DNA from: Methanomicrobium antiquum
GTDB lineage: Archaea; Halobacteriota; Methanomicrobia; Methanomicrobiales; Methanomicrobiaceae
Assembly (NCBI RefSeq): GCF_029633915.1
Contig: NZ_CP091092.1
Span: forward strand, 2,108,001-2,172,000
Reading direction: 5' to 3'
Length of the DNA stretch: 64,000 nucleotides
Numbering within the stretch: position 1 is the stretch's first letter; the number at the start of each line of letters is the position of its first letter. The notes beneath the pieces are model-generated. The model saw only the letters and a program-made list of their open reading frames with translations. It was not told where the DNA came from and made no database searches. This document shows, one piece after another, positions 1 to 64,000 of the stretch. The position numbers and the translations under genes are program-made.

Positions 1-498
1 AACAATCTGTCAGTCGGATACGGTACAGGCGGGACAGAGAGGTGGAGCTTTGACAAATCCGCCCTTGTAGCCGCATCCCCGTCAAGATGGCTGTCACAGC
101 TAATCGATAACAAAGGAAGCGATCTTAGACGTTATCTTGTAAAACTGCTTGACTTAAAAGGTTTTGACAGTGCAAAGGTAAACTCACACAATTACACAAA
201 GCCGTGGGAGATATCACTGACATTTTTTGCAGCCGCAAGTTTCCTTGACAACATTTCACCTCTTACAACCGGCGGCGGATACTGGGAGAAATATGAAAAG
301 GGGCGTGATAATATCCTTCACCATGCACTCTACCTGCATGAGGGAAAATACATTGTCCGTAACAAAACACTGCTTTTAACTGAGGCGGCAGAAATTGCAG
401 ATCTTGAAACAGGCACCAAAGCACAGATAGAAGAGGCGAAAGACAGGGTTTTAGACCTCTACACTGTTAAGGATATCAAAGAGGCAGCCGGTGAATGA
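1..498 (+). CDS. C-terminal part of an unrecognised protein (5' end outside window)
   Basis: The frame is open from base 1 to a TGA at 496-498 and gives 165 residues of a longer protein whose start lies upstream. I do not recognise the family. The visible part is soluble and mixed charged/hydrophobic, with a Gly-Thr-rich stretch near its beginning (YGTGGTERW) and a helical, acidic C-terminus. It has no membrane segment. The stop overlaps the start of the next gene by four bases (ATGA), so the two are very probably co-translated and their products probably work together. Because the neighbour is GTPase-like, a GTPase-associated regulator is conceivable, but nothing in the visible residues proves it. 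The coding assignment is firm; the function is unknown. Confidence 0.75.
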   Translation, partial: NNLSVGYGTGGTERWSFDKSALVAASPSRWLSQLIDNKGSDLRRYLVKLLDLKGFDSAKVNSHNYTKPWEISLTFFAAASFLDNISPLTTGGGYWEKYEKGRDNILHHALYLHEGKYIVRNKTLLLTEAAEIADLETGTKAQIEEAKDRVLDLYTVKDIKEAAGE

Positions 499-2060
499 TA
501 ATAAACAATAAAAGAAGGAAGATCTATCTTCTTTTAGCGTTGCCGCTGAGCATATTTGTAGCATATGTTTTCACAACGATAGCGCCGGTATTCAAAATTC
601 ATCCCGCACCGGTTGAACTTACAGTAATTGTTGAATTTTTATGCGGCCTTTTTTTCATAATTGCCGCAGGAATGATATTCAACGAGGACTCAAGAATAAA
701 CGGGGTAATTTATGCAGGCATATTTGCCGCAATACCCTGTTTTTATGTTTATCTCTCTCCATGGGCAAATATAGGGCTTTTGCTGATTTCTTTTTCATCA
801 GGAGTACTTATAGGACTTGTATTTGTTGCACGGGCTGTTCTTAATAACCGCTATGATAATCTTGCAGTAATGGCGAAAATTCTTTTTACAGTATTTTTCG
901 CAATAATTGTAGGATTTTTAGCTTATGAGATGTGGATTTTTGCAATTGAGCCGGAGTCTGAGACTACATCGGCATATGCAGCACAAAACATATTTTTCTT
1001 CGGTGCAGGAATCGTTGTATCTGTAATTCTCTATATTCTTGCAGTCAAATTAACAATTGGTGTTCGTGCATCGGAAATTTTTATTTTCGGACCCAGATCA
1101 TCCGGAAAAACCTACTTTGTGATGGGGCTTTGGAATTACATATCGCAGAACTTTGATAAAGGCCACTCAAACGAAGGCGTTGTCTTAACAGGCGATCCAA
1201 ACGATGAGGGAGACGACCTTAGAATTTCAAGCCTTTATGCAAATATTCTGGACGGGAGGATTCTTTCAAGAACATACCGCTATCAGATGGTCATATACCA
1301 GCTTACAGGCAAAAAATACGGCCTCATTCCGGTTAAATGGACAGTTGTTGACTATGCAGGCGAATATTACGATGAACTAAACGAAATTAACTTCAAAAAG
1401 GCTGTCAGTCTTTTAAGTGAAAGACTGGAAATGGCGCAGGGAGAAGTCAGAAAAAATGCAGGAACAATCCCGTTTGTCAAATACATAAAGCTTCACCATC
1501 CTGAAAAACTTCTTGATCCTGAATTTACCAAGAGTGTAATTATTGCAACAATGTATGGCAACTTCCTAAAGGCGGGAAAGGTCATTTTCTTAATTGACGG
1601 CGAGAAGATAACCGATAACAGAAAAGGGCATTCCCAGCTCGCAAGGGAATTTGGAGGTTATATGAAGACGCTGATTGATCTTGAGGGGAAAAATTACTTT
1701 GGATTTTTCAGCTCAAACAAGAAATATGCACTTGTTGTGACAAAAGCAGATCTGATTTTATGGAAAAACAAGGAGATAAGAAACCTTATTCACTCAATGA
1801 ACGCGTCAAAACTTTCAGACATTCCTGAAAAATCAAAACAGGCTCTTGCAATAGAAAAGAATCTGTTTGAGATTTTAAGTTCAAATATGGTCTTTAAAAA
1901 TCTTGTTAATATGATGAACGACATCTCTATGTATTTCGTTTGTGTATCGGTTGACGCAACAGCCGAACCTTTTCCAACCGAAGAGGGAATGGAAGAGGAG
2001 ATTGCACCAACAGCCCTTGCACCATGGAGATTTACAGAGATTTTCAGGTTTGGCCTTTAG
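495..2060 (+). CDS. Membrane-anchored GTPase-like protein (double-GTPase-like)
   Basis: 521 residues. The N-terminal ~190 residues hold about six hydrophobic segments (roughly 10-30, 42-62, 70-87, 92-112, 128-148, 165-188). A cytosolic P-loop domain follows, with G1 GPRSSGKT at 199-206, a G3-like DYAGE at 286-290 and a G4 TKAD at 416-419. The DxxGE form of G3 recalls the DO-GTPases described from bacterial conflict systems; that family assignment is an inference. Nucleotide binding is well supported, since three separate G motifs occur in the right order. The ATG overlaps the stop of the upstream gene, and the next gene follows after 39 bases. Its partners here are a single-pass membrane protein and a PEGA protein, which suggests an envelope-located signalling complex rather than a translation GTPase. 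Confidence 0.75.
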   Translation: MIINNKRRKIYLLLALPLSIFVAYVFTTIAPVFKIHPAPVELTVIVEFLCGLFFIIAAGMIFNEDSRINGVIYAGIFAAIPCFYVYLSPWANIGLLLISFSSGVLIGLVFVARAVLNNRYDNLAVMAKILFTVFFAIIVGFLAYEMWIFAIEPESETTSAYAAQNIFFFGAGIVVSVILYILAVKLTIGVRASEIFIFGPRSSGKTYFVMGLWNYISQNFDKGHSNEGVVLTGDPNDEGDDLRISSLYANILDGRILSRTYRYQMVIYQLTGKKYGLIPVKWTVVDYAGEYYDELNEINFKKAVSLLSERLEMAQGEVRKNAGTIPFVKYIKLHHPEKLLDPEFTKSVIIATMYGNFLKAGKVIFLIDGEKITDNRKGHSQLAREFGGYMKTLIDLEGKNYFGFFSSNKKYALVVTKADLILWKNKEIRNLIHSMNASKLSDIPEKSKQALAIEKNLFEILSSNMVFKNLVNMMNDISMYFVCVSVDATAEPFPTEEGMEEEIAPTALAPWRFTEIFRFGL

Positions 2061-2099
2061 CCAAAACTGTAATTTTCTTTTTGCAGGGGGAATAAAAAT

Positions 2100-3524
2100 A
2101 TGGAAGATTCATACGGAATTTTTACAACAGACGGCGAAACAATCTCAGGTTCACTTCATGACGACTATGCGGTAAATCTTGCAGAAAGGCTTGATGAGAG
2201 TACGGCATCTTTGTATATAAACACAAAAAACGGAGTTTTGCTTCTTGGAACGGCTGTTAATGTACAAAAGACAGGGAGGCGGCCTGACACATTCATATAC
2301 CTTGAAAAGACTGACATTGAAAAAGAGCTTCCGCCAAGAATAGATCTCTTATACATCCATGAATTTTACAAAAGGGTGAAAAACAGACTCTCAAAGATTG
2401 AGTATGAGATAAGAAATCTTGCATCAGATGACAGTTTCTTTGATGAGAGAAATAAAAGGATAACAAGCAGTCTTTCAGGCTCTAATGTTGCAGATTATGC
2501 TATTGGAAGACTTTTATTGTCAAAGGAGACTGTCTGTGTATCAGATGATCTGTCAAAATCAGTCGATTTTGTAGTAGCAGTTACAGAAAAACTTTCTTCA
2601 TACATATCAGCCGGATTTACAATCGTTGTTTCAAAAAGAACATTCAGAGGCGCTGATCTTTTGGTTACTGAGAAATTTTCAGGTGATGTGCAGATTTATC
2701 TTGACACCGAGAAAATAAACGACAAAAAACGGGCAGTCATCTATAAAAATATCGGAGTCTTTGCTCAGAATCCAAAGATAAGACAAAAAATTTCAGGTGC
2801 ATATACAAAAAACAGTCTGACAGAAGAACTTGTCACTCAGATAAAATTAAAAGAAGGCACAAACAGTAAAAAATCAGGAGAACTTGAGGAATTTTTAAGA
2901 GAGGAGAATATTGAATTTTCAAGAGAAAACACTGATTCCTTCTCACCTGAAAACTATGAAAGTCGTCCTGTATCAAAAAAATCCGCTGTTAACGAGGCCG
3001 GATATTCTGACTGGAAGATTAACGATTACGACAGGGAAAACCTTATGCTTGAATATGAAAAGCATATGGAGAAAAAGCATAAGGGAAGAGTCAAAATTAT
3101 TGCTCTTTTAGCAGTTATTCTTTTGTTAGCGGCAGGAGTGGTGTTTTTCTCAGGTTATACGGGATTTTTCGGCTCTAATGACAAAGAGACAGATATCCCG
3201 CACATCACCCCTTCTGCAACAATTGTGCCTGAACCTTCTCAGGGAGCAGTTGTAGAAAGGCTTAATTCAACTCCGGGAAACATGCCTGAAGAATTTTTAG
3301 GGTTTGGAAGTGCCTATATGATAACTGTTTCAGAACCATCAGATGCTTCATTTGATGTAACTTCACAGTTTCTTCCTGACAAAGAATATTTCCTGATGAT
3401 ATACAATCAGTCCGGATATTCATGGGAACCTGCTGATACATCTCCTCTTGTGTCAAACGAATCTGCGATAGCCTATATTGAAAAATCGGGCATATACAGG
3501 CTTTTTATAAAAAGAGAAAACTGA
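2100..3524 (+). CDS. Unknown single-pass membrane protein, partner of the GTPase
   Basis: 474 residues, no family recognised. The first ~325 residues look like a soluble cytoplasmic region ending in a charged linker. One membrane helix follows at about 331-352, then a Pro/Thr linker and a ~100-residue outside domain. There is no signal peptide. The start is ATG at 2100, preceded by GCAGGGGGAATAAAAAT, which holds a G-rich ribosome-binding site. The gene sits 39 bases behind the GTPase-like gene and in the same direction, so it is likely part of the same operon. With its inside and outside parts it could carry a signal between the GTPase in the cell and the exported PEGA-domain protein; that is only inferred from context. 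Confidence 0.65.
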   Translation: MEDSYGIFTTDGETISGSLHDDYAVNLAERLDESTASLYINTKNGVLLLGTAVNVQKTGRRPDTFIYLEKTDIEKELPPRIDLLYIHEFYKRVKNRLSKIEYEIRNLASDDSFFDERNKRITSSLSGSNVADYAIGRLLLSKETVCVSDDLSKSVDFVVAVTEKLSSYISAGFTIVVSKRTFRGADLLVTEKFSGDVQIYLDTEKINDKKRAVIYKNIGVFAQNPKIRQKISGAYTKNSLTEELVTQIKLKEGTNSKKSGELEEFLREENIEFSRENTDSFSPENYESRPVSKKSAVNEAGYSDWKINDYDRENLMLEYEKHMEKKHKGRVKIIALLAVILLLAAGVVFFSGYTGFFGSNDKETDIPHITPSATIVPEPSQGAVVERLNSTPGNMPEEFLGFGSAYMITVSEPSDASFDVTSQFLPDKEYFLMIYNQSGYSWEPADTSPLVSNESAIAYIEKSGIYRLFIKREN

Positions 3525-3544
3525 TTAAAGATAAAAAAAATTAT

Positions 3545-3606
3545 ATGAAAGTTACTTCGTAACTTACATGAAACAGTTAGCAGGAAAAAAATACCATGAA
3601 CGTTTT
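3545..3606 (-). repeat. Intergenic dyad element, copy 1
   Basis: Copy of a dispersed intergenic element, reversed relative to copies 2 and 3. The core is the 17-bp dyad AAGTTACTTCGTAACTT at 3549-3565 (7-bp arms, 3-base centre). It is flanked by CATGAAACAGTTA and, 25-30 bases on, by CATGAACGTTTT. It lies between two genes of the same operon-like run. Confidence 0.75.
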
Positions 3607-3710
3607 CAGTGAATAAAAATTCAGAAAAGAGAAAAAACAGAGCCTGAATAATTATCTTTCGGAATTTTTAAGGCAACATCTCAATTTTTGCTGAATCAGG
3701 GACTAAACAG

Positions 3711-5645
3711 ATGTCAAAGAACAATATCAGAAGGGCACAATATATTATTTTACTCATTTTTTTTGTATCAGTAGCTCTTTTTCCGCTGTGTGCATCTGCT
3801 GATGTTGTTAAAGGAACGATTTCTGTAAGGTCAGCACCCCAGGGTGCAGATATTTATTTAAATGACGAAAATATCGGGGAAAAAACAAATTATGTTATTT
3901 TAGATGTTTTCCCGGGGATTCATTTCATAAGGCTTGAGATGCCCGGATATAAGACATGGGAAGAGATTATTGAGGTAAAAGAGGGGGAAATTACCTTTGT
4001 CAGCCATGATATGGAAATTTCTGCCGGCGATGCATTTACCATTCAGACAAAGCCTGAAGGTGCACGGATTTACGTTGACGGAGAGTTTGAGGGATTTTCA
4101 AATACAGTCTTAAATCAGCTTCCGACAGGCCAGCACACTTTTTTGCTTACTCTTGATAACTACTCTGATTACCAAAAAACAGTCATGATAAATGAGGGTA
4201 TGTCACAGTCGCTTATGCATACCTTTGAGCCTCTTCCTGTAACAGGAGAGGTCATCTTTGAATCAAACCCTTCTAACGCCGCCATTTATTTGAATGGAGA
4301 ATATATAGGCGATACCAGGTACACTCTTAAGGATGTTTCTCCCGGCACTTATGATGTTGTCATAAAAAGGGCAGGATATGATGACTGGAAAGGAATTTTG
4401 GATGTTGCCGCCGGAAAAATATCAGAGGTGAAAGCTTCTCTTTCGCTTTCAAAAGCAGAGGTTGTTGTAAAAACAGAACCTCCGGATGCAGATGTCTTCC
4501 TTGACGGAGAATTAATAGGAAAAAGCCCCGTTTCAACACTAACTGATCAGGGAAACCATACAATAAGAATTGAAAAATTCGGATACAGGCCTGTTGAAGA
4601 GATTATAGAGGTTGGCCCTTTAGGAACGATTGTTTCATACACTCTTTATTCTATGGCAAAAGAGGCAGTAGATGAGGCAGAAAGTGCGATAAATGCCAAT
4701 CTGCAGTACAACCCTGAAAAAGGAAAGGAACTTTTAATTTCAGCAAAGGAGGCACTTGAAAGAGACGACACTCTAACTACTATCACTTTGTCAGAGCTTT
4801 CAATAAAAGCAAGCTTTGATGTTGATTCAGACGGGGTCTTGAATTCTCAGGATATTGCTCCAAATCTCGACAATACTCTGATTTATATCTCGCCATTCGC
4901 ATTTTTGATTGTTTTGGTGTTTTTGTTTGCAGCTGATTATTCTGTACAACAGATTCGCCCGGAACTTTTAATTGACATTCCAAAAAAAATTTTTGAGGAT
5001 GATATGCTTGCAAGAGGCCATGTTACTGCCCGGTTAGAGAGAGGGCCTTACAGGGCGTTTGTATGTACAATTTATATTGACGACTCATCAGTTGACCATT
5101 TCACAAATCCCGGAAGATATGACATAATGCTTGCCGGAAGAGGTGTTGGAGAGCATATTTTATCAGCACATCTTCAGATTGCAAAGAAAAGATACGGAAG
5201 TTTAGAGATAAAGGCTGAAGAGAAGTTTATTGTCGAATCTTTGAATCAAAAAAAGGATGATGATTTTTATTCTGATACAAAAATCCGGGATTTTGATGAG
5301 TCATCAAAAAAAGATTTAACAGGAGATAATAAAGATAAAGAATCAGAAATCATTGAAAATGAAGATATAACGTCTGATATGGCTGATAATAATAAATCAT
5401 CAGAGAATATTGAAGATAAGACATCTGAAAATAATGATAAAGTACTGGAAAATAAAGAAAATACGGATAAAGAATCTCCTGATACTGAAAATAGTCATAA
5501 AGAACCTCTCAACAATGAAGATAAAGAGACTGGTGATAAACCTGTTGAATTCTTAGACCCTGATGATTATCTATCTGAAAAAGTTTCAGAAATTATTGAG
5601 ACAGAAGATTATAGTAATGAACTTGAGAATTACTATGAAAAATGA
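3711..5645 (+). CDS. Exported PEGA-repeat membrane protein
   Basis: 644 residues. A signal peptide (about 1-31, ending CASA) is followed by four PEGA-type beta domains at roughly 32-95, 105-165, 178-240 and 250-305. Each has the pattern of a P-x-A/G turn, then xIYLNG or VFLDG, then a PGxHxIxL or similar strand. Next come a helical stretch, a calcium-loop-like DVDSDGVLNSQD motif, one membrane helix near 390-412, an Ig-like domain to about 505, and a very acidic, Asn/Lys/Glu-rich low-complexity tail. PEGA domains are surface and cell-wall-associated modules in archaea and bacteria. Together with the GTPase-like and single-pass proteins upstream, it suggests an envelope complex. A dyad repeat element lies on each side of the gene. 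Confidence 0.85.
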   Translation: MSKNNIRRAQYIILLIFFVSVALFPLCASADVVKGTISVRSAPQGADIYLNDENIGEKTNYVILDVFPGIHFIRLEMPGYKTWEEIIEVKEGEITFVSHDMEISAGDAFTIQTKPEGARIYVDGEFEGFSNTVLNQLPTGQHTFLLTLDNYSDYQKTVMINEGMSQSLMHTFEPLPVTGEVIFESNPSNAAIYLNGEYIGDTRYTLKDVSPGTYDVVIKRAGYDDWKGILDVAAGKISEVKASLSLSKAEVVVKTEPPDADVFLDGELIGKSPVSTLTDQGNHTIRIEKFGYRPVEEIIEVGPLGTIVSYTLYSMAKEAVDEAESAINANLQYNPEKGKELLISAKEALERDDTLTTITLSELSIKASFDVDSDGVLNSQDIAPNLDNTLIYISPFAFLIVLVFLFAADYSVQQIRPELLIDIPKKIFEDDMLARGHVTARLERGPYRAFVCTIYIDDSSVDHFTNPGRYDIMLAGRGVGEHILSAHLQIAKKRYGSLEIKAEEKFIVESLNQKKDDDFYSDTKIRDFDESSKKDLTGDNKDKESEIIENEDITSDMADNNKSSENIEDKTSENNDKVLENKENTDKESPDTENSHKEPLNNEDKETGDKPVEFLDPDDYLSEKVSEIIETEDYSNELENYYEK

Positions 5646-5708
5646 TAATTTTCATGAATTAATAGTATTCACAATATAGTGTTTACAATTCAGAATCTTT
5701 TTTCTTCT

Positions 5709-5780
5709 AAAAACGTCCATGAAATAATATCTCATGGTAACTGTTTCATGTAAGTTACGAAGTAGCTTTCATGTGAAATT
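5709..5780 (+). repeat. Intergenic dyad element, copy 2
   Basis: Same element as at 3545-3606 in the opposite orientation. It contains AAAACGTCCATGAAA, then TAACTGTTTCATG, then the 17-bp dyad AAGTTACGAAGTAGCTT at 5752-5768 (one arm mismatch), then TTCATG. Confidence 0.75.
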
Positions 5781-5841
5781 TCTTTATTTTTATAACACTT
5801 TTAAATAGCACAGATTTTTATACAGCATAATTTTTAAAACG

Positions 5842-6642
5842 ATGAGCGGTAAAGATTTACAAATGAAAGATGATTCAAACAGCGGGAATACAGGAGATGA
5901 CAATCTCTTTAAAAATCGTTATGGTGAGGAGATAGGAAGCGGACAGTCTGCTGTTGTTTATGAAAAAGACGGAATTGCCGCAAAAGTCTACCGCGAAGGA
6001 CAGCCCAGAAAGCAGGTATACCAGGAGGCATTTACAATGGCGGTTGTAAAAGACAGCAATATCCCCTCCCCGGAAATATATGGTGTTGAGACATTCTGCA
6101 ACAGGACTGCACTTCTAATGGAAAAGGTTGAGGGGAGATCACTTTTTGATTTTTTAACAGAAAATCCGGACAAAAAAGAGGATTACATGGATAAAGTCGT
6201 TGAGCTTCAGGTCTTAATGCACAGAATTACCACAACCGAGTTCAGACCGCAAAAGCAGGTTCTTGCAGGAACAATAATTGCAAGTCCGGGACTAAATCCT
6301 GATGAAAAAAATGCTCTTCTTGAAAATTTACAGACACTTCCGGATGGATATTCGATATGCCACGGCGATTTCCACCTGGGAAATGTCCTATTTGACGGAG
6401 AAAATTACATAATTATTGACTGGGCTGAGGTGTCCTGCGGTGCACCTGCATCTGATGCGTGCCGAAGTTACCTTGATTACTTAATTATGGGAGAGGGACT
6501 TGAAGAAATTTATATTGAAAAATATTCCAGACTCTCAGATATTCCTAAAGAGGAAATTCTAAACTGGCTTTCAGTTACAGCCGGGTCAATCTACGGATAT
6601 CTTGGTGATGAAGCACAAAAAAAGATCAGGCATTTATTTTAG
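5842..6642 (+). CDS. APH-type small-molecule or protein kinase
   Basis: 266 residues of the aminoglycoside phosphotransferase/choline-kinase-like fold. After a disordered N-terminus the nucleotide loop (EIGSGQSAVVYEKDG) and the VAIK-like lysine region (AAKVYREG) can be seen. The catalytic loop HGDFHLGNVLF starts at residue 174 (Asp176, Asn181), and the metal-binding Asp is in IIIDWAEV at 193. All catalytic residues are present, so it is probably active. The substrate cannot be told; aminoglycoside resistance should not be assumed. The gene stands alone between two dyad repeat elements and runs in the same direction as the PEGA gene, so it may be a loosely linked member of that group. Confidence 0.8.
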   Translation: MSGKDLQMKDDSNSGNTGDDNLFKNRYGEEIGSGQSAVVYEKDGIAAKVYREGQPRKQVYQEAFTMAVVKDSNIPSPEIYGVETFCNRTALLMEKVEGRSLFDFLTENPDKKEDYMDKVVELQVLMHRITTTEFRPQKQVLAGTIIASPGLNPDEKNALLENLQTLPDGYSICHGDFHLGNVLFDGENYIIIDWAEVSCGAPASDACRSYLDYLIMGEGLEEIYIEKYSRLSDIPKEEILNWLSVTAGSIYGYLGDEAQKKIRHLF

Positions 6643-6723
6643 AATCCGAATTTTCATCTGAGGCGGTATTACATCAGGAATACCAATGAATAACTCTTTT
6701 TGGATTTTTTTAATTTTCAGGAT

Positions 6724-6793
6724 AAACGTCCATGATAATTTTTTTCATGATAACTGTTTCATGTAAGTTACGAAGTAACTTTCATGTAAAACG
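6724..6793 (+). repeat. Intergenic dyad element, copy 3
   Basis: Best-preserved copy: AAACGTCCATGATAA, then TTTTTCATGATAACTGTTTC, then the perfect dyad AAGTTACGAAGTAACTT at 6765-6781, then TTCATGTAAAACG. It lies in the 292-base gap between the kinase gene and the next membrane protein gene. Confidence 0.8.
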
Positions 6794-6934
6794 CACATGA
6801 TGAGCTTTTTTCATCACACAAAAATACTGATAAGTTTATCAGGAATTTTAGACTTTCATAGAAATTAAAACCGAATCTTAAATTTCTAAATAATAATATA
6901 TATTGCCTGACAATATAAAGAATGATTATTAAAA

Positions 6935-7882
6935 ATGAGACCTATTTCCGGCGATGAATTAATAACAGGCCTGGCAACAATTTTACTTATTTTTCTTATT
7001 GCATGTCCGGTTTTTTCAATACTTGCATATTCATACAATGATTCCACATTCGGCGGTGCAGAAAACCGTTATGAAGACATATATACAGTAAACGGGATTA
7101 TACCGCCACATAATGAGTTAAAACGTATAGACGCTGAGATTTTTTTTACTGATATTCCGTATGCAACAGAGGAGATGCTTTTTGGTCCAAAAAATAACGG
7201 AGATATTCCTGTCGGCATTGTAACTCTTGGGACTTATTCTGTATATCTTTTTGATAACAAAGACTATGTTCATGTAATTGAAACCAACAAAGAAAATATC
7301 CGTGAATATGATATAACCCCAATAACTGTCGCAGAAAGCATAAGACCTGTTCCTGATAGAGAAACAGGCGATATAATAAAGGGCCTTAGCAAAGGATACA
7401 AAATTGAAAGGTTAAATCTCAAAATACCAAATGAAGACAATGATAGCGGCGCCTTTATTGACTATATTACTGTCCACAGCGATGACAAAATAGATGTTTT
7501 CGGTTATGAAGCAATAAAATACAATATTGAAGGTCGTTTTTATGGAAATTATGCAGGAAATATAATCAAAGTGCTGGAAGAAAGTACAACAGAAAGTGCA
7601 TTTGGAGTTTTAACAAAAAAATCCATAGATAGTATCAGCGGCCCCGGAACGATGGCAGGAGAGGTCTCTTTAGAGAAAGAATACCTCATTCCTTCTATGC
7701 CTTTCAGTCCGGTCTTTACCACACAGTCCAAGGTTATGGCAGGCCCTTATGGTGATGTTTCATGGTGGTCACACTCAGGAGGTTTTGTTACTCCCTCTTT
7801 TGGGATTATCGGACATTTTGTATATTTATTCGCCTTTTATGTCTGTGCAATAAGAATTTACAGACATTTCAAAAAAGTCTGA
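6935..7882 (+). CDS. Unknown two-helix membrane protein with large outside domain
   Basis: 315 residues, family not recognised. There is a membrane helix near the N-terminus (about 12-32) and another at the C-terminus (about 290-308, followed by a basic tail RIYRHFKK). The ~250 residues between them are rich in beta-strand-like and charged stretches and probably lie outside the membrane. The start is ATG at 6935. The upstream gap is very AT-rich and holds TATA-like runs (AATAATATATATTGCC, 6890-6905). The layout resembles DUF3068-like porin/secretion-type proteins only in having two end helices, so no function is proposed. Confidence 0.65.
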   Translation: MRPISGDELITGLATILLIFLIACPVFSILAYSYNDSTFGGAENRYEDIYTVNGIIPPHNELKRIDAEIFFTDIPYATEEMLFGPKNNGDIPVGIVTLGTYSVYLFDNKDYVHVIETNKENIREYDITPITVAESIRPVPDRETGDIIKGLSKGYKIERLNLKIPNEDNDSGAFIDYITVHSDDKIDVFGYEAIKYNIEGRFYGNYAGNIIKVLEESTTESAFGVLTKKSIDSISGPGTMAGEVSLEKEYLIPSMPFSPVFTTQSKVMAGPYGDVSWWSHSGGFVTPSFGIIGHFVYLFAFYVCAIRIYRHFKKV

Positions 7883-7937
7883 AATATTATAAATATTAAA
7901 GCAACACCAATTAACAAAAAAAAGGTTGAAGAAAAAT

Positions 7938-8705
7938 ATGAAAAAAGTTATTGTAGTCCTGTTAATTGCCGTCTTTTTGCTCACATTGCTGGCATTTCCG
8001 GTATCGGCGGCAAAAAACACAGATGATAAAGGAAATAACGGTGCATATGCAGGCCCGGTTGCAGACGTATCCAACAAAACAGCAGGTATCAGCAATGACA
8101 GTAAAGGTGCAGAACAGTTATCCAAACAGTCAGACGGTTCTGTTTTATTGGCAAATAAGAATGAGTCTGCCGGACAGGGAGCATTAGTGTCGGTCAAAGT
8201 GACTTCTGTCAGCCAAAACCAGCAGGAGATTAAGGCACAGATAAAACAGATACAAAAAGAATCGGCAAACATCTCCGGTTCTGAACAAAATAACAGGTTG
8301 AAGAATCAGAATACAGTCCGTATTGCAGTTCAGACACTTCTTGCGGCAGGAAACATATCCGGCGGAATAGGGGATCAGATTTCAGCCATCGCAAAGGAGT
8401 TTAACAATTCTGTAATGGTTCAGACCAAAGCTGAAGAGAAGATACAGACAAGAAACGCGGTTTCAAAATTCTTCTTCGGCGGAGATTTTGATGCGGCGAA
8501 TGATATTCAGGCACAGACTGAACAGAACAGGCAGAGAATTGAGAACCTGAACACGCTCATGAACCAGTGCAGTGACTGCGATGAGGAATTAAAGACGATG
8601 ATTAAAGAGCAGATACAGGTGCTCGAACAGGAACAAAACCGCCTTTCGGAAATCTCACGGGCAGAACTTGAAAATAAGGGAATTTTCGGCGGACTCTTTG
8701 GATAA
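7938..8705 (+). CDS. Exported Gln/Asn-rich coiled-coil protein
   Basis: 255 residues from the ATG at 7938. An in-frame TTG at 7926 is also possible, but the ATG gives a classic signal peptide (VIVVLLIAVFLLTLLAFPVSAA) and has a purine-rich AGGTTGAAG ahead of it. The mature protein is low in aromatic residues and rich in Gln, Asn and Lys. It has long predicted coiled-coil stretches around residues 95-125 and 200-245 and a lone SDC-D-x-E segment with two Cys. It lies 55 bases after the preceding membrane protein gene. It is probably a secreted or surface structural protein; no family was recognised. Confidence 0.6.
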   Translation: MKKVIVVLLIAVFLLTLLAFPVSAAKNTDDKGNNGAYAGPVADVSNKTAGISNDSKGAEQLSKQSDGSVLLANKNESAGQGALVSVKVTSVSQNQQEIKAQIKQIQKESANISGSEQNNRLKNQNTVRIAVQTLLAAGNISGGIGDQISAIAKEFNNSVMVQTKAEEKIQTRNAVSKFFFGGDFDAANDIQAQTEQNRQRIENLNTLMNQCSDCDEELKTMIKEQIQVLEQEQNRLSEISRAELENKGIFGGLFG

Positions 8706-8725
8706 TACCTGAGATAAGTTATAAT

Positions 8726-8736
8726 ATTTTTTTTTA
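8726..8736 (+). terminator. T-run terminator
   Basis: A run of nine T at 8727-8735 follows the upstream stop by 21 bases, as expected of an archaeal intrinsic terminator. It overlaps the stop codon of the convergent MNT gene. Confidence 0.5.
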
Positions 8737-9069
8737 AACTTCACCCCTTTTCTGTCCATAGAGAATCACTTCTGCATCAACATACGGCTTTAGATACGGA
8801 TTTATCCATTCGGAAGAGACCAGATCGACTTTACGCCCGAAGAGTTCCTCAAGATAATCTCCAAGATCGAGCAGGGCATGATAGGTCTTAATTCCTGGTT
8901 TAAACTTATACAATATGTCTATATCACTCTCAGGCGTATCCTCACCACGACTGACAGAACCAAAGATCCCAAGGCTTTCTATTCCAAAACGACTTTGAAT
9001 CTCAGGGAGGTGAACCTCAGGCTTTGTAAGAACTTCGGATTTTATGCTATTGTATGGTTTTTCATCCAC
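8734..9069 (-). CDS. MNT-type nucleotidyltransferase (MntA-like antitoxin)
   Basis: 111 residues of the minimal nucleotidyltransferase family. The defining motif is seen as GSVSRG (37-42) followed by SDID (48-51), and a further acidic/hydrophobic strand (KVDLVSSEW) carries the third metal ligand. In MNT-HEPN toxin-antitoxin pairs this protein AMPylates and silences a HEPN ribonuclease. No HEPN gene lies on either side: downstream is the convergent exported-protein gene, and upstream 291 bases are without a gene. It is therefore an orphan in this window, either left over from a broken pair or acting on a partner elsewhere. Confidence 0.8.
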   Translation of the reverse strand: MDEKPYNSIKSEVLTKPEVHLPEIQSRFGIESLGIFGSVSRGEDTPESDIDILYKFKPGIKTYHALLDLGDYLEELFGRKVDLVSSEWINPYLKPYVDAEVILYGQKRGEV

Positions 9070-9360
9070 TGATATTTACCTCCCTTATTGCTGGTTATAT
9101 CTTATATTCGTCCGGGAGATCATGTTTTTTTCCCCGGTATCAGATAATAAGTCCTGCCGGTCATAAATTTCTCATACCATAAAAGACGTTTCCGCTGATT
9201 TTTGCGGATTTTTTTCAAGACAACTGATACTAATGCTCATAAATCCTGCACAGGCAGGGTATTTTCATACAGTCTTCGTATCTTTGTTGAAGGTTTCCGG
9301 TCATACCATAACAGGTGATTTAGGAATTCATGGCTGTTTTTTTTTGAGGTGAAAAAAATA

Positions 9361-10773
9361 TCAGAGAATCCTCTTCTTTTTATCATCCCTGATAAGGAAA
9401 AAGACAAAAATAAACAATAAAGTCATCATCGCCGCTATACAGATAGCGGTTGCATTAAATCCTGCCATATTGGCTGTAATTGATTCGGGATCTGAATAAC
9501 CTGACATCACAATAGACATTACTGTTATCAAAACCGCTGTTCCAATTGCTCCTGATGCCTGACGAAGAGTGTTTAAAACCGCACTTCCATGATGAATCAC
9601 ATTTTCGTCAAGCGAGTTTAGCGCCCAGGTTGATAAGGGAGTGTTAAGCAGTGCAACTCCGGCACTGTTTACTGAATAAATAATAAAAATCAAAATCATC
9701 GGGCTTTTGGCATCAAGGAGTGCAAGACAAAATGATGCAAACATTAAAGCTCCTGCTCCTATAAGAACAGGTTTTCTTGGCCCATGGCTGTCAAAAATCC
9801 TTCCTGAAAGTATGCTCATAATCCCCATACAAAACGCTCCGGGGAGGAAAACAAGACCTGTCATTGTTGCTGAATACCCCTGAATTGTCTGTATGTATAT
9901 AGGAAGTATGACGCTTAATACAAGAATGGACGCCTGAAAAATCATTATTATCATAACAGCGGATGAAAATTTCCGGCTTTTTAAGACTCTTAACTCAAGC
10001 ATTGGTTTTGGAATCTTAAGCTGGCGGAGTCCAAACCAGATGAGTATTACAATACCTGCTAAAATTGCAACAATAGAATCGGCCGACATTCCGCCTGCTG
10101 CGCCTATTATACTACATCCATAAAGAAGGGAGGAAAGACCGGCTGAAGAGAGAATTAATGAGATTTTGTCAAGCGAAACTTCCTTTCTTTCTTTGAATTC
10201 ATCTATAGTAAAGAATGAAACTACTGAAACAATAACAGCAAGCGGGGCAATTGAGAGGAATACAAAATGCCATGAGAATAAATCAACAACAATTCCTGAG
10301 TAAACAGGCCCGATTGCGGGTGCGATTGCAATTATCAGTGTATAAAAACCCATTGCACGGCCACGAAATCCAATTGGAAAAATCCACATTAATATTGACA
10401 TTATCATCGGAGAGAGCATCCCGGAACTTATTGCCTGAAAAATTCTTCCAATAATTAAAATGTGAAATGCAGGCCCCCAGGCCAAAAGAAGACTTCCGAT
10501 TGTAAAAAGCATCATTGCAAAAATGAAGAGTTTTTTAAGCGAAAACCTGTCAAGAAGATATGCAGTAACAGGAATCATGACTGCCATTACAAGAGTAAAT
10601 ATTGTTATCAGCCACTGGGCTACAGATACGTCTACTGCCAAATCTGACATGATTCCGGGAATCGCCGGCGATATTATTGTCTGGTTTAAAACCGATATGA
10701 ATGCTCCGGCAATCAGAATTAATGTCATAATTATCTGTTTGCGGCTGAGTCCGGCTTCACTGAAAATAGACAT
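9361..10773 (-). CDS. MFS multidrug exporter, DHA2 type
   Basis: 470 residues with about 14 hydrophobic helices, the size and helix number of the EmrB/QacA (DHA2) drug:proton antiporters. The first loop motif A appears as LDRFSLKKLFIFAM, and motif C as APAIGPVYSGI in helix 5. The protein lies in the cell membrane and probably exports drugs or organic anions. It is not in an operon; the 291 bases downstream toward the MNT gene and about 120 bases upstream carry no other gene. It is a distant relative of the second MFS gene at 15.3 kb but is not a duplicate. Confidence 0.85.
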   Translation of the reverse strand: MSIFSEAGLSRKQIIMTLILIAGAFISVLNQTIISPAIPGIMSDLAVDVSVAQWLITIFTLVMAVMIPVTAYLLDRFSLKKLFIFAMMLFTIGSLLLAWGPAFHILIIGRIFQAISSGMLSPMIMSILMWIFPIGFRGRAMGFYTLIIAIAPAIGPVYSGIVVDLFSWHFVFLSIAPLAVIVSVVSFFTIDEFKERKEVSLDKISLILSSAGLSSLLYGCSIIGAAGGMSADSIVAILAGIVILIWFGLRQLKIPKPMLELRVLKSRKFSSAVMIIMIFQASILVLSVILPIYIQTIQGYSATMTGLVFLPGAFCMGIMSILSGRIFDSHGPRKPVLIGAGALMFASFCLALLDAKSPMILIFIIYSVNSAGVALLNTPLSTWALNSLDENVIHHGSAVLNTLRQASGAIGTAVLITVMSIVMSGYSDPESITANMAGFNATAICIAAMMTLLFIFVFFLIRDDKKKRIL

Positions 10774-10891
10774 AATTTGTAAAAACCCATGTTTTTTTCT
10801 CCCCTGATTATTCAGGGGTGTTAAAATACTTCTTGTTATAAGATTACAGTTAGCATAAAATTAACCCAAATGGAAAAAGTTTCTGGGAGAA

Positions 10892-11104
10892 GGGAGGGGT
10901 TTTGGCATTACAAATCTCAGGAAGATGAGGCAGTTATATGCTACGTTTCCAATCCGGAACGCACTGCGTTCCGTATTAAGCTGGACGCATTATCGGCATT
11001 TAATGCGGATTTCGGATGAAAACGCCCGTGATTTCTATATGGATGAGTATGTGAAATCAAACTGGAGTTCAAGACAGCCTGAGCGGCAGATTACTGCTAC
11101 GTAG
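10892..11104 (+). pseudogene. DUF1016 (YhcG-like) N-terminal fragment, copy 1
   Basis: An open stretch encodes a piece of the DUF1016 N-terminal domain: LRKMRQLYATF, RNALRSVLSWTHYRHLMRIS, ENARDFYMDEYVKSNWSSRQ. It ends at an in-frame TAG at 11102-11104, where the fragment diverges. The start of the gene and the whole C-terminal PD-(D/E)XK nuclease half are missing, so this is debris. Bases 10907-11092 are nearly identical to 13448-13633. Confidence 0.85.
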
Positions 11105-11297
11105 CATAGATTCTAAAACAAGTATCCATCCTTAAAAGAGGCGTAACTGAAATAAAATGAAAAAAACATAAACTGTTAAGAGCCCAAAAACTTATAATTT
11201 CGATGGATAAGACCGATCAGGAGACAATTCAATTTTTTTATCGTTAAATTTTGTTCTCATGGAAAGTCTAAAATCATCTTGCGCTAATAATATTCTT

Positions 11298-11534
11298 ATG
11301 GCAACCGATGGCGAAACGATAACGATAAGCCGCGATACACGGATGAAACTTGCCAGACTACGGAAGACCGGCCAGTCTTATGATTCGCTGATTTCTAATA
11401 TGGCAGACCAGGCACTGGAAATATCAGAAGGTGATGAAAACTGGGATATAAAGAAAATAGTTGCGGACTGCAAAGTGGCCGATAAGTCTACAAAGAAGTA
11501 TCACTCCTTCGATGAGGTCTTTGGAGATGCATGA
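11298..11534 (+). CDS. Antitoxin of a RelE-type pair
   Basis: 78 residues from ATG 11298 (an ATG at 11259 would add 13 residues but has no better ribosome-binding site). The N-terminus TITISRDTRMKLARLRKTGQSYDSLI is a ribbon-helix-helix-like segment typical of archaeal VapB/RelB antitoxins. The acidic C-terminus, which would wrap the toxin, ends YHSFDEVFGDA. It overlaps the toxin gene by eight bases, the usual sign of a translationally coupled toxin-antitoxin pair. A TATA-like CTTATAATT lies near 11190. The pair would repress its own promoter by analogy with the family. Confidence 0.75.
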   Translation: MATDGETITISRDTRMKLARLRKTGQSYDSLISNMADQALEISEGDENWDIKKIVADCKVADKSTKKYHSFDEVFGDA

Positions 11535-11817
11535 TATTATTTTCAGCGATGACGTACTGAAATATATCTCAAATGTTCCGAAAAAAGACAAAACCCATAT
11601 AAAAGAAATAATCCTGTTATGCCTTGGAGAATATCTTAAAAAAACAACTAAAAGATGCAATAAAAAACTTTTGAAAGGTTCAAATCCAAAAACTTACCGT
11701 CTTCATATATCAATGGCACACACTTTTTTTTATTGGATTGATGAAGAGAAACAATCTGTAAAAATTGTAAAAGCAATGGGAATTAATCAGGCTCACAGCA
11801 GATACAAAAGATCTTAA
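11527..11817 (+). CDS. RelE/ParE-superfamily toxin
   Basis: 96 residues from ATG 11527. Family features are the helix-rich start (FSDDVLKYISNVPKKDKTHI), the KLLKG..PKTYRLHIS strand pair in the middle, and the last strands FYWIDEEKQSVKIVKAMGINQAH. RelE-type toxins cut mRNA in the ribosome. The catalytic residues vary in this family, and I cannot decide between mRNA cleavage and a ParE-like gyrase poison. The coding frame overlaps the antitoxin by eight bases. The gene is intact although most of its surroundings are broken genes, which fits maintenance by addiction. Confidence 0.8.
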   Translation: MHDIIFSDDVLKYISNVPKKDKTHIKEIILLCLGEYLKKTTKRCNKKLLKGSNPKTYRLHISMAHTFFYWIDEEKQSVKIVKAMGINQAHSRYKRS

Positions 11818-12053
11818 TTTTTCGTGTTCTTCTGTTACCCCGTGTCAGGAAGGGTTCATTCTCCCCTATGACCATATCATCTTTCTGCCTGCCGATTAGT
11901 ATTCGTATTAGTGTTCGTGAACCGGGACACATCCGCATTTTATAAGTACAATGTCTTGCTGTGTGACAAAGGCTAAACCCTATCAGAAATTAGAATGATG
12001 AATATTATCCTTTTAGCGGTGCGTGGCGAAAGTAAGAAACAAAAACATTTAAC

Positions 12054-12983
12054 GTGTTTAATTTCCCACTTTCAAACATGGGGGAAGAACATCGCTTTTG
12101 GCTTTTGCAGATTTATGATAATAAAAAAATTTGGGTGAAATTACATTTTTGGCATCCTTTGAAACCGAGGTATATTTTTTATATTCTGTTCTTATTTGCA
12201 GCAATCTTACTTGCTTTTTTAGTGGATTTTTATTTTTTTAGTAGATTATCCGAAAGAGAGAGTAGTTTCGCTTTTACTTTCAGTATAGCAGGCTCTGTAC
12301 TCATTGCAATATTTATCTTTTATTTCACTCAAAAAGAGATAAAAAGACTTGAATATAGTGATGCTCTTAAAAAATTATTAATTGAATTAGGAGAAAATAA
12401 AATCAATTTAGATCAATTCGCTACAAATGTTAATATAAGATTTAAAGAACTTGAAGAGGAAAAGACCTGGAATTGGATGCCAAAACAGGACTCATATACA
12501 AATTGGGCAAGTAACGAAAATTTTTAATATAAATATTTTGCAACAAGTGCCTATTTTAATTTTGTAAATCAAGGGCATATTTTAAATACTAAATATCTAT
12601 CAATTCCAAAAGGAAATATTGCAAATATCTATGAGTCATATTTTCAATTTAATACCCAACTTCAAAAGCTTGAAAATATTATTCATAATTTTGATGATTT
12701 TAAAAAATATAATCCCCCTGATACAATAATTAATAAGCTGTCTATACCTCTTATAAAAGAAGAAATTTGTCTATATGTGACATTACCCAATAATGGTTAC
12801 ATCTTTAATAACAAAACATATTATTTTGAAAATAAAAAGGACATCCAAAGATTTTTAAAATGTGATTTTTACAATCATTATGCTAATGATTTTTTAAACG
12901 GGGGAATAATTAAAAATCATCAAATTGTTTATGATCAATTAGCAAAATATTTTGATTTTCAAAATAAAGAAATTAGAGACTAA
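12054..12983 (+). pseudogene. Membrane protein gene interrupted by one in-frame TAA
   Basis: The frame starting at GTG 12054 (or ATG 12078) codes 157 residues with two membrane helices (about 42-62 and 74-94) and a charged coiled stretch. It meets TAA at 12525-12527. The same frame then stays open for 151 more codons to TAA 12981-12983 and reads like coding sequence (YFNFVNQGHILNTKYLSIPK, later FENKKDIQRFLKCDFYNHYA). One base change would restore a ~309-residue protein. No family is recognised; two helices plus a soluble domain resembles several phage-defence membrane effectors, but that is only a resemblance. The region is clearly more AT-rich than its neighbours, pointing to transfer. Confidence 0.75.
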
Positions 12984-13143
12984 GAAAAAAAGATCCAAAG
13001 GTGAAAGACCATTTGCTGTGATTAAATCCATTTTTGGATCAGGCAATGTAAAAGTAACTAATCTGAATTAAGTTCAGGTGAAAAATATGTTTTCAGCTTT
13101 TTGTTTCAATCTTTATCAAATGAGAACAATTTATGCACATTGA
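12982..13143 (+). mobile_element. C-terminal remnant of a DDE transposase (IS5/IS1182-like)
   Basis: Frame 12982-13143 reads KGERPFAVIKSIFGSGNVKV, then TNLN, a TAA at 13069-13071, then VQVKNMFSAFCFNLYQMRTI and a TGA. ERPF..IK..FG...V.VT.....V..KN.FAAF.YNLY is the typical last segment of IS5/IS1182-type transposases, including the conserved catalytic Glu. Only about 53 residues are left and one codon is a stop, so this is a scar. No terminal inverted repeats could be found by eye. Confidence 0.7.
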
Positions 13144-13384
13144 CTGATTAGCGATAGCTATCTGAAATTTGAAAGAAATAGTCAGGGAATAAGAGGAAAA
13201 CCCTGAAGAAGGGAATCATCGAATTTATTGAATTGTTAAAAAATGAGATAATAGTAATTCTCATTTAAAACATACCTTGTTTCTATTTTGTTAATGCACC
13301 ACTATATTTTTTGACTAAGCAGGATGAAAGTAACCAAAAAATTTGATATTTTATTTTCTCCAAAAATAATTGTATTAAAAATAA

Positions 13385-13738
13385 AGTGTAGAAGAATCTT
13401 CCGGATTATTAGCTGAAAAACTTACAGAGGAGTTTGGACGTGGTTTGGACATTACAAATCTCAGGAAGATGAGGCAGTTATATGCTACGTTTCCAATCCG
13501 GAACGCACTGCGTTCCGAATTAAGCTGGACGCATTACAGACATTTAATGCGGATTTCGGATGAAAACGCCCGTGATTTCTATATGGATGAGTATGTAAAA
13601 TCAAACTGGAGTTCAAGACAGCCTGAGTGGCAGATTTATTCATTTTTCTATGAGCGGCTTCTTGCAAGCAGGGATAAGGAGGATGTCATAAAAGAGGCTG
13701 AATCAAAAGGGTTGAAACAGAGTGAAACCAAACCGTGA
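13385..13738 (+). pseudogene. DUF1016 (YhcG-like) N-terminal fragment, copy 2
   Basis: The frame is open from 13385 to TGA 13736-13738 and encodes SVEESSGLLAEKLTEEFGRG, then LDITNLRKMRQLYATF through NWSSRQPEWQIYSFFYERLL and EAESKGLKQSETKP. This is the middle and end of the DUF1016 N-terminal domain. There is no normal start codon before the conserved part (TTG 13445 lies inside it), and the C-terminal nuclease domain is absent. It extends further on both sides than copy 1 at 10.9 kb, to which it is nearly identical over about 190 bases. Confidence 0.85.
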
Positions 13739-13755
13739 CAAATTGTCACGGTTTG
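13729..13755. repeat. Perfect 27-bp inverted repeat
   Basis: Arms CAAACCGTGACAA and TTGTCACGGTTTG pair perfectly over 13 bp around a single A. It overlaps the stop codon of the second DUF1016 fragment. It could be an operator, or the pairing end of a lost element; no T-run follows. Confidence 0.8.
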
Positions 13756-13779
13756 AAAATGCCTGCTCCTGAGGGATAA

Positions 13780-13893
13780 ATGAGGATTACATATGTTGCT
13801 GACACAGAACAACTTTTCAGACTTATTCCTGAGTTCCTGACTCTGAATGTTCCTGAAAACTTTGAATTTGCTTCCGGCAACAAAACAGGGTAA
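13780..13893 (+). CDS. Possible 37-residue peptide or gene fragment
   Basis: ATG 13780 to TAA 13891 encodes 37 residues starting MRITYVADTEQLFRLIPEF. The upstream GAGGGATAA could serve as a ribosome-binding site. It lies between broken genes and the HicAB pair and is not recognised. It may be a truncated remnant rather than a working gene. Confidence 0.25.
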   Translation: MRITYVADTEQLFRLIPEFLTLNVPENFEFASGNKTG

Positions 13894-13929
13894 AATCTAA
13901 TATACGGCCGGAAACAATAGTATCATACA

Positions 13930-14133
13930 ATGAAACTAAAAGTAATCATTCATGAGGCGGAAGAAGGCGGATTCTGGGCAGAAGTTCCTTCAATTCCGGG
14001 GTGTGTAACTCAGGGTGAAACTTTTGATGAACTGCTCGCCAATATTTATGACGCAGTAGAAGGATGTCTGTCTGTAGATGTACAGGATCTCTCTCTTTCA
14101 GGAAAAGACAGAATAATGGAGATAGCAGTTTGA
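13930..14133 (+). CDS. hicB: HicB-family antitoxin
   Basis: 67 residues, a short HicB consisting only of the partly degraded RNase-H-like fold. The signature is [20 protein letters not shown] followed by [21 protein letters not shown]. There is no C-terminal DNA-binding domain of the longer HicB type. HicB binds and blocks the HicA mRNA interferase. The stop overlaps the toxin start (TTGA, 14130-14133), so both are translated together. Antitoxin-first order is common in archaea. The pair appears complete and sits at the edge of the decayed zone. Confidence 0.85.
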
Positions 14134-14336
14134 AAACCGTCAGTGGTAAAAAATTCTGTAGCCTCCTGGAATCACACGGATGGGAACTAAAGAGAGTTTC
14201 CGGAAGTCATTACATCTATGCCAAATATGGAAATCCAAACAGAATTACTGTTCCTGTTCATGGAAATAATTTACTAAAAATTGGTTTACAGAAGCATCTG
14301 ATGAAGCTTTCAGAAATTGACGAATCAGAACTCTGA
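14130..14336 (+). CDS. hicA: HicA-family mRNA interferase toxin
   Basis: 68 residues from a TTG start at 14130 that overlaps the HicB stop. The family pattern is clear: [20 protein letters not shown], then GSHYIY with the catalytic His, then [20 protein letters not shown]. HicA adopts a double-stranded-RNA-binding-like fold and cleaves mRNA. An in-frame start further upstream inside hicB would add a non-homologous extension, so TTG is preferred. All key residues are there. Confidence 0.85.
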
Positions 14337-14388
14337 CAACACCCTCATTTTTTAAATTATGCTCTACAGTGATAAACTCAGTCTGAGG

Positions 14389-14418
14389 CATAGACAATTA
14401 TCTCCCGAATCGTCTATG
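14389..14418. repeat. Short inverted repeat in a gene-free stretch
   Basis: CATAGAC (14389-14395) and GTCTATG (14412-14418) are perfect 7-bp arms around 16 bases, just downstream of hicA. Apart from this, 14337-14695 shows no intact gene; on the minus strand a short open stretch near 14440-14530 looks like protein debris. Confidence 0.45.
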
Positions 14419-14695
14419 TTCCTCTTTAGTTTTTTTTTCCTTTTAGATCTGGCTTTCTAAAACCTCTTTTTCAAGGAGAAGAACAATGCGGCCAAAAATT
14501 CTTTCAAGCTCTTCCAAAAGAACAAATTCAGAGTTGAATTATAAAAATCACACCACAACAACACACCTCTTCAGCTTTCAAATATCTGTTTTATCGACAT
14601 ATCACCTAAAACCTGTCAAATATTTCCATTTTTTTGGTAGATAATGTTGTAACTGTCGAAAGTGTCGACATATAACAGAGACTGATCCTTAAATT

Positions 14696-14968
14696 ATGCT
14701 TTCTTTAGCTCAATACCAGTTTGAGGTAATCCATCCGTTTTTGGACGGAAACAGCAGAAAAGGACTCATCATAAAAATCCTGCTTCTTGTGTATATGAAG
14801 ATTCTTGATATTCGGTATTGTATCTGAGCAGATATATAATCCAAAATAAAGAGATATCTAAAAGAACTGGAAATTATTGGTGTTTTAAAGTCTCAAAAAA
14901 AAGGAAGGAACAGAATATATGTAAATGACCGGCTTTATGAACTGTTGAAATATAACAGTGAAAGTTAG
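14696..14968 (+). pseudogene. Fic-domain protein remnant
   Basis: One frame reads LAQYQFEVIHPFLDGNSRKG, the Fic AMPylation motif HPFxDGN(G/S)R with Ser replacing Gly. It then hits TGA at 14825 and TAA at 14837. The same frame continues as a winged-helix tail (KELEIIGVLKSQKKGRNRIY, VNDRLYELLKYNSES) to TAG 14966-14968. The N-terminal part is missing. Both the Fic core and the C-terminal helix-turn-helix are recognisable, so this was a Fic-wHTH protein. Confidence 0.75.
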
Positions 14969-14990
14969 TGAGACCAAAACACTTTAAAAA

Positions 14991-15064
14991 TGGACTCGGG
15001 GCGATTCGAACGCCCGATCTCTGCCGTGTGAAGGCAGCGTCATGACCAGCTAGACCACGGGTCC
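14991..15064 (-). tRNA. tRNA-Val (CAC)
   Basis: Minus-strand cloverleaf. Acceptor GGACCCG pairs with CGAGTCC, with one C-A mismatch at the fifth pair. The anticodon stem CTGCC/GGCAG encloses loop TTCACAC (anticodon CAC), and the T stem GGGCG/CGCCC encloses TTCGAAT. The discriminator base is A. No intron is present. CCA is not encoded (the strand reads TTTTTAAAG after the discriminator). Confidence 0.95.
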
Positions 15065-15204
15065 TTTGAATTTACTCATAATTCTTGAATTTTTCTGATA
15101 TTAAGGGTTTTGAAGTTGTTCAAAAAAATGCTAAAAATAGTCTGAATAAAGTTAACAAAACTCAAACACCTTAAAAAATGTCCACTAAACAAATACCAAA
15201 CTAA

Positions 15205-15252
15205 TTTTTCATGTACTGTTTCATGAAAATCATGATTTGATTTCCATGGTAA
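15205..15252. repeat. Partial intergenic dyad element, copy 4
   Basis: Shares TTTCATG, TACTGTTTCATG and AAATCATGATTTGATTTCC with the dispersed family, but lacks the AAGTTAC core. It sits in the 250-base gap between tRNA-Val and the MFS gene. Confidence 0.5.
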
Positions 15253-15314
15253 AATTATGAATTACAGGGATTTTCGGCAAAGGCTATAACCAATTGTCCA
15301 CAAATATTGAATAA

Positions 15315-16703
15315 ATGGATTCCCGCCAGAAAGCAATACTTCTAATAACCTCACTGGGATCATTTCTGACCCCTTTTATGGGCTCATCAATTAACATCGC
15401 AATTCCCCAAATCGGTACAGAATTTTTCTCAGACGCAATCCTTCTCTCATGGGTTGCAACATCATACCTTCTGGCATCAGCGATATTAGTCGTTCCAATG
15501 GGCCGGCTTGCAGACATGAGAGGAAGAACCAAGATATTCCTCGCCGGAGTTGCCCTGTACACTGCATGTTCTCTTCTCTCGGCAATGGTTCCTTCAGTTG
15601 AATATCTAATCGCCTGCAGAGTCTTTCAGGGCATCGGCGGCGCAATGATATTCTCAACGGCTGTTGCGATAATAACAAGCGCAATGCCTCCAAATCTCCG
15701 GGGAACAGCGCTTGGAATAAACGTGTCAGTAGTCTATGCCGGACTTACACTCGGACCTTTCATCGGCGGGCTTATAACAGAATTCTTCGGCTGGAGAAGT
15801 ATATTTTACTTCAATTTCATACTCGGCGTTTTGATATTTATTGCAAGTCTAAAATATCTTCATATTGATGAGAAGAAAGATAAAAACACAAAATTCGATC
15901 TTTTGGGATCAGTCTTTTACGCCGGCTTCATACTCTGCCTGATGCTTGGATTTCAGGAAATCCAGGAAAGTTTCGGACTTTTGCTCTTCGCACTTGCGGT
16001 TATATTCCTGATTGTCTTTCTCGGATGGGAAAAGATGTCTCCAAATCCTGTCTTTGAAATATCACTTATCACAAAAAACAGGGTTTTTGCACTCTCAAAC
16101 CTCGCCGCACTCATCAATTACAGTGCAACGTATGCAATCGGATTTTTGTTAAGCATCTATTTACAGACAATAAGGGGCTTTGATCCTTTTACCGCAGGGC
16201 TGATTCTTATCGCCCAGCCACTTCTTCAGACAGTATTTTCGCCCGTCACAGGCAGGCTTTCTGACAAATACAACTCATCCTACATCGCAACTTTAGGCAT
16301 GGGATTTATATCAGCAGGTCTTTTGCTTTTCGCAGGACTTAATGTTGAATCATCAATTTATATGATAATCGGAAATCTTTGCTTCTTAGGATTTGGTTTT
16401 GCACTCTTTTCATCGCCAAACACACATGTTGTGATGAACAGCGTTGATGAAAGAAGATACGGTGTTGCATCAGGAATTTTGGGAACGATGAGACTTTGCG
16501 GAATGATGGCTTCAATGGGAATTTCCATGCTTGCATTTTCACTTACAATCGGAAGAGAGGCGCTTTCAGAGGCAGAATTAAGCGGAATTATGTCAGGAAT
16601 AAACATCGCATTCGCAATATTTTTAGTTCTCTGCATAATAGGAACATTCGCATCATTGGTCAGGAAGAAAAACAAAAAGAAAACCGAAGAAATAAGTTTT
16701 TAA
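15315..16703 (+). CDS. MFS drug exporter, DHA2 type
   Basis: 462 residues with about 14 membrane helices. Motif A is GRLADMRGRTKIFLAG near 62-77, and motif C-like GLTLGPFIGGLI lies in helix 5, the antiporter hallmark. Helices 7-8 carry the two extra segments of the 14-helix group. The start ATG 15315 gives a normal short N-terminus. The gene is monocistronic, with a dyad repeat element both upstream and downstream. It probably uses the proton gradient to expel hydrophobic compounds; the substrate is not known. Confidence 0.85.
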   Translation: MDSRQKAILLITSLGSFLTPFMGSSINIAIPQIGTEFFSDAILLSWVATSYLLASAILVVPMGRLADMRGRTKIFLAGVALYTACSLLSAMVPSVEYLIACRVFQGIGGAMIFSTAVAIITSAMPPNLRGTALGINVSVVYAGLTLGPFIGGLITEFFGWRSIFYFNFILGVLIFIASLKYLHIDEKKDKNTKFDLLGSVFYAGFILCLMLGFQEIQESFGLLLFALAVIFLIVFLGWEKMSPNPVFEISLITKNRVFALSNLAALINYSATYAIGFLLSIYLQTIRGFDPFTAGLILIAQPLLQTVFSPVTGRLSDKYNSSYIATLGMGFISAGLLLFAGLNVESSIYMIIGNLCFLGFGFALFSSPNTHVVMNSVDERRYGVASGILGTMRLCGMMASMGISMLAFSLTIGREALSEAELSGIMSGINIAFAIFLVLCIIGTFASLVRKKNKKKTEEISF

Positions 16704-16721
16704 TAAATTCTAAATACTCCA

Positions 16722-16778
16722 TTTACCATGAAAATCAAATTATGATTTTCATGCAAGTTACTAAGTAACTTAGATAGC
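16722..16778 (+). repeat. Intergenic dyad element, copy 5
   Basis: Contains CCATGAAAATCAAATTATGA, TTTTCATGC and the perfect dyad AAGTTACTAAGTAACTT at 16755-16771, combining both sequence versions seen in the other copies. Confidence 0.7.
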
Positions 16779-16853
16779 AAATCCTTAATTATGAAAGGTT
16801 TATTTTGTGAAACGAAAATATTCCTGATATTAAGAATATGAGGAGTGTTTTTG

Positions 16854-17645
16854 GTGAAGACCATTATCTACTATTTTACCGGCACAGGAAATTCTCTTTC
16901 AGCCGCCAAAAAAATTGCCGGAATAATAAAAGACTGTGAACTTGTACCGGTTGCGTCACAAAAAGACACTCCGGATATAATTCCGGATGCACAAAGAGTT
17001 GGAATCATATTTCCGGTTTACTTTGCCGGCCTTCCTGTGATGGTTGCAGAGTTTTCAGACCGTCTTAACCTTCAGAATGCAGAATACACCTTTGGACTGG
17101 CAACCCTTGGAGGAACAGGCGGCAAATCAGCTCTTCGTCAGCTTGACAAAATTTTGCAGGGAAAAAATACAAAAGGTCTTGATGCAGGTTTTACTGTTTT
17201 AATGCCGTCCAACTACATCCTCATGTATAATCCTCCGGCAGAAGAGAAACAAAAAGAGATCCTAACAAAAGCTGATGAGGAAATTAGTAATATTGCAGAA
17301 AAAATTGCCGGTTTAGAGAAGAAAAAAATCCCCCTGCCAGTCCTTGACAGTATTTTACATCTTGCAGCATACAGGCGGTTTGCATCAAATGTCCACAAAG
17401 CCGATGAAAAATTCTCCGTCAGCAACAACTGCACATCCTGTGGAATATGTGCGGAAATATGCCCTGCAAAAAACATAGAAATAATAGATAGTAAACCCGT
17501 CTGGAAGCACCACTGCGAGATGTGCTGTGCCTGTATCCACATCTGCCCTGCAGGCGCAATTGAGGCAGGCCCTAAAACTTCAATTCGAAACCACTACAAA
17601 AATCCGTCTGTTGAGATTTCTGAACTTAAAAATAACGATATTTAA
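16854..17645 (+). CDS. EFR1-family flavodoxin-ferredoxin protein
   Basis: 263 residues from GTG 16854, nine bases after a GAGGAG ribosome-binding site; GTG 16845 is too close to that site. The N-terminus has a flavodoxin FMN loop (YYFTGTGNSLSAAKKI), and the middle has VMPSNYILMYNPP as in EFR1 proteins. The C-terminus has two complete 4Fe-4S motifs, CTSCGICAEICP and CEMCCACIHICP. It is a cytosolic electron carrier combining one flavin and two clusters, common in anaerobic archaea. The natural partner is unknown and the gene stands alone. Confidence 0.9.
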   Translation: MKTIIYYFTGTGNSLSAAKKIAGIIKDCELVPVASQKDTPDIIPDAQRVGIIFPVYFAGLPVMVAEFSDRLNLQNAEYTFGLATLGGTGGKSALRQLDKILQGKNTKGLDAGFTVLMPSNYILMYNPPAEEKQKEILTKADEEISNIAEKIAGLEKKKIPLPVLDSILHLAAYRRFASNVHKADEKFSVSNNCTSCGICAEICPAKNIEIIDSKPVWKHHCEMCCACIHICPAGAIEAGPKTSIRNHYKNPSVEISELKNNDI

Positions 17646-17857
17646 ATAAAACCGGACTTTACAGGATAAAATACAAAATGGAAATAGAATAAAAGATAGA
17701 ATAGAATATCGAATAAAACTGTAAAAAGGAACCCTGAAATTTTCAGGTTTAATTTTCAGGTTTAATTGATTTTAAGCTGAGTTTTCAAACAGAAAACAGA
17801 ATAGATAGATATAAGTCGGGACAGTCCAAGCATTTAATGTTTAGGGGGGACTAAAAT

Positions 17858-18019
17858 TTGCTTATAAAGAACCAGCCAATTTATAACAGCGGTGATAAAC
17901 CGGGAAAAGGAAGATACAGATGTATGAAGGACAGAAACAGAATCAGGCTCGAAAGGGACTCTGATATCTTGCCAAAGTGCCCTATATGCGATTCACGCAG
18001 ATGGGAAAAGATAGTCTGA
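17858..18019 (+). CDS. Small zinc-knuckle-like protein (53 residues)
   Basis: TTG 17858 to TGA 18017-18019, with a strong AGGGGGGACT site six to fourteen bases upstream. The product begins LLIKNQPIYNSGDKPGKGRY and ends LPKCPICDSRRWEK. The CPIC pair near the end and the GxYxC segment resemble short zinc-ribbon proteins (GKGxYxC..C...DxLPxCPxC), but the second Cys of the first knuckle is Asp here (CMKD). The gene is too compact to be chance given its ribosome-binding site and conserved-looking ends. The role is unknown. Confidence 0.65.
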   Translation: MLIKNQPIYNSGDKPGKGRYRCMKDRNRIRLERDSDILPKCPICDSRRWEKIV

Positions 18020-18222
18020 TTTTAATTTCCTTTTTCCTAAAAACACCAGGTTTCCGCTCAGTGCATAAATAGATTCTGCTCTTAAAACTGCCGTTTACTC
18101 TGATAACTATAGCCCCGGTTAGAAAATCAATCTTCTGAATTCAATTTTATTTTACCGGAACATTCCATAAAACCCTGACATTTAGAAATAGTTATGAGAT
18201 TTTACGCAAGTATTGATAATAT

Positions 18223-18822
18223 ATGAAAAATAAAATCAGGTTCTCAGGGCGGTCTCGTTTTTCACTGGCGATTATTGCCATAATGCTGTCGATAATTTTG
18301 GTAACAGGATTATCGCTTGCCGGAAGTTATGCAAATGATAAAGATGCGCCTGCAAAATCCGGAGATCAGGTAAGCGTGTATTACTCCCTCTCTTTTCCCG
18401 GAGGTCCTATATTTGAATCGAATATAAACAAAACACCGCTGAACTTCACACTTGGAAGCAAAGCTATGATCTCCGGATTCGACAGAGCAATACACGGAAT
18501 GACTCCCGGAGAGACAAAAACAGTCATTTTAACACCGGATGAAGCATATGGTGAGAAAAATGAAAGCCTTGTAAAAACAATTCCGTTAAATGAAGCAATT
18601 GATCTGATACACAGCATGGATAAAGAAAACATCACAATATCACTTATTCCCGGTTATTCCTGTCCGATAATTGAATATCTGCTCCCAGAAGGAAAATATG
18701 TGAGATATCTTTTCACCAACGTAACAGAGGATTCGATAACTGTTGATATGAACAAGCCGCTTGTTGAAAAAGAGCTCCAGTTTACAATTACTCTTGATTC
18801 TGTTATCAAAAGAGCGGAATAA
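18223..18822 (+). CDS. Exported FKBP-type peptidyl-prolyl isomerase
   Basis: 199 residues. An N-terminal signal or anchor helix (about 12-32) is followed by an FKBP domain: DQVSVYYSLSFPGGPIFESN, LGSKAMISGFDRAIHGM, GETKTVILTPDEAYGEKNES. The long insert after YGE and the C-terminal strand pattern are those of the SlyD-like archaeal FKBPs that combine isomerase and chaperone function. The membrane anchor places it outside the cytoplasm, where it could help fold surface-layer proteins. It is monocistronic; ATG 18223 is chosen because it starts the basic N-region of the anchor. Confidence 0.85.
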   Translation: MKNKIRFSGRSRFSLAIIAIMLSIILVTGLSLAGSYANDKDAPAKSGDQVSVYYSLSFPGGPIFESNINKTPLNFTLGSKAMISGFDRAIHGMTPGETKTVILTPDEAYGEKNESLVKTIPLNEAIDLIHSMDKENITISLIPGYSCPIIEYLLPEGKYVRYLFTNVTEDSITVDMNKPLVEKELQFTITLDSVIKRAE

Positions 18823-18965
18823 ATATTTTTAACTCTTTTTTAGGCAGTCAGGTCAATTTTTTGAAATGACTGAATTATTTTTTAGGTAGTGGTATTTGTC
18901 ATATTTTGGGGTTTGAAAGTGAAGGAGAAGATAATTTGTCTTTTTTCTCCAGAGGTTAGGATAGG

Positions 18966-19000
18966 CCTTCGCAGGGATGGACGAGCATCCCTGCGGAAGG
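18966..19000. repeat. GC-rich hairpin near the 3' end of the methyltransferase cassette
   Basis: Arms CCTTCGCAGGGATG and CATCCCTGCGGAAGG pair with a single bulged base around GACGAG. It stands out in very AT-rich DNA, 34 bases beyond the stop of the receiver-like gene. It may be a transcription terminator or mRNA-end structure for that minus-strand operon. Confidence 0.6.
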
Positions 19001-19033
19001 CGGACTAAAAAAAATAAAAAAAATACATCTCTT

Positions 19034-20275
19034 TTATTTTTTTGACTCTATAGGTATAGCACACTCAGGTGTAGGTATAAAACCTTCTCTTTGAAGATAT
19101 GCTGCATATTTTTGTTTAATATGAGTAATATGTGGTGGCAATAATCTACCAACTCGATAATCTTTAAAATCTCCATATGTTTTTACAAAAAAATCATTAA
19201 AATGCATTTTAATTGTGATATTTTCATTACCATGACTAATAAATGATAATATTGTAAATACTGCATTTTCATCAAATTTATGATATTTCTTGAGGTAAGA
19301 ACTCTTGATTTGGGCATCCGTTAACCTTGTACCCCTTATTAAATACATATTAACAGAATCCACGCCATTCTCGCCATCTCTGGGGATACAATCACATGCA
19401 GGTCGTATATTTACATAATAATAATCAATATCATTCTCTTTTTGATGAAAAACATCTCCACATGTGACTGTTTTTATATCTAATAAAGAAGAATCAATAA
19501 ATTTTTCACCACACATTACTTTCCTAATATCATTATGATCAATTTTGTCTACTATTTCACCAATAGACTCTTCTTCAAACTCACAAGTCTCTAATCTTGA
19601 AACTAAATTTCTTGAAAGAAGATCCCTTAATTCAACAGAAGGATCAGTGCTATCATCTTTGAAAGCTCTCCAGAATATCCGCGGCCAGTTATGATTTAAT
19701 TCATATAGATGCCAGAATAAATTCCTTTTTGATTTGTTAAGTGATTCATCCCATTTTTTAATAACGTAGATAGAGGGTTTATCTTTGAACCACTTATTTA
19801 TCTCATCAAATAATCGGTTGTCTTGTAATTCGTTTTTCTTTTTTACGGAGATATAATCCATAAAATCCTTACATTGAGAAGTGCCTCCCGTATTTTGGAA
19901 GACCTCTTTTAATTTGTCTTCAATAGACTTCTCAGATTGATTACTAAAAATAAATACTGGCCCAAAATAATAATCCTTCAATTTAATTATAAAACTGGCT
20001 ACAGATTCTTCTTTTGATTCTTGAAGAGCGCTTCCTGGAGTGACCGCCATAGGCATTTCCTCAGTTGATTTTAAATCCCAATCAATTATAACAAATGCTG
20101 CATTCGAAAAATGCTTAATTTGATCATCATCAGGAAGCTCTGAATATCCCAATACAGGTATGTGCTTTTTCTCAATTTGATTTTTTATATCTAATATGGG
20201 ATCTGCACAGGATTTATCATCTATATGATCATCAATAATTACCGCAATTCCATTCAATAATGCAGTTGCAGTCAA
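19034..20275 (-). CDS. Receiver-domain protein with unknown C-terminal region
   Basis: 413 residues. The first ~175 residues fit a diverged phosphoreceiver fold. The acidic pair is in AVIIDDHID (Asp15, Asp16), the probable phosphorylation site is Asp65 at the end of VIIDWDL, a Ser/Asn switch follows VFIFSNQS (111-114), and Lys173/174 follow SIYVI. Long insertions separate the strands. Residues ~180-413 show no recognised DNA-binding or enzyme motif. The gene overlaps the kinase-like gene by four bases and is last in the cassette. It is inferred to be the response regulator, and perhaps effector, of the kinase-like protein. It is AT-rich relative to its flanks. Confidence 0.7.
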   Translation of the reverse strand: MTATALLNGIAVIIDDHIDDKSCADPILDIKNQIEKKHIPVLGYSELPDDDQIKHFSNAAFVIIDWDLKSTEEMPMAVTPGSALQESKEESVASFIIKLKDYYFGPVFIFSNQSEKSIEDKLKEVFQNTGGTSQCKDFMDYISVKKKNELQDNRLFDEINKWFKDKPSIYVIKKWDESLNKSKRNLFWHLYELNHNWPRIFWRAFKDDSTDPSVELRDLLSRNLVSRLETCEFEEESIGEIVDKIDHNDIRKVMCGEKFIDSSLLDIKTVTCGDVFHQKENDIDYYYVNIRPACDCIPRDGENGVDSVNMYLIRGTRLTDAQIKSSYLKKYHKFDENAVFTILSFISHGNENITIKMHFNDFFVKTYGDFKDYRVGRLLPPHITHIKQKYAAYLQREGFIPTPECAIPIESKK

Positions 20276-22542
20276 TTTTCATCCCCCTTTGCAACAAAAT
20301 TGACAACAAAATTAGCTCCGGATAATTTCTCCTCTGAGTTTAATTCAGCAAGATCTATAGAATAATCATGTCTTTCCAGAAGCTGCCGTGCGATATATAA
20401 TCCAAGACCTCTTCCCTCTTCACCTTTCCCAGAATAAAAGGAACTAAAAATGTATGGTTTATCTTCTTCACTAATTCCAGGGCCATTATCTGAAAATATC
20501 AATTTCCCCTGGGAACCATCAAGAGTTATTCGAATCTCTTTATCAGGTATATCTATAGTTTTTAGCCAGTAAAATGAATTGTCAAATAAATTAATCAATA
20601 GCTGTAAAACAACTGCATCTGTTGTTTTTGCTATCAGAGGAGAGCCTGTTGAAATAATATTTAATGCAATTTTTTCTTCAGATAATGATTTTCTGTAAAT
20701 CTTATTAACTTTCTTAAGCATTTCATCAATGCGAATATTTCTCCTTCTCTTTTTTGATGATCTGAATAATAACTGAACGTCTGAAAATTGTCCTTCTATG
20801 AATGATAAAATACCTTTTACTGATGAGATCTCGTCAAACAAGTATTCCGGATCAGTATTTCCATGAAGAACTTCCCCACTTAAATTATCAACTGCTTTAA
20901 TTGCTTTTGAAAGGAAAGCTATAATATCATGAGATGCTGTTTCAACAGCAAGACCTACACCTGCAAGATCCTCTGTAATCTCTGCTCTTGTTTCAAGGTA
21001 GTTTTTCTCAATAGTGTAATTTTTCTCAGCCTGATTTAGAAGAGCAATAGCTTCATTATCACCAGATTTTGAGAGATGCTCCTTTAATGAAGATAATTCA
21101 GTTTGTACAAAATTTCTCTTATATATTTCCTGTTCTCTTCTATTTTTCTTAAGATCTATATATTCCTGATATCTGTTTTTTCGAATATATGATAGCAATG
21201 TTTGAATTAGTTTAATAAAATCCCGGGTAGCATCCCCTGTCTCAATTAATCCTTCTCTATTTGTTTTGTCGTTTAAATTTGGATTTTGATTCTTAGAAAT
21301 CTCAATAATACCTATTGTCTGGTCATTACTAAGCATTTCACTGGCTCTTATATTGCCACGTACCTTATCAATTTCAAGCCAGTCATCATCGGGATCACCA
21401 TATGGATAAACCCTGATTCCATCACGAAAAAGATAGATTCTATGCTTTTTGATAAGCTCTTTTTCTTCTTTGTCTAAGGATTTGACATTTTCTTTTTTAT
21501 TAGTTAAATCAAAAATATAGAATGCAAAATTAAATGATCCACAATCAGGATCCCTATAAACTTCTCTTTTATTGTTTTCAGATCCAATATTCATTTTAAA
21601 ATGATCATTAAAAACTTTTAAACCGCGGATTTCTGACGATTTTAATTCTAATTTTACAGGGTCACCATTAATTTTAAATTTATATTCTAATAATTCATTA
21701 TTGAAATTTCCATCTTCTATTTTCAAAACAGGAGAATATTCAATTAAATTTTTAAATTCTTCAATATCATCTTTTGAATCCCTCCATTTAGAACCATTAT
21801 AATTAATTATAATCTCAAATTGATCATCTTCGCATTTATCTTTAAAAAATAATTTAGTAAATGTAGGACTCAGTTTTGCTAAATCATCATACACAGATGT
21901 AATTCTTTTTTCTGTCCATCTTCCTTTTAAGTCAGAGATTTCTATTCTTGTTCCATGATTTTCTCTTTTTATATTTTGGCTTCCAAATCTGAGATCTTTT
22001 TCAATGATCAACTCTGGTTCTCTGGTAGCCATTGAAATATTGATGTCATCGAGGAAGATCTCTTTGATCTCTCCATTATGAGAGATAAAATCCTCATCAT
22101 AGCTTGAAAAATCAAAATTTACAACATATTCCTCATCTGAGCCACGAGATCTTGTTATAATTTTTACATTCTTGCCAAGTTTTAAGGCAGAAAACCTTCC
22201 TATCCCTTTTTCACCCTGAAGAGTTCTGCTTTTTAATTTTGACTTTCTTGCAGGTCCGCCCTTATTTAGTTTGCATGGAGTGGCCGGGTTCATCCAGCTG
22301 TTTCTGATAACATCAGCTGTCATCCCTTCACCATTATCTTCTATAATAATTTTAGAGTCATCTAAAATCTCATAATTGTCCCCAAAATTTTCAAAATTTA
22401 TAGTTACCCAACTGGCATCTGCATCATATGTATTTTTTACAAGTTCAACAAGAGCAACCCTCTCATTTTTTATCAGCTGATCCCCCAGCATTGTTAAAAG
22501 CCTTGCATATGGTCTGATTTTTAGATTTTCTTCAGTTTGCAT
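20272..22542 (-). CDS. Dual GHKL ATPase: MORC/Hsp90-like plus histidine-kinase module
   Basis: 756 residues with two separate GHKL ATP sites. The N-terminal one is MORC/Hsp90-like: N-box ALVELVKNTYDADA (30-43), DNGEGM (69-74) and GEKGIGRFS (110-118). A long middle region and a coiled coil (~450-520) come next. The C-terminal ~230 residues look like a histidine kinase: possible phospho-His538 in TASHDIIAFL, N-box LLINLFDNSFYWL near 650, DNGPGI at 685-690 and GRGLGLYIA near 709. It overlaps the methyltransferase by 11 bases and the receiver gene by four. No membrane segment is seen, so it is a cytosolic sensor. N-terminal domains of this class respond to nucleic acids or clients in other families; here that is inference. 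Confidence 0.85.
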   Translation of the reverse strand: MQTEENLKIRPYARLLTMLGDQLIKNERVALVELVKNTYDADASWVTINFENFGDNYEILDDSKIIIEDNGEGMTADVIRNSWMNPATPCKLNKGGPARKSKLKSRTLQGEKGIGRFSALKLGKNVKIITRSRGSDEEYVVNFDFSSYDEDFISHNGEIKEIFLDDINISMATREPELIIEKDLRFGSQNIKRENHGTRIEISDLKGRWTEKRITSVYDDLAKLSPTFTKLFFKDKCEDDQFEIIINYNGSKWRDSKDDIEEFKNLIEYSPVLKIEDGNFNNELLEYKFKINGDPVKLELKSSEIRGLKVFNDHFKMNIGSENNKREVYRDPDCGSFNFAFYIFDLTNKKENVKSLDKEEKELIKKHRIYLFRDGIRVYPYGDPDDDWLEIDKVRGNIRASEMLSNDQTIGIIEISKNQNPNLNDKTNREGLIETGDATRDFIKLIQTLLSYIRKNRYQEYIDLKKNRREQEIYKRNFVQTELSSLKEHLSKSGDNEAIALLNQAEKNYTIEKNYLETRAEITEDLAGVGLAVETASHDIIAFLSKAIKAVDNLSGEVLHGNTDPEYLFDEISSVKGILSFIEGQFSDVQLLFRSSKKRRRNIRIDEMLKKVNKIYRKSLSEEKIALNIISTGSPLIAKTTDAVVLQLLINLFDNSFYWLKTIDIPDKEIRITLDGSQGKLIFSDNGPGISEEDKPYIFSSFYSGKGEEGRGLGLYIARQLLERHDYSIDLAELNSEEKLSGANFVVNFVAKGDEN

Positions 22543-23806
22543 ATTTCCTCCCCGTAACTATAAATTCTTCAGCGTAAACTTTCCTGTCATTATGATTCAT
22601 AGAAAACTTTCCTTTTTCATCTCTGTAAGGTGTAAGTATTTTCTTTGAAATCTTTCTTTTAACAACATTAATCTCTTTAAATCCGGCATCATTCATTGAG
22701 TAAATCAAATGCTTTGCATTATCCACTCTTTTTCCTTTATACTCCGTATTACCTATAACAAAAAGAGCCAGACCACCATCTTTAATCATTTTATAACTAT
22801 TTTTAACACTCTTTTCAATATCAAAATAATATCTTGCTACTGCCTTGGCCTTCTTTTTATCAACAGTAAATAAGTTAAAAACAATGCCAGACCCGACATT
22901 GTTCAATTTTTTAGCTTCTTCAGTAAAATCAGAATGATTATACAAGCTTCCAATTGTTCCATTTCTCAATGATTTATAATCATCAGTATATTCAAGCCAA
23001 AGTGTTGACAACTGATGGAGATCTGCATACTCATATGATGTAACATATGGAGGGCTTGTGATCAAAAGATCAACAAAAGGTTTGCGATTTTTTTTATCAA
23101 GGAAATTGATATTTTTTATATTTACTTTAGTATTTTCTGAAAGTTCGCTTTCTAAGTTAGCTTTCCTCATATATTCAAACTGTTCAGTAAATGCTGTAAT
23201 TACATCAGCAGGTACTTTATCAGGATCTAATTGTGGCTTAATGGATTTCGTTAGCCACCTTGATGTTTTCTTTAATATATTAGAAAATGCGCAAAGGAAA
23301 AATTTACGATAAAAACTTTTTTTAGGAATAGTGACATTTATCGCTTTTTTTAATCTGATTAGATCTTTGATTTGTTCATCAAAATACCAATATTTTATCC
23401 TTTCATTGACATTAGAGAACTCATCCTCTAAAACAGAGATATTGCAATATTTATCTGTAATCTGTTTGAAATAATCCAGGAGTGTTGAATCCTTATATTT
23501 TCTGCTTTTAACTTCTGCTATTAATGTAGCAACAGGATTAATATCACAACCCCAAAAATCAATCCCGTTCCTTTTTGCTTCATAAGAAGTCGTACCGCAA
23601 CCGCAAAAGATGTCTGCTATAGTTTCTACATTTATATCCAAATTCTTTGAATATTCTATAGCTTTTGTTGTAATGAATGCCGGAAATTTTGCAGGGTATG
23701 CATGTATTCTGTGTATTTTATGCTCTTCTTCATTTCCTTCATTCCAAAATGGATCAATAGGCACATTATCTAAATTTAAATGACTAATGCTTCCTGTTAA
23801 TTCCAT
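22532..23806 (-). CDS. DNA methyltransferase, probable N4-cytosine type
   Basis: 424 residues. The N-terminus has the HxYPAKF motif (HAYPAKFPAF, 35-44), then the AdoMet motif I DIFCGCGTTSYEA (65-77) and an acidic CDINP strand end. After ~150 residues the catalytic motif IV is TSPPY (250-254), the form usual for N4-cytosine enzymes. The order I then IV with a long spacer suggests the target-recognition part lies between them. It is the first gene of the cassette, with a TATA box 35-45 bases upstream. No restriction endonuclease accompanies it. Its coupling to a GHKL/receiver pair suggests that it marks self DNA or feeds a modification-dependent sensor. Confidence 0.85.
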   Translation of the reverse strand: MELTGSISHLNLDNVPIDPFWNEGNEEEHKIHRIHAYPAKFPAFITTKAIEYSKNLDINVETIADIFCGCGTTSYEAKRNGIDFWGCDINPVATLIAEVKSRKYKDSTLLDYFKQITDKYCNISVLEDEFSNVNERIKYWYFDEQIKDLIRLKKAINVTIPKKSFYRKFFLCAFSNILKKTSRWLTKSIKPQLDPDKVPADVITAFTEQFEYMRKANLESELSENTKVNIKNINFLDKKNRKPFVDLLITSPPYVTSYEYADLHQLSTLWLEYTDDYKSLRNGTIGSLYNHSDFTEEAKKLNNVGSGIVFNLFTVDKKKAKAVARYYFDIEKSVKNSYKMIKDGGLALFVIGNTEYKGKRVDNAKHLIYSMNDAGFKEINVVKRKISKKILTPYRDEKGKFSMNHNDRKVYAEEFIVTGRKYAN

Positions 23807-23839
23807 ATTACCACTACAAATAATTAATAATAAATTTAT

Positions 23840-23852
23840 TGCTTATATATGT
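23840..23852 (-). promoter_or_regulatory. TATA-box promoter of the methyltransferase cassette
   Basis: On the minus strand ACATATATAAGC lies about 35-45 bases before the ATG at 23806. Archaeal initiation some 25 bases downstream of the box would give a leader of only about 10-15 bases, in line with the lack of a ribosome-binding site there. Confidence 0.6.
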
Positions 23853-24580
23853 CCTGTTAGTTTCTTGTTCTAATTAACCTTTATCAAATAAATTTTTACA
23901 AATCCTTAATAATTCTTTTTATTTCAGTCAAAAAATATTCATCTTTGAACAGAAGTTAAATCTCATCTACAAATAAATTTGAATTTTCAGAATTTTCACG
24001 ACCATCATCCTCATCATCTCCCACATATTCACCTTGAAAGAGACTCTCGGACTTTTTAATATATAGGATATTTGCGGGCGGGGGGTGAAAGTAAAAGGTA
24101 AGTTAAATTCTTCTATTAAAGAAATATCAGTTTGTTATGATACAAATTCCTAATCTCCGGGAATTCTTTTATCCACTGGAATAGTTCTTTAGATTCTCTT
24201 TTCAGGATATGTATATTATATTAATCAGCAAGTTTTATCCGCTCTGATTACTCTTCTATTTAGCTTATTATGTGGTTATTCCAGCAATGAAAATTGCCCA
24301 GCTTACCCAGTTGTATTATACATCCGAGAAGAAGATAAACAACTTTGTTATACCGGGCTAATGAAATATTATTGAAAGCCTGATTCGTGTTGGCAAACTG
24401 CAAAATAAGATTATAATCATGCTCTGTAATTTTTCCGCAAGATCACGCCTTTTTAAACGGCTTTAAAAAATCATTGATAGTAAATCCGTGAAAATCATCT
24501 GCATAAATAGTATTTCACGTGATGTATTCATTACTCAAAAAGAATTTCAAAATAGATAAACCCTGAACTTAAAAAACGAG
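23853..24580. other. Gene-free AT-rich stretch
   Basis: No intact gene was found. The only odd points are an isolated G-rich tract (GCGGGCGGGGGGTG, 24074-24086) in AT-rich DNA and a 24-codon open stretch from 24289 (MKIAQLTQLYYTSEKKINNF) that faintly recalls the N-terminus of RhuM-type proteins. It may be old mobile-element debris between the cassette and tRNA-Gly. Confidence 0.4.
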
Positions 24581-24651
24581 TGCACCGACCGGGAATTGAA
24601 CCCGGGCTATTGGCTTGGAAGGCCAAAGTCATGCCACTAGACCATCGGTGC
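24581..24651 (-). tRNA. tRNA-Gly (TCC)
   Basis: Minus-strand cloverleaf with a perfect seven-pair acceptor stem (GCACCGA with TCGGTGC) and discriminator A. The anticodon stem TTGGC/GCCAA encloses loop CTTCCAA (anticodon TCC), and the T stem CCGGG/CCCGG encloses TTCAATT. There is no intron and no encoded CCA. Confidence 0.95.
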
Positions 24652-24950
24652 AAACAAACGCTTCTAACATAACGCTTGTGCCATACTATTTTGCTGTTTC
24701 TAAGTATTAAAAATATTGATTTTGATTCAAAAAAACGTTTTTTAAAAAAATCCAGAATAACTTCACCAAAAAGATTTTCCGATTGTCAAAAATCTCAGGG
24801 AAAAAGTCTTTATGTAAAATTAAGTTAAAATTAAGTCTAAAAATGTGGTTTAAATCAAGTTCAAAATGTAGTTTAATTTAGTTTAAAAATTACGTCTTAT
24901 TAAGTGTAAAATTAAAAGTTTAAAAAAGCTGAATTTTTTTTTCAGCAGAA

Positions 24951-25838
24951 TTAATATCCGCGAATCTCAGCTTCAATCTTTTCAAGAGCCGCAACGCGCC
25001 TGTCAAGTGACGGATGAGTTGCCAAAAGCTCTGTTAAACTTTTCCCGGAAATTGCAGGAATGATAAAAAATGCATTTGCACCCTCAATCTCCTGCTTCTT
25101 TTTTGCCGGAACATAATCCATCCTGCCGCTTATTTTCTTAAGGGCGGAGATTAACGCCTGTGGATTTCCTGTAATCATCGCACTGCCCCTGTCAGCCGCA
25201 AACTCACGGTAACGTGATAATAAAAGCATAAGAAGAGTTGCAACAATCCAGACGAGTATAGATACAATCCAGATTACAATCCATGCTCCATTGTTCTCTC
25301 TTCCGTCAAAAAGATTCATAAACAAAGCATTTTGCATAATCATCGATGCAATCATTGCAATAAAACTTGCAACAGTCATCGTCAGAATATCACGGTTCTT
25401 AACATGTGAAAGCTCATGCGCTAAAACTGCCTCAAGCTCCTCGCGGTTTAATGTATTCATAATTGAATCTGTAACCGCAACAACAGCGTGCTTAGGGCTT
25501 CTGCCGGTAGCAAAAGCGTTTGGCACAGGTGAGGGCATAACAGCAACCCTTGGCTTGGGAAGACCTGCCTCGTTGCAAAGCTTCTCAACCATCATATGAA
25601 GCTCAGGATATTCATCCTCAGCAACAATCCTTGCACGGGTGCTTGCCAGGACAAGTTTGTCTGAGAAGAAATACTGCCCAAATGCAAACAAAAATGCAAG
25701 AGCTATCAGGAATATGAAATATCCCGGGAAAAAGAAATTAATTACGCCTATGAAAAACAAATAGACTGCAAGTATTAATATCCAGGTCAGAAAGACCCTG
25801 CCTGTAAGACCCCAGTCTCTCTTCCATTTACCAATCAT
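24951..25838 (-). CDS. htpX: HtpX-family membrane zinc metalloprotease
   Basis: 295 residues. I chose ATG 25838 (MIGKWKRDWGLTGRVFL), the standard family N-terminus, although the frame extends 22 residues further upstream. Two membrane helices lie at about 15-58. The zinc site HELSH is at 141-145, with helices 3 and 4 at about 150-207, and the third ligand Glu212 is in REFAADRGSA. HtpX degrades misfolded membrane proteins from the cytoplasmic side. The protein is full length with all catalytic residues. It is monocistronic; the 299 bases before it toward tRNA-Gly are low-complexity (repeated AAGTTTAAA/TTAAGT words). Confidence 0.92.
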   Translation of the reverse strand: MIGKWKRDWGLTGRVFLTWILILAVYLFFIGVINFFFPGYFIFLIALAFLFAFGQYFFSDKLVLASTRARIVAEDEYPELHMMVEKLCNEAGLPKPRVAVMPSPVPNAFATGRSPKHAVVAVTDSIMNTLNREELEAVLAHELSHVKNRDILTMTVASFIAMIASMIMQNALFMNLFDGRENNGAWIVIWIVSILVWIVATLLMLLLSRYREFAADRGSAMITGNPQALISALKKISGRMDYVPAKKKQEIEGANAFFIIPAISGKSLTELLATHPSLDRRVAALEKIEAEIRGY

Positions 25839-26109
25839 TATAACTTTATTATTTGTAGTACATCGCATAAATATATCCTGACACCGGCAAAGTTCAAACC
25901 GCATTTATTCATACAAAAGTACAAATCTGACATTACAGATATGTCTGAAAAGCCAATATTTGTAAGATTTACCTCAACGAGTAAAACCCTCCGCTGACAT
26001 CAATAAAAATCCGGGGAAGACAGGCATCATAAATCCAAATCAAATAATCTTTTTTCAAATTTAGGTTAAAATAGAAATATTTTATACATATATTCCAGAC
26101 TATTCATAC

Positions 26110-26763
26110 ATGGAGGAAGACAGCGCACCGGAAAAAATAAGTGACGTCGCATATGGAATCTTTGAGATAATCTTAAACAAAGAGTTAAAACAGCGCGGCA
26201 GGTACCTTTTCGAACGTGTAAACAGCAATGATAATTTTCTTGAAGAATTCAAAGAGATTTTTCAGAACTTTTCAACAGAATACCAGATGCTTTCCAATGC
26301 TCTCATTGAAGAGTTCAAATGCGCAGAAGAAATATACAATAAAATCTGCGAAGGCGAAGGCGTTATTCCATCAAAAACCACCCTCATGTACTGGATTGTT
26401 CAGGATGCACCTGACTTTACAATGAGTCCCGGAGACGAAGACAAAGGCGGCAAATGGCTCATATTCCTTGAAAAAGCCGAAGTCGATACAATGTGGGAGA
26501 AGATAAGGGATGCAACCGTTCAAAACAGACTTGGGCCCTCATCAAAGGTCTCAACTGCAAAAGAAAACCCCGAATCAAGGGATGAAAGAACTGTAATATA
26601 TGTATATACCCGCGACTGGGAAGACAAAGACAATGTCATGAAAATAAGAGAGACCCTAAAAGAGCTTGGAGTAGAACACCGCATAGGATACAAAAGAAAT
26701 ATCGAAACATTTCAGGGCGAATACTCACAGGGCGGACGAAAAGTAACATATTACAGCGTTTAA
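26110..26763 (+). CDS. DUF1917 (Bles03-like) protein
   Basis: 217 residues. The N-terminal ~95 residues are helical and not recognised. From about residue 95 the DUF1917/Bles03 pattern appears: YWIVQDAP, GGKWLIFLEKAEVDTMWEKI, LGPSSKVSTAKEN, VIYVYTRDWEDKDNVMKI, and a final IGYKRNIETFQGEYS. This family has a fold related to the phosphothreonine lyase type and is widespread in archaea and some eukaryotes. A catalytic role here is unproven. The gene is monocistronic, with a TATA-like TTTTATACATATA about 20-30 bases before the ATG, suggesting a leaderless or nearly leaderless mRNA. Confidence 0.75.
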   Translation: MEEDSAPEKISDVAYGIFEIILNKELKQRGRYLFERVNSNDNFLEEFKEIFQNFSTEYQMLSNALIEEFKCAEEIYNKICEGEGVIPSKTTLMYWIVQDAPDFTMSPGDEDKGGKWLIFLEKAEVDTMWEKIRDATVQNRLGPSSKVSTAKENPESRDERTVIYVYTRDWEDKDNVMKIRETLKELGVEHRIGYKRNIETFQGEYSQGGRKVTYYSV

Positions 26764-27001
26764 ACCAATAAAATTCAAAAAAACACATATTATCAAAAAA
26801 AAAATCAGAAAAATTAAAAAACTTAAAAACTAAAAAACGAAGACCAAAATCAAAACCAAGAGATTCTTACACTTCAATAATCTTTAAAGCAGATCTCTTA
26901 CTTTTTAATTACAAAATAATCACAAATTTTTCTGTGATTAAAAAAATTAAAAATGCTCTGGCGAATAAAAAAATTTCATTCGCAAAAGCAAAAAATAACT
27001 A

Positions 27002-27148
27002 TTATGCTTTTCTTTCTTTGTTCTTTGGTCTGAGATTGTCAGAACCACACTTGCGGCATGTCGTTGCACGTTTTGCGTTCCTTGCATTGCATTTCATACA
27101 AACCTTTACATCAAGGAGCCTTGCTTCTGCCTCTGGAAATCTTGCCAT
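27002..27148 (-). CDS. rpl40e: Large-subunit ribosomal protein L40e
   Basis: 48 residues, minus strand, ATG 27148 to TAA 27002. It begins [20 protein letters not shown] and has the zinc knuckle pairs CMKC and CRKC around [10 protein letters not shown], ending in a basic tail KNKERKA. This matches archaeal L40e in length and motif. The protein binds rRNA in the large subunit. The next gene on the same strand (HAM1) is upstream at 27396, a pairing often seen in archaea, but the 247-base gap argues for its own promoter. Confidence 0.95.
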
Positions 27149-27395
27149 ATCTGTATACCCCTGATAATTTTAACTTCAGTTCTATATACAACGATGTCTG
27201 CGGTATTAACAGTTTTGGATAATAAAATATGAGAGGAGAAGATATTGTATTACCCGCAAATCCAGAAAAATTATTCAAAATCAATAACTGACCCTTCAAA
27301 TATGCTTTAATTTAATACTTTCAGCCGGAAAGGCACAGACGAAAAAAGGCAGGAGATTTTTTTAGCAGGAGAAAAGTTATAAAAAAAGATTTATT

Positions 27396-27947
27396 TCAGG
27401 CTCTGTTTTTCAAAAACCATTCCTTAAATCCCGAAAGTGCACATCCGCGGTGTGAGATTATAGATTTTTCGGAGATTTCAATCTCTGCAAAGGTTCGATT
27501 CCCCACTTCAAAGACAGGATCATATCCAAAACCCATCTCTCCACGAGGCGACAGTGTAACCTGACCATCCACCCTTCCCTTAAATACGAATACCCCACTC
27601 TCATCGGCATAAGCAACTGCAGTTTCAAAATAAGCGCTTCTGTCATCTTTTTCTTCCATAAGTCTCAAAATTCCATTCATTCCGATTGTGTCAAGAACAT
27701 ATGCCGCATATGCACCTGGAAAGCCATTTAAAGCTTTTATGTAAAATCCGGTATCATCAACAATTAAAGGTTTTTTAAGGATAGAATATGCACAAATCGC
27801 CTTTTCTCTCGCAATTTTTTCTACATCATCGCCCTTAATCTCCAAAAGTTCGATCTTTTCATGACCGACACTGGCAATTCCCTCAAAAAAAGATGCAACC
27901 TCTTTTGCCTTATTCACATTTCCTGTGACAACAGTTATCTCAAACAT
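27396..27947 (-). CDS. XTP/dITP pyrophosphatase (HAM1/RdgB family)
   Basis: 183 residues, full length. Family motifs are the substrate-binding TVVTGNVNKAKEVASFF at the N-terminus, the EIKGDDVEKIAREKA helix, LIVDDTGFYIKALNGFPGAY in the centre, and GYDPVFEVGNRTFAEI near the end, followed by ISHRGCAL. The enzyme hydrolyses XTP, ITP and dITP to the monophosphates, keeping deaminated purines out of DNA and RNA. The start ATG 27947 directly precedes the first strand, as is normal. It lies 49 bases after the MATE gene on the same strand and may be co-transcribed with it. Confidence 0.95.
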   Translation of the reverse strand: MFEITVVTGNVNKAKEVASFFEGIASVGHEKIELLEIKGDDVEKIAREKAICAYSILKKPLIVDDTGFYIKALNGFPGAYAAYVLDTIGMNGILRLMEEKDDRSAYFETAVAYADESGVFVFKGRVDGQVTLSPRGEMGFGYDPVFEVGNRTFAEIEISEKSIISHRGCALSGFKEWFLKNRA

Positions 27948-27996
27948 TCAAATCTCCTCTTTAATTTTCTTCTTACTTTTAAAAATAAAAAAAATT

Positions 27997-29454
27997 CTAT
28001 AAAGCCACGGCTGAAGGCTTCTTCTGGTGCTTTAAAAGAACTTTAAGGTAGAAAAGCGCCCAGAAATAACCTAAAACCCCGCCAAAAATATCGCCAAGCA
28101 CAATACCATACCATACTCCAAACTGACCCATACCTAAAACAACGCCCATCACATATGCAAATACTGCAATGAATATCAGATTTCTAAACACATTTATGAT
28201 AAATGATGTTATTCCACGCCCTGTTCCCTGAAATAGCGCTGAAGCCATCATTCCAAGCACAGCAAACGGATAAAAGATACACATCGTCTGTAAAAATCCA
28301 ATAAATAAAGGTACAAGGTGCACGCTTTCAGGCGAATATGTAAATAATACTGTTATAAAAGGCGCCAAAAACCATGTCGCAACTGATGTTGCAAGACTGA
28401 TAATAATTCCAATCTTTAATGAAAAATTCAGAATCGTCTTTAAATTTTCAAATTTTCTGGCGCCATAATTTGCTCCGAATACCGATACTGCCGAGGTTGC
28501 AATTGCGGCTATCGGAATAATCGCAAACATAACAACACGCCATCCGCCTGTATAGACCGCTACTGCATCTGTTCCTGAAACATCTACTAATATCAGGTTT
28601 ATTATCACAAGCACAACTGACATTAAGAAGAATTCAAAACTTGCAGGAATTCCGACACCCAAAATATCCTTTAAAATTTTAGGGTTGAAAGAGAAGTTTT
28701 CAAGCTTCAGCGAGAGATAAGAGTCCCTCTTTACATAAAACCAGTAGATTATAACCACATTTACAGTAAAGATCGAAATAATTGTTGCCCATGCCGCACC
28801 GGCAATTCCAAGACCCATCCAGTAGATCATTACAGGGTCTAAAACCATGTTTAAAACAGCAGAAATTGCCATTGCATACATTGGTCTTTTTGTATCGCCC
28901 TCTGCTCTTAGGATTGCATATCCTACATTTGAGAACAAGAACAAAATAGTGCCCAAAAATACGATTTGACCATATATTACTGCCTGTTCTGTTGCGTCAC
29001 CGGCATTCATCGCAATCATGACAGGTTCGAGTAAAAATATTAAAGGAATTGTCAGAACTAAAGAGAACACCGTTATCATAATAACCGAGTGTACACCTGC
29101 ATTTTCTGCACCGGCCTTGTCATGTGCCCCAATAAGCCTTGAAATTACTGAAGTCACACCTGCCCCAAGACCGTTTCCAAACCCGATAATTATCATGAAA
29201 ACCGGCATTACAAACCCGACTGCCGCTAATGCATTTGAGCTGATACCTGAAACCCATACAGCATCAACAAGATTGTAAACGGAAAAAATTAGCATCGCAA
29301 CAATCATCGGACCTGAAAGGCTGATTATCGCTTTTTTGGGATCTCCGGTTAGAAGAGTCACTCCTTTTGTCATACCGGCCTCAAATTTATTATCCGTTCC
29401 GGATGAGGAGTCTGAATTTTTATTTAACATATTTTCTTTTGAATTATCTGACAT
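27997..29454 (-). CDS. MATE-family multidrug efflux transporter
   Basis: 485 residues with 12 hydrophobic helices in two similar halves. An N-terminal stretch of ~25 hydrophilic residues precedes the family start MTKGVTLLTGDPKKAII. Typical MATE elements are SLSGPMIVAM with the conserved Pro in helix 1, GLGAGVTSVISRLIGA in helix 2/loop, and RAEGDTKRPMYAM after helix 5. MATE proteins expel cationic drugs in exchange for sodium or protons. Codon use matches the chromosomal neighbours. Upstream (638 bases) are two intergenic dyad elements and no gene. Confidence 0.92.
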   Translation of the reverse strand: MSDNSKENMLNKNSDSSSGTDNKFEAGMTKGVTLLTGDPKKAIISLSGPMIVAMLIFSVYNLVDAVWVSGISSNALAAVGFVMPVFMIIIGFGNGLGAGVTSVISRLIGAHDKAGAENAGVHSVIMITVFSLVLTIPLIFLLEPVMIAMNAGDATEQAVIYGQIVFLGTILFLFSNVGYAILRAEGDTKRPMYAMAISAVLNMVLDPVMIYWMGLGIAGAAWATIISIFTVNVVIIYWFYVKRDSYLSLKLENFSFNPKILKDILGVGIPASFEFFLMSVVLVIINLILVDVSGTDAVAVYTGGWRVVMFAIIPIAAIATSAVSVFGANYGARKFENLKTILNFSLKIGIIISLATSVATWFLAPFITVLFTYSPESVHLVPLFIGFLQTMCIFYPFAVLGMMASALFQGTGRGITSFIINVFRNLIFIAVFAYVMGVVLGMGQFGVWYGIVLGDIFGGVLGYFWALFYLKVLLKHQKKPSAVAL

Positions 29455-29535
29455 ATAAACACTCTTTATTTAAATTCTAAAGCTATACGCCGGGCACTGA
29501 GATCTTCCTGAGTTGTTCGAAACACACTTTTTTTT

Positions 29536-29605
29536 AAAAACGTTCATGAAACTAAGGTTTCATGCTAACTGTTTCATATAAATAACAAAGTGATTTTCAT
29601 GGTAA
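29536..29605 (+). repeat. Intergenic dyad element, copy 6
   Basis: Follows the family order: AAAAACGTTCATGAAA, then TTTCATGCTAACTG, TTTCATATAA, the 17-bp dyad AAATAACAAAGTGATTT (29580-29596, one mismatch), then TTCATGG. It differs from copies 1-3 in the dyad, but the arms still almost pair. Confidence 0.7.
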
Positions 29606-29916
29606 ATTCTTGCTCATAAAACAAATGTCTCATACCAACATATCAGGTGATTCACAACGTAATTTTCACAGTAAACTGAAGTATTGTAAAAGCAGATACC
29701 TGCTTTTTGTTTTTCCGGGAGGTGATTATTGACTTTTGTATACTGCAAAAAAATTCAGGATTATTGAATTTCAGCGCCCGTTTTTGTTCCGGCGGACTTA
29801 ATATATATAGAAATTAATGATAATAAAACTTAACAAACATATGCAGTTTAGAAAGAAATTCCGGCAAATAATAAAGATAAAAAATATCAAAACTGCAATC
29901 AAATGTCAAAAATAAG

Positions 29917-30078
29917 TCTCATGAAACAGATGATTTACAATGTAAAATCAAATCATGATTTTCATTAAACATTGTATGAAAAATTTGTTTCATGAACGTT
30001 TATTAAAAAAGTTTCATATAAAAATTAAAAAAGTTTCATATAAAATTTCATGTAAATCACAGCGTGATTTTAATTAAA
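29917..30078 (+). repeat. Composite intergenic dyad element, copy 7
   Basis: Begins CTCATGAAACAGATGATTTA, continues with AAATCATGATTTTCATT and TTTCATGAACG, and contains AAGTTTCATATAAAA twice. It ends in the perfect dyad AAATCACAGCGTGATTT (30054-30070). Both arms of this dyad differ from AAGTTAC/GTAACTT, yet still pair. It directly precedes the RNase HIII-like gene. Outside these elements the 638-base gap shows no gene. Confidence 0.65.
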
Positions 30079-30092
30079 AAGGATGTGCTTTC

Positions 30093-31193
30093 ATAACCAG
30101 TTATCCAAAAATTAATCCTGACGACACTCTTCCTGAATTATATGAGAATATAAAAAGCATTCTTAAAAATAAGGGGTTTTTAACAGCCGGTTTTAAAAAA
30201 ATACCATATGGAATCCAGTTCAAAGTTATCTTCGATAAAAATGAAGAAATTTTAAGAATATACAAAAATAAAATTGGAAACACCACTTTTGATCTATCAC
30301 AGGTTAAAAAACCGGAGTCTGCTTCACGCTTAAAAGAAATTTTAAATCCACCACCAGTGATGAAAGTCACATATCCAAAATCGGCAACCACTGCCAAAAT
30401 AAAATCAGAATCAGCTTTCAAATACAATAAAAATTATTCAGATGAAATGAATGGTAAAAAAACCGCTAAAATGACTGTTGAAAAAACTAATGAAAAAAAA
30501 GATACCAGCCGGACAGGAAATACAGGCATTCCCCCTGAGAATCTTCCCTTCCCTCTTATTGGTACAGATGAATCAGGAAAGGGGGATTATTTCGGGCCGC
30601 TTGTTGCCGCCGGAATGTATGTCGATGAGAATACAGCAGTTTTTTTAAAAAAAATTGGTGTTAAAGACAGCAAACTTTTAACTGATAAAGAAATATTGGT
30701 GATTGCAAAAAAAATCAAAGAAAAGTGCCATAATTATTATTCAGTAATTGAGATATCACCTGAAAGGTACAACCGGCTTTATGAACAGTTCAGGAGCGAA
30801 AACAAAAACTTAAACACACTTCTTGCATGGGCACATGCAAAGGCAATTGAAGAGGTTTTATCTAAAAAGGAATGTAGGACTGTAATTTCGGATAAATTCG
30901 GAAACGAGAGATATATCCTTTCAAAACTTCAGGAAAGAGGAAGAAAAGTAAATCTTATTCAGGTGACAAAGGCAGAGAGAAACATAGCAGTTGCCGCGGC
31001 ATCCATCCTTGCAAGGGACAGATTTTTGGAAAAATTAGAAAAACTCTCGAAAAATGCAGGATTTACTCTTCCAAAGGGAGCATCAGATTCAGTAATCTTC
31101 GCAGGAAAAAGAATTCTTAAAGAGAAAGGAGAAAAAGGTCTTTTAGAATTTGCAAAAGTTCATTTCAAAACAACCAAAGAATTAACAAAATAA
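30093..31193 (+). CDS. RNase HIII-like ribonuclease with atypical start
   Basis: About 366 residues if started at ATA 30093. The C-terminal catalytic domain begins GTDESGKGDYFGPLVAAG (Asp159, Glu160 in that numbering) and continues GVKDSKLLTDKEI and AAASILARDRFLEKL, the RNase HIII type of type 2 RNase H, which cuts RNA in RNA-DNA hybrids. The upstream part (IPYGIQFKVIFDKNEEILRI) matches the TBP-like N-domain of RNase HIII. The frame is open back to 30078 but has no ATG, GTG or TTG before GTG 30357, which would cut off that domain. AAAGGATGTG at 30078-30087 is a suitable ribosome-binding site for ATA 30093; a one-base error after ATG 30083 is the alternative. Confidence 0.8.
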   Translation: MTSYPKINPDDTLPELYENIKSILKNKGFLTAGFKKIPYGIQFKVIFDKNEEILRIYKNKIGNTTFDLSQVKKPESASRLKEILNPPPVMKVTYPKSATTAKIKSESAFKYNKNYSDEMNGKKTAKMTVEKTNEKKDTSRTGNTGIPPENLPFPLIGTDESGKGDYFGPLVAAGMYVDENTAVFLKKIGVKDSKLLTDKEILVIAKKIKEKCHNYYSVIEISPERYNRLYEQFRSENKNLNTLLAWAHAKAIEEVLSKKECRTVISDKFGNERYILSKLQERGRKVNLIQVTKAERNIAVAAASILARDRFLEKLEKLSKNAGFTLPKGASDSVIFAGKRILKEKGEKGLLEFAKVHFKTTKELTK

Positions 31194-31231
31194 ATGATTC
31201 ATCCAAAATACATGAATTTTCAAAACCAAAA

Positions 31232-31834
31232 CTAAAAGAGGCTTTCTTCAAACTCATTTTTCAATGATTCCTGAAAATTCAGGGGTATATTTTCAAACAA
31301 TAGTGAATATAAGACCCTGTCGTGAAAAGAATCTTTATAATTCCAATATTTTTCCTGATTACACTCTTTTAAAAAACCGCACTTTTCAAGAATCCTGCAG
31401 GAAGCCGTGTTTTCTTTTGCGCAGTCAGCATTAATCCTGTATCCGCCGCATACAAAAAAAGCGTAGTAAACCAAAAATCTGCATGCTTCAAAGCCGTAAC
31501 CCCTCCTCCAGCAGATATCATCAAGCTGATAAGCCGCAGTATATGACCCCTCGGAAAAGTCAACCGGGAGCAGGGCACACTGACCAACAAAATGACCGGA
31601 AATCCTCTCTCTTATTGTAAAGATGTGGGTTTTCAATTGATTTTTGGCCTTAATGTCATTCTCCATAGCATCTATTAGCGGCTCGAAATATTTTCTTGTC
31701 ATATCTGAAGAGTTCGGCCCAAAAAACAGCCATTTGCATACAGATTCTTTCTCAAGCATCCGAGATACAGGAAATATATCTTCACCAGTCATATATGAAA
31801 ATGAAAGAGTCTCTCCAAAATATGCATTTTTCAT
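31232..31834 (-). CDS. GNAT-family N-acetyltransferase
   Basis: 200 residues from ATG 31834, nine bases after a GAGGTG ribosome-binding site; the frame extends further upstream but without a good site. The RimJ/RimL-type pattern is present: FSYMTGEDIFPVSRML at the start, a strand ending IFTIRERISGHFVGQCALLPV, YQLDDICWRRGYGFEACRFL covering the acetyl-CoA loop, and NTASCRILEKCGFLKE near the end. It transfers acetyl groups to an unknown amine, perhaps a protein N-terminus or a small molecule. It is convergent with the RNase HIII-like gene, 39 bases apart. Confidence 0.85.
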   Translation of the reverse strand: MKNAYFGETLSFSYMTGEDIFPVSRMLEKESVCKWLFFGPNSSDMTRKYFEPLIDAMENDIKAKNQLKTHIFTIRERISGHFVGQCALLPVDFSEGSYTAAYQLDDICWRRGYGFEACRFLVYYAFFVCGGYRINADCAKENTASCRILEKCGFLKECNQEKYWNYKDSFHDRVLYSLLFENIPLNFQESLKNEFEESLF

Positions 31835-32046
31835 AGAAATCAACACCTCTAAAATTTTATTCATCTGATGAACAATAAAATACACGAAAACAAATTCTCC
31901 AAAACAGGGGTATTTCTCACCAAAGGCAGTCTTTGGTTGAAAAATTATTAAAATTTGTGTTTTTCCCCCTAAGATCATCTGATTTTTTAAAATCAGATAT
32001 GTAACAGGATATTCTAATTAAAAAATTGTGGTATAAAAAGGTTTTT

Positions 32047-32484
32047 TCAGGATTCTGCTGGAGATGTACCCTCAGGCATAGCCCTGTTACCTAAAGGCCC
32101 AAGAGCATCTTCAAGCTCCTCAACAGTTACTCCAAGTTCTGATGCAGCCGCATCCAGATCAACCTGTAATTTTCCCTCTATATTCCCAAGAACTGTTTCC
32201 AGCTCCTCAACAGTAACCCCAAGAGTTTCAGCGGCCATATTCAAATCAGGTCCTCCACGAACATCTCCGGGTTCACCCATGCCTTCAGCATTACCCGTTA
32301 CATTCATTCCCCCCGGAGGCATTTCTTCACTTCTCATTTCACCAGGGTTAATTCCGGAATCTGCCGGCACTGTTACTTCAGAAGATGATTCTGTCTGTGA
32401 TGTACATCCCCCTGTAAACAAACAAAAAACAGTCATTGAAACTGCAAAAATTAAAATTATTTTATTTTTAATCTTTTTTTCCAT
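32047..32484 (-). CDS. Lipoprotein with two internal helical repeats
   Basis: 145 residues. A signal helix ends in the lipobox LFTGGC, so the protein is lipid-anchored outside the membrane. After a Ser/Gly/Pro/Met-rich linker come two copies of a ~30-residue unit: LNMAAETLGVTVEELETVLG and, 30 residues later, LDAAASELGVTVEELEDALG. This xAAxxLGVTxEEL unit occurs in small secreted proteins of many microbes. It lies last in the CotH/VTC/DUF4956 run on the minus strand, 122 bases after the DUF4956 gene. Its partner role is unknown. Confidence 0.7.
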   Translation of the reverse strand: MEKKIKNKIILIFAVSMTVFCLFTGGCTSQTESSSEVTVPADSGINPGEMRSEEMPPGGMNVTGNAEGMGEPGDVRGGPDLNMAAETLGVTVEELETVLGNIEGKLQVDLDAAASELGVTVEELEDALGPLGNRAMPEGTSPAES

Positions 32485-32606
32485 ATTATCTCCTCATATC
32501 TTTATCTATATTTTTTTTCTGATCCACTACACCTTTTATTTTGGGAAATATTTTCTGATAATCTGATGAATTTATCAGCAGATTCAGATATTCTAAAAAT
32601 TTCTGA

Positions 32607-33242
32607 CTAGTCACATTTCTCTGACACCCCTATTTTGTTTTTGATGTTTTGTTTTTCTGCAGAATCTTCGAAATAAAATATTTTAATTTCAGCAGTATCG
32701 CGGAGGAAATCAATCCTATCCACTTCAACATCAAAAACGTCAAGTCCGGTTCTCTGTTTTAAATCCGCAATCATCTCCTCCTTTCTGCCTGCCTTTACAA
32801 ATTCTATCTTTTCATACAGAACCTCCTTTTGCATTGGCTCACTTTTAAAGCCCCAGCCGTTTTCAAGAATCCAGATAACAATGATAAGCATCAGGTTTAT
32901 AGCAATAATTCTGCTGTACTCACCAGATTCAAAAAGCACTGAGTTCAGTATTGGAAGGGCAACCATAACAAAAAGATATGTCATCTCCCTTATCGGGACA
33001 GTTTCCGTCCTGTATCTAAGAATGGAAAAAAGGGCAAAAAGTCCAAAACCTGCACCTATCGAGAGTTCTATGCTGGTGAAAAGGCCCATTATAAAATATA
33101 CTATCGCATTGAATGCAAGAAATGTAAATATGAAGTTGTGCCCGCTTTTTTTCGGATAGTAGATGAATCTTATAATTATAAACGCACTGATGAAATTAAG
33201 GACAAAGCCTGCAATCAAAAAAAGAGTTGAATCTGTCAGCAC
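32607..33242 (-). CDS. DUF4956 membrane protein
   Basis: 211 residues with four to five membrane helices in the first ~125 residues, followed by a cytosolic alpha/beta tail. The family signature is the loop GLFALFSILRYRTETVPIRE between helices 3 and 4, preceded by SIGAGFGLFA. DUF4956 genes are regularly found beside VTC-domain and CotH genes, as here; the stop of the VTC gene overlaps this gene's start by seven bases, so they are co-translated. It might form the membrane part of a polyphosphate-linked machine, but this is inference from conserved neighbourhood only. Confidence 0.85.
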   Translation of the reverse strand: MLTDSTLFLIAGFVLNFISAFIIIRFIYYPKKSGHNFIFTFLAFNAIVYFIMGLFTSIELSIGAGFGLFALFSILRYRTETVPIREMTYLFVMVALPILNSVLFESGEYSRIIAINLMLIIVIWILENGWGFKSEPMQKEVLYEKIEFVKAGRKEEMIADLKQRTGLDVFDVEVDRIDFLRDTAEIKIFYFEDSAEKQNIKNKIGVSEKCD

Positions 33243-34051
33243 AACGCCTCACCTCCGGATAAACGGGAAAGGTAAATCAGATTTGGCTTGAACCGGTTGT
33301 GCTTGAGATTTTCATAGAGTAGAGAGACCCCGATGCAGTACTTCGAAAAGCTTCTCTTCCGGATGCCGGAGTACTGCAACACAGAGAGTGCTTTTGAATC
33401 TGTTGGATTTTTGCCGCTTTTTACTTCAGCAATCACAACTCCCGACAATGATATTCTCTTATCACAACTGCTGAATGTCAGGCCAAAATCAAATGTCATT
33501 CTCTCATCGTAATTCTTTGATACAAGAGTAACCCTTGAATATTCTGTTGTCATAACCGGATGAAAATCATGATAGTCATATGGAAAGTTGGTTTTCAGAA
33601 ACAAATCCTGCTCTTCTTTTGGAAGTATTCCGGATTCACTGGTTCCAATACGCCTCTTTATCGTAACTCCGGTGTTTTTCTTTTCCTTAATCTCCACATA
33701 GCTCTCACCTGAAGAGAGATAACGGCGGGTTCTTAACTTGTAACGGTTCAGCTTTCCGCTGTGGTGCTGATTATAGGTTATAAAGGAATTGTCATCATAA
33801 TAGACAGTTTCATAACCGCTTAATGTACAGCCGTCAACATTAAGGATTCTATAATCCTCTGACAATCCAGGGATTATTCCCATGAAATCCTCAAATTTCA
33901 TCAGATATTTTGATTCCCGCCTGCTCATGAGACTGGCATCAGATTTTTTCAGTTCATCAAGGGTTATTTCTTCATATTTTTTTGTTCCGGATAAAATATT
34001 ACCTAATATATTATTTGTACCATATTGGTTTTTTCTTGCTGTTGGTTCCAT
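33236..34051 (-). CDS. VTC-domain polyphosphate polymerase-like protein
   Basis: 271 residues of the VTC (CYTH-superfamily) tunnel fold. The conserved basic residues that line the tunnel appear in order: SRRESKYLMK near residue 44, then RYKLRTRRYLSSGESYVEIK, KRRIGTSES, and TTEYSRVTLVSKNYDERMTF followed by DFGLTFSS. The late Glu/Lys in VVIAEVKSGKN complete the metal-binding set. In yeast the related Vtc4 polymerises phosphate from ATP. The protein is soluble here, with the membrane part presumably supplied by the overlapping DUF4956 gene. It lies 29 bases behind the CotH gene on the same strand. Confidence 0.88.
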   Translation of the reverse strand: MEPTARKNQYGTNNILGNILSGTKKYEEITLDELKKSDASLMSRRESKYLMKFEDFMGIIPGLSEDYRILNVDGCTLSGYETVYYDDNSFITYNQHHSGKLNRYKLRTRRYLSSGESYVEIKEKKNTGVTIKRRIGTSESGILPKEEQDLFLKTNFPYDYHDFHPVMTTEYSRVTLVSKNYDERMTFDFGLTFSSCDKRISLSGVVIAEVKSGKNPTDSKALSVLQYSGIRKRSFSKYCIGVSLLYENLKHNRFKPNLIYLSRLSGGEALC

Positions 34052-34080
34052 ATTTAAATCCCCACATTATTGGTTTTTTG

Positions 34081-35844
34081 CTATTTTTCAGAGATAAATG
34101 CCATAACCGCATTATTACGGCTGTAAGAATGATCTATTAATTCATCCAGTGACTCAGTGAAATCATTCGGGCTGTTCAGATGTGAATAACCTTCAGTTTC
34201 ACCTTCCGTGCCTGTTACATAAGGTTCAATCATAGAATGATAGCGGGTATATAACTCCTCCATCTTTTGAGGTTCAAATGATTCAGTTGCCACCATTTCC
34301 AGATATTCAATATATTTTTCATAATAAACCGGATCATCAGCCAGATATCTAATCAGGGGCCATTCATCCCCTGCATCATCAAGGCTAAGAGAAAGAGAAT
34401 TTCCCATACCTCCTCCTTTATTGCCACCCATACCCTGACCAAAATCATCCTTGTTTTCTTTAGTTAAAACTCCTGCCGGGGAGATATTTTCAGGCATATT
34501 CATCTGCATTTCTCCTGCAGAACTACCAGGAATTTCTCTCAGCAGGCCCTGTTTTTCTCCTGGGAAATCGGCAGAATTATCACTCATGCCACCTCTCAGT
34601 GCATAATTATTATCCCATGGTATCCAGGTTATTTTGCCATTAGATGGATCTGTATAGAGGTAGAAATTCCGGCAATTTCCGCCATATGTATCCCAGTTTT
34701 GGATAACAGTGTTTGTTGCCAGCCATCTGAGGAATTCATCAACATCAAAAACCGATTCAAGCTCTTCTCTCCACTCTTCCGAATTTTGTGTTCTCAGGTC
34801 GGAATTTAAAATTTCATATAATGATTCGACATCACTCCAGTCTGCCTCATCCTCATTTGTCTTCTTCTCAAAGGCTTCTGTATCAAATGTTCCTTCAATA
34901 AATGTTGCTCCCTGTCCCTGCGGTTTGTAGACATTTCCTGAGTCACCTTCAAACTGGGTTTCAATTACAGTATCTTCAATACTTTCGACCATTGTGTAAA
35001 GGCCAAAATATACTGGACCTTCTCCGAAATCAACATAAACTCTGTAAAATGCCGTATAAGGTGCAGGAACACCTGATTCACGGAATATTTTGGGCACTAT
35101 CATATCACGCATCAGTGAGTCATCACCATAGGCGCTCTGAAGATTTAATTCATCAAAACCATAGAATCTCTGGTTTTTTATTGCCGGATTTTCATCCTCA
35201 AATTTGTCAAAGTTTAATTTGAATGATATCTTGCCACTCCCTTTACTCCATGATTCTCTAAGAGACATCTGTCCTTTAAAGCGAATACCAACATCCTCCC
35301 ATTCAAGATTTTCAAATGTGACATCAGATGTAACATAGACTGGTGTTATTTCATTCTCCATTCCGTCTTTACCACCATTAGACATTTCCTGAGCCATAAC
35401 TCCGCTGATGTTACGATTTTGAGCATTTAAATTCTCTAAATTAATTTCCGTACTTCCATTTCTCTCACCCGTATTCGGGCCATGCATACCTGAAGTTCCA
35501 GAAGTTCCCGATTCTCCGTAAATTTCAGTCATATTGTCCAGCATCATCTGCCAGTTTTCAGGAGAGATTTTAATGTTTATGACCTGAACCTCATCGTCAG
35601 GAAATACGGTTGAGTAGTCCGGGTTTACATTGCTGCCATGCGACAAATTGTCTTTATTCCATGAAGGTTCTTCAGCTGTTATTTCATCCCCGTTTCCGGC
35701 ATCAACGCATCCACAGCTGAAAATCAGCAATACAAATAAAAGAAGTGACAGTGTAAAAATGAAATATATTCTTTTAAATGTCAGGATGTTTACAGTCCTT
35801 GCCTCTTCTTCAAAATTTTTCTGATTTTTTAGATCTGTCTTCAT
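34081..35844 (-). CDS. Exported CotH-family protein (kinase-like)
   Basis: 587 residues. An N-terminal membrane helix followed by IFSCGCVDAG looks like a lipobox, so it is probably a surface lipoprotein. CotH features are VQVINIKISPENWQMML, the strand VGIRFKGQMS, LNLQSAYGDDSLMRDMI, FYRVYVDFGEGPVYFGLYTM, and the active-site-like WDTYGGNCRNFYLYTDPSNG followed by KITWIPWDNNYAL. Bacterial CotH phosphorylates spore coat proteins. A stretch rich in Gly and Met (about 470-495) is an insertion. It is first in the CotH-VTC-DUF4956-lipoprotein run, a neighbourhood also known in bacteria. The substrate is not known. Confidence 0.85.
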   Translation of the reverse strand: MKTDLKNQKNFEEEARTVNILTFKRIYFIFTLSLLLFVLLIFSCGCVDAGNGDEITAEEPSWNKDNLSHGSNVNPDYSTVFPDDEVQVINIKISPENWQMMLDNMTEIYGESGTSGTSGMHGPNTGERNGSTEINLENLNAQNRNISGVMAQEMSNGGKDGMENEITPVYVTSDVTFENLEWEDVGIRFKGQMSLRESWSKGSGKISFKLNFDKFEDENPAIKNQRFYGFDELNLQSAYGDDSLMRDMIVPKIFRESGVPAPYTAFYRVYVDFGEGPVYFGLYTMVESIEDTVIETQFEGDSGNVYKPQGQGATFIEGTFDTEAFEKKTNEDEADWSDVESLYEILNSDLRTQNSEEWREELESVFDVDEFLRWLATNTVIQNWDTYGGNCRNFYLYTDPSNGKITWIPWDNNYALRGGMSDNSADFPGEKQGLLREIPGSSAGEMQMNMPENISPAGVLTKENKDDFGQGMGGNKGGGMGNSLSLSLDDAGDEWPLIRYLADDPVYYEKYIEYLEMVATESFEPQKMEELYTRYHSMIEPYVTGTEGETEGYSHLNSPNDFTESLDELIDHSYSRNNAVMAFISEK

Positions 35845-36402
35845 ATCTATGTATACTTTATTTTACATTATGTTATATCAATGATACATATACACATGGT
35901 TAAACCAGAGATAGATCTATTTGCTACTGCTAAGTACTATCAGTCAGGGATCATTGCATTATTTTTAATATCATCTGCATTTTCAGCCAGTTCAAATACA
36001 TCTAAAAATTCAGTTTTTATTTTGGAAAGGCAAATTCAGCAAAAAAAGGCTCTTCGTCAGATCGTGTGGGTAGTTATTACAACTTCTACTGAATCATCCG
36101 GGTTTTCAGCAGGATTATAACACATTCCTTAATCTAACTGATCAATTCCTGAGATTTCTGGCTGAATTGCTGATCCAACTGATTAAATTTCACCCATTCA
36201 AAACAGCGAAGAGCCTAAAAAAACGCGTTTATATTTTTGCAGTAAATTTGGGGTATTATAAACCCTAAATTTAAGGCATTTTGTTTAATTTCAGGAAATA
36301 AAATTAAGGTCCGTTCATTAATCTAAATTGAGGAGAAGAATCTCCTCTGTTATACAATTCAAAAATAATTTTTTAAATTTACCTTTTGTTTTTTGCGCTT
36401 TC
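35845..36402. other. Gene-free stretch between CotH and KEOPS regions
   Basis: No convincing gene. An open stretch at 35881-36120 on the plus strand lacks a ribosome-binding site and any recognisable domain. The rest is AT-rich with short A/T runs; no tRNA and no repeat element were seen. Confidence 0.4.
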
Positions 36403-36510
36403 TTATCTTCTCTTCTGATTCTTTCCGGACTGTACCTGTGCAGGTGCTGATTCCTTTGATTTTACTTCGTTTTTAAAGTTCTTTCCTTCTGATTTCTGGT
36501 TTTTTGCCAT
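36403..36510 (-). CDS. Possible 35-residue basic peptide
   Basis: ATG 36510 to TAA 36403 on the minus strand encodes MAKNQKSEGKNFKNEVKSKE followed by 15 more residues ending GKNQKRR. The composition (Lys, Asn, Gln, Ser; no hydrophobic core) is that of small disordered nucleic-acid-binding peptides. No strong ribosome-binding site is present, so the coding status is uncertain. Confidence 0.4.
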   Translation of the reverse strand: MAKNQKSEGKNFKNEVKSKESAPAQVQSGKNQKRR

Positions 36511-36638
36511 ATGATATCATACTCAGATTAAGTATATACGCCTTTTGCCTATTAAAATATATAAATTAAAATAATATGGCTTTTGATGATTGTAAAAAGA
36601 AATATTTAAGCTTCTTTTGATAAATTTGACATTATAAT

Positions 36639-38237
36639 TCAATGGAGGTATCTTGCTCTTTGTTTTATCTCCAAAACACGCTCCAATACTGAGTCTGCAT
36701 CCACAAATGCTGATTTATAACCCTCAGAAAATGAAACTGCCAGATTATCATGTCCCGGTGCTGTACTCTCAAGAGTCTGGAAAAATACATGAACATCCAC
36801 CCCGCGCGACTCAGTCTCGGAAGAGATGTAAGACAGGCCAAAATCAATGAGATAACAGACATGACCGCTTTTACCCCCCACAATAATATTTGAGGTTGTA
36901 AGATCGCCATGGATTATTCCGCATTTGTGAAGACGTCCAACCAAAATTCCGGCATTAAAGACATTATCATCTGTTAAAACAAGTTTTAGCATATCACCTT
37001 TGATATTTTCCATCACAAGGCTGTCATCTGTGACATCTTTTATTATTGGTGTTAAAACGCCGCCTCTTCTTGCAAGCGAAATCACTCGTGCTTCGGCACG
37101 GGTTCTTTCTGCAATAAGTTGCCGGTCAAGCTCTTTATTTCTATATCCCTTTGAAAGCCGGCGCTTTACTACATAGTCGTCACCCAAAATTGTTACAACA
37201 GCCTCTGCACCCCGTGCAGTTCCGTTTTCAATGAGATTTGCCTTTCCATAGCTGATATCTCCGGTATCACGGCGCCATAAAACACTGACATCATCTGAGC
37301 GGTATGAAGGATTAACACCGGAATTTTCAACCGGAATTGTCTGGCCGGCCTCAAGCATGATTTTTCCGGTATAAGCAATCATTGCACCGTTGTCGCCGAT
37401 GAACTTTTTTTCAGGAACAAAAAATTCAGCACCTCTCTCCTCACACATTACAAGAAGCATCTCTCTTAAACGCTCATTTGCACCGACACCCCCGACCAGC
37501 AAAACCTCATTCTTTCCGGAATGGGCAAGGGCACGTTCTGTCACCTCAACACACATTGCAAAGGCAGTCTCCTGAAATCCGGCGCATACATCTTCAATTG
37601 GTGCTTTACAGTCCTTTGCGGCCGACATCAGACCGGAAAACGCAAGATCCATTCCCTTAACAGTATAGGGTAAGTTTACAGGAGAGCCTTTTTTTGCATA
37701 ATTTTCAATCAGAGGACCGCCGGGATGTGGAAGACCACGGCTTCTTGCAAACTTGTCAAGGGCATTTCCAAGGCCGATATCCAGAGTTTCTCCAAAAATC
37801 CTGTACCTTGATTTTAAAAATCCTAAAACCTGCGTGTTAGCTCCGCTTGCGTACAAAACTATTGGATCATCACAGCCACAGGTATGCCTCCCGATTTCAA
37901 CATGCGCAACGCAGTGGTTAACGCCTATTAAAGGAACGTTTAGTGCAATAGCAATTGAGCGTGCCGCGGTTGCAACAGTCCTGAGGCATGGCCCAAGACC
38001 CGGACCCTGTGAAAAAGCAACTCCTGAAATATCTTTTAAATCAACATCCAAAAGAGCCTTTGAGACAACATCCTTTAAAACGGCGGCATGATGCTGTGCG
38101 GCCTCACGGGGATGAATACCACCATTTGGCGGGCTATATGGATTTGAATGCAGGGAGATTAACTCCTCTCCAAAAACAGCGGCACTGAGGTTCCACGCTG
38201 TCCCCTCAATACCCAGTATTTGCCTACTTCCAGGCAT
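36639..38237 (-). CDS. Kae1-Bud32 fusion (KEOPS tRNA t6A synthesis)
   Basis: 532 residues joining two KEOPS subunits. Residues 1 to ~325 are Kae1/TsaD: ILGIEGTAWNLSAAVFG, the metal-binding His108 and His112 in GVNHCVAHVEIG, GGVGANERLREML, and DNGAMIAYTG. From about 335 comes Bud32, a small atypical kinase: GDDYVVKRRLSKGYR, catalytic IIHGDLTTSNIIV and LIDFGLSYIS. Together with Pcc1 and Cgi121 the complex adds threonylcarbamoyl to A37 of ANN-decoding tRNAs; Bud32 acts as the regulator ATPase. The fusion is known in many euryarchaea. It lies six bases behind the S27ae stop in the conserved block. Confidence 0.97.
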   Translation of the reverse strand: MPGSRQILGIEGTAWNLSAAVFGEELISLHSNPYSPPNGGIHPREAAQHHAAVLKDVVSKALLDVDLKDISGVAFSQGPGLGPCLRTVATAARSIAIALNVPLIGVNHCVAHVEIGRHTCGCDDPIVLYASGANTQVLGFLKSRYRIFGETLDIGLGNALDKFARSRGLPHPGGPLIENYAKKGSPVNLPYTVKGMDLAFSGLMSAAKDCKAPIEDVCAGFQETAFAMCVEVTERALAHSGKNEVLLVGGVGANERLREMLLVMCEERGAEFFVPEKKFIGDNGAMIAYTGKIMLEAGQTIPVENSGVNPSYRSDDVSVLWRRDTGDISYGKANLIENGTARGAEAVVTILGDDYVVKRRLSKGYRNKELDRQLIAERTRAEARVISLARRGGVLTPIIKDVTDDSLVMENIKGDMLKLVLTDDNVFNAGILVGRLHKCGIIHGDLTTSNIIVGGKSGHVCYLIDFGLSYISSETESRGVDVHVFFQTLESTAPGHDNLAVSFSEGYKSAFVDADSVLERVLEIKQRARYLH

Positions 38238-38243
38238 TATTAC

Positions 38244-38426
38244 TTATTTGTTGAATTCTGTATATCCGCACTTGCCGCATGCAACACGATCGCTGTGCTG
38301 TGCCATGAATACACCGGGACCGCAGCGTGGGCAGTTTCTGCGCTGTGCTACAGCCTTGTCGCCCTCAACCTTGTACATGGATGAGCGTTTAACAGCAGAT
38401 TTTGTCTGTTGTTTCTTTGCCGCCAT
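38244..38426 (-). CDS. rps27ae: Small-subunit ribosomal protein S27ae
   Basis: 60 residues. The C-terminal zinc finger [20 protein letters not shown] with a final CGKCGYTEF is the family signature; the N-terminus is basic and disordered as usual. It binds zinc and sits on the head of the small subunit. It starts six bases after S24e and ends seven bases before Kae1-Bud32, an order kept in most euryarchaea, so all three are co-transcribed. There is no ubiquitin fusion, unlike in eukaryotes. Confidence 0.97.
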
Positions 38427-38432
38427 GACGCC

Positions 38433-38738
38433 TCAGGCCTCCGCTTCTTCAGATTTCTCTTCTTCAGCATGACAGCGTTTGACAATATAATCAAGCTCGG
38501 TTGCCTTAAGATCTTCTACGTTCTCGTAAATACGTGCAGATGCAACAATTTCCTGCTTTCCAAACTCGCCCTCAAGTGAATCAACAACACAGTTTGCCAT
38601 ATTCACATTGCGAAGTGCGCAAAGCTTTCCCATTATCTCTTTTCTGGAAGGTGTTGCGCCTTCGTATTTAAGAACAAAATCAAGCTCTGTGCGGTTAAGA
38701 AGCTTGTTTTCCTCATCTCTTATAAATTCGAAGTCCAT
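38433..38738 (-). CDS. rps24e: Small-subunit ribosomal protein S24e
   Basis: 101 residues, normal length. The family pattern is MDFEFIRDEENKLLNRTELD, then the NRRKEIMGKL-like segment TPSRKEIMGKLCALRNVN, and a long helical, acidic C-terminus ending EEEKSEEAEA. It lies at the start of the short S24e-S27ae-Kae1 run; the 80 bases before it, up to the DUF359 gene, are AT-rich and could hold a promoter. Confidence 0.95.
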   Translation of the reverse strand: MDFEFIRDEENKLLNRTELDFVLKYEGATPSRKEIMGKLCALRNVNMANCVVDSLEGEFGKQEIVASARIYENVEDLKATELDYIVKRCHAEEEKSEEAEA

Positions 38739-38818
38739 CGATATCCCTCAAATATTGTCCACATATTTATTTAAAACCAACAGCCTGACAATTATATAAA
38801 TTTATAAAAAAATTCAGA

Positions 38819-39304
38819 TCAAACCTGAACAAAAAGTGAAAAAAGTTCTTCTGCACGTTTTTTTGAGGCGGAATCAACAATTCTGACTACAACACCCTCA
38901 CACGGCTGTCCGTATAACACTGCGCTCTTCTCAGACAACATCATTACAAGCGGAATTACCGCCAAATCCTCTTCTCCCTCAACATGCACAAGTGCTGGTG
39001 AATTATCAACACCTGTACGAAGCGCACAGATAAGCTCTTCTGTAATAAACCCGGCAGGATTTTTTACCTCAATTCTTTTTACAGGCAGAAGAGGTGTACA
39101 TTTGCAGGGTTCACGCATTGTATTTCCGTCAATCACCGAAAGCTGTGGGACAATGCCCTTTCGTCTTAAGTTTCTTGTGACGACATCGCCAACAGCATAT
39201 ATTGGCGCATCACCAAGGTATTTTAAGGCACTGTCAATGTCAGGAAAAAGAGCACCAAAAGGCTCTTTAAACTTAACTCTCTCAGACTCCGGAAGATACC
39301 ACAT
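38819..39304 (-). CDS. GTP-dependent dephospho-CoA kinase (DUF359)
   Basis: 161 residues, matching the archaeal enzyme that makes the last step of coenzyme A synthesis, phosphorylating dephospho-CoA with GTP. Conserved segments are FGALFPDIDSALKYLG, IYAVGDVVTRNLRRKGIVPQ, SVIDGNTMRE, ITEELICALRTG, and VEGEEDLAVIPLVMML with GQPCEGVVV near the end. The start ATG 39304 lies five bases after the Spt4 stop. The neighbourhood Spt4-DUF359-S24e is conserved in euryarchaea, which supports the assignment. Confidence 0.93.
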   Translation of the reverse strand: MWYLPESERVKFKEPFGALFPDIDSALKYLGDAPIYAVGDVVTRNLRRKGIVPQLSVIDGNTMREPCKCTPLLPVKRIEVKNPAGFITEELICALRTGVDNSPALVHVEGEEDLAVIPLVMMLSEKSAVLYGQPCEGVVVRIVDSASKKRAEELFSLFVQV

Positions 39305-39309
39305 ACTTT

Positions 39310-39513
39310 CTAGCGTACTTTTAAGGCATACCGTCCGGGCATGTCAATATTCATCTTTTCTGCAATTTTTGATCTTTTTGGATCGACAATATATAGATAT
39401 CCGGTCCAGTCATCGCTTAAATTTGAGCTTCCGCAGGTAACACACGATTCTCCGTCAACTACATGATGACAGTTTCTACATACACGAACCTGCTTCTTAC
39501 TCCTTGGCGGCAT
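39310..39513 (-). CDS. spt4: Transcription elongation factor Spt4 (RpoE'')
   Basis: 67 residues from ATG 39513, which lies inside the end of rpo7; the upstream frame (8 more residues) is unlikely. The zinc site is seen as VCRNCHHVVDGESCVTCGSS (CxxC...CxxC), followed by DDWTGYLYIVDPKRSKIAEK and the final strand ALKV. With Spt5 it clamps RNA polymerase for processive elongation. The 17-base overlap with rpo7 means coupled translation. Confidence 0.94.
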   Translation of the reverse strand: MPPRSKKQVRVCRNCHHVVDGESCVTCGSSNLSDDWTGYLYIVDPKRSKIAEKMNIDMPGRYALKVR

Positions 39514-40069
39514 CTGCTTTTGCTCCTTCAAGCTCATCTGTTATCCATGATTCAGTACCAAGACCCGCCTGCCTCATAGTAAGACCAATCTTACTCTCAC
39601 GCGGATCACGCTCGGAAAGACTCAGTGAAACAACACGGGCACGGACTCCGTCTCCCACTGCAATCTGGCGCTTTGATTCCTGACAGATAAGTCTTGCATT
39701 CTTCTCATCGAAATTGATGAAATCATCACTTATCTGACTGACGTGAAGCATCGCATCAATTGGTCCAAGTGAGACAAACGCTCCGAAGCTTGTTGTTTCA
39801 ACAACCTCTCCTTCAACAATCTCCTGCATTGAAAGGCGAAGAACTACTGCGTCAAATTCGACATAGTAATAGACTGCACCATCACTCGGAATAATATCGC
39901 CTTCACCCACGGCATGGATTTCAGTGACGGCAATGAAAATGCCGATATCCTTGTCAATACTGCCCTCAAGCTGTTTTTGAAGTTCATCGAGGACAACAAC
40001 ACTTAAGTCCTCTCCAAGGCGGGTCGGCGGGACACGCACCTTGTCCTGAAGTCTCATCTTATAATACAT
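39497..40069 (-). CDS. rpo7: RNA polymerase subunit Rpo7 (RpoE')
   Basis: 190 residues. The N-terminal RNP-like domain begins MYYKMRLQDKVRVPPTRLGE and contains the DVGIFIAV-type strand and GDGAVYYYVEFDAVVLR-like segment. The C-terminal S1/OB domain holds GEVVETTSFGAFVSLGPIDA, MLHVSQISDDF and GDGVRARVVSLSLSER. With Rpo4 it forms the stalk of archaeal RNA polymerase, which helps open the promoter and bind the transcript. It is in the operon aIF2 gamma, PIN protein, Rpo7, Spt4. Confidence 0.96.
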   Translation of the reverse strand: MYYKMRLQDKVRVPPTRLGEDLSVVVLDELQKQLEGSIDKDIGIFIAVTEIHAVGEGDIIPSDGAVYYYVEFDAVVLRLSMQEIVEGEVVETTSFGAFVSLGPIDAMLHVSQISDDFINFDEKNARLICQESKRQIAVGDGVRARVVSLSLSERDPRESKIGLTMRQAGLGTESWITDELEGAKADAAKE

Positions 40070-40096
40070 CTTTAATTCACCATTCTGCCTGTAAAT

Positions 40097-40477
40097 TCAG
40101 CCTCTGATTATCTCCAGAGTCTTTTGATTTCTAAGTACTATCACATCAATATTATTTTCAAGAAGCTTATTTTTAAGCCCCCTGTCGTTGGTCAGAACCA
40201 TACAGTCCATCTCTTCTGCGGTCTTTACAATCATATCATCGACAGGGATACTGCTTTTGACATTATCGATAACAGTGCACCGGCGCGACAATGAGAGGCC
40301 AACCCGTGCGGCTGACGCATCCCGTCCGCGACCGAGGGAAAGACCTTCAAGTTCTGCCACAACGCCTTTTATTGTTACCGGATCAAACGATCCTACAAGA
40401 TTCTCCGTTTCAGAGAATATGTCAACTCCGAACTGTCCGGGAATCATCAGTGCGTTTGCATCGAATAATACTTTCAC
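40097..40477 (-). CDS. FCF1-type PIN-domain protein
   Basis: 126 residues from GTG 40477, whose last two bases overlap the stop of aIF2 gamma (GTGA). A start further upstream would lie inside that gene. PIN features are [19 protein letters not shown] with the first acidic residue, [30 protein letters not shown] with the middle Asp residues, and [13 protein letters not shown] with the last one. Related archaeal proteins are compared with FCF1/Utp24, which cuts rRNA precursors. All four acidic positions appear to be present, so ribonuclease activity is likely. Confidence 0.9.
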
Positions 40478-41709
40478 TCTACCAGAGTTCCCATTCCGAT
40501 AAGACGCCAGCGTCCGCCGACCATCCTGCTGATAGCGATTCGTGAGCCGACCGATACACATACCGGTCTTTTTAGAACAACTTCAACAATATCCTTCTTT
40601 GTGTTTATTACAACACCTACTGTGACTGCTGTTCCGACGGAGAGCATTAAGGGCTCTTTGTGCCTAAGAGGTTCGATTGTAAATTCATCATCAGCGCCGA
40701 CAACCCTTTCCATTAAGGAAACACTAAAGGAAAGTTTATCCCAGACTGGGGGAAGTTTTCCGGGGTGTCCTGCAACCTGTCCTGCAAGTGCATCGCTTTT
40801 GGTGATGGCTGGATCAAGCTTTGTTCCGATCCCTAACAGACCACCAGGGGTTGCCTCAGGGACCTTCTTTGTTCCGGCGTTGATTGTCGTTACTTTTGTA
40901 GTTATAGGCTCCCAGTGTATCTGATTTTCAGCCTCCACTTTTCTGCCGGGGCGAATCTCAATCTCATCACCCTCCAGAAAAATCCCGTGTGTAAGTGAAC
41001 CGCCGATAACGCCGCCTTTTACATCACGCCAACTGCATCCGGGTTTGTTTATATCAAAAGATCTTGCAACAAGCATCAGCGGATCATCGCTTGGATTGCG
41101 TTTTGGAGATGGAATATATTCGTCTATTGCAGACAAAAGAGCTCCGATATTTATGCCCTTTTGAGCAGATACAGGGATAACAGGCGCATTTTCAGCAATT
41201 GTTCCCTTAACGAACTTTTTTATCTGTTTATAGTGAGCAAGTGCCTGTTCCTGTGATACAACATCAATCTTATTCTGTACTATTATGATATTTTTAATTC
41301 CAACAAGCTCAAGAGCCATCAGGTGCTCTTTTGTCTGAGGCTGTGGACATTTTTCGTTTGCCGCAATTACAAGCATTGCACCGTCCATGAGTGCCGAGCC
41401 TGAAAGCATGGTTGCCATTAAAGTCTCATGCCCTGGTGCGTCAACAAATGATATTGTCCTGTACGGCTCGCATTTTCCGCCGCAGTTTTTGCACTCCTCT
41501 GTTGTTGAATATGATTCCTGACCTTCACAGTCTGTGCATTTGTATATTGTTGCGTCAGCATATCCAAGACGGATGGATATACCACGCTTTATCTCTTCGC
41601 TGTGCCTGTCAGTCCATTGACCTGTGATTCCTGAAACTAGAGTGGTCTTGCCATGATCCACATGCCCTACAAGACCAATATTAACATCGGGGACTAATTC
41701 GCCGCTCAC
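40474..41709 (-). CDS. eif2g: Translation initiation factor aIF2 gamma
   Basis: 411 residues. GTPase motifs are GHVDHGKT (15-22), DAPGH in [11 protein letters not shown] and NKID in [10 protein letters not shown] zinc knuckle of four Cys (CTDCEG...CKNCGG) lies between the switch regions, which separates aIF2 gamma from EF1A. Domains II and III follow, with the RSFDINKPG segment. The factor carries initiator Met-tRNA to the small subunit. The start is GTG 41709 with AAGGAGG 11-16 bases upstream, and a TATA-like CATATATTTATAAG directly before that. It leads the operon that runs to Spt4 and beyond. Confidence 0.97.
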
Positions 41710-42020
41710 TACTTCTCAAACCTCCTTATAAATATATGTCAACATTACTTATACCTGCTCTGTGATAGTAAAACCAGAGAAAAAACAGTACAAAAATGCA
41801 AATGTTCTGTATATATTTATAATCAGGTAATCAATAAACTTTGGTATGGATATAAAAAGAATTTAAAAGGCCGGCCAAATTGCTCTGATAGTCAGATAAA
41901 AGAGCATATGAAAATTCCTGCATGTAATATATAGGGAAAATACTATCTAAATCAACTTTTCTTAACACTACAAAACACATTAAGTAAGAAACAATTATAA
42001 CAAATGACACAAAAAGTAAA

Positions 42021-42047
42021 ACTGTATATAAGCAGGAACATTTCCTG
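42021..42047 (+). promoter_or_regulatory. nikR promoter with palindromic operator candidate
   Basis: TATA box GTATATAAG at 42024-42032, immediately followed by the palindrome CAGGAACATTTCCTG at 42033-42047 (6-bp arms, 3-base centre), which lies between TATA box and expected transcription start. A repressor bound there would block initiation; autoregulation by NikR is the obvious guess. Bases 41710-42020 hold no gene. Confidence 0.5.
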
Positions 42048-42092
42048 GGAATCAGGACTGTTTTTGTAGAGATTTAATTTTGGTGATTCAAT

Positions 42093-42524
42093 ATGGTACA
42101 CGAGTCAGATCTTTCAAGAATAGGAATATCACTTCCTAAAAATCTTCTGGACAAATTTGATGAGATTTTAAACTGCCGCGGATATTCATCGCGCTCTGAG
42201 GGTATTCGAGATGCAATACGAAGTTATATCACTTATTATCAGTGGATGTCGGATGTGCAGGGAGAAAGGCAGGGTGTCATCACAATGGTATATGATCATG
42301 AACACCGTGGTCTTCTTCAGGTGTTAACTGATATTCAGCACGACAATCTGAAAATAATTCAGTCATCACTTCACGCACATGTAAGCCACGAAAAGTGCCT
42401 CGAGGTCATTTTGGTCCGTGGTGATGCCGGAGAAATTAAAAAGATTGCCGAGACTTTAATGGCGCAAAAAGGCGTTGAATCAGTTAAACTAACAACAATA
42501 CCTATAGAACCGCACCAGCATTAA
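42093..42524 (+). CDS. nikR: Nickel-responsive transcription regulator NikR
   Basis: 143 residues, normal length. The N-terminal ribbon-helix-helix is RIGISLPKNLLDKFDEIL followed by RGYSSRSEGIRDAIRSYI. The C-terminal ACT-like domain carries the nickel ligands: the His cluster in MVYDHEHRG, HVSHEKCLEVILVRG (two His and the Cys), and a final strand VKLTTI. When nickel is bound it represses uptake genes; methanogens need nickel for factor F430. The nickel ligands are intact. It is transcribed alone from the promoter just upstream. Confidence 0.93.
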   Translation: MVHESDLSRIGISLPKNLLDKFDEILNCRGYSSRSEGIRDAIRSYITYYQWMSDVQGERQGVITMVYDHEHRGLLQVLTDIQHDNLKIIQSSLHAHVSHEKCLEVILVRGDAGEIKKIAETLMAQKGVESVKLTTIPIEPHQH

Positions 42525-42697
42525 AAGACCTGAAAAAAACATAAAATACCTGAAACAATTAAAGAATTAAAGACCTGAATAAAGACCAGTAATTATTCAA
42601 AAATTATTCAAAACAATTATTCAAAAAAAGAAGCATTAAAGTATGAAAAAATATTTTTTACAGGCTTAAAAGCCCCATATTTTTTATTTCCCCGGAC

Positions 42698-42982
42698 TTA
42701 TCCGGCGCCAACGCCTGTTACATCATCAAAGGCATCTTCTAAGTCCTTTGAACTTAAGTCTTCAGCTCTGTTTAATCTCTCAATATCTGATATTTCTGTG
42801 CGCTCTTTCTTCTCTTTTAGAGACCTGGCAGGAATTAACATATCAGCCCTGTAAAAAAGCTCTGTCGAATCAAGCTTTGCAAAAGTATAGCCTTCTGAAT
42901 TTGAAATTTCCACAATTTTTCCGGTAGTTCCTGTCCTTGGGTACCTGACAACTGCACCTATAGACAATTCATCATCCTGCAT
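42698..42982 (-). CDS. DUF2098 protein (methanogen-associated)
   Basis: 94 residues. The N-terminal ~60 residues form a small beta domain: GAVVRYPRTGTTGKIVEI, FAKLDSTELFYRADMLIPA, matching DUF2098, a family nearly confined to methanogens. The C-terminus is acidic and helical and ends DVTGVGAG. The gene is divergent from the YcaO gene, only 58 bases away, so both promoters share this gap. Such proteins often neighbour methanogenesis-marker genes; the molecular role is unknown. Confidence 0.75.
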   Translation of the reverse strand: MQDDELSIGAVVRYPRTGTTGKIVEISNSEGYTFAKLDSTELFYRADMLIPARSLKEKKERTEISDIERLNRAEDLSSKDLEDAFDDVTGVGAG

Positions 42983-43040
42983 ATCTGATAATTTTGTGTG
43001 CGTCTAAAATATAAACATTGGGCGTCTAAAAACTTCTGCA

Positions 43041-44213
43041 ATGAATGCCATCCCGATTAACAGGGTAAAAAAAGAATACAAATGCGGTACACAAAGGGCA
43101 GTTGAGCCCAAAAAGACCCTTGACAAAATAAGACCGTTAATGGAGGAGATAGGCGTTGTTGACGTCTTTGAAACAACCGACAATGACAGAACAAAAATTC
43201 CGGTCTTTTCAGCCATAAGACCTGCCGCGGCATGGGGCGGCACAAAAATAAACTATGGCAAAGGCGTAACTTCTGATGAGGCCAAAGCATCAGCAATGAT
43301 GGAGGCAATCGAGCGCTTCAGTGCCGAGTACCGTGGCGAAAGGATGGAATTTGCAAGCTATGAACAGCTGGGATTAACAAAGGCACTGGATCCAAAAGAA
43401 CTTATTCTGCCACGTGAGATGCAAATCGGAGAAGAGACACACTGGATATTGGCATGGGATCTTTTAGGTGAAACTGAAATGCATGTTCCTGCAAATGCTG
43501 TTTATCACCCATATGATCCTCTGGGAATGGCCCAACAGCTTTTCAGAAGTGACGCGAACGGACTTGCTGCAGGAAATGTCAGAGAAGAGGCAATACTTCA
43601 TGCAATGTATGAGGTAATCGAAAGAGATGCCCTAAGCTGTGCCGAAAAGAACAGATTCCTTGGCAAAAGACTTGTAATTGATACAGAAGGCCCTCTTTTA
43701 AATCTTTTAAATAAATTTGAGGATCAGGGAATTATTATTCATCTCTGGTACATTGACGGAAAAACAGGAGTTCATACAGTCGCCGCTGCCGCGGATGATG
43801 AACTGACAAAAGACCCACAGATGCTTGTAATAGGTTCAGGTTCGCATTTAAGCCCTGAAATTGCCGCATTTCGTGCCCTGACCGAGGTTGCACAGAGAAG
43901 AGGGCGAAATATAAGAGGAGATATTGAGAACAAAAGCCGTGTTGCAATTGTTGAAAAAGCCGGATATGAAAGGCTTAAAAGAATAAACAGAATCTGGTTT
44001 GAAGAGGCCAAAGACGAGGTAAAATTCTCAGAAATTCCTGATAAAAGCACAGATTTTCTCGATGAAGACTTAAAAATCATTTTAAAAGATCTTGAAGAGC
44101 ACACAGACAGTGTCTTTGTAGCAGATCTCTCCAAAACAGAGATTCCGGTTGTAAGAGTGATAATACCCGGATTTGAAGTTTCATATACCGATTCATCAAG
44201 AAGGAAAAAATAA
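43041..44213 (+). CDS. YcaO protein for McrA glycine thioamidation
   Basis: 390 residues, methanogenesis marker protein 1. It has the YcaO ATP-binding core: GTQRAVEPKKTLDKIRP, FSAIRPAAAWGGTKINYGKG, EAKASAMMEAIERFSAEYRG, the IERDALSCAE helix, and EIAAFRALTEVAQRRGR. YcaO enzymes activate the peptide backbone with ATP; this branch, usually with TfuA, converts a glycine in methyl-coenzyme M reductase to thioglycine. No tfuA gene is adjacent. The C-terminus is short and charged. Its presence is strong evidence that the host is a methanogen or a close relative. Confidence 0.93.
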   Translation: MNAIPINRVKKEYKCGTQRAVEPKKTLDKIRPLMEEIGVVDVFETTDNDRTKIPVFSAIRPAAAWGGTKINYGKGVTSDEAKASAMMEAIERFSAEYRGERMEFASYEQLGLTKALDPKELILPREMQIGEETHWILAWDLLGETEMHVPANAVYHPYDPLGMAQQLFRSDANGLAAGNVREEAILHAMYEVIERDALSCAEKNRFLGKRLVIDTEGPLLNLLNKFEDQGIIIHLWYIDGKTGVHTVAAAADDELTKDPQMLVIGSGSHLSPEIAAFRALTEVAQRRGRNIRGDIENKSRVAIVEKAGYERLKRINRIWFEEAKDEVKFSEIPDKSTDFLDEDLKIILKDLEEHTDSVFVADLSKTEIPVVRVIIPGFEVSYTDSSRRKK

Positions 44214-44437
44214 ACTGCCTCCAAAAAAATAAGAGGAGAAATACTTATAAAAACTTATAAAATTGTAAAATTGTAAAATTGTATAAAAAAAAGATTTTAG
44301 CCGGAAAATCAGGCATAAACCAAAATTCCGGCTGACATTATATTTTTATCGTGAAGGTTTTCCTTAAATCCTTAATCACGTGGACCTTAATTTATAACCT
44401 CAGTTTATTTCCTTAATTTAGACTTAATTTTCATACC

Positions 44438-47065
44438 TCAGTTAATATAAAGACCGTTTAGGACGGAATCCTCACTAACTGAGAATGTTTTATCAGTTCC
44501 CTGTATTCTGTAATCGCCAAGAGCTTTTACTCCATATTTATCGCCGGTTGTTGAATAAGGAACTACAAATTCACCGTCAATGCTTTTCTGCCGGTATGTA
44601 AACTCCCTTCCCTGATCTGTCTTCAGAGGTATTTCTATAATACCCTCGCCTTTTATGTGTGCACCTGACACGTACTCAAAGGTCTTGACATAACTTAAGA
44701 ATCCGCCACTGTTTAAGACATTTGTCGGGGATTCATGAATCAGACGGTAATTTCGAAGTGCAGGAACTTCTGCTGTCGGACTGAATAGATCAGAGTTTAA
44801 GATAACTGCGCCTGTTCCGGCTTTTTTATCTGCATTAAAGGCATCGACTTTTTCTTTTGCCTCATCATAAGTCATCTGGGCTGCAGTAGATATAACCGGA
44901 ATTGAAATTCCATATTGTGCTCCTGAAGCATACTCAATATAATACACAAGGCCGGGCTCTGCCATTGAACCGTCAAAGTTGTGCAGTTTTGAGATCATTG
45001 TGTTGTAGTATCTTTCATTGTTCAATGATACAGAGCTAAATGACCCGTCCTGCCCTATCATCGCAAGATTCTGCATATATGGTGCATGCATAAGTTCAGG
45101 ATTGTACCATGTAGACATTGCCCAGAATTTTGTTGTATCCATCTCAATATCTGTAATCACATAGCGTGTATCAAGATTATCTAAAATTTCATTGGACTCT
45201 GATTCACTCTCCTGAATAAAGAAAGCCGCAGAACCCAGATTTCCTGCAACACCTTCCTGGAACGGATTTGCATTCGGCGGCCTTTCTGCAATAAATGTTA
45301 TCCAGTGCCCGTAATCCCACCATGTCATAACACCATATGACTCTTCGGGATTTTCATATGAATCGCGGCTGTAAACTGCATAATAGTCAATTCCGGTTTC
45401 AGGTGTGTTTTCACCAAGCCATTCGAGCGATTCCTGCCAGTCAGGAGTCATTCCGCCATTTTTCATCACAGACGCTGTTGCAATACCAATGTCTGCAGAG
45501 GAATAAACAAAAAATACTGCAAGAACTATTGCAAGTATGGCAACAAGTGCATTCAAACTGTTTGCTGAAGGTTTTTTAGGCAACGGTTGTTTTTTCTTAT
45601 CTGACTTTTTCTTAGCCTTTGATGAAGATTCAGCCGGTGCCGGTGTAGATTCAGCCGTTTTCGAATTCTTTTTTGTTTGTGGTTTTGATTCATCTGTTTT
45701 TGATTTTTCAATATTTATTCCGGCATACGAGAGCAAATCCCGGCCTCCGAATTCAAGCGCCCATGCAACAAATACAGCGCCAAGAATGGCTATGTTTGCG
45801 GCCAGATAATATTCATACCTCACCTGTATTGTTGTGGAATATAATGTTACAAAAGACCAGATAATAAGGAAAAGGTATGCCTGGCGGGACTCTTTTAAAA
45901 ATTTCCATGCACAGACAATAAAACCAAAAACAAGCAGTATCATTCCATAACTAAAAGCCTGCCATGCGCTTTCTATATCCCAGTGCCTTGCCTCCTGAAT
46001 TGTTGTAAGCGTTGCTGTATACCCAAAAAATGAGCTTAATCCTGATACAAAAAATGAGAAAAACTCAGGAACAAAAAACATCATAAAGACAATTCCTGCA
46101 ACAACAAGACCTGCAAGTGCCCCGATATAATATGAAAAGGATTTCTCTTTTAATCCCTTCTCAATTCCAAAAAGAACAAGTGTTGCAATAATTATTGCAA
46201 GGTATGCAACAATATGCCCCATTGAATATCTTGCCATGCTCATGCCTGCATGGTGAATTCCGATTAATAAAAAGCCGGCAATTGCAACTAAAAACGTTAC
46301 AACATTCAATAAAACAAGATATTCTGTTGATTTCCCCTTCAGCCTGTCCCATATGAACTGAAGACCTGTATATAAAGATGCAATCAGTGCAAAAAGAATC
46401 ATTGTCGGCATGTTGGAAACGCCGATTACATATGCAATTCCACAAAAAACAGCAATTATTGCAGGAACTTTTAATGATTCAATGGATTTGAAATCAACTG
46501 GATGCTCTCTTATGTATGAAAGATAGTAGATGTATAAAAGACAGAAAAGCGCTCCAAACAATACTTCTGCTATGTGGTGGTCCACAAATCCAAAAAGCGA
46601 GCGATAGACATACTGTCCGGCAATAGTGGCTGTAAAAAGAGCTGCAATAATGCCGGTCTTCCAGTCAGAAACCTTTTCTCCTACAAGATACATCAAAGGC
46701 ACCATTACCGCGCCCATAAGCGGCGGAAGCCAGGATGCCACATACATTATCTCAGGTCGTGTCGATGCACCGGAGAGGAGGCACATTACAGCGCCAATAA
46801 TCGGAAACATCGGGCCCCAGAAGTTGTCTGTTCCGTAAGGGTAGTAAGTCATAGGATCAAACCAAGGATATGAAAGGGGGTTTTCCACAATAACCTCTAT
46901 CAGCCTCAGATTGTACCATGGATCATTTCCTAAAAGGTTGACACCGGCGACTGATACAAGTCCTTCTGACGGAATCATCCTGACCCAAAGGGCAAATGCT
47001 GTAAAGACAGCCAAAAGCCCTAAAATTATATAATTCCTGTATTTTGAAAATTCAGATAGATTCAT
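44438..47065 (-). CDS. aglB: AglB/Stt3 oligosaccharyltransferase
   Basis: 875 residues. About 13 membrane helices fill the first ~430 residues, with the DxD-like first loop GNDPWYNLRLIEVI. A Ser/Pro/Lys-rich linker (~455-500) and one more helix precede the outside domain. The catalytic WWDYG motif is at 582-586, followed by a DxxK-like helix segment. The enzyme moves the lipid-linked glycan onto Asn in N-x-S/T of surface proteins such as the S-layer. The basic linker (KAKKKSDKKKQPLPKK) is longer than usual. It is divergent from the asparagine synthase gene. Confidence 0.95.
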   Translation of the reverse strand: MNLSEFSKYRNYIILGLLAVFTAFALWVRMIPSEGLVSVAGVNLLGNDPWYNLRLIEVIVENPLSYPWFDPMTYYPYGTDNFWGPMFPIIGAVMCLLSGASTRPEIMYVASWLPPLMGAVMVPLMYLVGEKVSDWKTGIIAALFTATIAGQYVYRSLFGFVDHHIAEVLFGALFCLLYIYYLSYIREHPVDFKSIESLKVPAIIAVFCGIAYVIGVSNMPTMILFALIASLYTGLQFIWDRLKGKSTEYLVLLNVVTFLVAIAGFLLIGIHHAGMSMARYSMGHIVAYLAIIIATLVLFGIEKGLKEKSFSYYIGALAGLVVAGIVFMMFFVPEFFSFFVSGLSSFFGYTATLTTIQEARHWDIESAWQAFSYGMILLVFGFIVCAWKFLKESRQAYLFLIIWSFVTLYSTTIQVRYEYYLAANIAILGAVFVAWALEFGGRDLLSYAGINIEKSKTDESKPQTKKNSKTAESTPAPAESSSKAKKKSDKKKQPLPKKPSANSLNALVAILAIVLAVFFVYSSADIGIATASVMKNGGMTPDWQESLEWLGENTPETGIDYYAVYSRDSYENPEESYGVMTWWDYGHWITFIAERPPNANPFQEGVAGNLGSAAFFIQESESESNEILDNLDTRYVITDIEMDTTKFWAMSTWYNPELMHAPYMQNLAMIGQDGSFSSVSLNNERYYNTMISKLHNFDGSMAEPGLVYYIEYASGAQYGISIPVISTAAQMTYDEAKEKVDAFNADKKAGTGAVILNSDLFSPTAEVPALRNYRLIHESPTNVLNSGGFLSYVKTFEYVSGAHIKGEGIIEIPLKTDQGREFTYRQKSIDGEFVVPYSTTGDKYGVKALGDYRIQGTDKTFSVSEDSVLNGLYIN

Positions 47066-47229
47066 GCACTATTCCTAAAGTTAATATCTTTATTTAAATC
47101 TATTATAGATTTTTATCAAATCTGAAAAATCCGCAGTCAAGACAATCTTTCATAAACAAAAAAATTATTCAGAAAACCGGTCATCAACAAAATCATATTA
47201 ACCATAGTTTTCAAATAAACTGGTATTAT

Positions 47230-49119
47230 ATGTGTGGAATCGCCGGCCAGTATGCCTTTTTAGGTCACAAACCTGACAAAAAACTCCTGAATGATATGTC
47301 ACAGTCTCTTATTCACAGAGGCCCTGATGATTCAGGAGTATATATTAGTGATAAAGCAGGGCTGATTCACAGAAGGCTTTCAATAATTGATCTTTCTTCT
47401 GAAGGAAAACAACCGATGTCAAACGAAGATGAGACATTATGGCTTGTATTCAACGGCGAAATTTACAATTACCAGGAGTTAAGAGAAGAACTAAAAGGTT
47501 ATGGGCACATATTCAGAACAAAAACCGACAGCGAAGTAATTATCCATGCATTCGAGGAATGGGGTCACAAATGTCTTGAAAGATTCAACGGCATGTGGGC
47601 TTTTGCAATATGGGATGAGACAAATAATGAGCTGTTTTGTGCCCGCGACAGAATAGGGATTAAACCTTTTTACTATTCATATACAGATGAGGGTCTGATA
47701 TTTGCATCAGAGATAAAGGCGCTTTGCAAAAATCCTAAAACAGGTGAGAGAGTAAACGAGGCGAAATTTGTAACTTTCTTAAAATGGGGTCTTTCAGACT
47801 ACGATAATGAAACTATGTTTGACGGAATTTTTCAGCTTTTACCTGCTCATTTCATGAGAGTTTCAAACGATACTGTGGAGATTGGAAAATACTGGAATAC
47901 AAAGCCTTCAAAAGATGCAGTTTCTAAGAATATCTCAGATGAAGAACTTTCAAATACTTTCCTTGACCTTCTTCGTGACTCTGTGAAACTGCATCTAAGA
48001 AGCGATGTTTCTATAGGAACATGCCTTTCAGGCGGCCTTGATTCATCAACAATTACAGCCCTTATAAACGAGATTAAAAAGGATGAAATTTCCAAAAGTC
48101 TAAATAAAAGACCTGAGGAGAGAAATTCATCCCAAAAAACATTTTCCGCTGTTTTTTCTGACAAAAGATTTGATGAGAGTGATTTTATAAAGACTGTAGT
48201 AAATTCAGCAGATGTTGATGCACACTACATAAGTCCCAACCCAAAAGAGCTCTGGAGCGAGATTGACAACCTCATATACTCAAACGATGAGCCGTTTATG
48301 CAGTTAACTCTTTACTCACAATACTGTGTGATGAGAGATATCGGAAAAAATGTTAAGGTAGTTCTTGACGGCCAGGGTGCAGATGAGATGCTTGGCGGAT
48401 ACATTGCTTACTTTTACTGCCACATAAAAGATCTGATGATAAAAGGGCACATAATAAAAGCACTGTCCGAAGGGTTTGGAATACTAAAAAACCACAGGAG
48501 TTTTGTTAAATATGCAACAGGCCAGTTTTTTATCCGCAAAAAAAGAAGAGGACTTATCAGGGGAGATGAGATTCCCTTAAAAAGATACCAGGGAAGTCTA
48601 AACGAGGCTTTGGACAGTGATCTTAAAGCTACAAATCTGCCATATCTTCTGCACTGGGAAGACAGGACTTCAATGGCATTTTCGGTTGAGGCAAGAGTGC
48701 CATTTTTGGATTACAGAGTTGTTGAATTTTTAACCTCACTTCCTGCTGATCAGAAGATAAGAAAAGGTGTTACAAAATACATCTTAAGAAAAGCAATAAA
48801 AGGAATTGTTCCTGAAGAAATACGCTGTAGGATGGATAAGAAGGGCTTTTCAACACCTGAAGAGGTCTGGATGAAAGAGGACTTAAAAGAAGATATTCTT
48901 AATGTCATAAACTCTGAGTCATTCAGGAGCAGAAAATACTGGAACCCTGAGGAAGTAAAAGAAGAGTACAATGATTTTCTGTCAGGAAATACCGGATATT
49001 CCTCAGAAATCTGGAGAATTGTATGTGGAGAGCTGTGGCTCAGATTATTCTTTGACAGCCGCCTAAATGGATGTGCTCTCCCAGACCCTCATATCTTTTC
49101 CAAGGTGCAAAAGTCCTGA
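47230..49119 (+). CDS. asnB: Glutamine-hydrolysing asparagine synthase
   Basis: 629 residues. The N-terminal class II amidotransferase starts MCGIAGQYAF with catalytic Cys2, and has RRLSIIDLSSEGKQPM and FNGEIYNYQELREEL. The synthetase half has the PP-loop SGGLDSS (267-273) and GQGADEMLGGY, VEARVPFLDYRVVEF. It transfers ammonia from glutamine to an aspartate; in cell-surface gene regions such enzymes often amidate sugar or peptide carboxyls instead. The neighbours AglB and a glycosyltransferase make a role in glycan modification possible. The 3' end overlaps the convergent glycosyltransferase gene by 57 bases. Confidence 0.9.
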   Translation: MCGIAGQYAFLGHKPDKKLLNDMSQSLIHRGPDDSGVYISDKAGLIHRRLSIIDLSSEGKQPMSNEDETLWLVFNGEIYNYQELREELKGYGHIFRTKTDSEVIIHAFEEWGHKCLERFNGMWAFAIWDETNNELFCARDRIGIKPFYYSYTDEGLIFASEIKALCKNPKTGERVNEAKFVTFLKWGLSDYDNETMFDGIFQLLPAHFMRVSNDTVEIGKYWNTKPSKDAVSKNISDEELSNTFLDLLRDSVKLHLRSDVSIGTCLSGGLDSSTITALINEIKKDEISKSLNKRPEERNSSQKTFSAVFSDKRFDESDFIKTVVNSADVDAHYISPNPKELWSEIDNLIYSNDEPFMQLTLYSQYCVMRDIGKNVKVVLDGQGADEMLGGYIAYFYCHIKDLMIKGHIIKALSEGFGILKNHRSFVKYATGQFFIRKKRRGLIRGDEIPLKRYQGSLNEALDSDLKATNLPYLLHWEDRTSMAFSVEARVPFLDYRVVEFLTSLPADQKIRKGVTKYILRKAIKGIVPEEIRCRMDKKGFSTPEEVWMKEDLKEDILNVINSESFRSRKYWNPEEVKEEYNDFLSGNTGYSSEIWRIVCGELWLRLFFDSRLNGCALPDPHIFSKVQKS

Positions 49120-50205
49120 GACCAGGTAAAACTGGTTTAATACAAATGCAGATATTATATTTTTTCTGAAAAAAAACAGAAATAAAACTCCTGAAGCAAT
49201 CAGAATAAAAGTCCATAACGGATTTATCAAAAATACACCTGCAAGGAATAATATTGCGCCTGCAAAGAAAAGCGTGGGGCAGAAAACATACATCATAATT
49301 CTTAGAGGGTAAAAACGTCTTGAAAACAGTCTTTTTTCCTTTAAGAGATCAGTGTTTGCAAGCGTTGCCTCAATCAGCCTTTTTGCACGGCGAATTTTTT
49401 GTTTGTACTGCTTATTTATATTTTGAGGCACTTTTTCAAAGACTACGGCATCAACCTCATATACTGCCCGGTATCCTTTTCTAATTGCTTCAAATGCAGT
49501 ATTTGCATCATCAGCACCTTTTCTTTCATTAATAGAAAGGATGATCTCTTTTTTAAAAGCTACAAGTGCTCCGTTGAAGTTATATGTAGAGTCAGCCGCA
49601 CTTTCCCAGTCGCACATACGCCCATAAAAACTCCTGTAGATACTCTCCATTCCGGCAAGGTTTTCAGAAGAAGATTTAGGCAAAGGCCGGACTTCAGCAC
49701 AGACTGCGGCTATTTTTTCATCGCTTAAAAGCCCCGATATTAAAATTTTTAAAGTATCTTCCCTGAAAAATTTATTTGCGTCAGTTGTAACTATTATATC
49801 AGTCTGTGCTTTTTTTATCGCAAGATTATATGATCTGTTTGTTCCTTTTCTTTCGGTATTGACAAAAATCTCAAAAGATAGATTATTCTCCACAAATGCT
49901 TCCTTTGCAAGAGCACCGGTATCATCTGTTGAACAGTCGTCTATGAATAAAATCTTGTATTTTTCCTTTGGATAATCAGACAGTGCAATGTTTTCAATTC
50001 TTTTTTTGATTACTGCTGATTCATTGTATGCAGAGATTATTATGCTCAGATTGGGAAGAATGTCGGGAACGGCTGTTTTTTTGGATTTTTTCCCAAACCT
50101 TATTCCAAAAAGATAATATAGATATGGAAATGCCGCGACTAAAATCAAAAGAAAAGCCAAAGCAAATATTAAAATCGCCAGGGGGGATGAAAAACTAAAC
50201 ACCAT
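49063..50205 (-). CDS. Membrane-bound family 2 glycosyltransferase
   Basis: 380 residues. The N-terminal helix (~8-32) is followed by the GT2 nucleotide-sugar fold: PNLSIIISAYNESAVIKKRI, LFIDDCSTDDTG (Asp89, Asp90), IVTTDANKFF as the DxD-like motif, and a KIRRAKRLIEATLANT segment in the QxxRW position. Two or three C-terminal helices (about 300-360) anchor it. It uses a nucleotide sugar to extend a lipid-linked glycan; it may feed AglB. The last 57 bases overlap the asnB end in the opposite direction. Confidence 0.88.
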   Translation of the reverse strand: MVFSFSSPLAILIFALAFLLILVAAFPYLYYLFGIRFGKKSKKTAVPDILPNLSIIISAYNESAVIKKRIENIALSDYPKEKYKILFIDDCSTDDTGALAKEAFVENNLSFEIFVNTERKGTNRSYNLAIKKAQTDIIVTTDANKFFREDTLKILISGLLSDEKIAAVCAEVRPLPKSSSENLAGMESIYRSFYGRMCDWESAADSTYNFNGALVAFKKEIILSINERKGADDANTAFEAIRKGYRAVYEVDAVVFEKVPQNINKQYKQKIRRAKRLIEATLANTDLLKEKRLFSRRFYPLRIMMYVFCPTLFFAGAILFLAGVFLINPLWTFILIASGVLFLFFFRKNIISAFVLNQFYLVSGLLHLGKDMRVWESTSI

Positions 50206-50234
50206 AATTATCTACTGCCATTATTCTGTTACCT

Positions 50235-51581
50235 TTACATATTGCCGGATTTTATTTTTGAATCTTGAATTTTACAAACATCATGCACAGCCTTCCTTAC
50301 AAGTGGCATTGAAAGATGCCGCCTTGCAACCGGAGGCACCTCATACCATCCCGGGGCAATTTTTCTCCCGGCAATAATAATCTCAGGAATATCTGATTTT
50401 TTATTGCAAACACGGCATTTGTAACCTTTGTCTTTTCCGGCACTGGTCATCCTTTTTTTGCATTCGGGACAAACAGGAGGCTTTTTTATTATATCATCAC
50501 TTAGAGACTCAACATATATTTTCTCAAGATTTATGCTTTCGTTTTTATAACTTCCACATACCATTACAGAATCACCCGGTCTTAGTGCTCTTACAATATC
50601 CCGAAATCCCTTTGTCGGTTCATATGCCATGCATCTGACAGATTTTCCTGATTCATCTCCATCAGATCTCCCGCCAGAATTTTCAGTTAATTTAAAAGAG
50701 ACATGTCCTCCCTCTCCGGTCACAGGCATATTTGAGACAAAACCCTTTAATTTATAGGAGCGGCCGTCAAGGATATCTGATATATCAGAGTCGATTAAAT
50801 GCGCATCAGTTCCCTGATTTGTTTTATAGACAATCTCACGCTCAGGCTCTTCAGATATTATATATGAACGGGCTTTTCTGACCCAGTCAGGCGTCTCACC
50901 TCTGATTCCGAATAAAACAGGGTCAGGGGTGTGCGGTACACAGACGACAACATTGTTCTCAAAATCCACAGAATCCCATGTATGAGGATATGTTTTCTCT
51001 TCCGCCAAAAATATTGTATCCTTTTTAACCGTCCTTATACCCTTTGAAAACTGATTTCTATATGCTAAAATCTCATATGTAAAGTCATCAAATTCTGCTG
51101 AAACAGCGGCAAGAGCGCCAATGAGACCTCTTTTGTTCTTCCATCCCTTATACAAAAACCCATATTTCTCCAAAAGCTCTTCAGCCTCTTTTATTGTGCA
51201 GAAATCACAAAGGGCCTTTTTATAAAACCTGAAAAGCTCATCCGGAACAGAATTATTCAAATCCTCATCAGACGTCAGACTGCACACAACAACACCGGGA
51301 TTTGTCTTTTCGCAGTCAAACTCTGAAAATCTCTCTACAAGAGAACATGCAATATTAAATGCATTTTTCATATCCTCTCCGGATTTCTCTTCTGCAACAA
51401 TGCATACAGCTGCATTTCCGCGTGTCTTAAATGGTGCATTAGGATTTAAGCGGGCCAGAATCTTCTCTGTTATTTTAAAGCCCTCATCTTCCAGACTTTC
51501 GCACAAAAGAGCACCCAGATATGTAGTGCACATTCCGTCAGGCGAGTCAGTGTCGTCAATTCCTATTTTTATGTATCCCAA
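50235..51581 (-). CDS. tiaS: tRNA(Ile2) agmatidine synthetase TiaS
   Basis: 448 residues. Conserved parts are YIKIGIDDTDSPDGMCTTYL at the N-terminus, NPGVVVCSLTSD and KKGLIGALAAV-like RGLIGALAAVSA in the kinase-like domain, the OB-fold region around YKLKGFVSNMPVTGEGGHVS, and a C-terminal zinc ribbon CPECKKRMTSAGKDKGYKC with CRVC. It joins agmatine to C34 of tRNA-Ile(CAU), so that the anticodon reads AUA; it is essential in archaea. It stands 29 bases before the glycosyltransferase on the same strand. Confidence 0.95.
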   Translation of the reverse strand: MGYIKIGIDDTDSPDGMCTTYLGALLCESLEDEGFKITEKILARLNPNAPFKTRGNAAVCIVAEEKSGEDMKNAFNIACSLVERFSEFDCEKTNPGVVVCSLTSDEDLNNSVPDELFRFYKKALCDFCTIKEAEELLEKYGFLYKGWKNKRGLIGALAAVSAEFDDFTYEILAYRNQFSKGIRTVKKDTIFLAEEKTYPHTWDSVDFENNVVVCVPHTPDPVLFGIRGETPDWVRKARSYIISEEPEREIVYKTNQGTDAHLIDSDISDILDGRSYKLKGFVSNMPVTGEGGHVSFKLTENSGGRSDGDESGKSVRCMAYEPTKGFRDIVRALRPGDSVMVCGSYKNESINLEKIYVESLSDDIIKKPPVCPECKKRMTSAGKDKGYKCRVCNKKSDIPEIIIAGRKIAPGWYEVPPVARRHLSMPLVRKAVHDVCKIQDSKIKSGNM

Positions 51582-51662
51582 TTGAAATCTCCTTTTATGT
51601 GATAGAGTGATAATACAGTATTAATTATATAGTTAAATCCTCTAAAGAAACCTTAACAAAAA

Positions 51663-52595
51663 ATGTCTCATGAAAGACTCCTTCAAAGCGTTGTAAGCGT
51701 GCTTATTATGGCCGGATACAATGTTTCCGAGCGCTGCGGGATGCGCCCGCGCAGTTTTGACCTGATTGCGCGTAAAGGTGATAACTTACTTATCATAAAG
51801 ATAGTGCCGCATATTGACAGTGTCGGAGAGGAGAGTGCACACGACCTTGCAGTTATTGCAAGACATCTGAATGCAAAACCGTTTATCATAGGCGAAAAAG
51901 CCAGGGATTTTGAGCTTGAAAGAGGAGCTGTATACCTAAGGTACGGAATTATTGCAACTAGTGTTACAACGCTATATGACTTTTTCGTAGATGAAGTTCC
52001 CCCTCTTGTTTATGCACAACCCGGAGGCCTTTATGTTAACATAAACGGCGGAAAACTAAGAGATGTGCGTGAACGCCACAATATGTCACTTGGGGATCTG
52101 GCAGGATCTCTTGGTGTTTCAAGAAGGACAATTTCAAAATATGAAAGCGGCATGAGCACAACCCTTGATATTGCAATAAAGCTTGAGGAGATTTTTGATA
52201 CTGCAATTGTTGAAGCAATAAACCTGCTCTCACACAGCCACGTCAGTGATTTTGAAGATGACAGCCATTCCGAAAGCATCAAAAAGGACGGCTCTAACAT
52301 CCCGCAGGACTTCGAAAGGATGGGAATGCAGACTCATACAATGCAGAGAGCTCCATTTGAGGCTTTGTGCATTTATGAAGAAAAGACCATATTAACCGGA
52401 TATGGAACTGCGCAAAAAACACTCAGACGCGCTGCGCTGATTGGAAACATATCTGATATCACAAGCTCAAAGGCAGTCTGTGTACTCACCGACTACAAAA
52501 AAAGAAAGAAGGTAGGCAAGACTCTTATTATCGGCGAAGAAGAACTCTCCACACTAAACGAGGGCTCGGAACTTATAGAGCTCATCGACGAGTGA
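51663..52595 (+). CDS. Archaeal HTH regulator with nuclease-like N-domain (COG1395)
   Basis: 310 residues. The N-terminus ([37 protein letters not shown]) resembles the restriction-endonuclease-like fold of the archaeal 'putative HTH-type transcriptional regulatory protein' family. A cro/XRE helix-turn-helix lies at about 128-185: [20 protein letters not shown], then [12 protein letters not shown]. The C-terminal ~85 residues are a unique domain that ends before the thermosome promoter. The family is conserved beside the thermosome gene in several methanogens, so heat-shock or housekeeping control is possible. Confidence 0.85.
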
Positions 52596-52598
52596 CAA

Positions 52599-52609
52599 AC
52601 TATATATAG
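52599..52609 (+). promoter_or_regulatory. Thermosome promoter (TATA box)
   Basis: ACTATATATAG lies four bases after the stop of the regulator gene and about 50 bases before the thermosome ATG. With initiation ~25 bases downstream, the leader would include the ribosome-binding site AAGGAGAG (52638-52645). Confidence 0.6.
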
Positions 52610-52652
52610 AACCACAAACCACTTTTTTAAGACATTAAAGGAGAGAATAATA

Positions 52653-54314
52653 ATGGTAGCAAATCTTGGCGGACAGCCAATTTTCATTCTGAAAGAAGGC
52701 AGCCAGCGTACACGCGGACGCGATGCGCAGAGCGGCAATATTGCAGCAGCAAAGGCTGTTGCAGGTGCAGTCAGAACAACACTCGGTCCAAAAGGCATGG
52801 ACAAGATGCTCGTTGACACAATCGGTGATGTTGTAATCACAAACGATGGTGTCACAATCTTAAAAGAGATGGATATCGAGCACCCTGCGGCAAAGATGAT
52901 GGTCGAGGTTGCAAAGACACAGGACGACGAGGTCGGAGACGGTACAACATCTGCTGTTGTAATTGCAGGTGAACTTTTAAAGCGTGCAGAAGATCTCCTC
53001 GAACAGGATGTTCACCCGACAGTTATTGCACACGGATACAGACTTGCGGCTGACAAAGCACAGCAGATTATAAAAGAGATTTCAATCGACATCAAGCCAA
53101 CCGACATTGCAATGTTAAAGAAGATTGCAGACACAGCAATGACCGGTAAAGGCGCTGAAGCCGCAAAAGACAAATTAAACGAACTTGTCGTAAAAGCAAT
53201 CACAATGGTTGCAGATGAGGACGGAACTGTTGACACAGACTTTGTCAAAGTTGAGAAAAAAGTCGGCGGCACAATCGATGACTCCGAACTTATCGAGGGT
53301 GTTGTAATTGACAAGGAACGTGTCCACCCCTCAATGCCAAAGAAGGTTGAAAACGCAAAGATTCTTCTCTTAAATGCTCCTGTTGAATTCAAGAAGACAG
53401 AAGTCGATGCAGAAATTTCAATCACATCACCTGACCAGCTTCAGATGTTCCTCGATGAGGAAGAGAAGATGATTAAGGCAATGGTTGACAAGGTAGTCAA
53501 ATCCGGAGCAAACGTTCTTGTCTGCCAGAAGGGTATTGATGACATCGCACAGCACTACCTTGCAAAGGCAAAAGTCCTTGCAATACGCCGTGTTAAGAAA
53601 TCAGATCTTGAAAAACTCGCCCGTGCAACCGGTGCATCCGTTATCTCATCAATTGATGCAATTGATGCAGCAGAGCTTGGAAAAGCAGGCCTTGTAGAAG
53701 AGAAGAAGGTCGGCGGCGAGGATATGATCTTTGTCACACAGTGCGAGAATCCAAAGGCATGCACACTCATCGTCCGCGGTGGAACAGAGCATGTTGTAGA
53801 CGAGCTTGACCGTGCATTAGAGGATGCATTACGTGTAGTATCAGTTGCAGTCGAAGACAAGAAGTTTGTCGCAGGCGGAGGAGCACCTGAAGTTGAGCTG
53901 TCACTCAGGCTCAGAGAATTTGCAGCAACACAGGAAGGACGTGCACAGCTTGCAATTGAGGCATTTGCCGGTGCACTTGAAATCATTCCACGCACACTTG
54001 CAGAAAACGCAGGTCTTGACCCGATTGACATGCTTGTTGAACTCCGTTCAGAGCACGAAAACGGCCATAAAACCTACGGTCTTAATGTATTTGAGGCAAA
54101 AGCAGTTGACATGCTCGAAGTAGGCGTTATTGAGCCAATGCGTGTTAAAACACAGGCAATTGCATCTGCAGCAGAAGCGGCAGTTATGATTTTAAGAATC
54201 GATGATGTCATCGCCGCTTCCAAGATGGGAGGCGGTGGCGCACCATCACCTGAAGAGATGGCCGCAATGGGCGGCATGGGTGGAATGGGCGGAATGCCAC
54301 CCGGCATGATGTAA
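52653..54314 (+). CDS. Thermosome (group II chaperonin) subunit
   Basis: 553 residues, full length. Signature motifs are [20 protein letters not shown] (next [15 protein letters not shown]), the ATP-site [12 protein letters not shown], and [17 protein letters not shown]-like [20 protein letters not shown]. The C-terminus ends with the Gly/Met repeat tail of archaeal thermosomes ([15 protein letters not shown]). The protein forms the double ring that folds cytosolic proteins. Codon use is clearly more biased than in the surroundings, as expected of a highly expressed gene. It has a strong TATA box and ribosome-binding site. Confidence 0.97.
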
Positions 54315-54341
54315 AATTCATCAATCCTTTAAAACAATAAA

Positions 54342-54357
54342 AATTTTTTTCTTTTCC
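54342..54357 (+). terminator. T-run terminator after thermosome
   Basis: ATTTTTTTCTTTTCCT begins 27 bases after the stop codon, as expected for archaeal T-rich termination. Confidence 0.5.
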
Positions 54358-54435
54358 TGTTACATTTCTAAGTTATATTCTAATTTACTTCCAGTTCCTA
54401 TTTTCCTGCATTCCGGTTTTTAGCACCTGTTTCTT

Positions 54436-54590
54436 TAAAAACGTTCATGAGTTTTGACTATCATAACAAACGATTCATAAAACCTAATTTTATGCACTAT
54501 TTAATGGAAATCAAATCTTATTTTTTTAGATATCTGTTGCATAAAACTGTTTCATAAAACATTACATGAAAATTTTCATAAAATCATTGT
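54436..54590. repeat. Degenerate intergenic dyad-family element
   Basis: Contains AAAAACGTTCATGAG, ACTGTTTCATAAAAC and CATGAAAATTTTCATAAAA, words of the dispersed family, but without the 17-bp dyad. It lies in the 552-base gap between the thermosome and DUF2178 genes. Confidence 0.4.
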
Positions 54591-54692
54591 TTTTTTAATC
54601 ATTTTTCTGATGTTTCGGGACATTTAAAACCGGGGTCACAGAACTTTTGGCAGACAAACACGGGAAGTATGTAACCGGAAAATGTTATATAC

Positions 54693-54760
54693 TTCTAACA
54701 AGTTATATATATCTAACAAAGTGTTGTTAATTTCTAACATTTGAATTTAGCAACACTTTG
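54693..54760 (+). promoter_or_regulatory. Repeated TCTAACA boxes and inverted repeat (operator candidate)
   Basis: Three TCTAACA words start at 54694, 54712 and 54733. Perfect 10-bp arms CAAAGTGTTG (54717-54726) and CAACACTTTG (54751-54760) enclose 24 bases. This is about 100-170 bases before the DUF2178 gene and may be the operator of the XRE-type repressor encoded behind it. Confidence 0.4.
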
Positions 54761-54866
54761 GAGATAAAATTAAAATAAAAAAAACATAACACCTTCAAAA
54801 CCATCAAAAACCTCATATTAATCGGTAAAAATGAAAAAATAGATGAAATGAAATTCAGGTGAGATT

Positions 54867-55493
54867 ATGGAAAAAATGGAAAAGAGTCAAAATAACATAA
54901 AGAATGAAAATAATATAAAAACAGGAATGCCTAAAAGAGACAGACGCTTTATAGTCACAGCCTCATTTGGAATCGCGGCTGTTATAATAGTTCTTCTTGC
55001 AATGTTTTTAAGCGGCAATGAACCGGATTCAGAGGCTCTTGGACTTGGAATTGTGATAATTCTTCTTTTGACTGCACTTACAGTAGTAAAAACGACAAAG
55101 AAGAGAACTGTTCTTTACGGGGGTCTCGTACTTGGGATTATAATGTTTGTAATGGGAATTATTCTCTCTGTTGCGGTTGAACTTCCCGAAAATGCTTATG
55201 GTTTTTCTGCAATGACTATCAGCGGCATTATAATGATAATAATCTGTACTGCAACTCTAAAAAGGCCTAAAGACTATGATGTAAGAGATGAGCGGTCACT
55301 AAAGATCGGCACCTGGGCGATTGCATACTCATGGTATCTTTCTTTCTTAGCTGTTATTGTGATGTTCTGGCTTTCATATTTTAGTGTTGTAGAACTGACT
55401 ATAACAGCCGTTCTTGGCATTCTGATGTTTTTGATGCCTCTAAGCGCAGTTGTATTTCAGTGGTATTTCTCAAAAAAAGGTGATGTGTATTAG
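54867..55493 (+). CDS. DUF2178-like membrane protein
   Basis: 208 residues with six hydrophobic helices (about 28-48, 58-76, 80-100, 110-130, 150-172, 178-200), preceded by a charged N-terminus. The segment YDVRDERSLKIGTWAIAYSW after the fourth helix is typical of DUF2178 proteins, which are regularly encoded beside a short XRE-type regulator, as here. The function of the family is unknown. The ATG at 54867 follows an AGGTGAG ribosome-binding site. A 29-residue reading frame fills the gap to the regulator. Confidence 0.75.
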   Translation: MEKMEKSQNNIKNENNIKTGMPKRDRRFIVTASFGIAAVIIVLLAMFLSGNEPDSEALGLGIVIILLLTALTVVKTTKKRTVLYGGLVLGIIMFVMGIILSVAVELPENAYGFSAMTISGIIMIIICTATLKRPKDYDVRDERSLKIGTWAIAYSWYLSFLAVIVMFWLSYFSVVELTITAVLGILMFLMPLSAVVFQWYFSKKGDVY

Positions 55494-55572
55494 AAAATAT
55501 AGAAATGATATAATCCTGAACGCTGAAATAGAGAAAATTAAAGAGATAATCACTCTTTTTTTGGAGAAATAA
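55483..55572 (+). CDS. 29-residue linker peptide between DUF2178 and XRE genes
   Basis: ATG 55483 overlaps the end of the DUF2178 gene by 11 bases, and TAA 55570-55572 abuts the ATG of the XRE gene. It encodes MCIRKYRNDIILNAEIEKIK and nine more residues. The exact fit at both ends suggests translational coupling, though the peptide itself may have no function. Confidence 0.35.
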   Translation: MCIRKYRNDIILNAEIEKIKEIITLFLEK

Positions 55573-55764
55573 ATGGAGACTAAAATACGCGAGTTCCGTG
55601 CGAGAAAAAATATGACCCAGGCGGAGCTTGCCGAAGTTGTCGGAGTCAGAAGAGAAACAATTGTCTTTTTGGAGAAGGGAAAATACAATCCATCACTGAA
55701 ACTTGCACATGATGTTTCAAAAGCACTGGATACGACAATTGAAGAGCTTTTTATCTTTGATTGA
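55573..55764 (+). CDS. Short XRE-family transcription regulator
   Basis: 63 residues, a bare helix-turn-helix: [20 protein letters not shown], then [20 protein letters not shown] with the recognition helix, then [20 protein letters not shown]. This compact type pairs with small integral membrane proteins in many archaea and bacteria. A TTGGAGAA ribosome-binding site precedes the ATG by six bases and lies inside the upstream 29-codon frame. It probably represses the shared promoter of the DUF2178 operon; the operator candidate is at 54693-54760. Confidence 0.92.
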
Positions 55765-55878
55765 TTAGACTTTGGATTTTAAAAAGCTGATTTTGTGGGA
55801 TTATCAGCCATTGAAAACATTTTTGGACACAAAGAGTAATAGATAAAAATTTATGTTTATTAGTCCATTTTAAAAATA

Positions 55879-57114
55879 ATGAAATCTGCACAGTATTTTC
55901 TACTGATTATATGTATCATAGTAATAATTTTCTTATCACTTGTTTTTATATCCTCTCAGGAGGAGAGTCCGTGCACTTCATGTTCTCCACCTGCCGGTAT
56001 AAAAGTGGATGGTATTGCCCTTGAGGCCCTGCTGTCGGGTGATATGAATTATTTCCGGCAGGTTGACCCCCGCGATATCGGAAGGGCTATGGATATCAGC
56101 ATTTATAGTGCTGATGACATAACCGGACAGGCAGATTACCTGGAAAGTATGTTTGAATCAGATAATTCATCTGATGAATATGCAGACTCTGCGATGGATT
56201 TTCAGACCGGTGTTGTGCTTGCATTGCAGGAGGCAAACAAAAATACACCGCGTTATTCTCCCCGGGAATATTTGGCAGGAAATCTTCCGCTGAATCTTTC
56301 ACTTCTTGACAGTTTTGCATACTTACCGTCGGAATGGGATCAGACCGGAGGGTCGCCGGATCACTGTGGAAACTGCTGGGTATGGGCTGATACCGGCGCT
56401 CTTCAGATGGAGCTTTTCAGGCAAAAAGGCATCAGGGACCCCCTTTCTGTACAGTACTTTACATCCTCATACCACAACGGAACAGGGATTTGGGCCTGTT
56501 GCGGTGGAAGTCCGGTATTTTTTGCAGATTTTTATAATATAACAAAAAAGGCCATTCCTCTGTCAAACACGAATACATCATTTGCAGACTCCGCAACAAT
56601 GTGTGAGAAGGGTGAATCCACATCAGTTCCGGCATCTACAATACAGACAACTCCATACTATCCCATCGAAGAGACGCATGCCGAGATGATTGCAACAAAT
56701 GCAGTTTATGAAGAAGAGGACATCTCCAAAGAAACTGCAATTCATTCAATAAAATCCGCACTTGCATCCGGCAGTGCGGTTGTTATAATCTATACTCCGG
56801 ACAACTGGGACTCATTTATGTCATTTTGGGAAAACGAAAATGAATCCGCAATTTTCAGGCCTGAATCAAAAGCAGGTGCAATAGGAAACGACGGCGGGCA
56901 TGTCATGCTTATTCTTGGTTATAATGATACACCCTTAAAAGACGACAATTACTGGCTGGTGCTAAACAGCTGGGGAGCACCTGAAAACAGGCCGGACGGG
57001 ACATTTAAGCTCGATATGGATCTTGATTATTCGATGCAGAATCCGGACGGAGCGAACACCTTTGAATTTTATGTGCAGAATGTAACATGGGGCGGGGGGA
57101 TTTCAGGACTTTGA
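55879..57114 (+). CDS. Exported papain-like (C1) cysteine peptidase
   Basis: 411 residues. An N-terminal membrane anchor (about 8-27) precedes a ~110-residue propeptide-like region. The papain-like domain has the catalytic Cys166 in HCGNCWVWADTG, His341 in GNDGGHVMLILGYND and Asn363 in LVLNSWGAP, all in the right order. This C1-like group occurs as surface proteins in methanogens, often with lectin-like domains, which are not seen here. A TATA-like stretch and AT-rich DNA precede the ATG at 55879. It is monocistronic. Confidence 0.9.
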   Translation: MKSAQYFLLIICIIVIIFLSLVFISSQEESPCTSCSPPAGIKVDGIALEALLSGDMNYFRQVDPRDIGRAMDISIYSADDITGQADYLESMFESDNSSDEYADSAMDFQTGVVLALQEANKNTPRYSPREYLAGNLPLNLSLLDSFAYLPSEWDQTGGSPDHCGNCWVWADTGALQMELFRQKGIRDPLSVQYFTSSYHNGTGIWACCGGSPVFFADFYNITKKAIPLSNTNTSFADSATMCEKGESTSVPASTIQTTPYYPIEETHAEMIATNAVYEEEDISKETAIHSIKSALASGSAVVIIYTPDNWDSFMSFWENENESAIFRPESKAGAIGNDGGHVMLILGYNDTPLKDDNYWLVLNSWGAPENRPDGTFKLDMDLDYSMQNPDGANTFEFYVQNVTWGGGISGL

Positions 57115-57267
57115 AGGGACAGGCACCCGGGGCATTTCCTGCCTGTTCTTTATTAATTTTTTTAATCCGGTAAGCTGTCTGCCTATGGCACAGCATTTAA
57201 AGAGCTTTTTGTCTTTGATGAATAAATTCACACCAATACTATCTATCTTTTAAAAAATGAAAAATGA

Positions 57268-57672
57268 TTAAAGAATTTTATCGCCGGCGCCCTGACCGGG
57301 ACTGCAGTTGAAGACATCGGTGATTTTAATTATAAGGAGTTCTTTTGCAGGGAAATTAGGCTTTTTTGCGAGAAACATCTTCTTTGCCTCTTCGTAATCA
57401 GCACCTGTTGAAATAAGTTCCGCATCACCTTTTATTTGGAAGCATCCCTTAATCCCCTCACCATAAATGTAAACAGCGGCTTTTTTTGTCTCTTTTATGT
57501 TAGTGGCGGTCTTGTTCATGTAATTGTTTAAAATCCAGATTGTTTCATCGTCTTTTAAGTATAATGATGCCATTGGTGCAACATTTGGTACATTATCTTT
57601 TGATGCTGTTGCAAGAGGTATAACTTTTGATTTTAAAAAGGCCTCTTTTACTTCTGCGTTTAATTTTACCAT
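57268..57672 (-). CDS. Pyridoxamine-phosphate-oxidase-like FMN-binding protein
   Basis: 134 residues of the split-barrel flavin family. The pattern starts VKEAFLKSKVIPLATASKDN, then PNVAPMASLYLKDDETIWIL, NYMNKTATNIKETKKAAVYI and a final IIKITDVFNCSPGQGAG. Short members of this family in anaerobes bind FMN or F420 and may act as reductases; true PNP oxidase activity is unlikely in a methanogen. It is monocistronic, with a dyad-type repeat element upstream. Confidence 0.85.
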   Translation of the reverse strand: MVKLNAEVKEAFLKSKVIPLATASKDNVPNVAPMASLYLKDDETIWILNNYMNKTATNIKETKKAAVYIYGEGIKGCFQIKGDAELISTGADYEEAKKMFLAKKPNFPAKELLIIKITDVFNCSPGQGAGDKIL

Positions 57673-57792
57673 TTTTTCCTCACTTCTTTTTTTAATTATG
57701 ATATTGTGTTTATTAACTTAAAAGTAGTGCAAAAAAAACCGCAAAAATACATATTTGAAAAATATGTTTCGAAAAGAAATTTTAAAAAAAAT

Positions 57793-57866
57793 ATCCATGA
57801 AACAAATTTTCATGCAGTGTTTTAGAAAATTATGATTTGATTTAAATCATGATTTTCATGATAATA
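57793..57866. repeat. Degenerate intergenic dyad-family element
   Basis: ATCCATGAAAC, TTTTCATGCAGTGTTTTA, AAATTATGATTTGATTTAA and AAATCATGATTTTCATG are words shared with copies 4, 5 and 7, but the 17-bp AAGTTAC dyad is absent. It is intergenic between the FMN protein gene and the nrdJ stop. Confidence 0.5.
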
Positions 57867-57915
57867 GGATATAAAAAAATCTGATGTGAAATATTAAAAA
57901 AAAGAAAATTCTTAA

Positions 57916-60126
57916 TTAAAGACAGCCGCTCCAGCCGCAGTTTTTGCAGATTCCGTTATTACAGCCTTCACCAAAATCAAGAGTACTGCCGCACTCAGGG
58001 CATTTACTCTTTTCAAACCCGCCAAAACCTGAAACTTCTGACACTTCCCAGTCTTCTAAAGTTGTAATCTGCTTTTTTGATGCCGCAAGATCAATGCACT
58101 TTCCGACAACATCAGCGCATGAAAGACCCTCTGATTTTTTGTTTCTGATAGCTGATACACAGTTTACTTTGGCAAACTGACGAATAAATTTCTGGTATGG
58201 GACGCCGTTTTGAAGCCCTGTTGAAATAGAACGGCCAAGAGCGTTTGAATTCGCCTCGCAACCGCCAATTCCTACAGTTCTTATAAAGACCTCCCAGGGA
58301 ACATCATCAAGAAGATTTACTGTAACATAAAGACGGCAACATCCTGACTGGCAAAGATATGTCTTTCCGCAGAGCTCTTTTGGCCTTTCACTTCTCTTTT
58401 CAGACTGAATTAAACCCTGAGCATTTACATCTGCCTTATTTTCATTATCAGAATCTGATGAAAGTTCTAATACAACACTCTGGCGGCTTCCTGTTCTGTA
58501 TATTGTAAGACCCTTTAACTTCTCATGCCATGCAAGAAGAAGAACGCTTTCAATATCCTTTTTTGTCGCAGAATTGGGCATATTAATTGTTTTTGAGATT
58601 GATGCATGAACATGCTTCTGAAATGCCGCCTGCATCAGAACATGCGAACGCCAGTCAATGTCAAGAGCGGTCTTAAAAATCCTTTTAAAATCGTCAGGAA
58701 GCCATTTTATCCCCTGAACTGATCCTGTTTTATGAACAGTATCAATTGCTTCGCGTTTTAGTTCTTCAGATTCTGATGCATTCTTTGCAACCGATTTTAC
58801 AACCTTATCAAGTTCTCTCTCAAAAATCGGATGCAGAATTTCAAAAGTTTTCTGAACAGTATCCTTTCTTGTGTAGGCATATGAAAATACAGGCTCTATT
58901 CCGGATGAGCAGTCAGCAAGAATAGAGATTGTTCCTGTCGGAGCAATTGTTGTAACAGCGGCGTTTCTCACCGCATAATCTTCCCAGGCACTGCCTTTTA
59001 ATGCCGGAAATTCAGATTTTTCTTCTGAGAGTCTGTGAGATTCATCAATTCCGATTTTGTTTACAAACTCCATTGTATCTTCGCAGAACTTCCTTCCTTC
59101 TAGTGAGTCATAAGGGATTCCAAGAATTAAAAGTGCATCATGAACACCCATCAGCCCAAGACCAATTTTTCTGGTTTTCTTTGTAGCTTCTTCAATCTGT
59201 GGAATAGGATATACGTTTTTGTCTATTATTTCATCTAAGAAACGGACAGCAAGCCTTGTGCTTCTCTCAAGTGCTGTTTTGTCAAGTTTTCCTTCTATTA
59301 AAAATTTTGAAAGGTTAAGAGAGCCTAAAACGCAGGATTCAAAGTGAAAAAGAGGCTGTTCTCCGCAGGGGTTTGTTGTGTCAATCAGTCCTAAATTCGG
59401 AGTCATGTTTTTTCTGTTTATCTCATCGTAGAACAAAACTCCAGGCTCTCCATTTGCCCATATTCCGTCAATAATTCCGTTCCAGACTGACCCGACTGTT
59501 ATCTCCTCACCAGTGTCTGAGTGTTTAATCCAGGTGCGGTCAAACTCTCCTGCCTCAACAAGGCGCATGAACTCATCGTTTACCATAACGGAGATATTAA
59601 AATTTGATATATCCCCTTCGTTCTTTTTTGATTCGATAAATTTCAGGATGTCAGGGTGCCAGACATTTAAAATTCCCATGTTGGCACCTCTCCTTCTTCC
59701 GCCCTGTTTTATGACATCGGTGGCGGCATTAAACACCTTCATAAAGGAAATAGGCCCTGATGCAACGCCTTCTGTTGAGCATACAGACTCACCTTCGGGT
59801 CTTATGTTTGAAAAATTATATCCTGTTCCGCCGCCGGTTTTGTGGATGAGTGCTCCCCATTTGACTGCATCAAATATCTCCTCTATTGAATCGCCGACAT
59901 AAAGCGTGAAACATGCCGAAAGCTGGCCTAATTTAGTTCCGGCATTCATTAGTGTAGGTGAGTTTGGAAGGAAGCGAAAACTTGCCATCTCCTCATAAAA
60001 ATCAGAAATTTCCTTCTCGTCTTTTCCCATAGCTTTTGCCACTCTTCTGCATATGTCTTCAAATGAGGATTCTCCTTCCCGAAGGTAGCGGGCTTTTATT
60101 ATGCTATCAATTATTGAACTTGTCAT
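57916..60126 (-). CDS. nrdJ: B12-dependent ribonucleotide reductase NrdJ
   Basis: 736 residues of the class II (adenosylcobalamin) enzyme. Signatures are FLPNSPTLMNAGTKLGQLSA, KTGGGTGYNFSNIRPEG, RRRGANMGILNVWHPDILKF, NPCGEQPLFHFESCVLGSLN with the radical-site Cys and Glu, and PTGTISILADCSSGIEPVFS. The C-terminus carries a zinc-type Cys pattern (KCPECGS..., then CNNGICKNCGWSGC). It reduces ribonucleotides to deoxyribonucleotides without oxygen. It is a single gene. The start ATG 60126 gives the usual N-terminus. Confidence 0.96.
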   Translation of the reverse strand: MTSSIIDSIIKARYLREGESSFEDICRRVAKAMGKDEKEISDFYEEMASFRFLPNSPTLMNAGTKLGQLSACFTLYVGDSIEEIFDAVKWGALIHKTGGGTGYNFSNIRPEGESVCSTEGVASGPISFMKVFNAATDVIKQGGRRRGANMGILNVWHPDILKFIESKKNEGDISNFNISVMVNDEFMRLVEAGEFDRTWIKHSDTGEEITVGSVWNGIIDGIWANGEPGVLFYDEINRKNMTPNLGLIDTTNPCGEQPLFHFESCVLGSLNLSKFLIEGKLDKTALERSTRLAVRFLDEIIDKNVYPIPQIEEATKKTRKIGLGLMGVHDALLILGIPYDSLEGRKFCEDTMEFVNKIGIDESHRLSEEKSEFPALKGSAWEDYAVRNAAVTTIAPTGTISILADCSSGIEPVFSYAYTRKDTVQKTFEILHPIFERELDKVVKSVAKNASESEELKREAIDTVHKTGSVQGIKWLPDDFKRIFKTALDIDWRSHVLMQAAFQKHVHASISKTINMPNSATKKDIESVLLLAWHEKLKGLTIYRTGSRQSVVLELSSDSDNENKADVNAQGLIQSEKRSERPKELCGKTYLCQSGCCRLYVTVNLLDDVPWEVFIRTVGIGGCEANSNALGRSISTGLQNGVPYQKFIRQFAKVNCVSAIRNKKSEGLSCADVVGKCIDLAASKKQITTLEDWEVSEVSGFGGFEKSKCPECGSTLDFGEGCNNGICKNCGWSGCL

Positions 60127-60267
60127 GGTATCTTTTCCATTAATATGGCGGTGGGGGTATATCTGGTATAGTATTGGTATTAACTTAGTGGCTTATAACA
60201 ATAAAATTTTCAGGATGAGAAAATTTCAGAATGATCGTTGCCATGTAAAATTAGTTTTAGATGTTTT

Positions 60268-60303
60268 TTATCTTCATCTTCTTAATTATCTTCATCTTCT
60301 TAA
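60268..60303. repeat. Perfect 18-bp tandem duplication
   Basis: TTATCTTCATCTTCTTAA occurs twice without a gap (60268-60285 and 60286-60303) in the noncoding stretch upstream of nrdJ. It probably arose by slippage. Confidence 0.8.
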
Positions 60304-60407
60304 ATTTGAAAAAAAAAAAGGTTTATTCTTTGTTTTTTCTTTATGCTTTCCCCGAATGTTCTTCTCTTTTGAATTGGCCCTGATATTTTCGATAAATCCG
60401 GGAATCT

Positions 60408-60848
60408 TTAAACATCAAACCGGGGAATTGATGCGCCAGGTTTTGGGTCAAAGGCTCTTATTGCGGATATTCCCATAAATTCAAGAATTACAACTTCTGC
60501 GACAAGGTAGACTTCTGCAAATTCACGCAGACAGCCAGTTAGTGTTTCCTCTTTTCTTCCGGCTGATGTATGGATGTGAAGGGACGGGCCGTTTTCACTT
60601 TTGTAAACCGTTCCTATGCCGATTATTTCATGACCGCCGCTGATTATTATTTCGTTTGGCACAGGCGGAAAAACTGCTTCTTTTGGCCCTGTGATAAGTT
60701 TTGCTCTTTTAAGTGCACCCAAAAAGAAGAGAACTCCTGTATTAACATCTTTTTCTTTTAAAAAAATGCCAAGCGTTTCCAAAATGTCTTCTCCATTGTC
60801 AATCCTCAGTGTAAAAATTCTTCCCGGTGTTCCCTCTGCATATTCCAT
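60408..60848 (-). CDS. PPC/DUF296-domain protein
   Basis: 146 residues, one PPC (plant and prokaryote conserved) domain. Conserved parts are FTLRIDNGEDILETLGIFLK, FFLGALKRAKLITGP, the metal-binding HIHTSAGRKEETLTGCLRE, and VYLVAEVVILEFMGISAIRA. PPC domains form trimers; in plants and some bacteria they come with an AT-hook and bind DNA, whereas stand-alone archaeal ones have no proven role. The start ATG 60848 begins directly before the first strand. It is a single gene on the minus strand. Confidence 0.88.
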   Translation of the reverse strand: MEYAEGTPGRIFTLRIDNGEDILETLGIFLKEKDVNTGVLFFLGALKRAKLITGPKEAVFPPVPNEIIISGGHEIIGIGTVYKSENGPSLHIHTSAGRKEETLTGCLREFAEVYLVAEVVILEFMGISAIRAFDPKPGASIPRFDV

Positions 60849-61040
60849 TAATTAAAGTAATTGTTAAATCCAGATAAAATGTATCTGTCTTAAAAAATAC
60901 TGCCTCTAAAAAACCCTTAAAAAATTCTTAAAAAATTCTTAAAAAAACAATGACAAAAAGAAGGTTTTGGTTGTTTTAAAAATTAATTGCTTTAAGCTTT
61001 GATTGTTTCAGATTAGTTGTTTTAAATCCGGCATTTCGGG

Positions 61041-61367
61041 TTATTCGGGCTTTTCCAGGATGTAGTAGCCTTTTTCAAATTCTCTCTCAGTCATCCCCAA
61101 AGCTTCGTCAACCCTCTGGCGCATTCTGGCCCATTCGTTCTCGGCCGCCATCTCTACCATCTCTATCTCAACTGCTGCCTGGCTTTTTAAGCTGTCGACT
61201 GTATCAAACCAGGACTCAATTTCTTTACACCTTTCAGAAGTACAAAGTCTCATTCTTGTTTTGATGTCTGTCTCCATTCCTTTGATATTTTTCATTCGTC
61301 TTTTTGCCTGTTCGATGAATTCTTTCTGGGCAGGAGACATTTTCCTGACCTCTTCAGATACTGTCAT
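61041..61367 (-). CDS. Unknown helical coiled-coil protein
   Basis: 108 residues, almost fully helical and charged, with heptad-like spacing (about 8-40 and 55-95). It starts MTVSEEVRKMSPAQKEFIEQ and ends YYILEKPE. Two Cys (in RLCTSERCKEIESW) might bind a metal, but no family is recognised. The start is ATG 61367 with GAAAGAAAAAA upstream, a weak ribosome-binding site. It lies alone between the PPC and lipoprotein genes on the same strand. Confidence 0.55.
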   Translation of the reverse strand: MTVSEEVRKMSPAQKEFIEQAKRRMKNIKGMETDIKTRMRLCTSERCKEIESWFDTVDSLKSQAAVEIEMVEMAAENEWARMRQRVDEALGMTEREFEKGYYILEKPE

Positions 61368-61533
61368 TTTTTTCTTTCCCCCTTTTTTTGGATGGCGGGA
61401 ATTATGATCTGAAGATATATATATTTATGCCACACATAAAATCTCAGTGAAAACTATCTTGCTGGTTTAAAAAAGCCTCATAAAAACAAGGGAAAAATGG
61501 TTAAAAAAATTCAAAAACAGGTTTAATTTATAA

Positions 61534-62346
61534 TTAAGCCTCTTCTACAGAGACAGTCCAGTCGCCGTCACAGATGACGTTTAACAGATAATTACAGCTT
61601 TCTTTAATTGTTGTATTAATTGTGTTTTCATATGAACCGCCATTATGAAATGAAAGTGGCATCTGGCGGTTATCGTCCATAACACTGTTTCCGTAATAAT
61701 CCATTAATGTGACAGATACAAATTCGCTGTTTTCTGTTTTTATTGTAAAATTATAATCTCCCTCATTAATCTGGAAGAATGGTGTTGCTTTGTTGGCCGC
61801 ACCTGTAAATGTCTGCGGAACGATTCCGTTTATCATCTGCGGGAATGAAAAGGAAAGTGTCCAGTTGCCCTCTGTTTCCACTTCAATTGTTGCATTAGCG
61901 TCATCTTCAAGCGAGAATGCATAGGTCCAGTAGTATCCTGTGCCATCCATTGAATTCTTAGAAGCGCTTTTGTTATAGACATTGTTGATTGAAATTCCGT
62001 CTTTTATGGTTGTAATGCTCACCTGGCTTTTTACAGGTGAATCCTGTATCATTTTGAAAAGCGAAACTCCCTTTGGAAGATATAACTCTGTAGTTTTATT
62101 GCCTGTTCCACTGATATTCTTATATTTTGCTTCATCAAATCTCTCCGGCGTCTCATCAGGAGTTATTTCTATTGTTTTTTCATCTTTTATCTCCTGTTCT
62201 TCTGTTTGTAATGGTGTAGGTAAAGGGGTTTTATTGTCTTCACCTGAGTTGCCTGTGCATCCGGCGGTAATTACTGCTCCAAGAATTAAAAGAAATACAA
62301 TTGCAGAAGAAAAAAGGATTGATTTAAGGGCTTTATTTTTTATCAT
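61534..62346 (-). CDS. Exported lipoprotein of unknown function
   Basis: 270 residues. The signal helix ends in the lipobox ITAGC, so the protein is probably lipid-anchored on the outer face. A Thr/Glu/Pro-rich linker (about 34-65) leads to two similar beta-sandwich-like halves. Both contain GNWTLSFSFP- or DGDWTVSVEEA-like WT strands and acidic turns, as in secreted Ig-like repeats. No enzyme motif is seen. It lies 69 bases behind the ABC permease gene on the same strand and may be part of that unit. Confidence 0.7.
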   Translation of the reverse strand: MIKNKALKSILFSSAIVFLLILGAVITAGCTGNSGEDNKTPLPTPLQTEEQEIKDEKTIEITPDETPERFDEAKYKNISGTGNKTTELYLPKGVSLFKMIQDSPVKSQVSITTIKDGISINNVYNKSASKNSMDGTGYYWTYAFSLEDDANATIEVETEGNWTLSFSFPQMINGIVPQTFTGAANKATPFFQINEGDYNFTIKTENSEFVSVTLMDYYGNSVMDDNRQMPLSFHNGGSYENTINTTIKESCNYLLNVICDGDWTVSVEEA

Positions 62347-62415
62347 AACATTTTTTTGTCGGTTTAGTATATTTAACTTTACAATTGAAATTCAAATTTG
62401 ATTGAGCTTTTTTAT

Positions 62416-63165
62416 CTAGATAGTTGTCTTTTTAAAAAGCCATGCTCCTGCAATTATTGTTGCCACTGAAAACATGCAAAGAACAATAAGACAGACAAAA
62501 GGATCGATCTGTGATGCGCCTGAAAGTCCGAATCTTATTCCTTCAACCCCGTATGTTAAAGGATCAAACATAGTCAGCGTCTTAAAAACCGGCGGAAGGC
62601 TTGATATTGGAAACATCGCACCTGAAAGTCCGAAGAGAGGGAATATTAAAAAACTCATTATAAGCTGAAATCCGTTCATATCCTCCATTCTTGACGCAAT
62701 GGCAATACCAAGAGCTGTGAATGCAATTCCTATGAGGATCATAAAGCCTGCGGCGATTAAAATCCCCAAAATTCCCGGAAAGGACAGACCTATGAAAAGC
62801 GAGATAAAAAGAATGATCCCCCCCTGAATGATTGCGGTTGTTGCACCGCCGAATGTCTGGCCAAGCATTATTTCAATTCTTGATACAGGTGCAACAAGGG
62901 TTTCTTTTAGAAATCCAAACTGTTTATCCCATATTATTTGGATTCCGGCGAAAATTGATGTGAACAAAACACTCATTGATACAATTCCAGGAGCCAGAAA
63001 TTCGGTGTAGTTTTCACCTGCACCCGGTATTGTCACAACAGAATTAAGTCCGAATCCTAAAAATATCAGGAAAAAAACAGGCATTCCAAGACTTCCGACA
63101 ATCCGGCTTTTTGATCTTATATAACGCTTTATGCTTCTAAGCCATATTGTATAGATTACATCCAT
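62416..63165 (-). CDS. ABC-2 type exporter permease
   Basis: 249 residues with six membrane helices (about 24-44, 55-77, 100-122, 130-158, 165-187, 220-242), the size of NodJ/ABC-2 permeases. Typical parts are SRIVGSLGMPVFFLIFLGFG after the first basic stretch, LTMFDPLTYGVEGIRFGLSG near the end, and FPLFGLSGAMFPISSLPP in the fifth helix. It lies three bases after the stop of the ATPase gene, so the two are translated together and form one exporter, perhaps for a drug, lipid or polysaccharide. Confidence 0.92.
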   Translation of the reverse strand: MDVIYTIWLRSIKRYIRSKSRIVGSLGMPVFFLIFLGFGLNSVVTIPGAGENYTEFLAPGIVSMSVLFTSIFAGIQIIWDKQFGFLKETLVAPVSRIEIMLGQTFGGATTAIIQGGIILFISLFIGLSFPGILGILIAAGFMILIGIAFTALGIAIASRMEDMNGFQLIMSFLIFPLFGLSGAMFPISSLPPVFKTLTMFDPLTYGVEGIRFGLSGASQIDPFVCLIVLCMFSVATIIAGAWLFKKTTI

Positions 63166-63168
63166 TTT

Positions 63169-64000
63169 CTAGTGCCTCCCCGGTCTTTTATGCATTGTCA
63201 TTCTCATTCTGTCTTTGAAATCTGCCTCTTCATCGCGAATTCTTCTTCCTGTATAGTGAAGAAAAACATCCTCAAGAGTGGGCCTGTGCATAGAAACTGA
63301 GGTTATTGTTACTTTTAGTTTTGTTAGTTGTGAGATTATTTCTGTTAAATGCTCTTCGGCATTTGAAAGAGTAATTGTAAAAAAACCGTTGGAAAACTCC
63401 TGTTTATCTGACCACCAAAATCTGTTTGAAGATAATTTTTCCCTGTAGTCAGGCGATTTTATGGTAATTATATCTCCGCCGATTTTACTTTTGAGGTTCT
63501 CAGGAGTATCCATTGCTACAATTTTTCCTTTATCGATTATTCCTATTCTGTCGCAGAGCCTGTCTGCCTCTTCCATGTAATGTGTTGTGATGATAATGGA
63601 AATTTTGTAGTCCTGGTTTAATTTTTCAATATATTCCCAGAGGTAGTTTCTTGTCTGGGGATCGAGGCCGAGTGTCGGTTCATCTAAAAAAAGCACTTTT
63701 GGCCTGTGCAAAAGTCCTCTTGCAATCTCAAGCCGGCGTCTCATTCCGCCGGAAAATGTCTTTACAAGATCATCTTTTCGTTCGAAAAGCCCGACCAGCT
63801 TTAAAAGTTCCTCTGTTCTTTCATTGCGGGTTTCTTTATCAATTCTGTAAAGCCTTCCGTGAAAGTCCATGTTTTCCCATGCAGTAAGTTCCTCATCAAG
63901 ACTCTGGTCCTGAAAGACAATTCCAATTGATTTTCTAACACCGTCTTGTGATTTTAAGATGTCATGTCCGAAAATCAAAGCCTTTCCTGATGTAGGGTTT
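63169..64000 (-). CDS. ABC exporter ATPase (5' end beyond window)
   Basis: At least 276 residues; the gene runs past base 64000, and the missing part holds the Walker A loop. The first visible codons read NPTSGKALIFGHDILKSQDG, the normal sequence just after the P-loop helix. The Q-loop is IGIVFQDQSLDEELTAWENM, the signature FSGGMRRRLEIARGLL, Walker B VLFLDEPTLGLDP, and the switch His is in IIITTHYMEEADRL. A C-terminal ~90-residue extension of the DrrA type follows. It pairs with the ABC-2 permease three bases downstream. It probably powers export of an antibiotic or lipid. Confidence 0.93.
   Translation of the reverse strand, partial: NPTSGKALIFGHDILKSQDGVRKSIGIVFQDQSLDEELTAWENMDFHGRLYRIDKETRNERTEELLKLVGLFERKDDLVKTFSGGMRRRLEIARGLLHRPKVLFLDEPTLGLDPQTRNYLWEYIEKLNQDYKISIIITTHYMEEADRLCDRIGIIDKGKIVAMDTPENLKSKIGGDIITIKSPDYREKLSSNRFWWSDKQEFSNGFFTITLSNAEEHLTEIISQLTKLKVTITSVSMHRPTLEDVFLHYTGRRIRDEEADFKDRMRMTMHKRPGRH

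Follow-up and report, generated by a model that had tools for sequence, protein, structure and literature searches.

The Locus and Its Operon

The left edge of the window, a 64,000-nt stretch of Methanomicrobium antiquum contig NZ_CP091092.1, cuts into a gene run that raises a question of identity: to which system does a membrane GTPase belong when it is encoded beside a single-pass protein and a PEGA-domain surface protein? A reading made from the sequence alone had described four open reading frames here, at 1–498 (open at the 5′ end), 495–2060, 2100–3524 and 3711–5645, with the first two overlapping by ATGA, and found that it could not assign them to a described system. The frames were recovered as described. 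The assignment follows from the left flank, a check which the same reading had proposed: the cut gene encodes a tubulin and is preceded by a gene for a secreted protein, SEC258, and once this flank is restored the operon is recognizable as the FtsZl1 system of archaea (Makarova and Koonin 2010, PMC2875224). The window start thus truncates the operon, leaving most of its main gene, the tubulin gene, to the left of position 1. The five genes are as follows.

Genome 2104437–2105213, upstream of the tubulin gene: SEC258, secreted protein with a C-terminal helix
1..498, + strand: last 165 codons of TUB1090, a 1090-aa tubulin/FtsZ-superfamily protein of FtsZl1 type, open at the 5′ end (Pfam and structure model)
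495..2060, + strand: GTPase521, membrane GTPase of 521 aa, with 5–6 predicted helices followed by a cytosolic P-loop GTPase domain
2100..3524, + strand: TM474, predicted from an AlphaFold2 model to comprise a cytosolic longin-like and alpha/beta domain, one membrane helix and an extracellular beta-sandwich
3711..5645, + strand: PEGA644, PEGA protein of 644 aa (Pfam PEGA 1e-56, four stretches)

The order SEC258–TUB1090–GTPase521–TM474–PEGA644 is seen in 21 of the 44 annotated loci, all with short or overlapping junctions, and the five genes form a conserved set of methane-making archaea. The arrangement of the first four extends to Methanosarcinaceae and others. In a sample of 150 genomes of the order, the GTPase is found in 33 and the tubulin in 32, the two genes adjoining in every tubulin-bearing genome (32/32); all 20 GTPase copies of the phylum sample are likewise adjacent to a tubulin gene. 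Two loci (L089 and L117) keep the GTPase–TM474 pair together with no tubulin seen. Methanofollis-type loci carry the tubulin and the GTPase, while TM474 and the PEGA protein were undetected there, suggesting that these two are dispensable in some versions of the system. The sequence-only reading had staked its case on linkage of the PEGA gene to the GTPase in other genomes, and the survey bears it out: a membrane protein carrying a GTPase domain on its intracellular side stands in fixed genetic linkage with single-pass and PEGA surface proteins. An APH-like kinase gene at 5842–6642 is absent from the conserved set and was excluded from the operon.

The Tubulin-Family Protein

The complete tubulin gene spans genome positions 2105226–2108498, starting 2775 bp left of the window. 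Pfam identifies its product as a tubulin (Tubulin_2, 5.1e-12; Tubulin, 1.6e-8), as it does in 26 of 26 family members, and the translation contains GGGTGSG. FtsZl1 was described as a tubulin of ~1050–1100 aa with GGGTG(S/T)G and a long coiled-coil region, encoded in an operon with a P-loop GTPase and extra membrane proteins (PMC2875224); it has been reported among the most diverged branches of the superfamily. The Pfam models match the first half of TUB1090 only, as in 2010, when sequence methods detected no similarity of the C-terminal domain to known tubulins (PMC2875224).

A structure model of an orthologue 86% identical to TUB1090 (pLDDT 79) aligns with CetZ (Foldseek E 8.3e-6; Z 21.8), covering 313 of 342 CetZ residues over the range 14–1024, and with FtsZ at Z about 20. 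The region from ~404 to ~911 is almost wholly helical in the model. The predicted fold is therefore that of a complete tubulin, in which a helical arm of ~520 residues would separate the nucleotide-binding half from a second half located at the C-terminal end; the part encoded in the window corresponds to this conserved C-terminal half and the tail behind it. Conservation is 0.70 in the N-terminal half, 0.68 in the C-terminal half and 0.49 in the insertion. A candidate T7-loop TxxD, tentatively placed, occupies model residues 384–387 (T384 invariant, D387 in 82%). The modeled complete fold, together with the conservation of both halves, suggests that the protein assembles. Whether FtsZl1 can form filaments could not be settled in 2010, since half of the fold had not been found, and our literature search returned no experimental study of any member; with the second half now placed by the model at the C-terminal end, the question is open to direct testing.

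Elsewhere, the genome carries tubulin-family genes of FtsZ size (two, 383 and 409 aa) and of CetZ size (one, 390 aa). These genes and the superfamily membership itself would be compatible with an accessory role in cell division or cell shape, FtsZl1 acting with FtsZ or CetZ. We nevertheless regard such a role as highly improbable: the GTPase and the tubulin are distributed too unevenly (33 and 32 of 150 genomes) to serve a core role in division, and the operon holds no division gene. Because separate FtsZ-type genes are present, the operon likely serves local membrane shaping or surface organization and not cell division.

The Membrane GTPase

The GTPase gene and the tubulin gene share 4 bp. 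Six helices had been claimed for its product from the sequence; hydropathy across homologues gives 5–6. Its nucleotide-binding motifs, compared over 27 homologues with identities down to 25%, are the following.

1089..1112, + strand: G1/Walker A GPRSSGKT, residues 199–206; G199, G204 and K205 invariant
1350..1364, + strand: G3 DYAGE, residues 286–290; D286, Y287 and G289 invariant, Glu variable
1740..1751, + strand: G4 TKAD, residues 416–419; T416, K417 and D419 invariant

Such invariance in 27 homologues shows that the motifs are not a matter of chance. All three motifs proposed in the sequence-only reading are thus conserved; the glutamate of its DxxGE signature is not, being replaced by R, K or S in Methanofollis-type GTPases.

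The same reading had pointed to DO-GTPases and, through them, to a conflict system. The first of these leads holds in part, at the level of the family: every one of the 27 homologues gives a Pfam DO-GTPase2 hit at E<1, and that from locus L089 reaches 34.4 bits (cut-off 27), equal to the GTPase encoded beside a true GAP1 in locus L170. GTPase521 itself scores 13.2 bits, below the cut-off, and its comparison with two archaeal DO-GTPases by hhalign reached no better than E 0.075. A search of PDB sequences with the GTPase profile produced nothing significant, the best weak match being SR-beta (E 0.03).

The second lead corresponds to an anti-invader system of DO-GTPase type, in which the GTPase would sense an invader via partner proteins or those of the surface, with assembly of the tubulin as the effector. 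There is precedent for it: Kaur et al. 2020 (PMC7159879) described a tubulin theme in DO-GTPase/GAP1-N2 systems, including neighborhoods that combine tubulin with DO-GTPases, some of them PEGA-fused, and proposed tubulin assembly as the effector. The L089 score also speaks for it. However, PF20013 (GAP1-N2) has no match in the genome even at E<=1. The canonical GAP1 systems of archaea lie in loci of their own, L170 and L171, with no tubulin found there by the search profiles. Gene content is constant across the family, and the operons of the annotated loci hold no variable effector; the sole match of the operon genes to a defence library is weak and falls on the P-loop (mad8, E 0.0017). The conflict-system reading gained no positive evidence, and we consider it improbable.

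TM474, a Candidate Partner of the GTPase

Hydropathy agrees with the earlier description of the 474-aa protein as single-pass. Its AlphaFold2 model (pLDDT 78.5) resolves two features.

2100..2414, + strand: longin/roadblock-like domain, residues 1–105, strand-strand-helix-strand-strand-strand-helix (DSSP of the model)
3090..3155, + strand: single membrane helix, ~residues 331–352 (hydropathy peak at 333; model helix 309–351)

The three top structural matches of the model are all DENN proteins, DENND10 (Z 8.2), DENND1B (Z 7.7) and DENND1A (Z 7.6), and its topology agrees with that of a DENN module, an N-terminal longin followed by an alpha/beta DENN domain; even the best of these scores is borderline, as unmatched models commonly score Z 7–8. 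The N-terminal domain matches Asgard Roadblock 7yh1 at Z 6.2 (rmsd 2.3 Å over 84 residues) and MglB 6h5b gives Z 5.8, while the extracellular sandwich has weak GAIN/ZU5 beta-sandwich matches (Z 6–7). Pfam and PDB sequence searches, methods perhaps too weak for the purpose, returned no DENN, longin or roadblock family, and a TM474 profile had no significant match among PDB sequences. From the model and from its place beside the GTPase gene, kept in L089 and L117 too, TM474 is predicted to be a GEF/GAP-type regulator, the partner of the membrane GTPase.

TM474 was also considered as a diverged GAP1 and rejected: hhalign gave a probability of 0.1% for the whole protein and for its N-terminal part, using a two-sequence profile and two GAP1s. 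A search for further GAP1 sequences on plasmids yielded none. By eye, both proteins show a G-R-x-x motif before a strand, a likeness not counted as evidence.

The Surface Proteins

PEGA644 consists of a signal peptide, four PEGA domains, a calcium-type loop, a second membrane helix (~residue 390), a conserved domain predicted to be cytosolic and a poorly conserved D/E/K-rich tail.

3813..4646, + strand: four PEGA domains, extracellular
4818..4853, + strand: calcium-type loop DVDSDGVLNSQD, residues 370–381, DxDxDGxxNxxD, immediately outside the membrane helix
4941..5240, + strand: predicted cytosolic domain, residues 411–510, after the helix at ~390

Both the four PEGA domains and the calcium-loop motif had been noted earlier and are confirmed; D370, D372, D374, G375, N378 and D381 of the loop are invariant in 15 of 15 homologues. 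Mean column identity is 0.51 in residues 411–510 and 0.12 in the tail, and the cytosolic orientation of the former is predicted from flanking charges. The second helix and the domain behind it had escaped the first reading, as had the tubulin identity of the cut gene and the upstream secreted gene. A SEC258 profile found nothing significant among PDB sequences.

Three of the five operon proteins face outside, which favors a surface transport or signaling complex, with the tubulin as a static cytosolic scaffold, the GTPase as a receptor-coupled relay and no membrane shaping. A reviewer of the 2010 paper, disputing membrane remodeling, proposed this same alternative (PMC2875224), and the GTPase–TM474 pairs lacking tubulin in L089 and L117 are in line with it. 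The modeled tubulin fold with its conserved halves suggests assembly instead, and the conserved gene set of the annotated loci includes no transporter gene. We hold this alternative to be rather unlikely.

Proposed Mechanism

On balance, we slightly favor a membrane-anchored tubulin scaffold, switched by the membrane GTPase and its partner and coupled to surface proteins. TUB1090 would probably assemble in a GTP-dependent manner at the inner face of the membrane, and the polytopic GTPase may act as the molecular switch recruiting or releasing it there. The longin-like and alpha/beta module of TM474, a predicted fold, could bind the GTPase and alter its nucleotide state. SEC258, PEGA644 and the extracellular part of TM474 may relay a signal or a force through the membrane to the S-layer or the exterior, and the calcium-type loop of PEGA644 may sense or require divalent cations.

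More tentatively, and with rather low confidence, we speculate that the operon represents a euryarchaeal GTPase–regulator–cytoskeleton module: a longin-DENN-like protein anchored in the membrane would regulate the membrane GTPase, and the GTPase in turn a full tubulin fold with a giant inserted arm. The Rab–DENN regulatory pair is thought to be eukaryotic in origin; if the speculation is correct, the module as a whole would be the counterpart of that pair in prokaryotes and perhaps related to it. Were the partner of the GTPase indeed longin/DENN-like, a tubulin of prokaryotes would be linked with the kind of switch on which eukaryotic membrane traffic depends. Deletion tests are feasible, given that Methanomicrobium and Methanogenium can be grown in culture and that Methanosarcina is amenable to genetics.

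Comparison with Known Systems

The 2010 paper predicted the FtsZl1 and GTPase core from gene order, with the GTPase membrane-associated in archaea, and its original alignment included Methanospirillum and Methanosarcina sequences (PMC2875224). The present operon shares with that system a tubulin of ~1000 aa with an N-terminal GGGTGSG domain, a helical central region and a membrane P-loop GTPase. A von Willebrand A protein, encoded in the majority of FtsZl1 operons but not in all (PMC2875224), is missing among the five operon proteins here. Relative to the 2010 account, the operon adds SEC258, TM474 and the four-PEGA protein, although some of the unnamed operon genes of that paper may correspond to TM474 or SEC258. 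The model also supplies the predicted complete C-terminal tubulin half, which was then unidentifiable; this half and the predicted longin/roadblock-like N-terminus of TM474, with its borderline DENN match, are what is new here.

With DO-GTPase systems, the operon shares a GTPase of DO-GTPase2 type at the family level, a probable partner in the next gene downstream, and tubulin and PEGA elements. It differs in the absence of GAP1-N2 from the genome, in a TM474 without detectable GAP1 similarity, in the 5–6 helices of GTPase521, which has no zinc ribbons, and in the lack of variable effectors. The Walker B glutamate of DO-GTPases is present in GTPase521 (DYAGE), whereas Methanofollis-type members have R, K or S.

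As in the MglA–MglB and Rab–DENN pairs, a GTPase is encoded beside its predicted longin/roadblock-like regulator, the TM474 model resembling DENN modules and roadblock domains. Unlike those regulators, TM474 is membrane-anchored and has an extracellular domain, the likeness is structural, weak and predicted only, and GTPase521 gives no Pfam match to the MglA or Rab families. The ArvABC vesiculation operon of Haloferax (Mills et al. 2024, PMC10927574) similarly combines an archaeal GTPase with proposed GEF-/GAP-like partners that act on the membrane, but its gene content is unrelated: ArvA is a small GTPase, ArvB is SepF-like and no tubulin is encoded in the operon (PMC10927574). Finally, TUB1090 is predicted by its model to share the fold of CetZ and FtsZ, from which it is set apart by the ~520-residue helical insertion and a very distant sequence.

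Operon structure

The operon begins upstream of the window. The sequence-only reading had described a GTPase-like/PEGA membrane operon at 1–5645; its four open reading frames were re-read on the sequence at the same positions, and the operon is real, but its true extent is larger. The window spans positions 2108001–2172000 of a complete genome of 2.44 Mb. Since the window start falls inside a gene, its left flank was added to the analysis. The truncated gene encodes a tubulin-superfamily protein of 1090 codons (Pfam Tubulin_2 5.1e-12, Tubulin 1.6e-8). The full order is SEC258 (secreted protein), TUB1090 (FtsZl1-type tubulin), GTPase521 (membrane GTPase), TM474 (single-pass protein) and PEGA644 (four-PEGA protein), with successive junctions of 12, −4, 39 and 186 bases. 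Gene linkage, motifs and, by hydropathy, membrane topology are read from the sequence.

PEGA644 comprises a signal peptide, four PEGA domains, a calcium loop (unchanged in 15 of 15 homologues), a membrane helix and a conserved domain predicted to be cytosolic; poor conservation is confined to its D/E/K-rich tail. Family and profile searches of the SEC258 sequence found no known domain.

An APH-superfamily kinase-like gene (5842–6642; APH 6.6e-20, TIGR02172 2.2e-13) adjoins the operon, outside the conserved set. A 24-base repeat with a perfect small hairpin (AAGTTAC-TTC-GTAACTT) lies on both sides of the PEGA gene; the genome holds about 131 copies at up to two mismatches, against 0 for the reversed control.

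Copies of the 24-base hairpin repeat
3551–3574 (+)
5743–5766 (−)
6756–6779 (−)
16746–16769 (−)

Conservation and gene linkage

A strong tubulin match was found in 32 of 150 Methanomicrobiales genomes, always with the GTPase adjoining (32/32); one further genome among the 150 carries the GTPase without the tubulin. Across 295 genomes of the phylum Halobacteriota, a long Tubulin_2 gene adjoins every GTPase copy (20/20). Gene order was compared in 44 loci annotated with profiles. The full five-gene order occurs in 21 of them (20 from whole genomes, plus locus L099), SEC-TUB-GTP-TM is the arrangement of Methanosarcinaceae and others, and SEC-TUB-GTP that of Methanofollis-type genomes. Two loci, one from a Methanoregula MAG, contain GTPase and TM474 genes without tubulin and SEC258 (L089:6192–9276 and L117:3944–7131), suggesting that this pair is a separate unit. 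From this distribution, the GTPase belongs to both core pairs, one with the tubulin and one with TM474, and the PEGA gene is an add-on within one branch.

The L099 contig is labelled Bacteroidota and that of L119 Cloacimonadota, and both hold the archaeal operon; L099 is probably truly archaeal, and both labels are probably binning errors in metagenome assemblies. In one genome a diverged second long-tubulin copy (L086:11070–14360; 29% identical) lies immediately behind the five-gene operon.

Tubulin

The tubulin structure was modelled on an 86% identical orthologue (L090:4750–8001) with 21 relatives (pLDDT 79, pTM 0.61). The model resembles CetZ, FtsZ and tubulin (Foldseek E 8.3e-6), and aligns with CetZ 3zid at Z 21.8 and 3.8 Å over 313 of 342 CetZ residues, spanning model residues 14–1024. 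A complete tubulin fold is thus predicted, laid out by secondary structure as follows.

Residues 14 to ~329, nucleotide half
To ~403, H7-H8 region
To ~911, nearly all-helical stretch
Residues 936–999, strand-helix-strand-strand, source of the C-terminal half

This layout is backed by the conservation profile: mean column identity is 0.70 for the first half and 0.68 for the C-terminal half, and 0.49 across the insertion. The 2010 description of FtsZl1 found neither T6-H7 nor any similarity at the C-terminus, and considered three ways to account for filament formation, extreme divergence among them (PMC2875224). The model favours extreme divergence, with the T7 residues placed only approximately.

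Elsewhere the genome carries two tubulin-family genes of FtsZ size, a CetZ-sized one and another divergent tubulin, which makes a role of the operon in division unlikely. The divergent gene (genome 1531789–1532280, L168; >660 aa) has an altered T4 loop, GLGGNVCD for GGGTGSG, and a long, disordered-looking tail; its neighbour resembles archaeal PEP carboxylase.

Membrane GTPase

GTPase521 consists of 5–6 helices, by hydropathy, followed by a P-loop GTPase domain, whose G1, G3 and G4 residues are unchanged in 27 homologues and in a second, wider set (n = 24). Pfam DO-GTPase2 is the sole family matching every member (27/27 at E<1), a model to which background matches of P-loops are common; against its cut-off of 27 bits, GTPase521 scores 13.2 and the L089 GTPase 34.4. 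GTPases encoded beside GAP1 score 34.4 (L170, a genuine GAP1) and 20.1 bits (L171), so by sequence score the nearer family members fit the model roughly as well as true archaeal DO-GTPases do.

L170:7127–11006 and L171:429–4310 are canonical archaeal GTPase-GAP1 pairs of the GAP1-N2 type. A Methanofollis-type genome (G033) carries a GTPase-GAP1 pair far from its own long tubulin.

TM474

The N-terminal 268 residues of TM474 are well predicted. In the model, residues 1–105 adopt a longin topology and resemble roadblock and longin domains (7yh1, Z 6.2, 2.3 Å over 84; MglB, Z 5.8). The best structural matches of the N-terminal ~276 residues are DENN proteins (DENND10, Z 8.2 over 225; DENND1B, 7.7; DENND1A, 7.6), at a level that chance matches reach; top Foldseek rows include DENND1A and a C9orf72:SMCR8:WDR41 chain. 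Given these Z values, a longin-like domain is likely and kinship with DENN possible; sequence profile searches of TM474 neither back nor exclude either. Longin and roadblock domains bind GTPases, and DENN modules are GEFs (PMC3521125). With the GTPase gene adjacent, TM474 is a plausible regulator of its neighbour.

Comparison with known systems

We hypothesize that the GTPase may recruit the tubulin to the membrane, that TM474 would exert control, and that PEGA644 and SEC258 could provide coupling to the surface. In Haloferax, the ArvABC operon illustrates how a GTPase of an archaeon, together with proteins from its operon, can bring about the formation of vesicles (PMC10927574), a likeness by analogy and not homology.

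In 2010 Makarova and Koonin described the same core, FtsZl1 with a GTPase that in archaea is membrane-associated, and proposed membrane remodelling on computational grounds (PMC2875224); Tubulin_2 proteins were left aside when the FtsZ/tubulin family was surveyed in 2023. In 2020 Kaur et al. described DO-GTPase systems with tubulin and GAP1, some of whose GTPases are fused to PEGA (PMC7159879). The present operon is kin to the latter but lacks GAP1-N2, which a profile search did not find in this genome, and it fits the FtsZl1 system. The operon thus belongs to a known but uncharacterised system, of which it is a variant that bears PEGA; two structural predictions, the tubulin fold and the TM474 longin-like domain, are new and merit testing.

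Follow-up and report, generated by a model that had tools for sequence, protein, structure and literature searches.

A probable AUA start codon for RNase HIII in Methanomicrobium antiquum and apparent near-cognate starts in other Methanomicrobiales genes

Where does translation of an RNase HIII-like gene begin when its frame holds no ATG, GTG or TTG ahead of the N-terminal domain? The question is raised by a locus of Methanomicrobium antiquum (genome G000, a single 2,438,126-base contig) in a 64,000-nucleotide stretch of DNA, positions 2,108,001 to 2,172,000 of NZ_CP091092.1, which we call the window and whose own numbering is used below. Gene finders generally accept only ATG, GTG and TTG, so genes with near-cognate starts would be shortened or missed. 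Under a canonical-only annotation, the substrate-binding domain of RNase HIII would be left out, as would the nucleotide-binding loop of a ParA-type ATPase described below. A first-pass annotation of the locus had offered an ATA start at 30093, a one-base frameshift or loss of the domain as options. Our sequence comparisons favored the first over the other two, and we consider it very likely that full-length RNase HIII is translated from an AUA start at 30093 guided by a Shine-Dalgarno (SD) site.

RESULTS

The RNase HIII frame encodes a conserved N-terminal domain ahead of any canonical start

The features of the gene are as follows, all on the + strand.

30075..30077, in-frame stop codon TAA, which closes the frame upstream (read from the sequence)
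30080..30087, SD-like core AGGATGTG, 5 bases before ATA; duplex with the 16S tail, -7.1 kcal/mol
30083..30085, out-of-frame ATG within the SD-like site, lacking a counterpart in G004
30093..30095, ATA, proposed start codon; G001 and G004 both carry ATA here, in each case after an SD-like site
30093..31193, RNase HIII coding sequence from ATA to the stop codon TAA, 366 codons plus stop; TIGR00716, 207.6 bits
30129..30344, N-terminal (TBP-like) domain, residues 13-84; helix, four strands and helix in the predicted structure
30357..30359, GTG, first canonical in-frame codon, past the N-domain; SD, -4.6
30558..31175, RNase H type 2 catalytic domain, residues 156-361; Pfam RNase_HII PF01351, 119.5 bits

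From the TAA at 30075-30077, the frame reads AAA GGA TGT GCT TTC ATA(30093) ACC AGT TAT and remains open to the TAA at 31191-31193. None of the 93 in-frame codons between the upstream TAA and GTG 30357 is ATG, GTG or TTG, which confirms the earlier observation that the first in-frame canonical codon lies past the N-domain. The ATG at 30083 does lie in a neighboring frame, as had been noted, and that frame closes after 10 codons.

The product, previously called RNase HIII-like, passed the curated TIGR00716 cut-off for RNase HIII (207.6 versus 161.2 bits). That the N-domain is encoded in frame from about 30093, as first proposed, was upheld by coding score, conservation and a confident predicted fold. 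The stretch of 88 codons between ATA and GTG is conserved, matches relatives and scores as coding at 0.46 bits per dicodon (224 long frames: median, 0.63; 5th percentile, 0.33), and the N-domain profile score of the window protein was 108.8, with the window protein itself among the sequences of the profile. In the predicted structure, block pLDDT values were 91-95 over residues 11-80, with a chain mean of 84.5 and values below 50 over residues 89-139. A Pfam scan at E 0.001 gave RNase_HII as the sole match in the window protein, and the N-domain was delimited from the predicted fold; its name, TBP-like, follows the first-pass annotation.

In a fold search, the closest solved chains were those of Geobacillus stearothermophilus RNase HIII: 3asm, aligned over 358 columns, and 2d0a, aligned over 335. 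The whole-chain rmsd was about 12-13 Å. The proteins share a two-domain architecture by fold search and the same family by profile, whereas the window protein has a long low-confidence linker (residues 89-139), which probably accounts for the large overall rmsd. The GTDESGKGDYFG motif is invariant in six orthologs. The Asp-Glu of GTDESGKGD, the Asp of DKF/DQF and the Glu of AE.NIAVAAAS are likewise invariant in six sequences, and these are presumably the catalytic acidic residues of RNase HIII. A second RNase H type 2 match in the same genome (G000:C1:941566-942051) fell below the RNase HIII cut-off and is probably RNase HII.

ATA preceded by a Shine-Dalgarno site is shared by the same-genus carriers

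Among 28 genomes of the family, RNase HIII was above the cut-off in six (G000, G001, G004, G006, G011 and G016). Three of the six genomes of the genus carry it (G000, G001 and G004); two of the same-genus noncarriers are <90% complete and the third is 91% complete. Comparison of starts in close relatives, a check suggested at the outset, revealed ATA at the homologous place in all three same-genus carriers, as AAAAAGGATGTGCTTTC-ATA in G000, AGAGGAGGAGAAGCA-ATA in G004 and GGCGGGTGTGCCAGT-ATA in G001, and the codons that follow differ (ACC, ACA and GAT). Protein identity to the window RNase HIII is 59% for G004 and 58% for G001. In another genus, G006 has GGAGTTGGTGTCTA-ATT as well as an ATG 14 codons upstream. 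The SD energy of this ATG was -0.3 versus -9.4 for the ATT, so that ATT is the probable start as judged from the sequence. G011 and G016 (genus g7) have ATG starts, with SD energies of -5.1 and -5.5, respectively.

The purine-rich site that had been noticed before ATA 30093 reads AAAAAGGATGTG, with AGGATGTG as its core. The SD duplex energies of RNase HIII and ParA genes were computed with the 16S rRNA tail of this genome, GGAUCACCUCCU, as it stands in locus L147. For the ATA codons of G000, G004 and G001, they were -7.1, -10.8 and -12.2, respectively. A slightly different 16S probe, with one 3' base that is absent from the genome, gave -8.0 for the window site and -6.8 for a rival TTG in G004. 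For comparison, the energies of 1926 in-frame ATA codons lying within long frames of this genome were -7.1 or stronger in 9.8%, -9.7 or stronger in 2.1% and -12.0 or stronger in 0.16%. By itself, the SD site of the window is thus only moderate, and the SD case is made by the three same-genus ATAs together, not by the window alone.

G000 and G001 have no ATG, GTG or TTG before the domain or in its first helix. In G004, a TTG with an SD energy of -9.5 lies four codons into the domain; the ATA of this genome is accordingly not the sole candidate, and the start is ambiguous between the two codons. Outside the family, RNase HIII loci scoring >25 bits for the N-domain numbered 32 (one genome is probably counted twice, as L052 and L069), and 31 of them have a canonical codon before the domain start or within 5 codons after it. 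The same rule applied in the family would pass G004 and G006 and fail G000 and G001. The sole exception among the 32 is L094, from a Peptococcaceae metagenome-assembled genome (around 2986-3972), which shows no canonical start and an ATC after AAGGAG; in this single assembly, either an ATC start or an indel may be the cause.

A ParA-type ATPase shows near-cognate codons across most of the order

Orthologs of a ParA-type ATPase (G000:C1:1270312-1271157, L368) were found at E 1e-40 in 20 of 27 genomes, and all 20, which belong to the same order, were examined (L367-L386). No match at E 1e-40 was found in 60 genomes of one other family of the phylum. At the homologous start position, 11 have ATT, five have ATA, one (G001) has ACG and three have ATG. 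Fourteen of the 17 near-cognate genes have no canonical in-frame codon upstream or within 30 codons downstream. The remaining three have a GTG three codons upstream (G030 and G035) or a TTG one codon downstream (G015). The SD energies of the 17 near-cognate starts ranged from -8.5 to -12.8. In G007 and G013, a stop codon TGA immediately precedes the ATT, and Pfam AAA_31 starts at residue 4 of the ATA-initiated protein. On the tree, the three genomes with ATG group together in a single supported clade, and no fewer than five changes are required to account for the codon labels. Because of these repeated changes and the confinement of ATG to one clade, the near-cognate class seems to persist while the codon drifts. 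This pattern is the strongest sign that AUG itself is avoided.

Other genes with apparent near-cognate starts

A scan of 464 kb of G000 (the window and 20 further stretches) covered 364 coding-like frames. A nitrite/sulfite reductase-like gene (L150:13413-14111, - strand) begins with AAGGAGGGATTAAA-ATT, after AAGGAGG, and its Pfam ferredoxin-like domain starts before the first ATG. Among 14 orthologs, ATG stands at the homologous codon in 10 and one codon off in L188; the other three (L187, L189 and L190) were cut, interrupted or unmatched by the search patterns. A threonine-synthase-like gene (L166:13337-14617, + strand) has GAGGTGATGAT-ACG. This gene matched in 18 genomes, and 15 loci were examined. 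G004 also has ACG, with a GTG three codons upstream whose SD energy is -1.5, so that two of the three same-genus carriers have ACG; the 13 other loci have ATG (12 loci) or GTG (one locus) at the place of the ACG or one codon from it. In addition, a frame with a lipoprotein-like signal peptide (L161:3108-4904, - strand) appears to begin with GGGGGGTTTGG-ATA after GGGGGG, and no canonical codon occurs in it until codon 82. An Orc1/Cdc6-type gene (L154:17184-18284, - strand) was considered as a CTG start and dropped, as it looks one base short (ATGGGG versus ATG TGG GAT in orthologs); an assembly error or decay is possible there.

Apparent cases were also seen in other sampled genomes. In G016, exonuclease III (L264:11911-12747, - strand) has CTG, or ATA as the next codon, and the congener G011 has TTG at the place of the CTG; a metallo-beta-lactamase-fold protein of G016 resembling RNase Z (L274:2411-3370, - strand) has an ATT or ATA start. 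A P-type ATPase of G001 (L288:14098-16557, + strand) has a probable ACG start after AAAGGAGG, and its first ATG lies inside the heavy-metal domain. In G034, an ATC start is probable for a YhbY-type protein (L337:8002-8253, + strand) and a CTG start for a signal-peptide protein (L326:10106-12082, - strand), and AAAGGAGG also precedes probable near-cognate starts at these loci. The same scan of 350 kb of Escherichia coli K-12 (271 frames) returned no near-cognate case and brought up prfB, a known frameshift gene; infC and pcnB lie outside the 350 kb scanned.

Selection against AUG or drift of a tolerated codon

Two readings of these patterns accept that the AUA is used. In the first, a set of Methanomicrobiales genes has been selected to avoid AUG, among them ParA in most of the order and, within a single genus, RNase HIII; the codon would drift among AUA, AUU and ACG while staying near-cognate and paired with an SD site. 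We judge the case for this selection to be evenly balanced. In the second, the AUA has no function, near-cognate codons being tolerated wherever a good SD site is present and the codon being free to drift. The switches confined to single lineages, namely, the ATT of the nitrite/sulfite reductase-like gene in G000 and the ACG of the threonine-synthase-like gene in two of three same-genus carriers, are what such drift would produce. However, the ATA of RNase HIII, one transition from ATG, has persisted in three genomes whose proteins are about 59% identical, and the ParA codon varies among ATT, ATA and ACG, yet becomes ATG in one clade only (3/20), as if AUG were avoided. Functionless drift is a real possibility, on the doubtful side.

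Alternative starts for RNase HIII

The real start could be a neighboring noncanonical codon, such as ACC 30096 or TTC 30090, since SD spacing tolerates one codon either way and a rule that places the start by a spacing of 9-11 favored ACC in the window. However, ATA alone is common to the three genomes and alone is one base from AUG, and we regard a neighboring start as very unlikely.

About equally improbable is a sequencing or assembly indel, by which the true start would be ATG 30083 and one base would be wrong. This ATG sits 10 bases before the ATA, a GTG lies at an equal distance in G001, and in the same genome the start of the Orc1/Cdc6-type gene does seem to lack one base. On the other hand, ATA stands at the same place in G001 and G004, and because these proteins are only 58% and 59% identical to the window protein, a shared sequencing accident is hard to credit. 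G001 likewise lacks a canonical start before the domain, and in G004 the 33 bases that separate the ATA from the preceding stop hold no ATG, GTG or TTG in any frame.

A programmed +1 frameshift would use ATG 30083 as the start and skip one base before the domain. The ATG of G000 and the GTG of G001 lie exactly 10 bases upstream, with SD energies of -6.3 and -5.6 and frames open past the ATA, and both codons fall within the SD-like sequences GGATGTG and GGGTGTG. Against this, no frame opened by an ATG, GTG or TTG in the 150 bases upstream stays open as far as the ATA in G004, no shared shift sequence was evident by eye, and the purine run adjoins the ATG in the window with no spacer. In prfB-like frameshifting, an upstream start and a shift site would be present in all orthologs, and G004 lacks the start; we find this explanation scarcely credible. 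No more credible is a start at GTG 30357 giving a protein that lacks the N-domain, for although GTG 30357 is the first canonical in-frame codon, its SD energy is only -4.6, and the 88 codons before it are conserved and coding, with the N-domain retained in both sequence and predicted fold.

Genome-wide tests do not support a general effect

Near-cognate codons at a fixed distance from the SD site were significantly enriched in only one of seven samples (P = 0.41 for G000, 0.017 for G001, 1.0 for G004, 0.56 for G006, 0.10 for G016, 0.31 for G034 and 1.0 for E. coli). The value of 0.017 for G001 came from five hits, three of them from the ParA frame and two of these internal. The test used a narrow spacing window (the 9-11 rule) and the 16S probe with one extra 3' base, and it was noisy for the GC-rich G034; the spacing rule picked the codon after the ATA both in the window and in G004. 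A version without the spacing rule gave no clear excess of near-cognate over other codons (3/88 versus 23/422 in G000, 9/89 versus 37/412 in G001, 3/57 versus 19/407 in G006 and 7/126 versus 23/640 in G016). These tests do not support a genome-wide effect, and our claim is limited to the named cases. An ortholog map listed 61 genes with no canonical start close to the position that the orthologs indicate. Many of these look antisense or wrong-frame; the map was used only for checking the named cases.

Altered initiation machinery was considered as an explanation and rejected, as the initiator tRNA and aIF1 of the genus showed no oddity in sequence comparison and alignment. The initiator tRNA pattern was found in 26 of 28 family genomes, and aIF1 was also found in 26 of 28.

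DISCUSSION

Proposed mechanism of initiation at AUA

Under initiation at AUA 30093, the 16S rRNA tail would pair with AGGATGTG at 30080-30087 and thereby place the AUA in the ribosomal P site. The ordinary initiator tRNA, with anticodon CAU, would read AUA as a near-cognate codon with one mismatch and at low efficiency, and the protein should begin with Met. We infer that this AUA works in the cell from the missing canonical start, the SD site, the same-genus ATA codons and the other near-cognate genes. Archaeal start selection relies on aIF1/aIF2 instead of IF3.

The weak codon may be kept to hold RNase HIII at a low level, by analogy perhaps roughly a tenth of that from AUG. Such low output is likely because, in the available part of PMC13009471, S. 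aureus AUU and AUA starts with an extended SD site gave about 10% of AUG in poor medium. For one site, the same portion of that report gives up to 30% of AUG when the medium is rich. Noncanonical starts are discriminated against by Sulfolobus aIF1 in vitro, according to the accessible text of PMC8211752, which makes it possible that aIF1 provides a regulatory input here.

Comparison with known near-cognate starts

As far as the available portions of PMC13009471 and PMC1780047 describe them, the weak near-cognate starts of infC (AUU in E. coli, AUA in S. aureus) and pcnB (AUU in E. coli) limit expression; the available portion of the latter also has a near-cognate start inferred for lepA of two species. 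They resemble the present case as natural near-cognate starts on conserved proteins. However, they are bacterial and IF3-modulated, with infC under the control of its own product, whereas the genes described here are archaeal, and none of them encodes an initiation factor. The starts of ccpN (AUA; S. aureus and B. subtilis) and S. aureus cvfC1 (AUU) are similar in joining AUU or AUA to a strong SD site (PMC13009471, in the part available). In contrast, those starts were demonstrated by ribosome profiling and reporters, whereas the starts described here are proposed from sequence, in different genes and another domain of life. An archaeal parallel is the Asgard tubulin atubA (PMC13394414), in which the fold calls for a rare ATT start, lying upstream of that annotated and after a plausible ribosome-binding site; it differs in being one gene, with the ATT inferred during cloning and with no conservation of this codon among species in the sections available.

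Set beside the infC, pcnB and ccpN type, G000 and G001 lack a canonical start that would include the N-terminus, and G004 is ambiguous owing to its TTG. The SD site is strong in G004 (-10.8) and G001 (-12.2) and moderate in the window (-7.1). The codon is conserved as ATA in 3/3 same-genus carriers, and the six family carriers further include one probable ATT and two ATG starts.

Switches from AUG appear to be rare elsewhere. Among 61,358 ancestral AUG starts in 36 prokaryote genome triplets, two switched to CUG and one to AUU in the part of PMC5622118 available, a count that is probably limited by annotation and still shows that such switches are rarely seen. Among the open-access articles listed by our searches, none dealt, as judged by title or abstract, with AUA, AUU or ACG starts in Methanomicrobiales or with an AUA start of RNase HIII, and no report of a near-cognate ParA start was found in the same listings. 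Near-cognate starts are thus known in bacteria, together with one inferred archaeal ATT; as far as the accessible literature indicates, those in RNase HIII, in ParA and in this order appear to be new. If real, the starts described here would mean that archaea, like bacteria in the case of infC and ccpN, employ conserved weak starts on particular genes, and natural mRNAs could then serve to test how faithfully archaea select their starts. Avoidance of AUG, if true, would amount to translational attenuation of the infC/ccpN type in archaea, unseen by gene finders.

Region upstream of the RNase HIII gene

One further feature lies before the gene.

30002..30045, + strand, two perfect 22-base tandem copies with a TATA-like TTTCATATAAAA; putative promoter role

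From its sequence, this tandem pair is probably the promoter region. The gap of about 620 bases before the gene holds, within 29529-30081 of the window, many TTTCAT/ATGAAA repeats, as well as inverted repeats of 35 bases with 86% identity at 29529-29563 and 29976-30010. The repeats of this gap are perhaps operator sites, to judge by their sequence.
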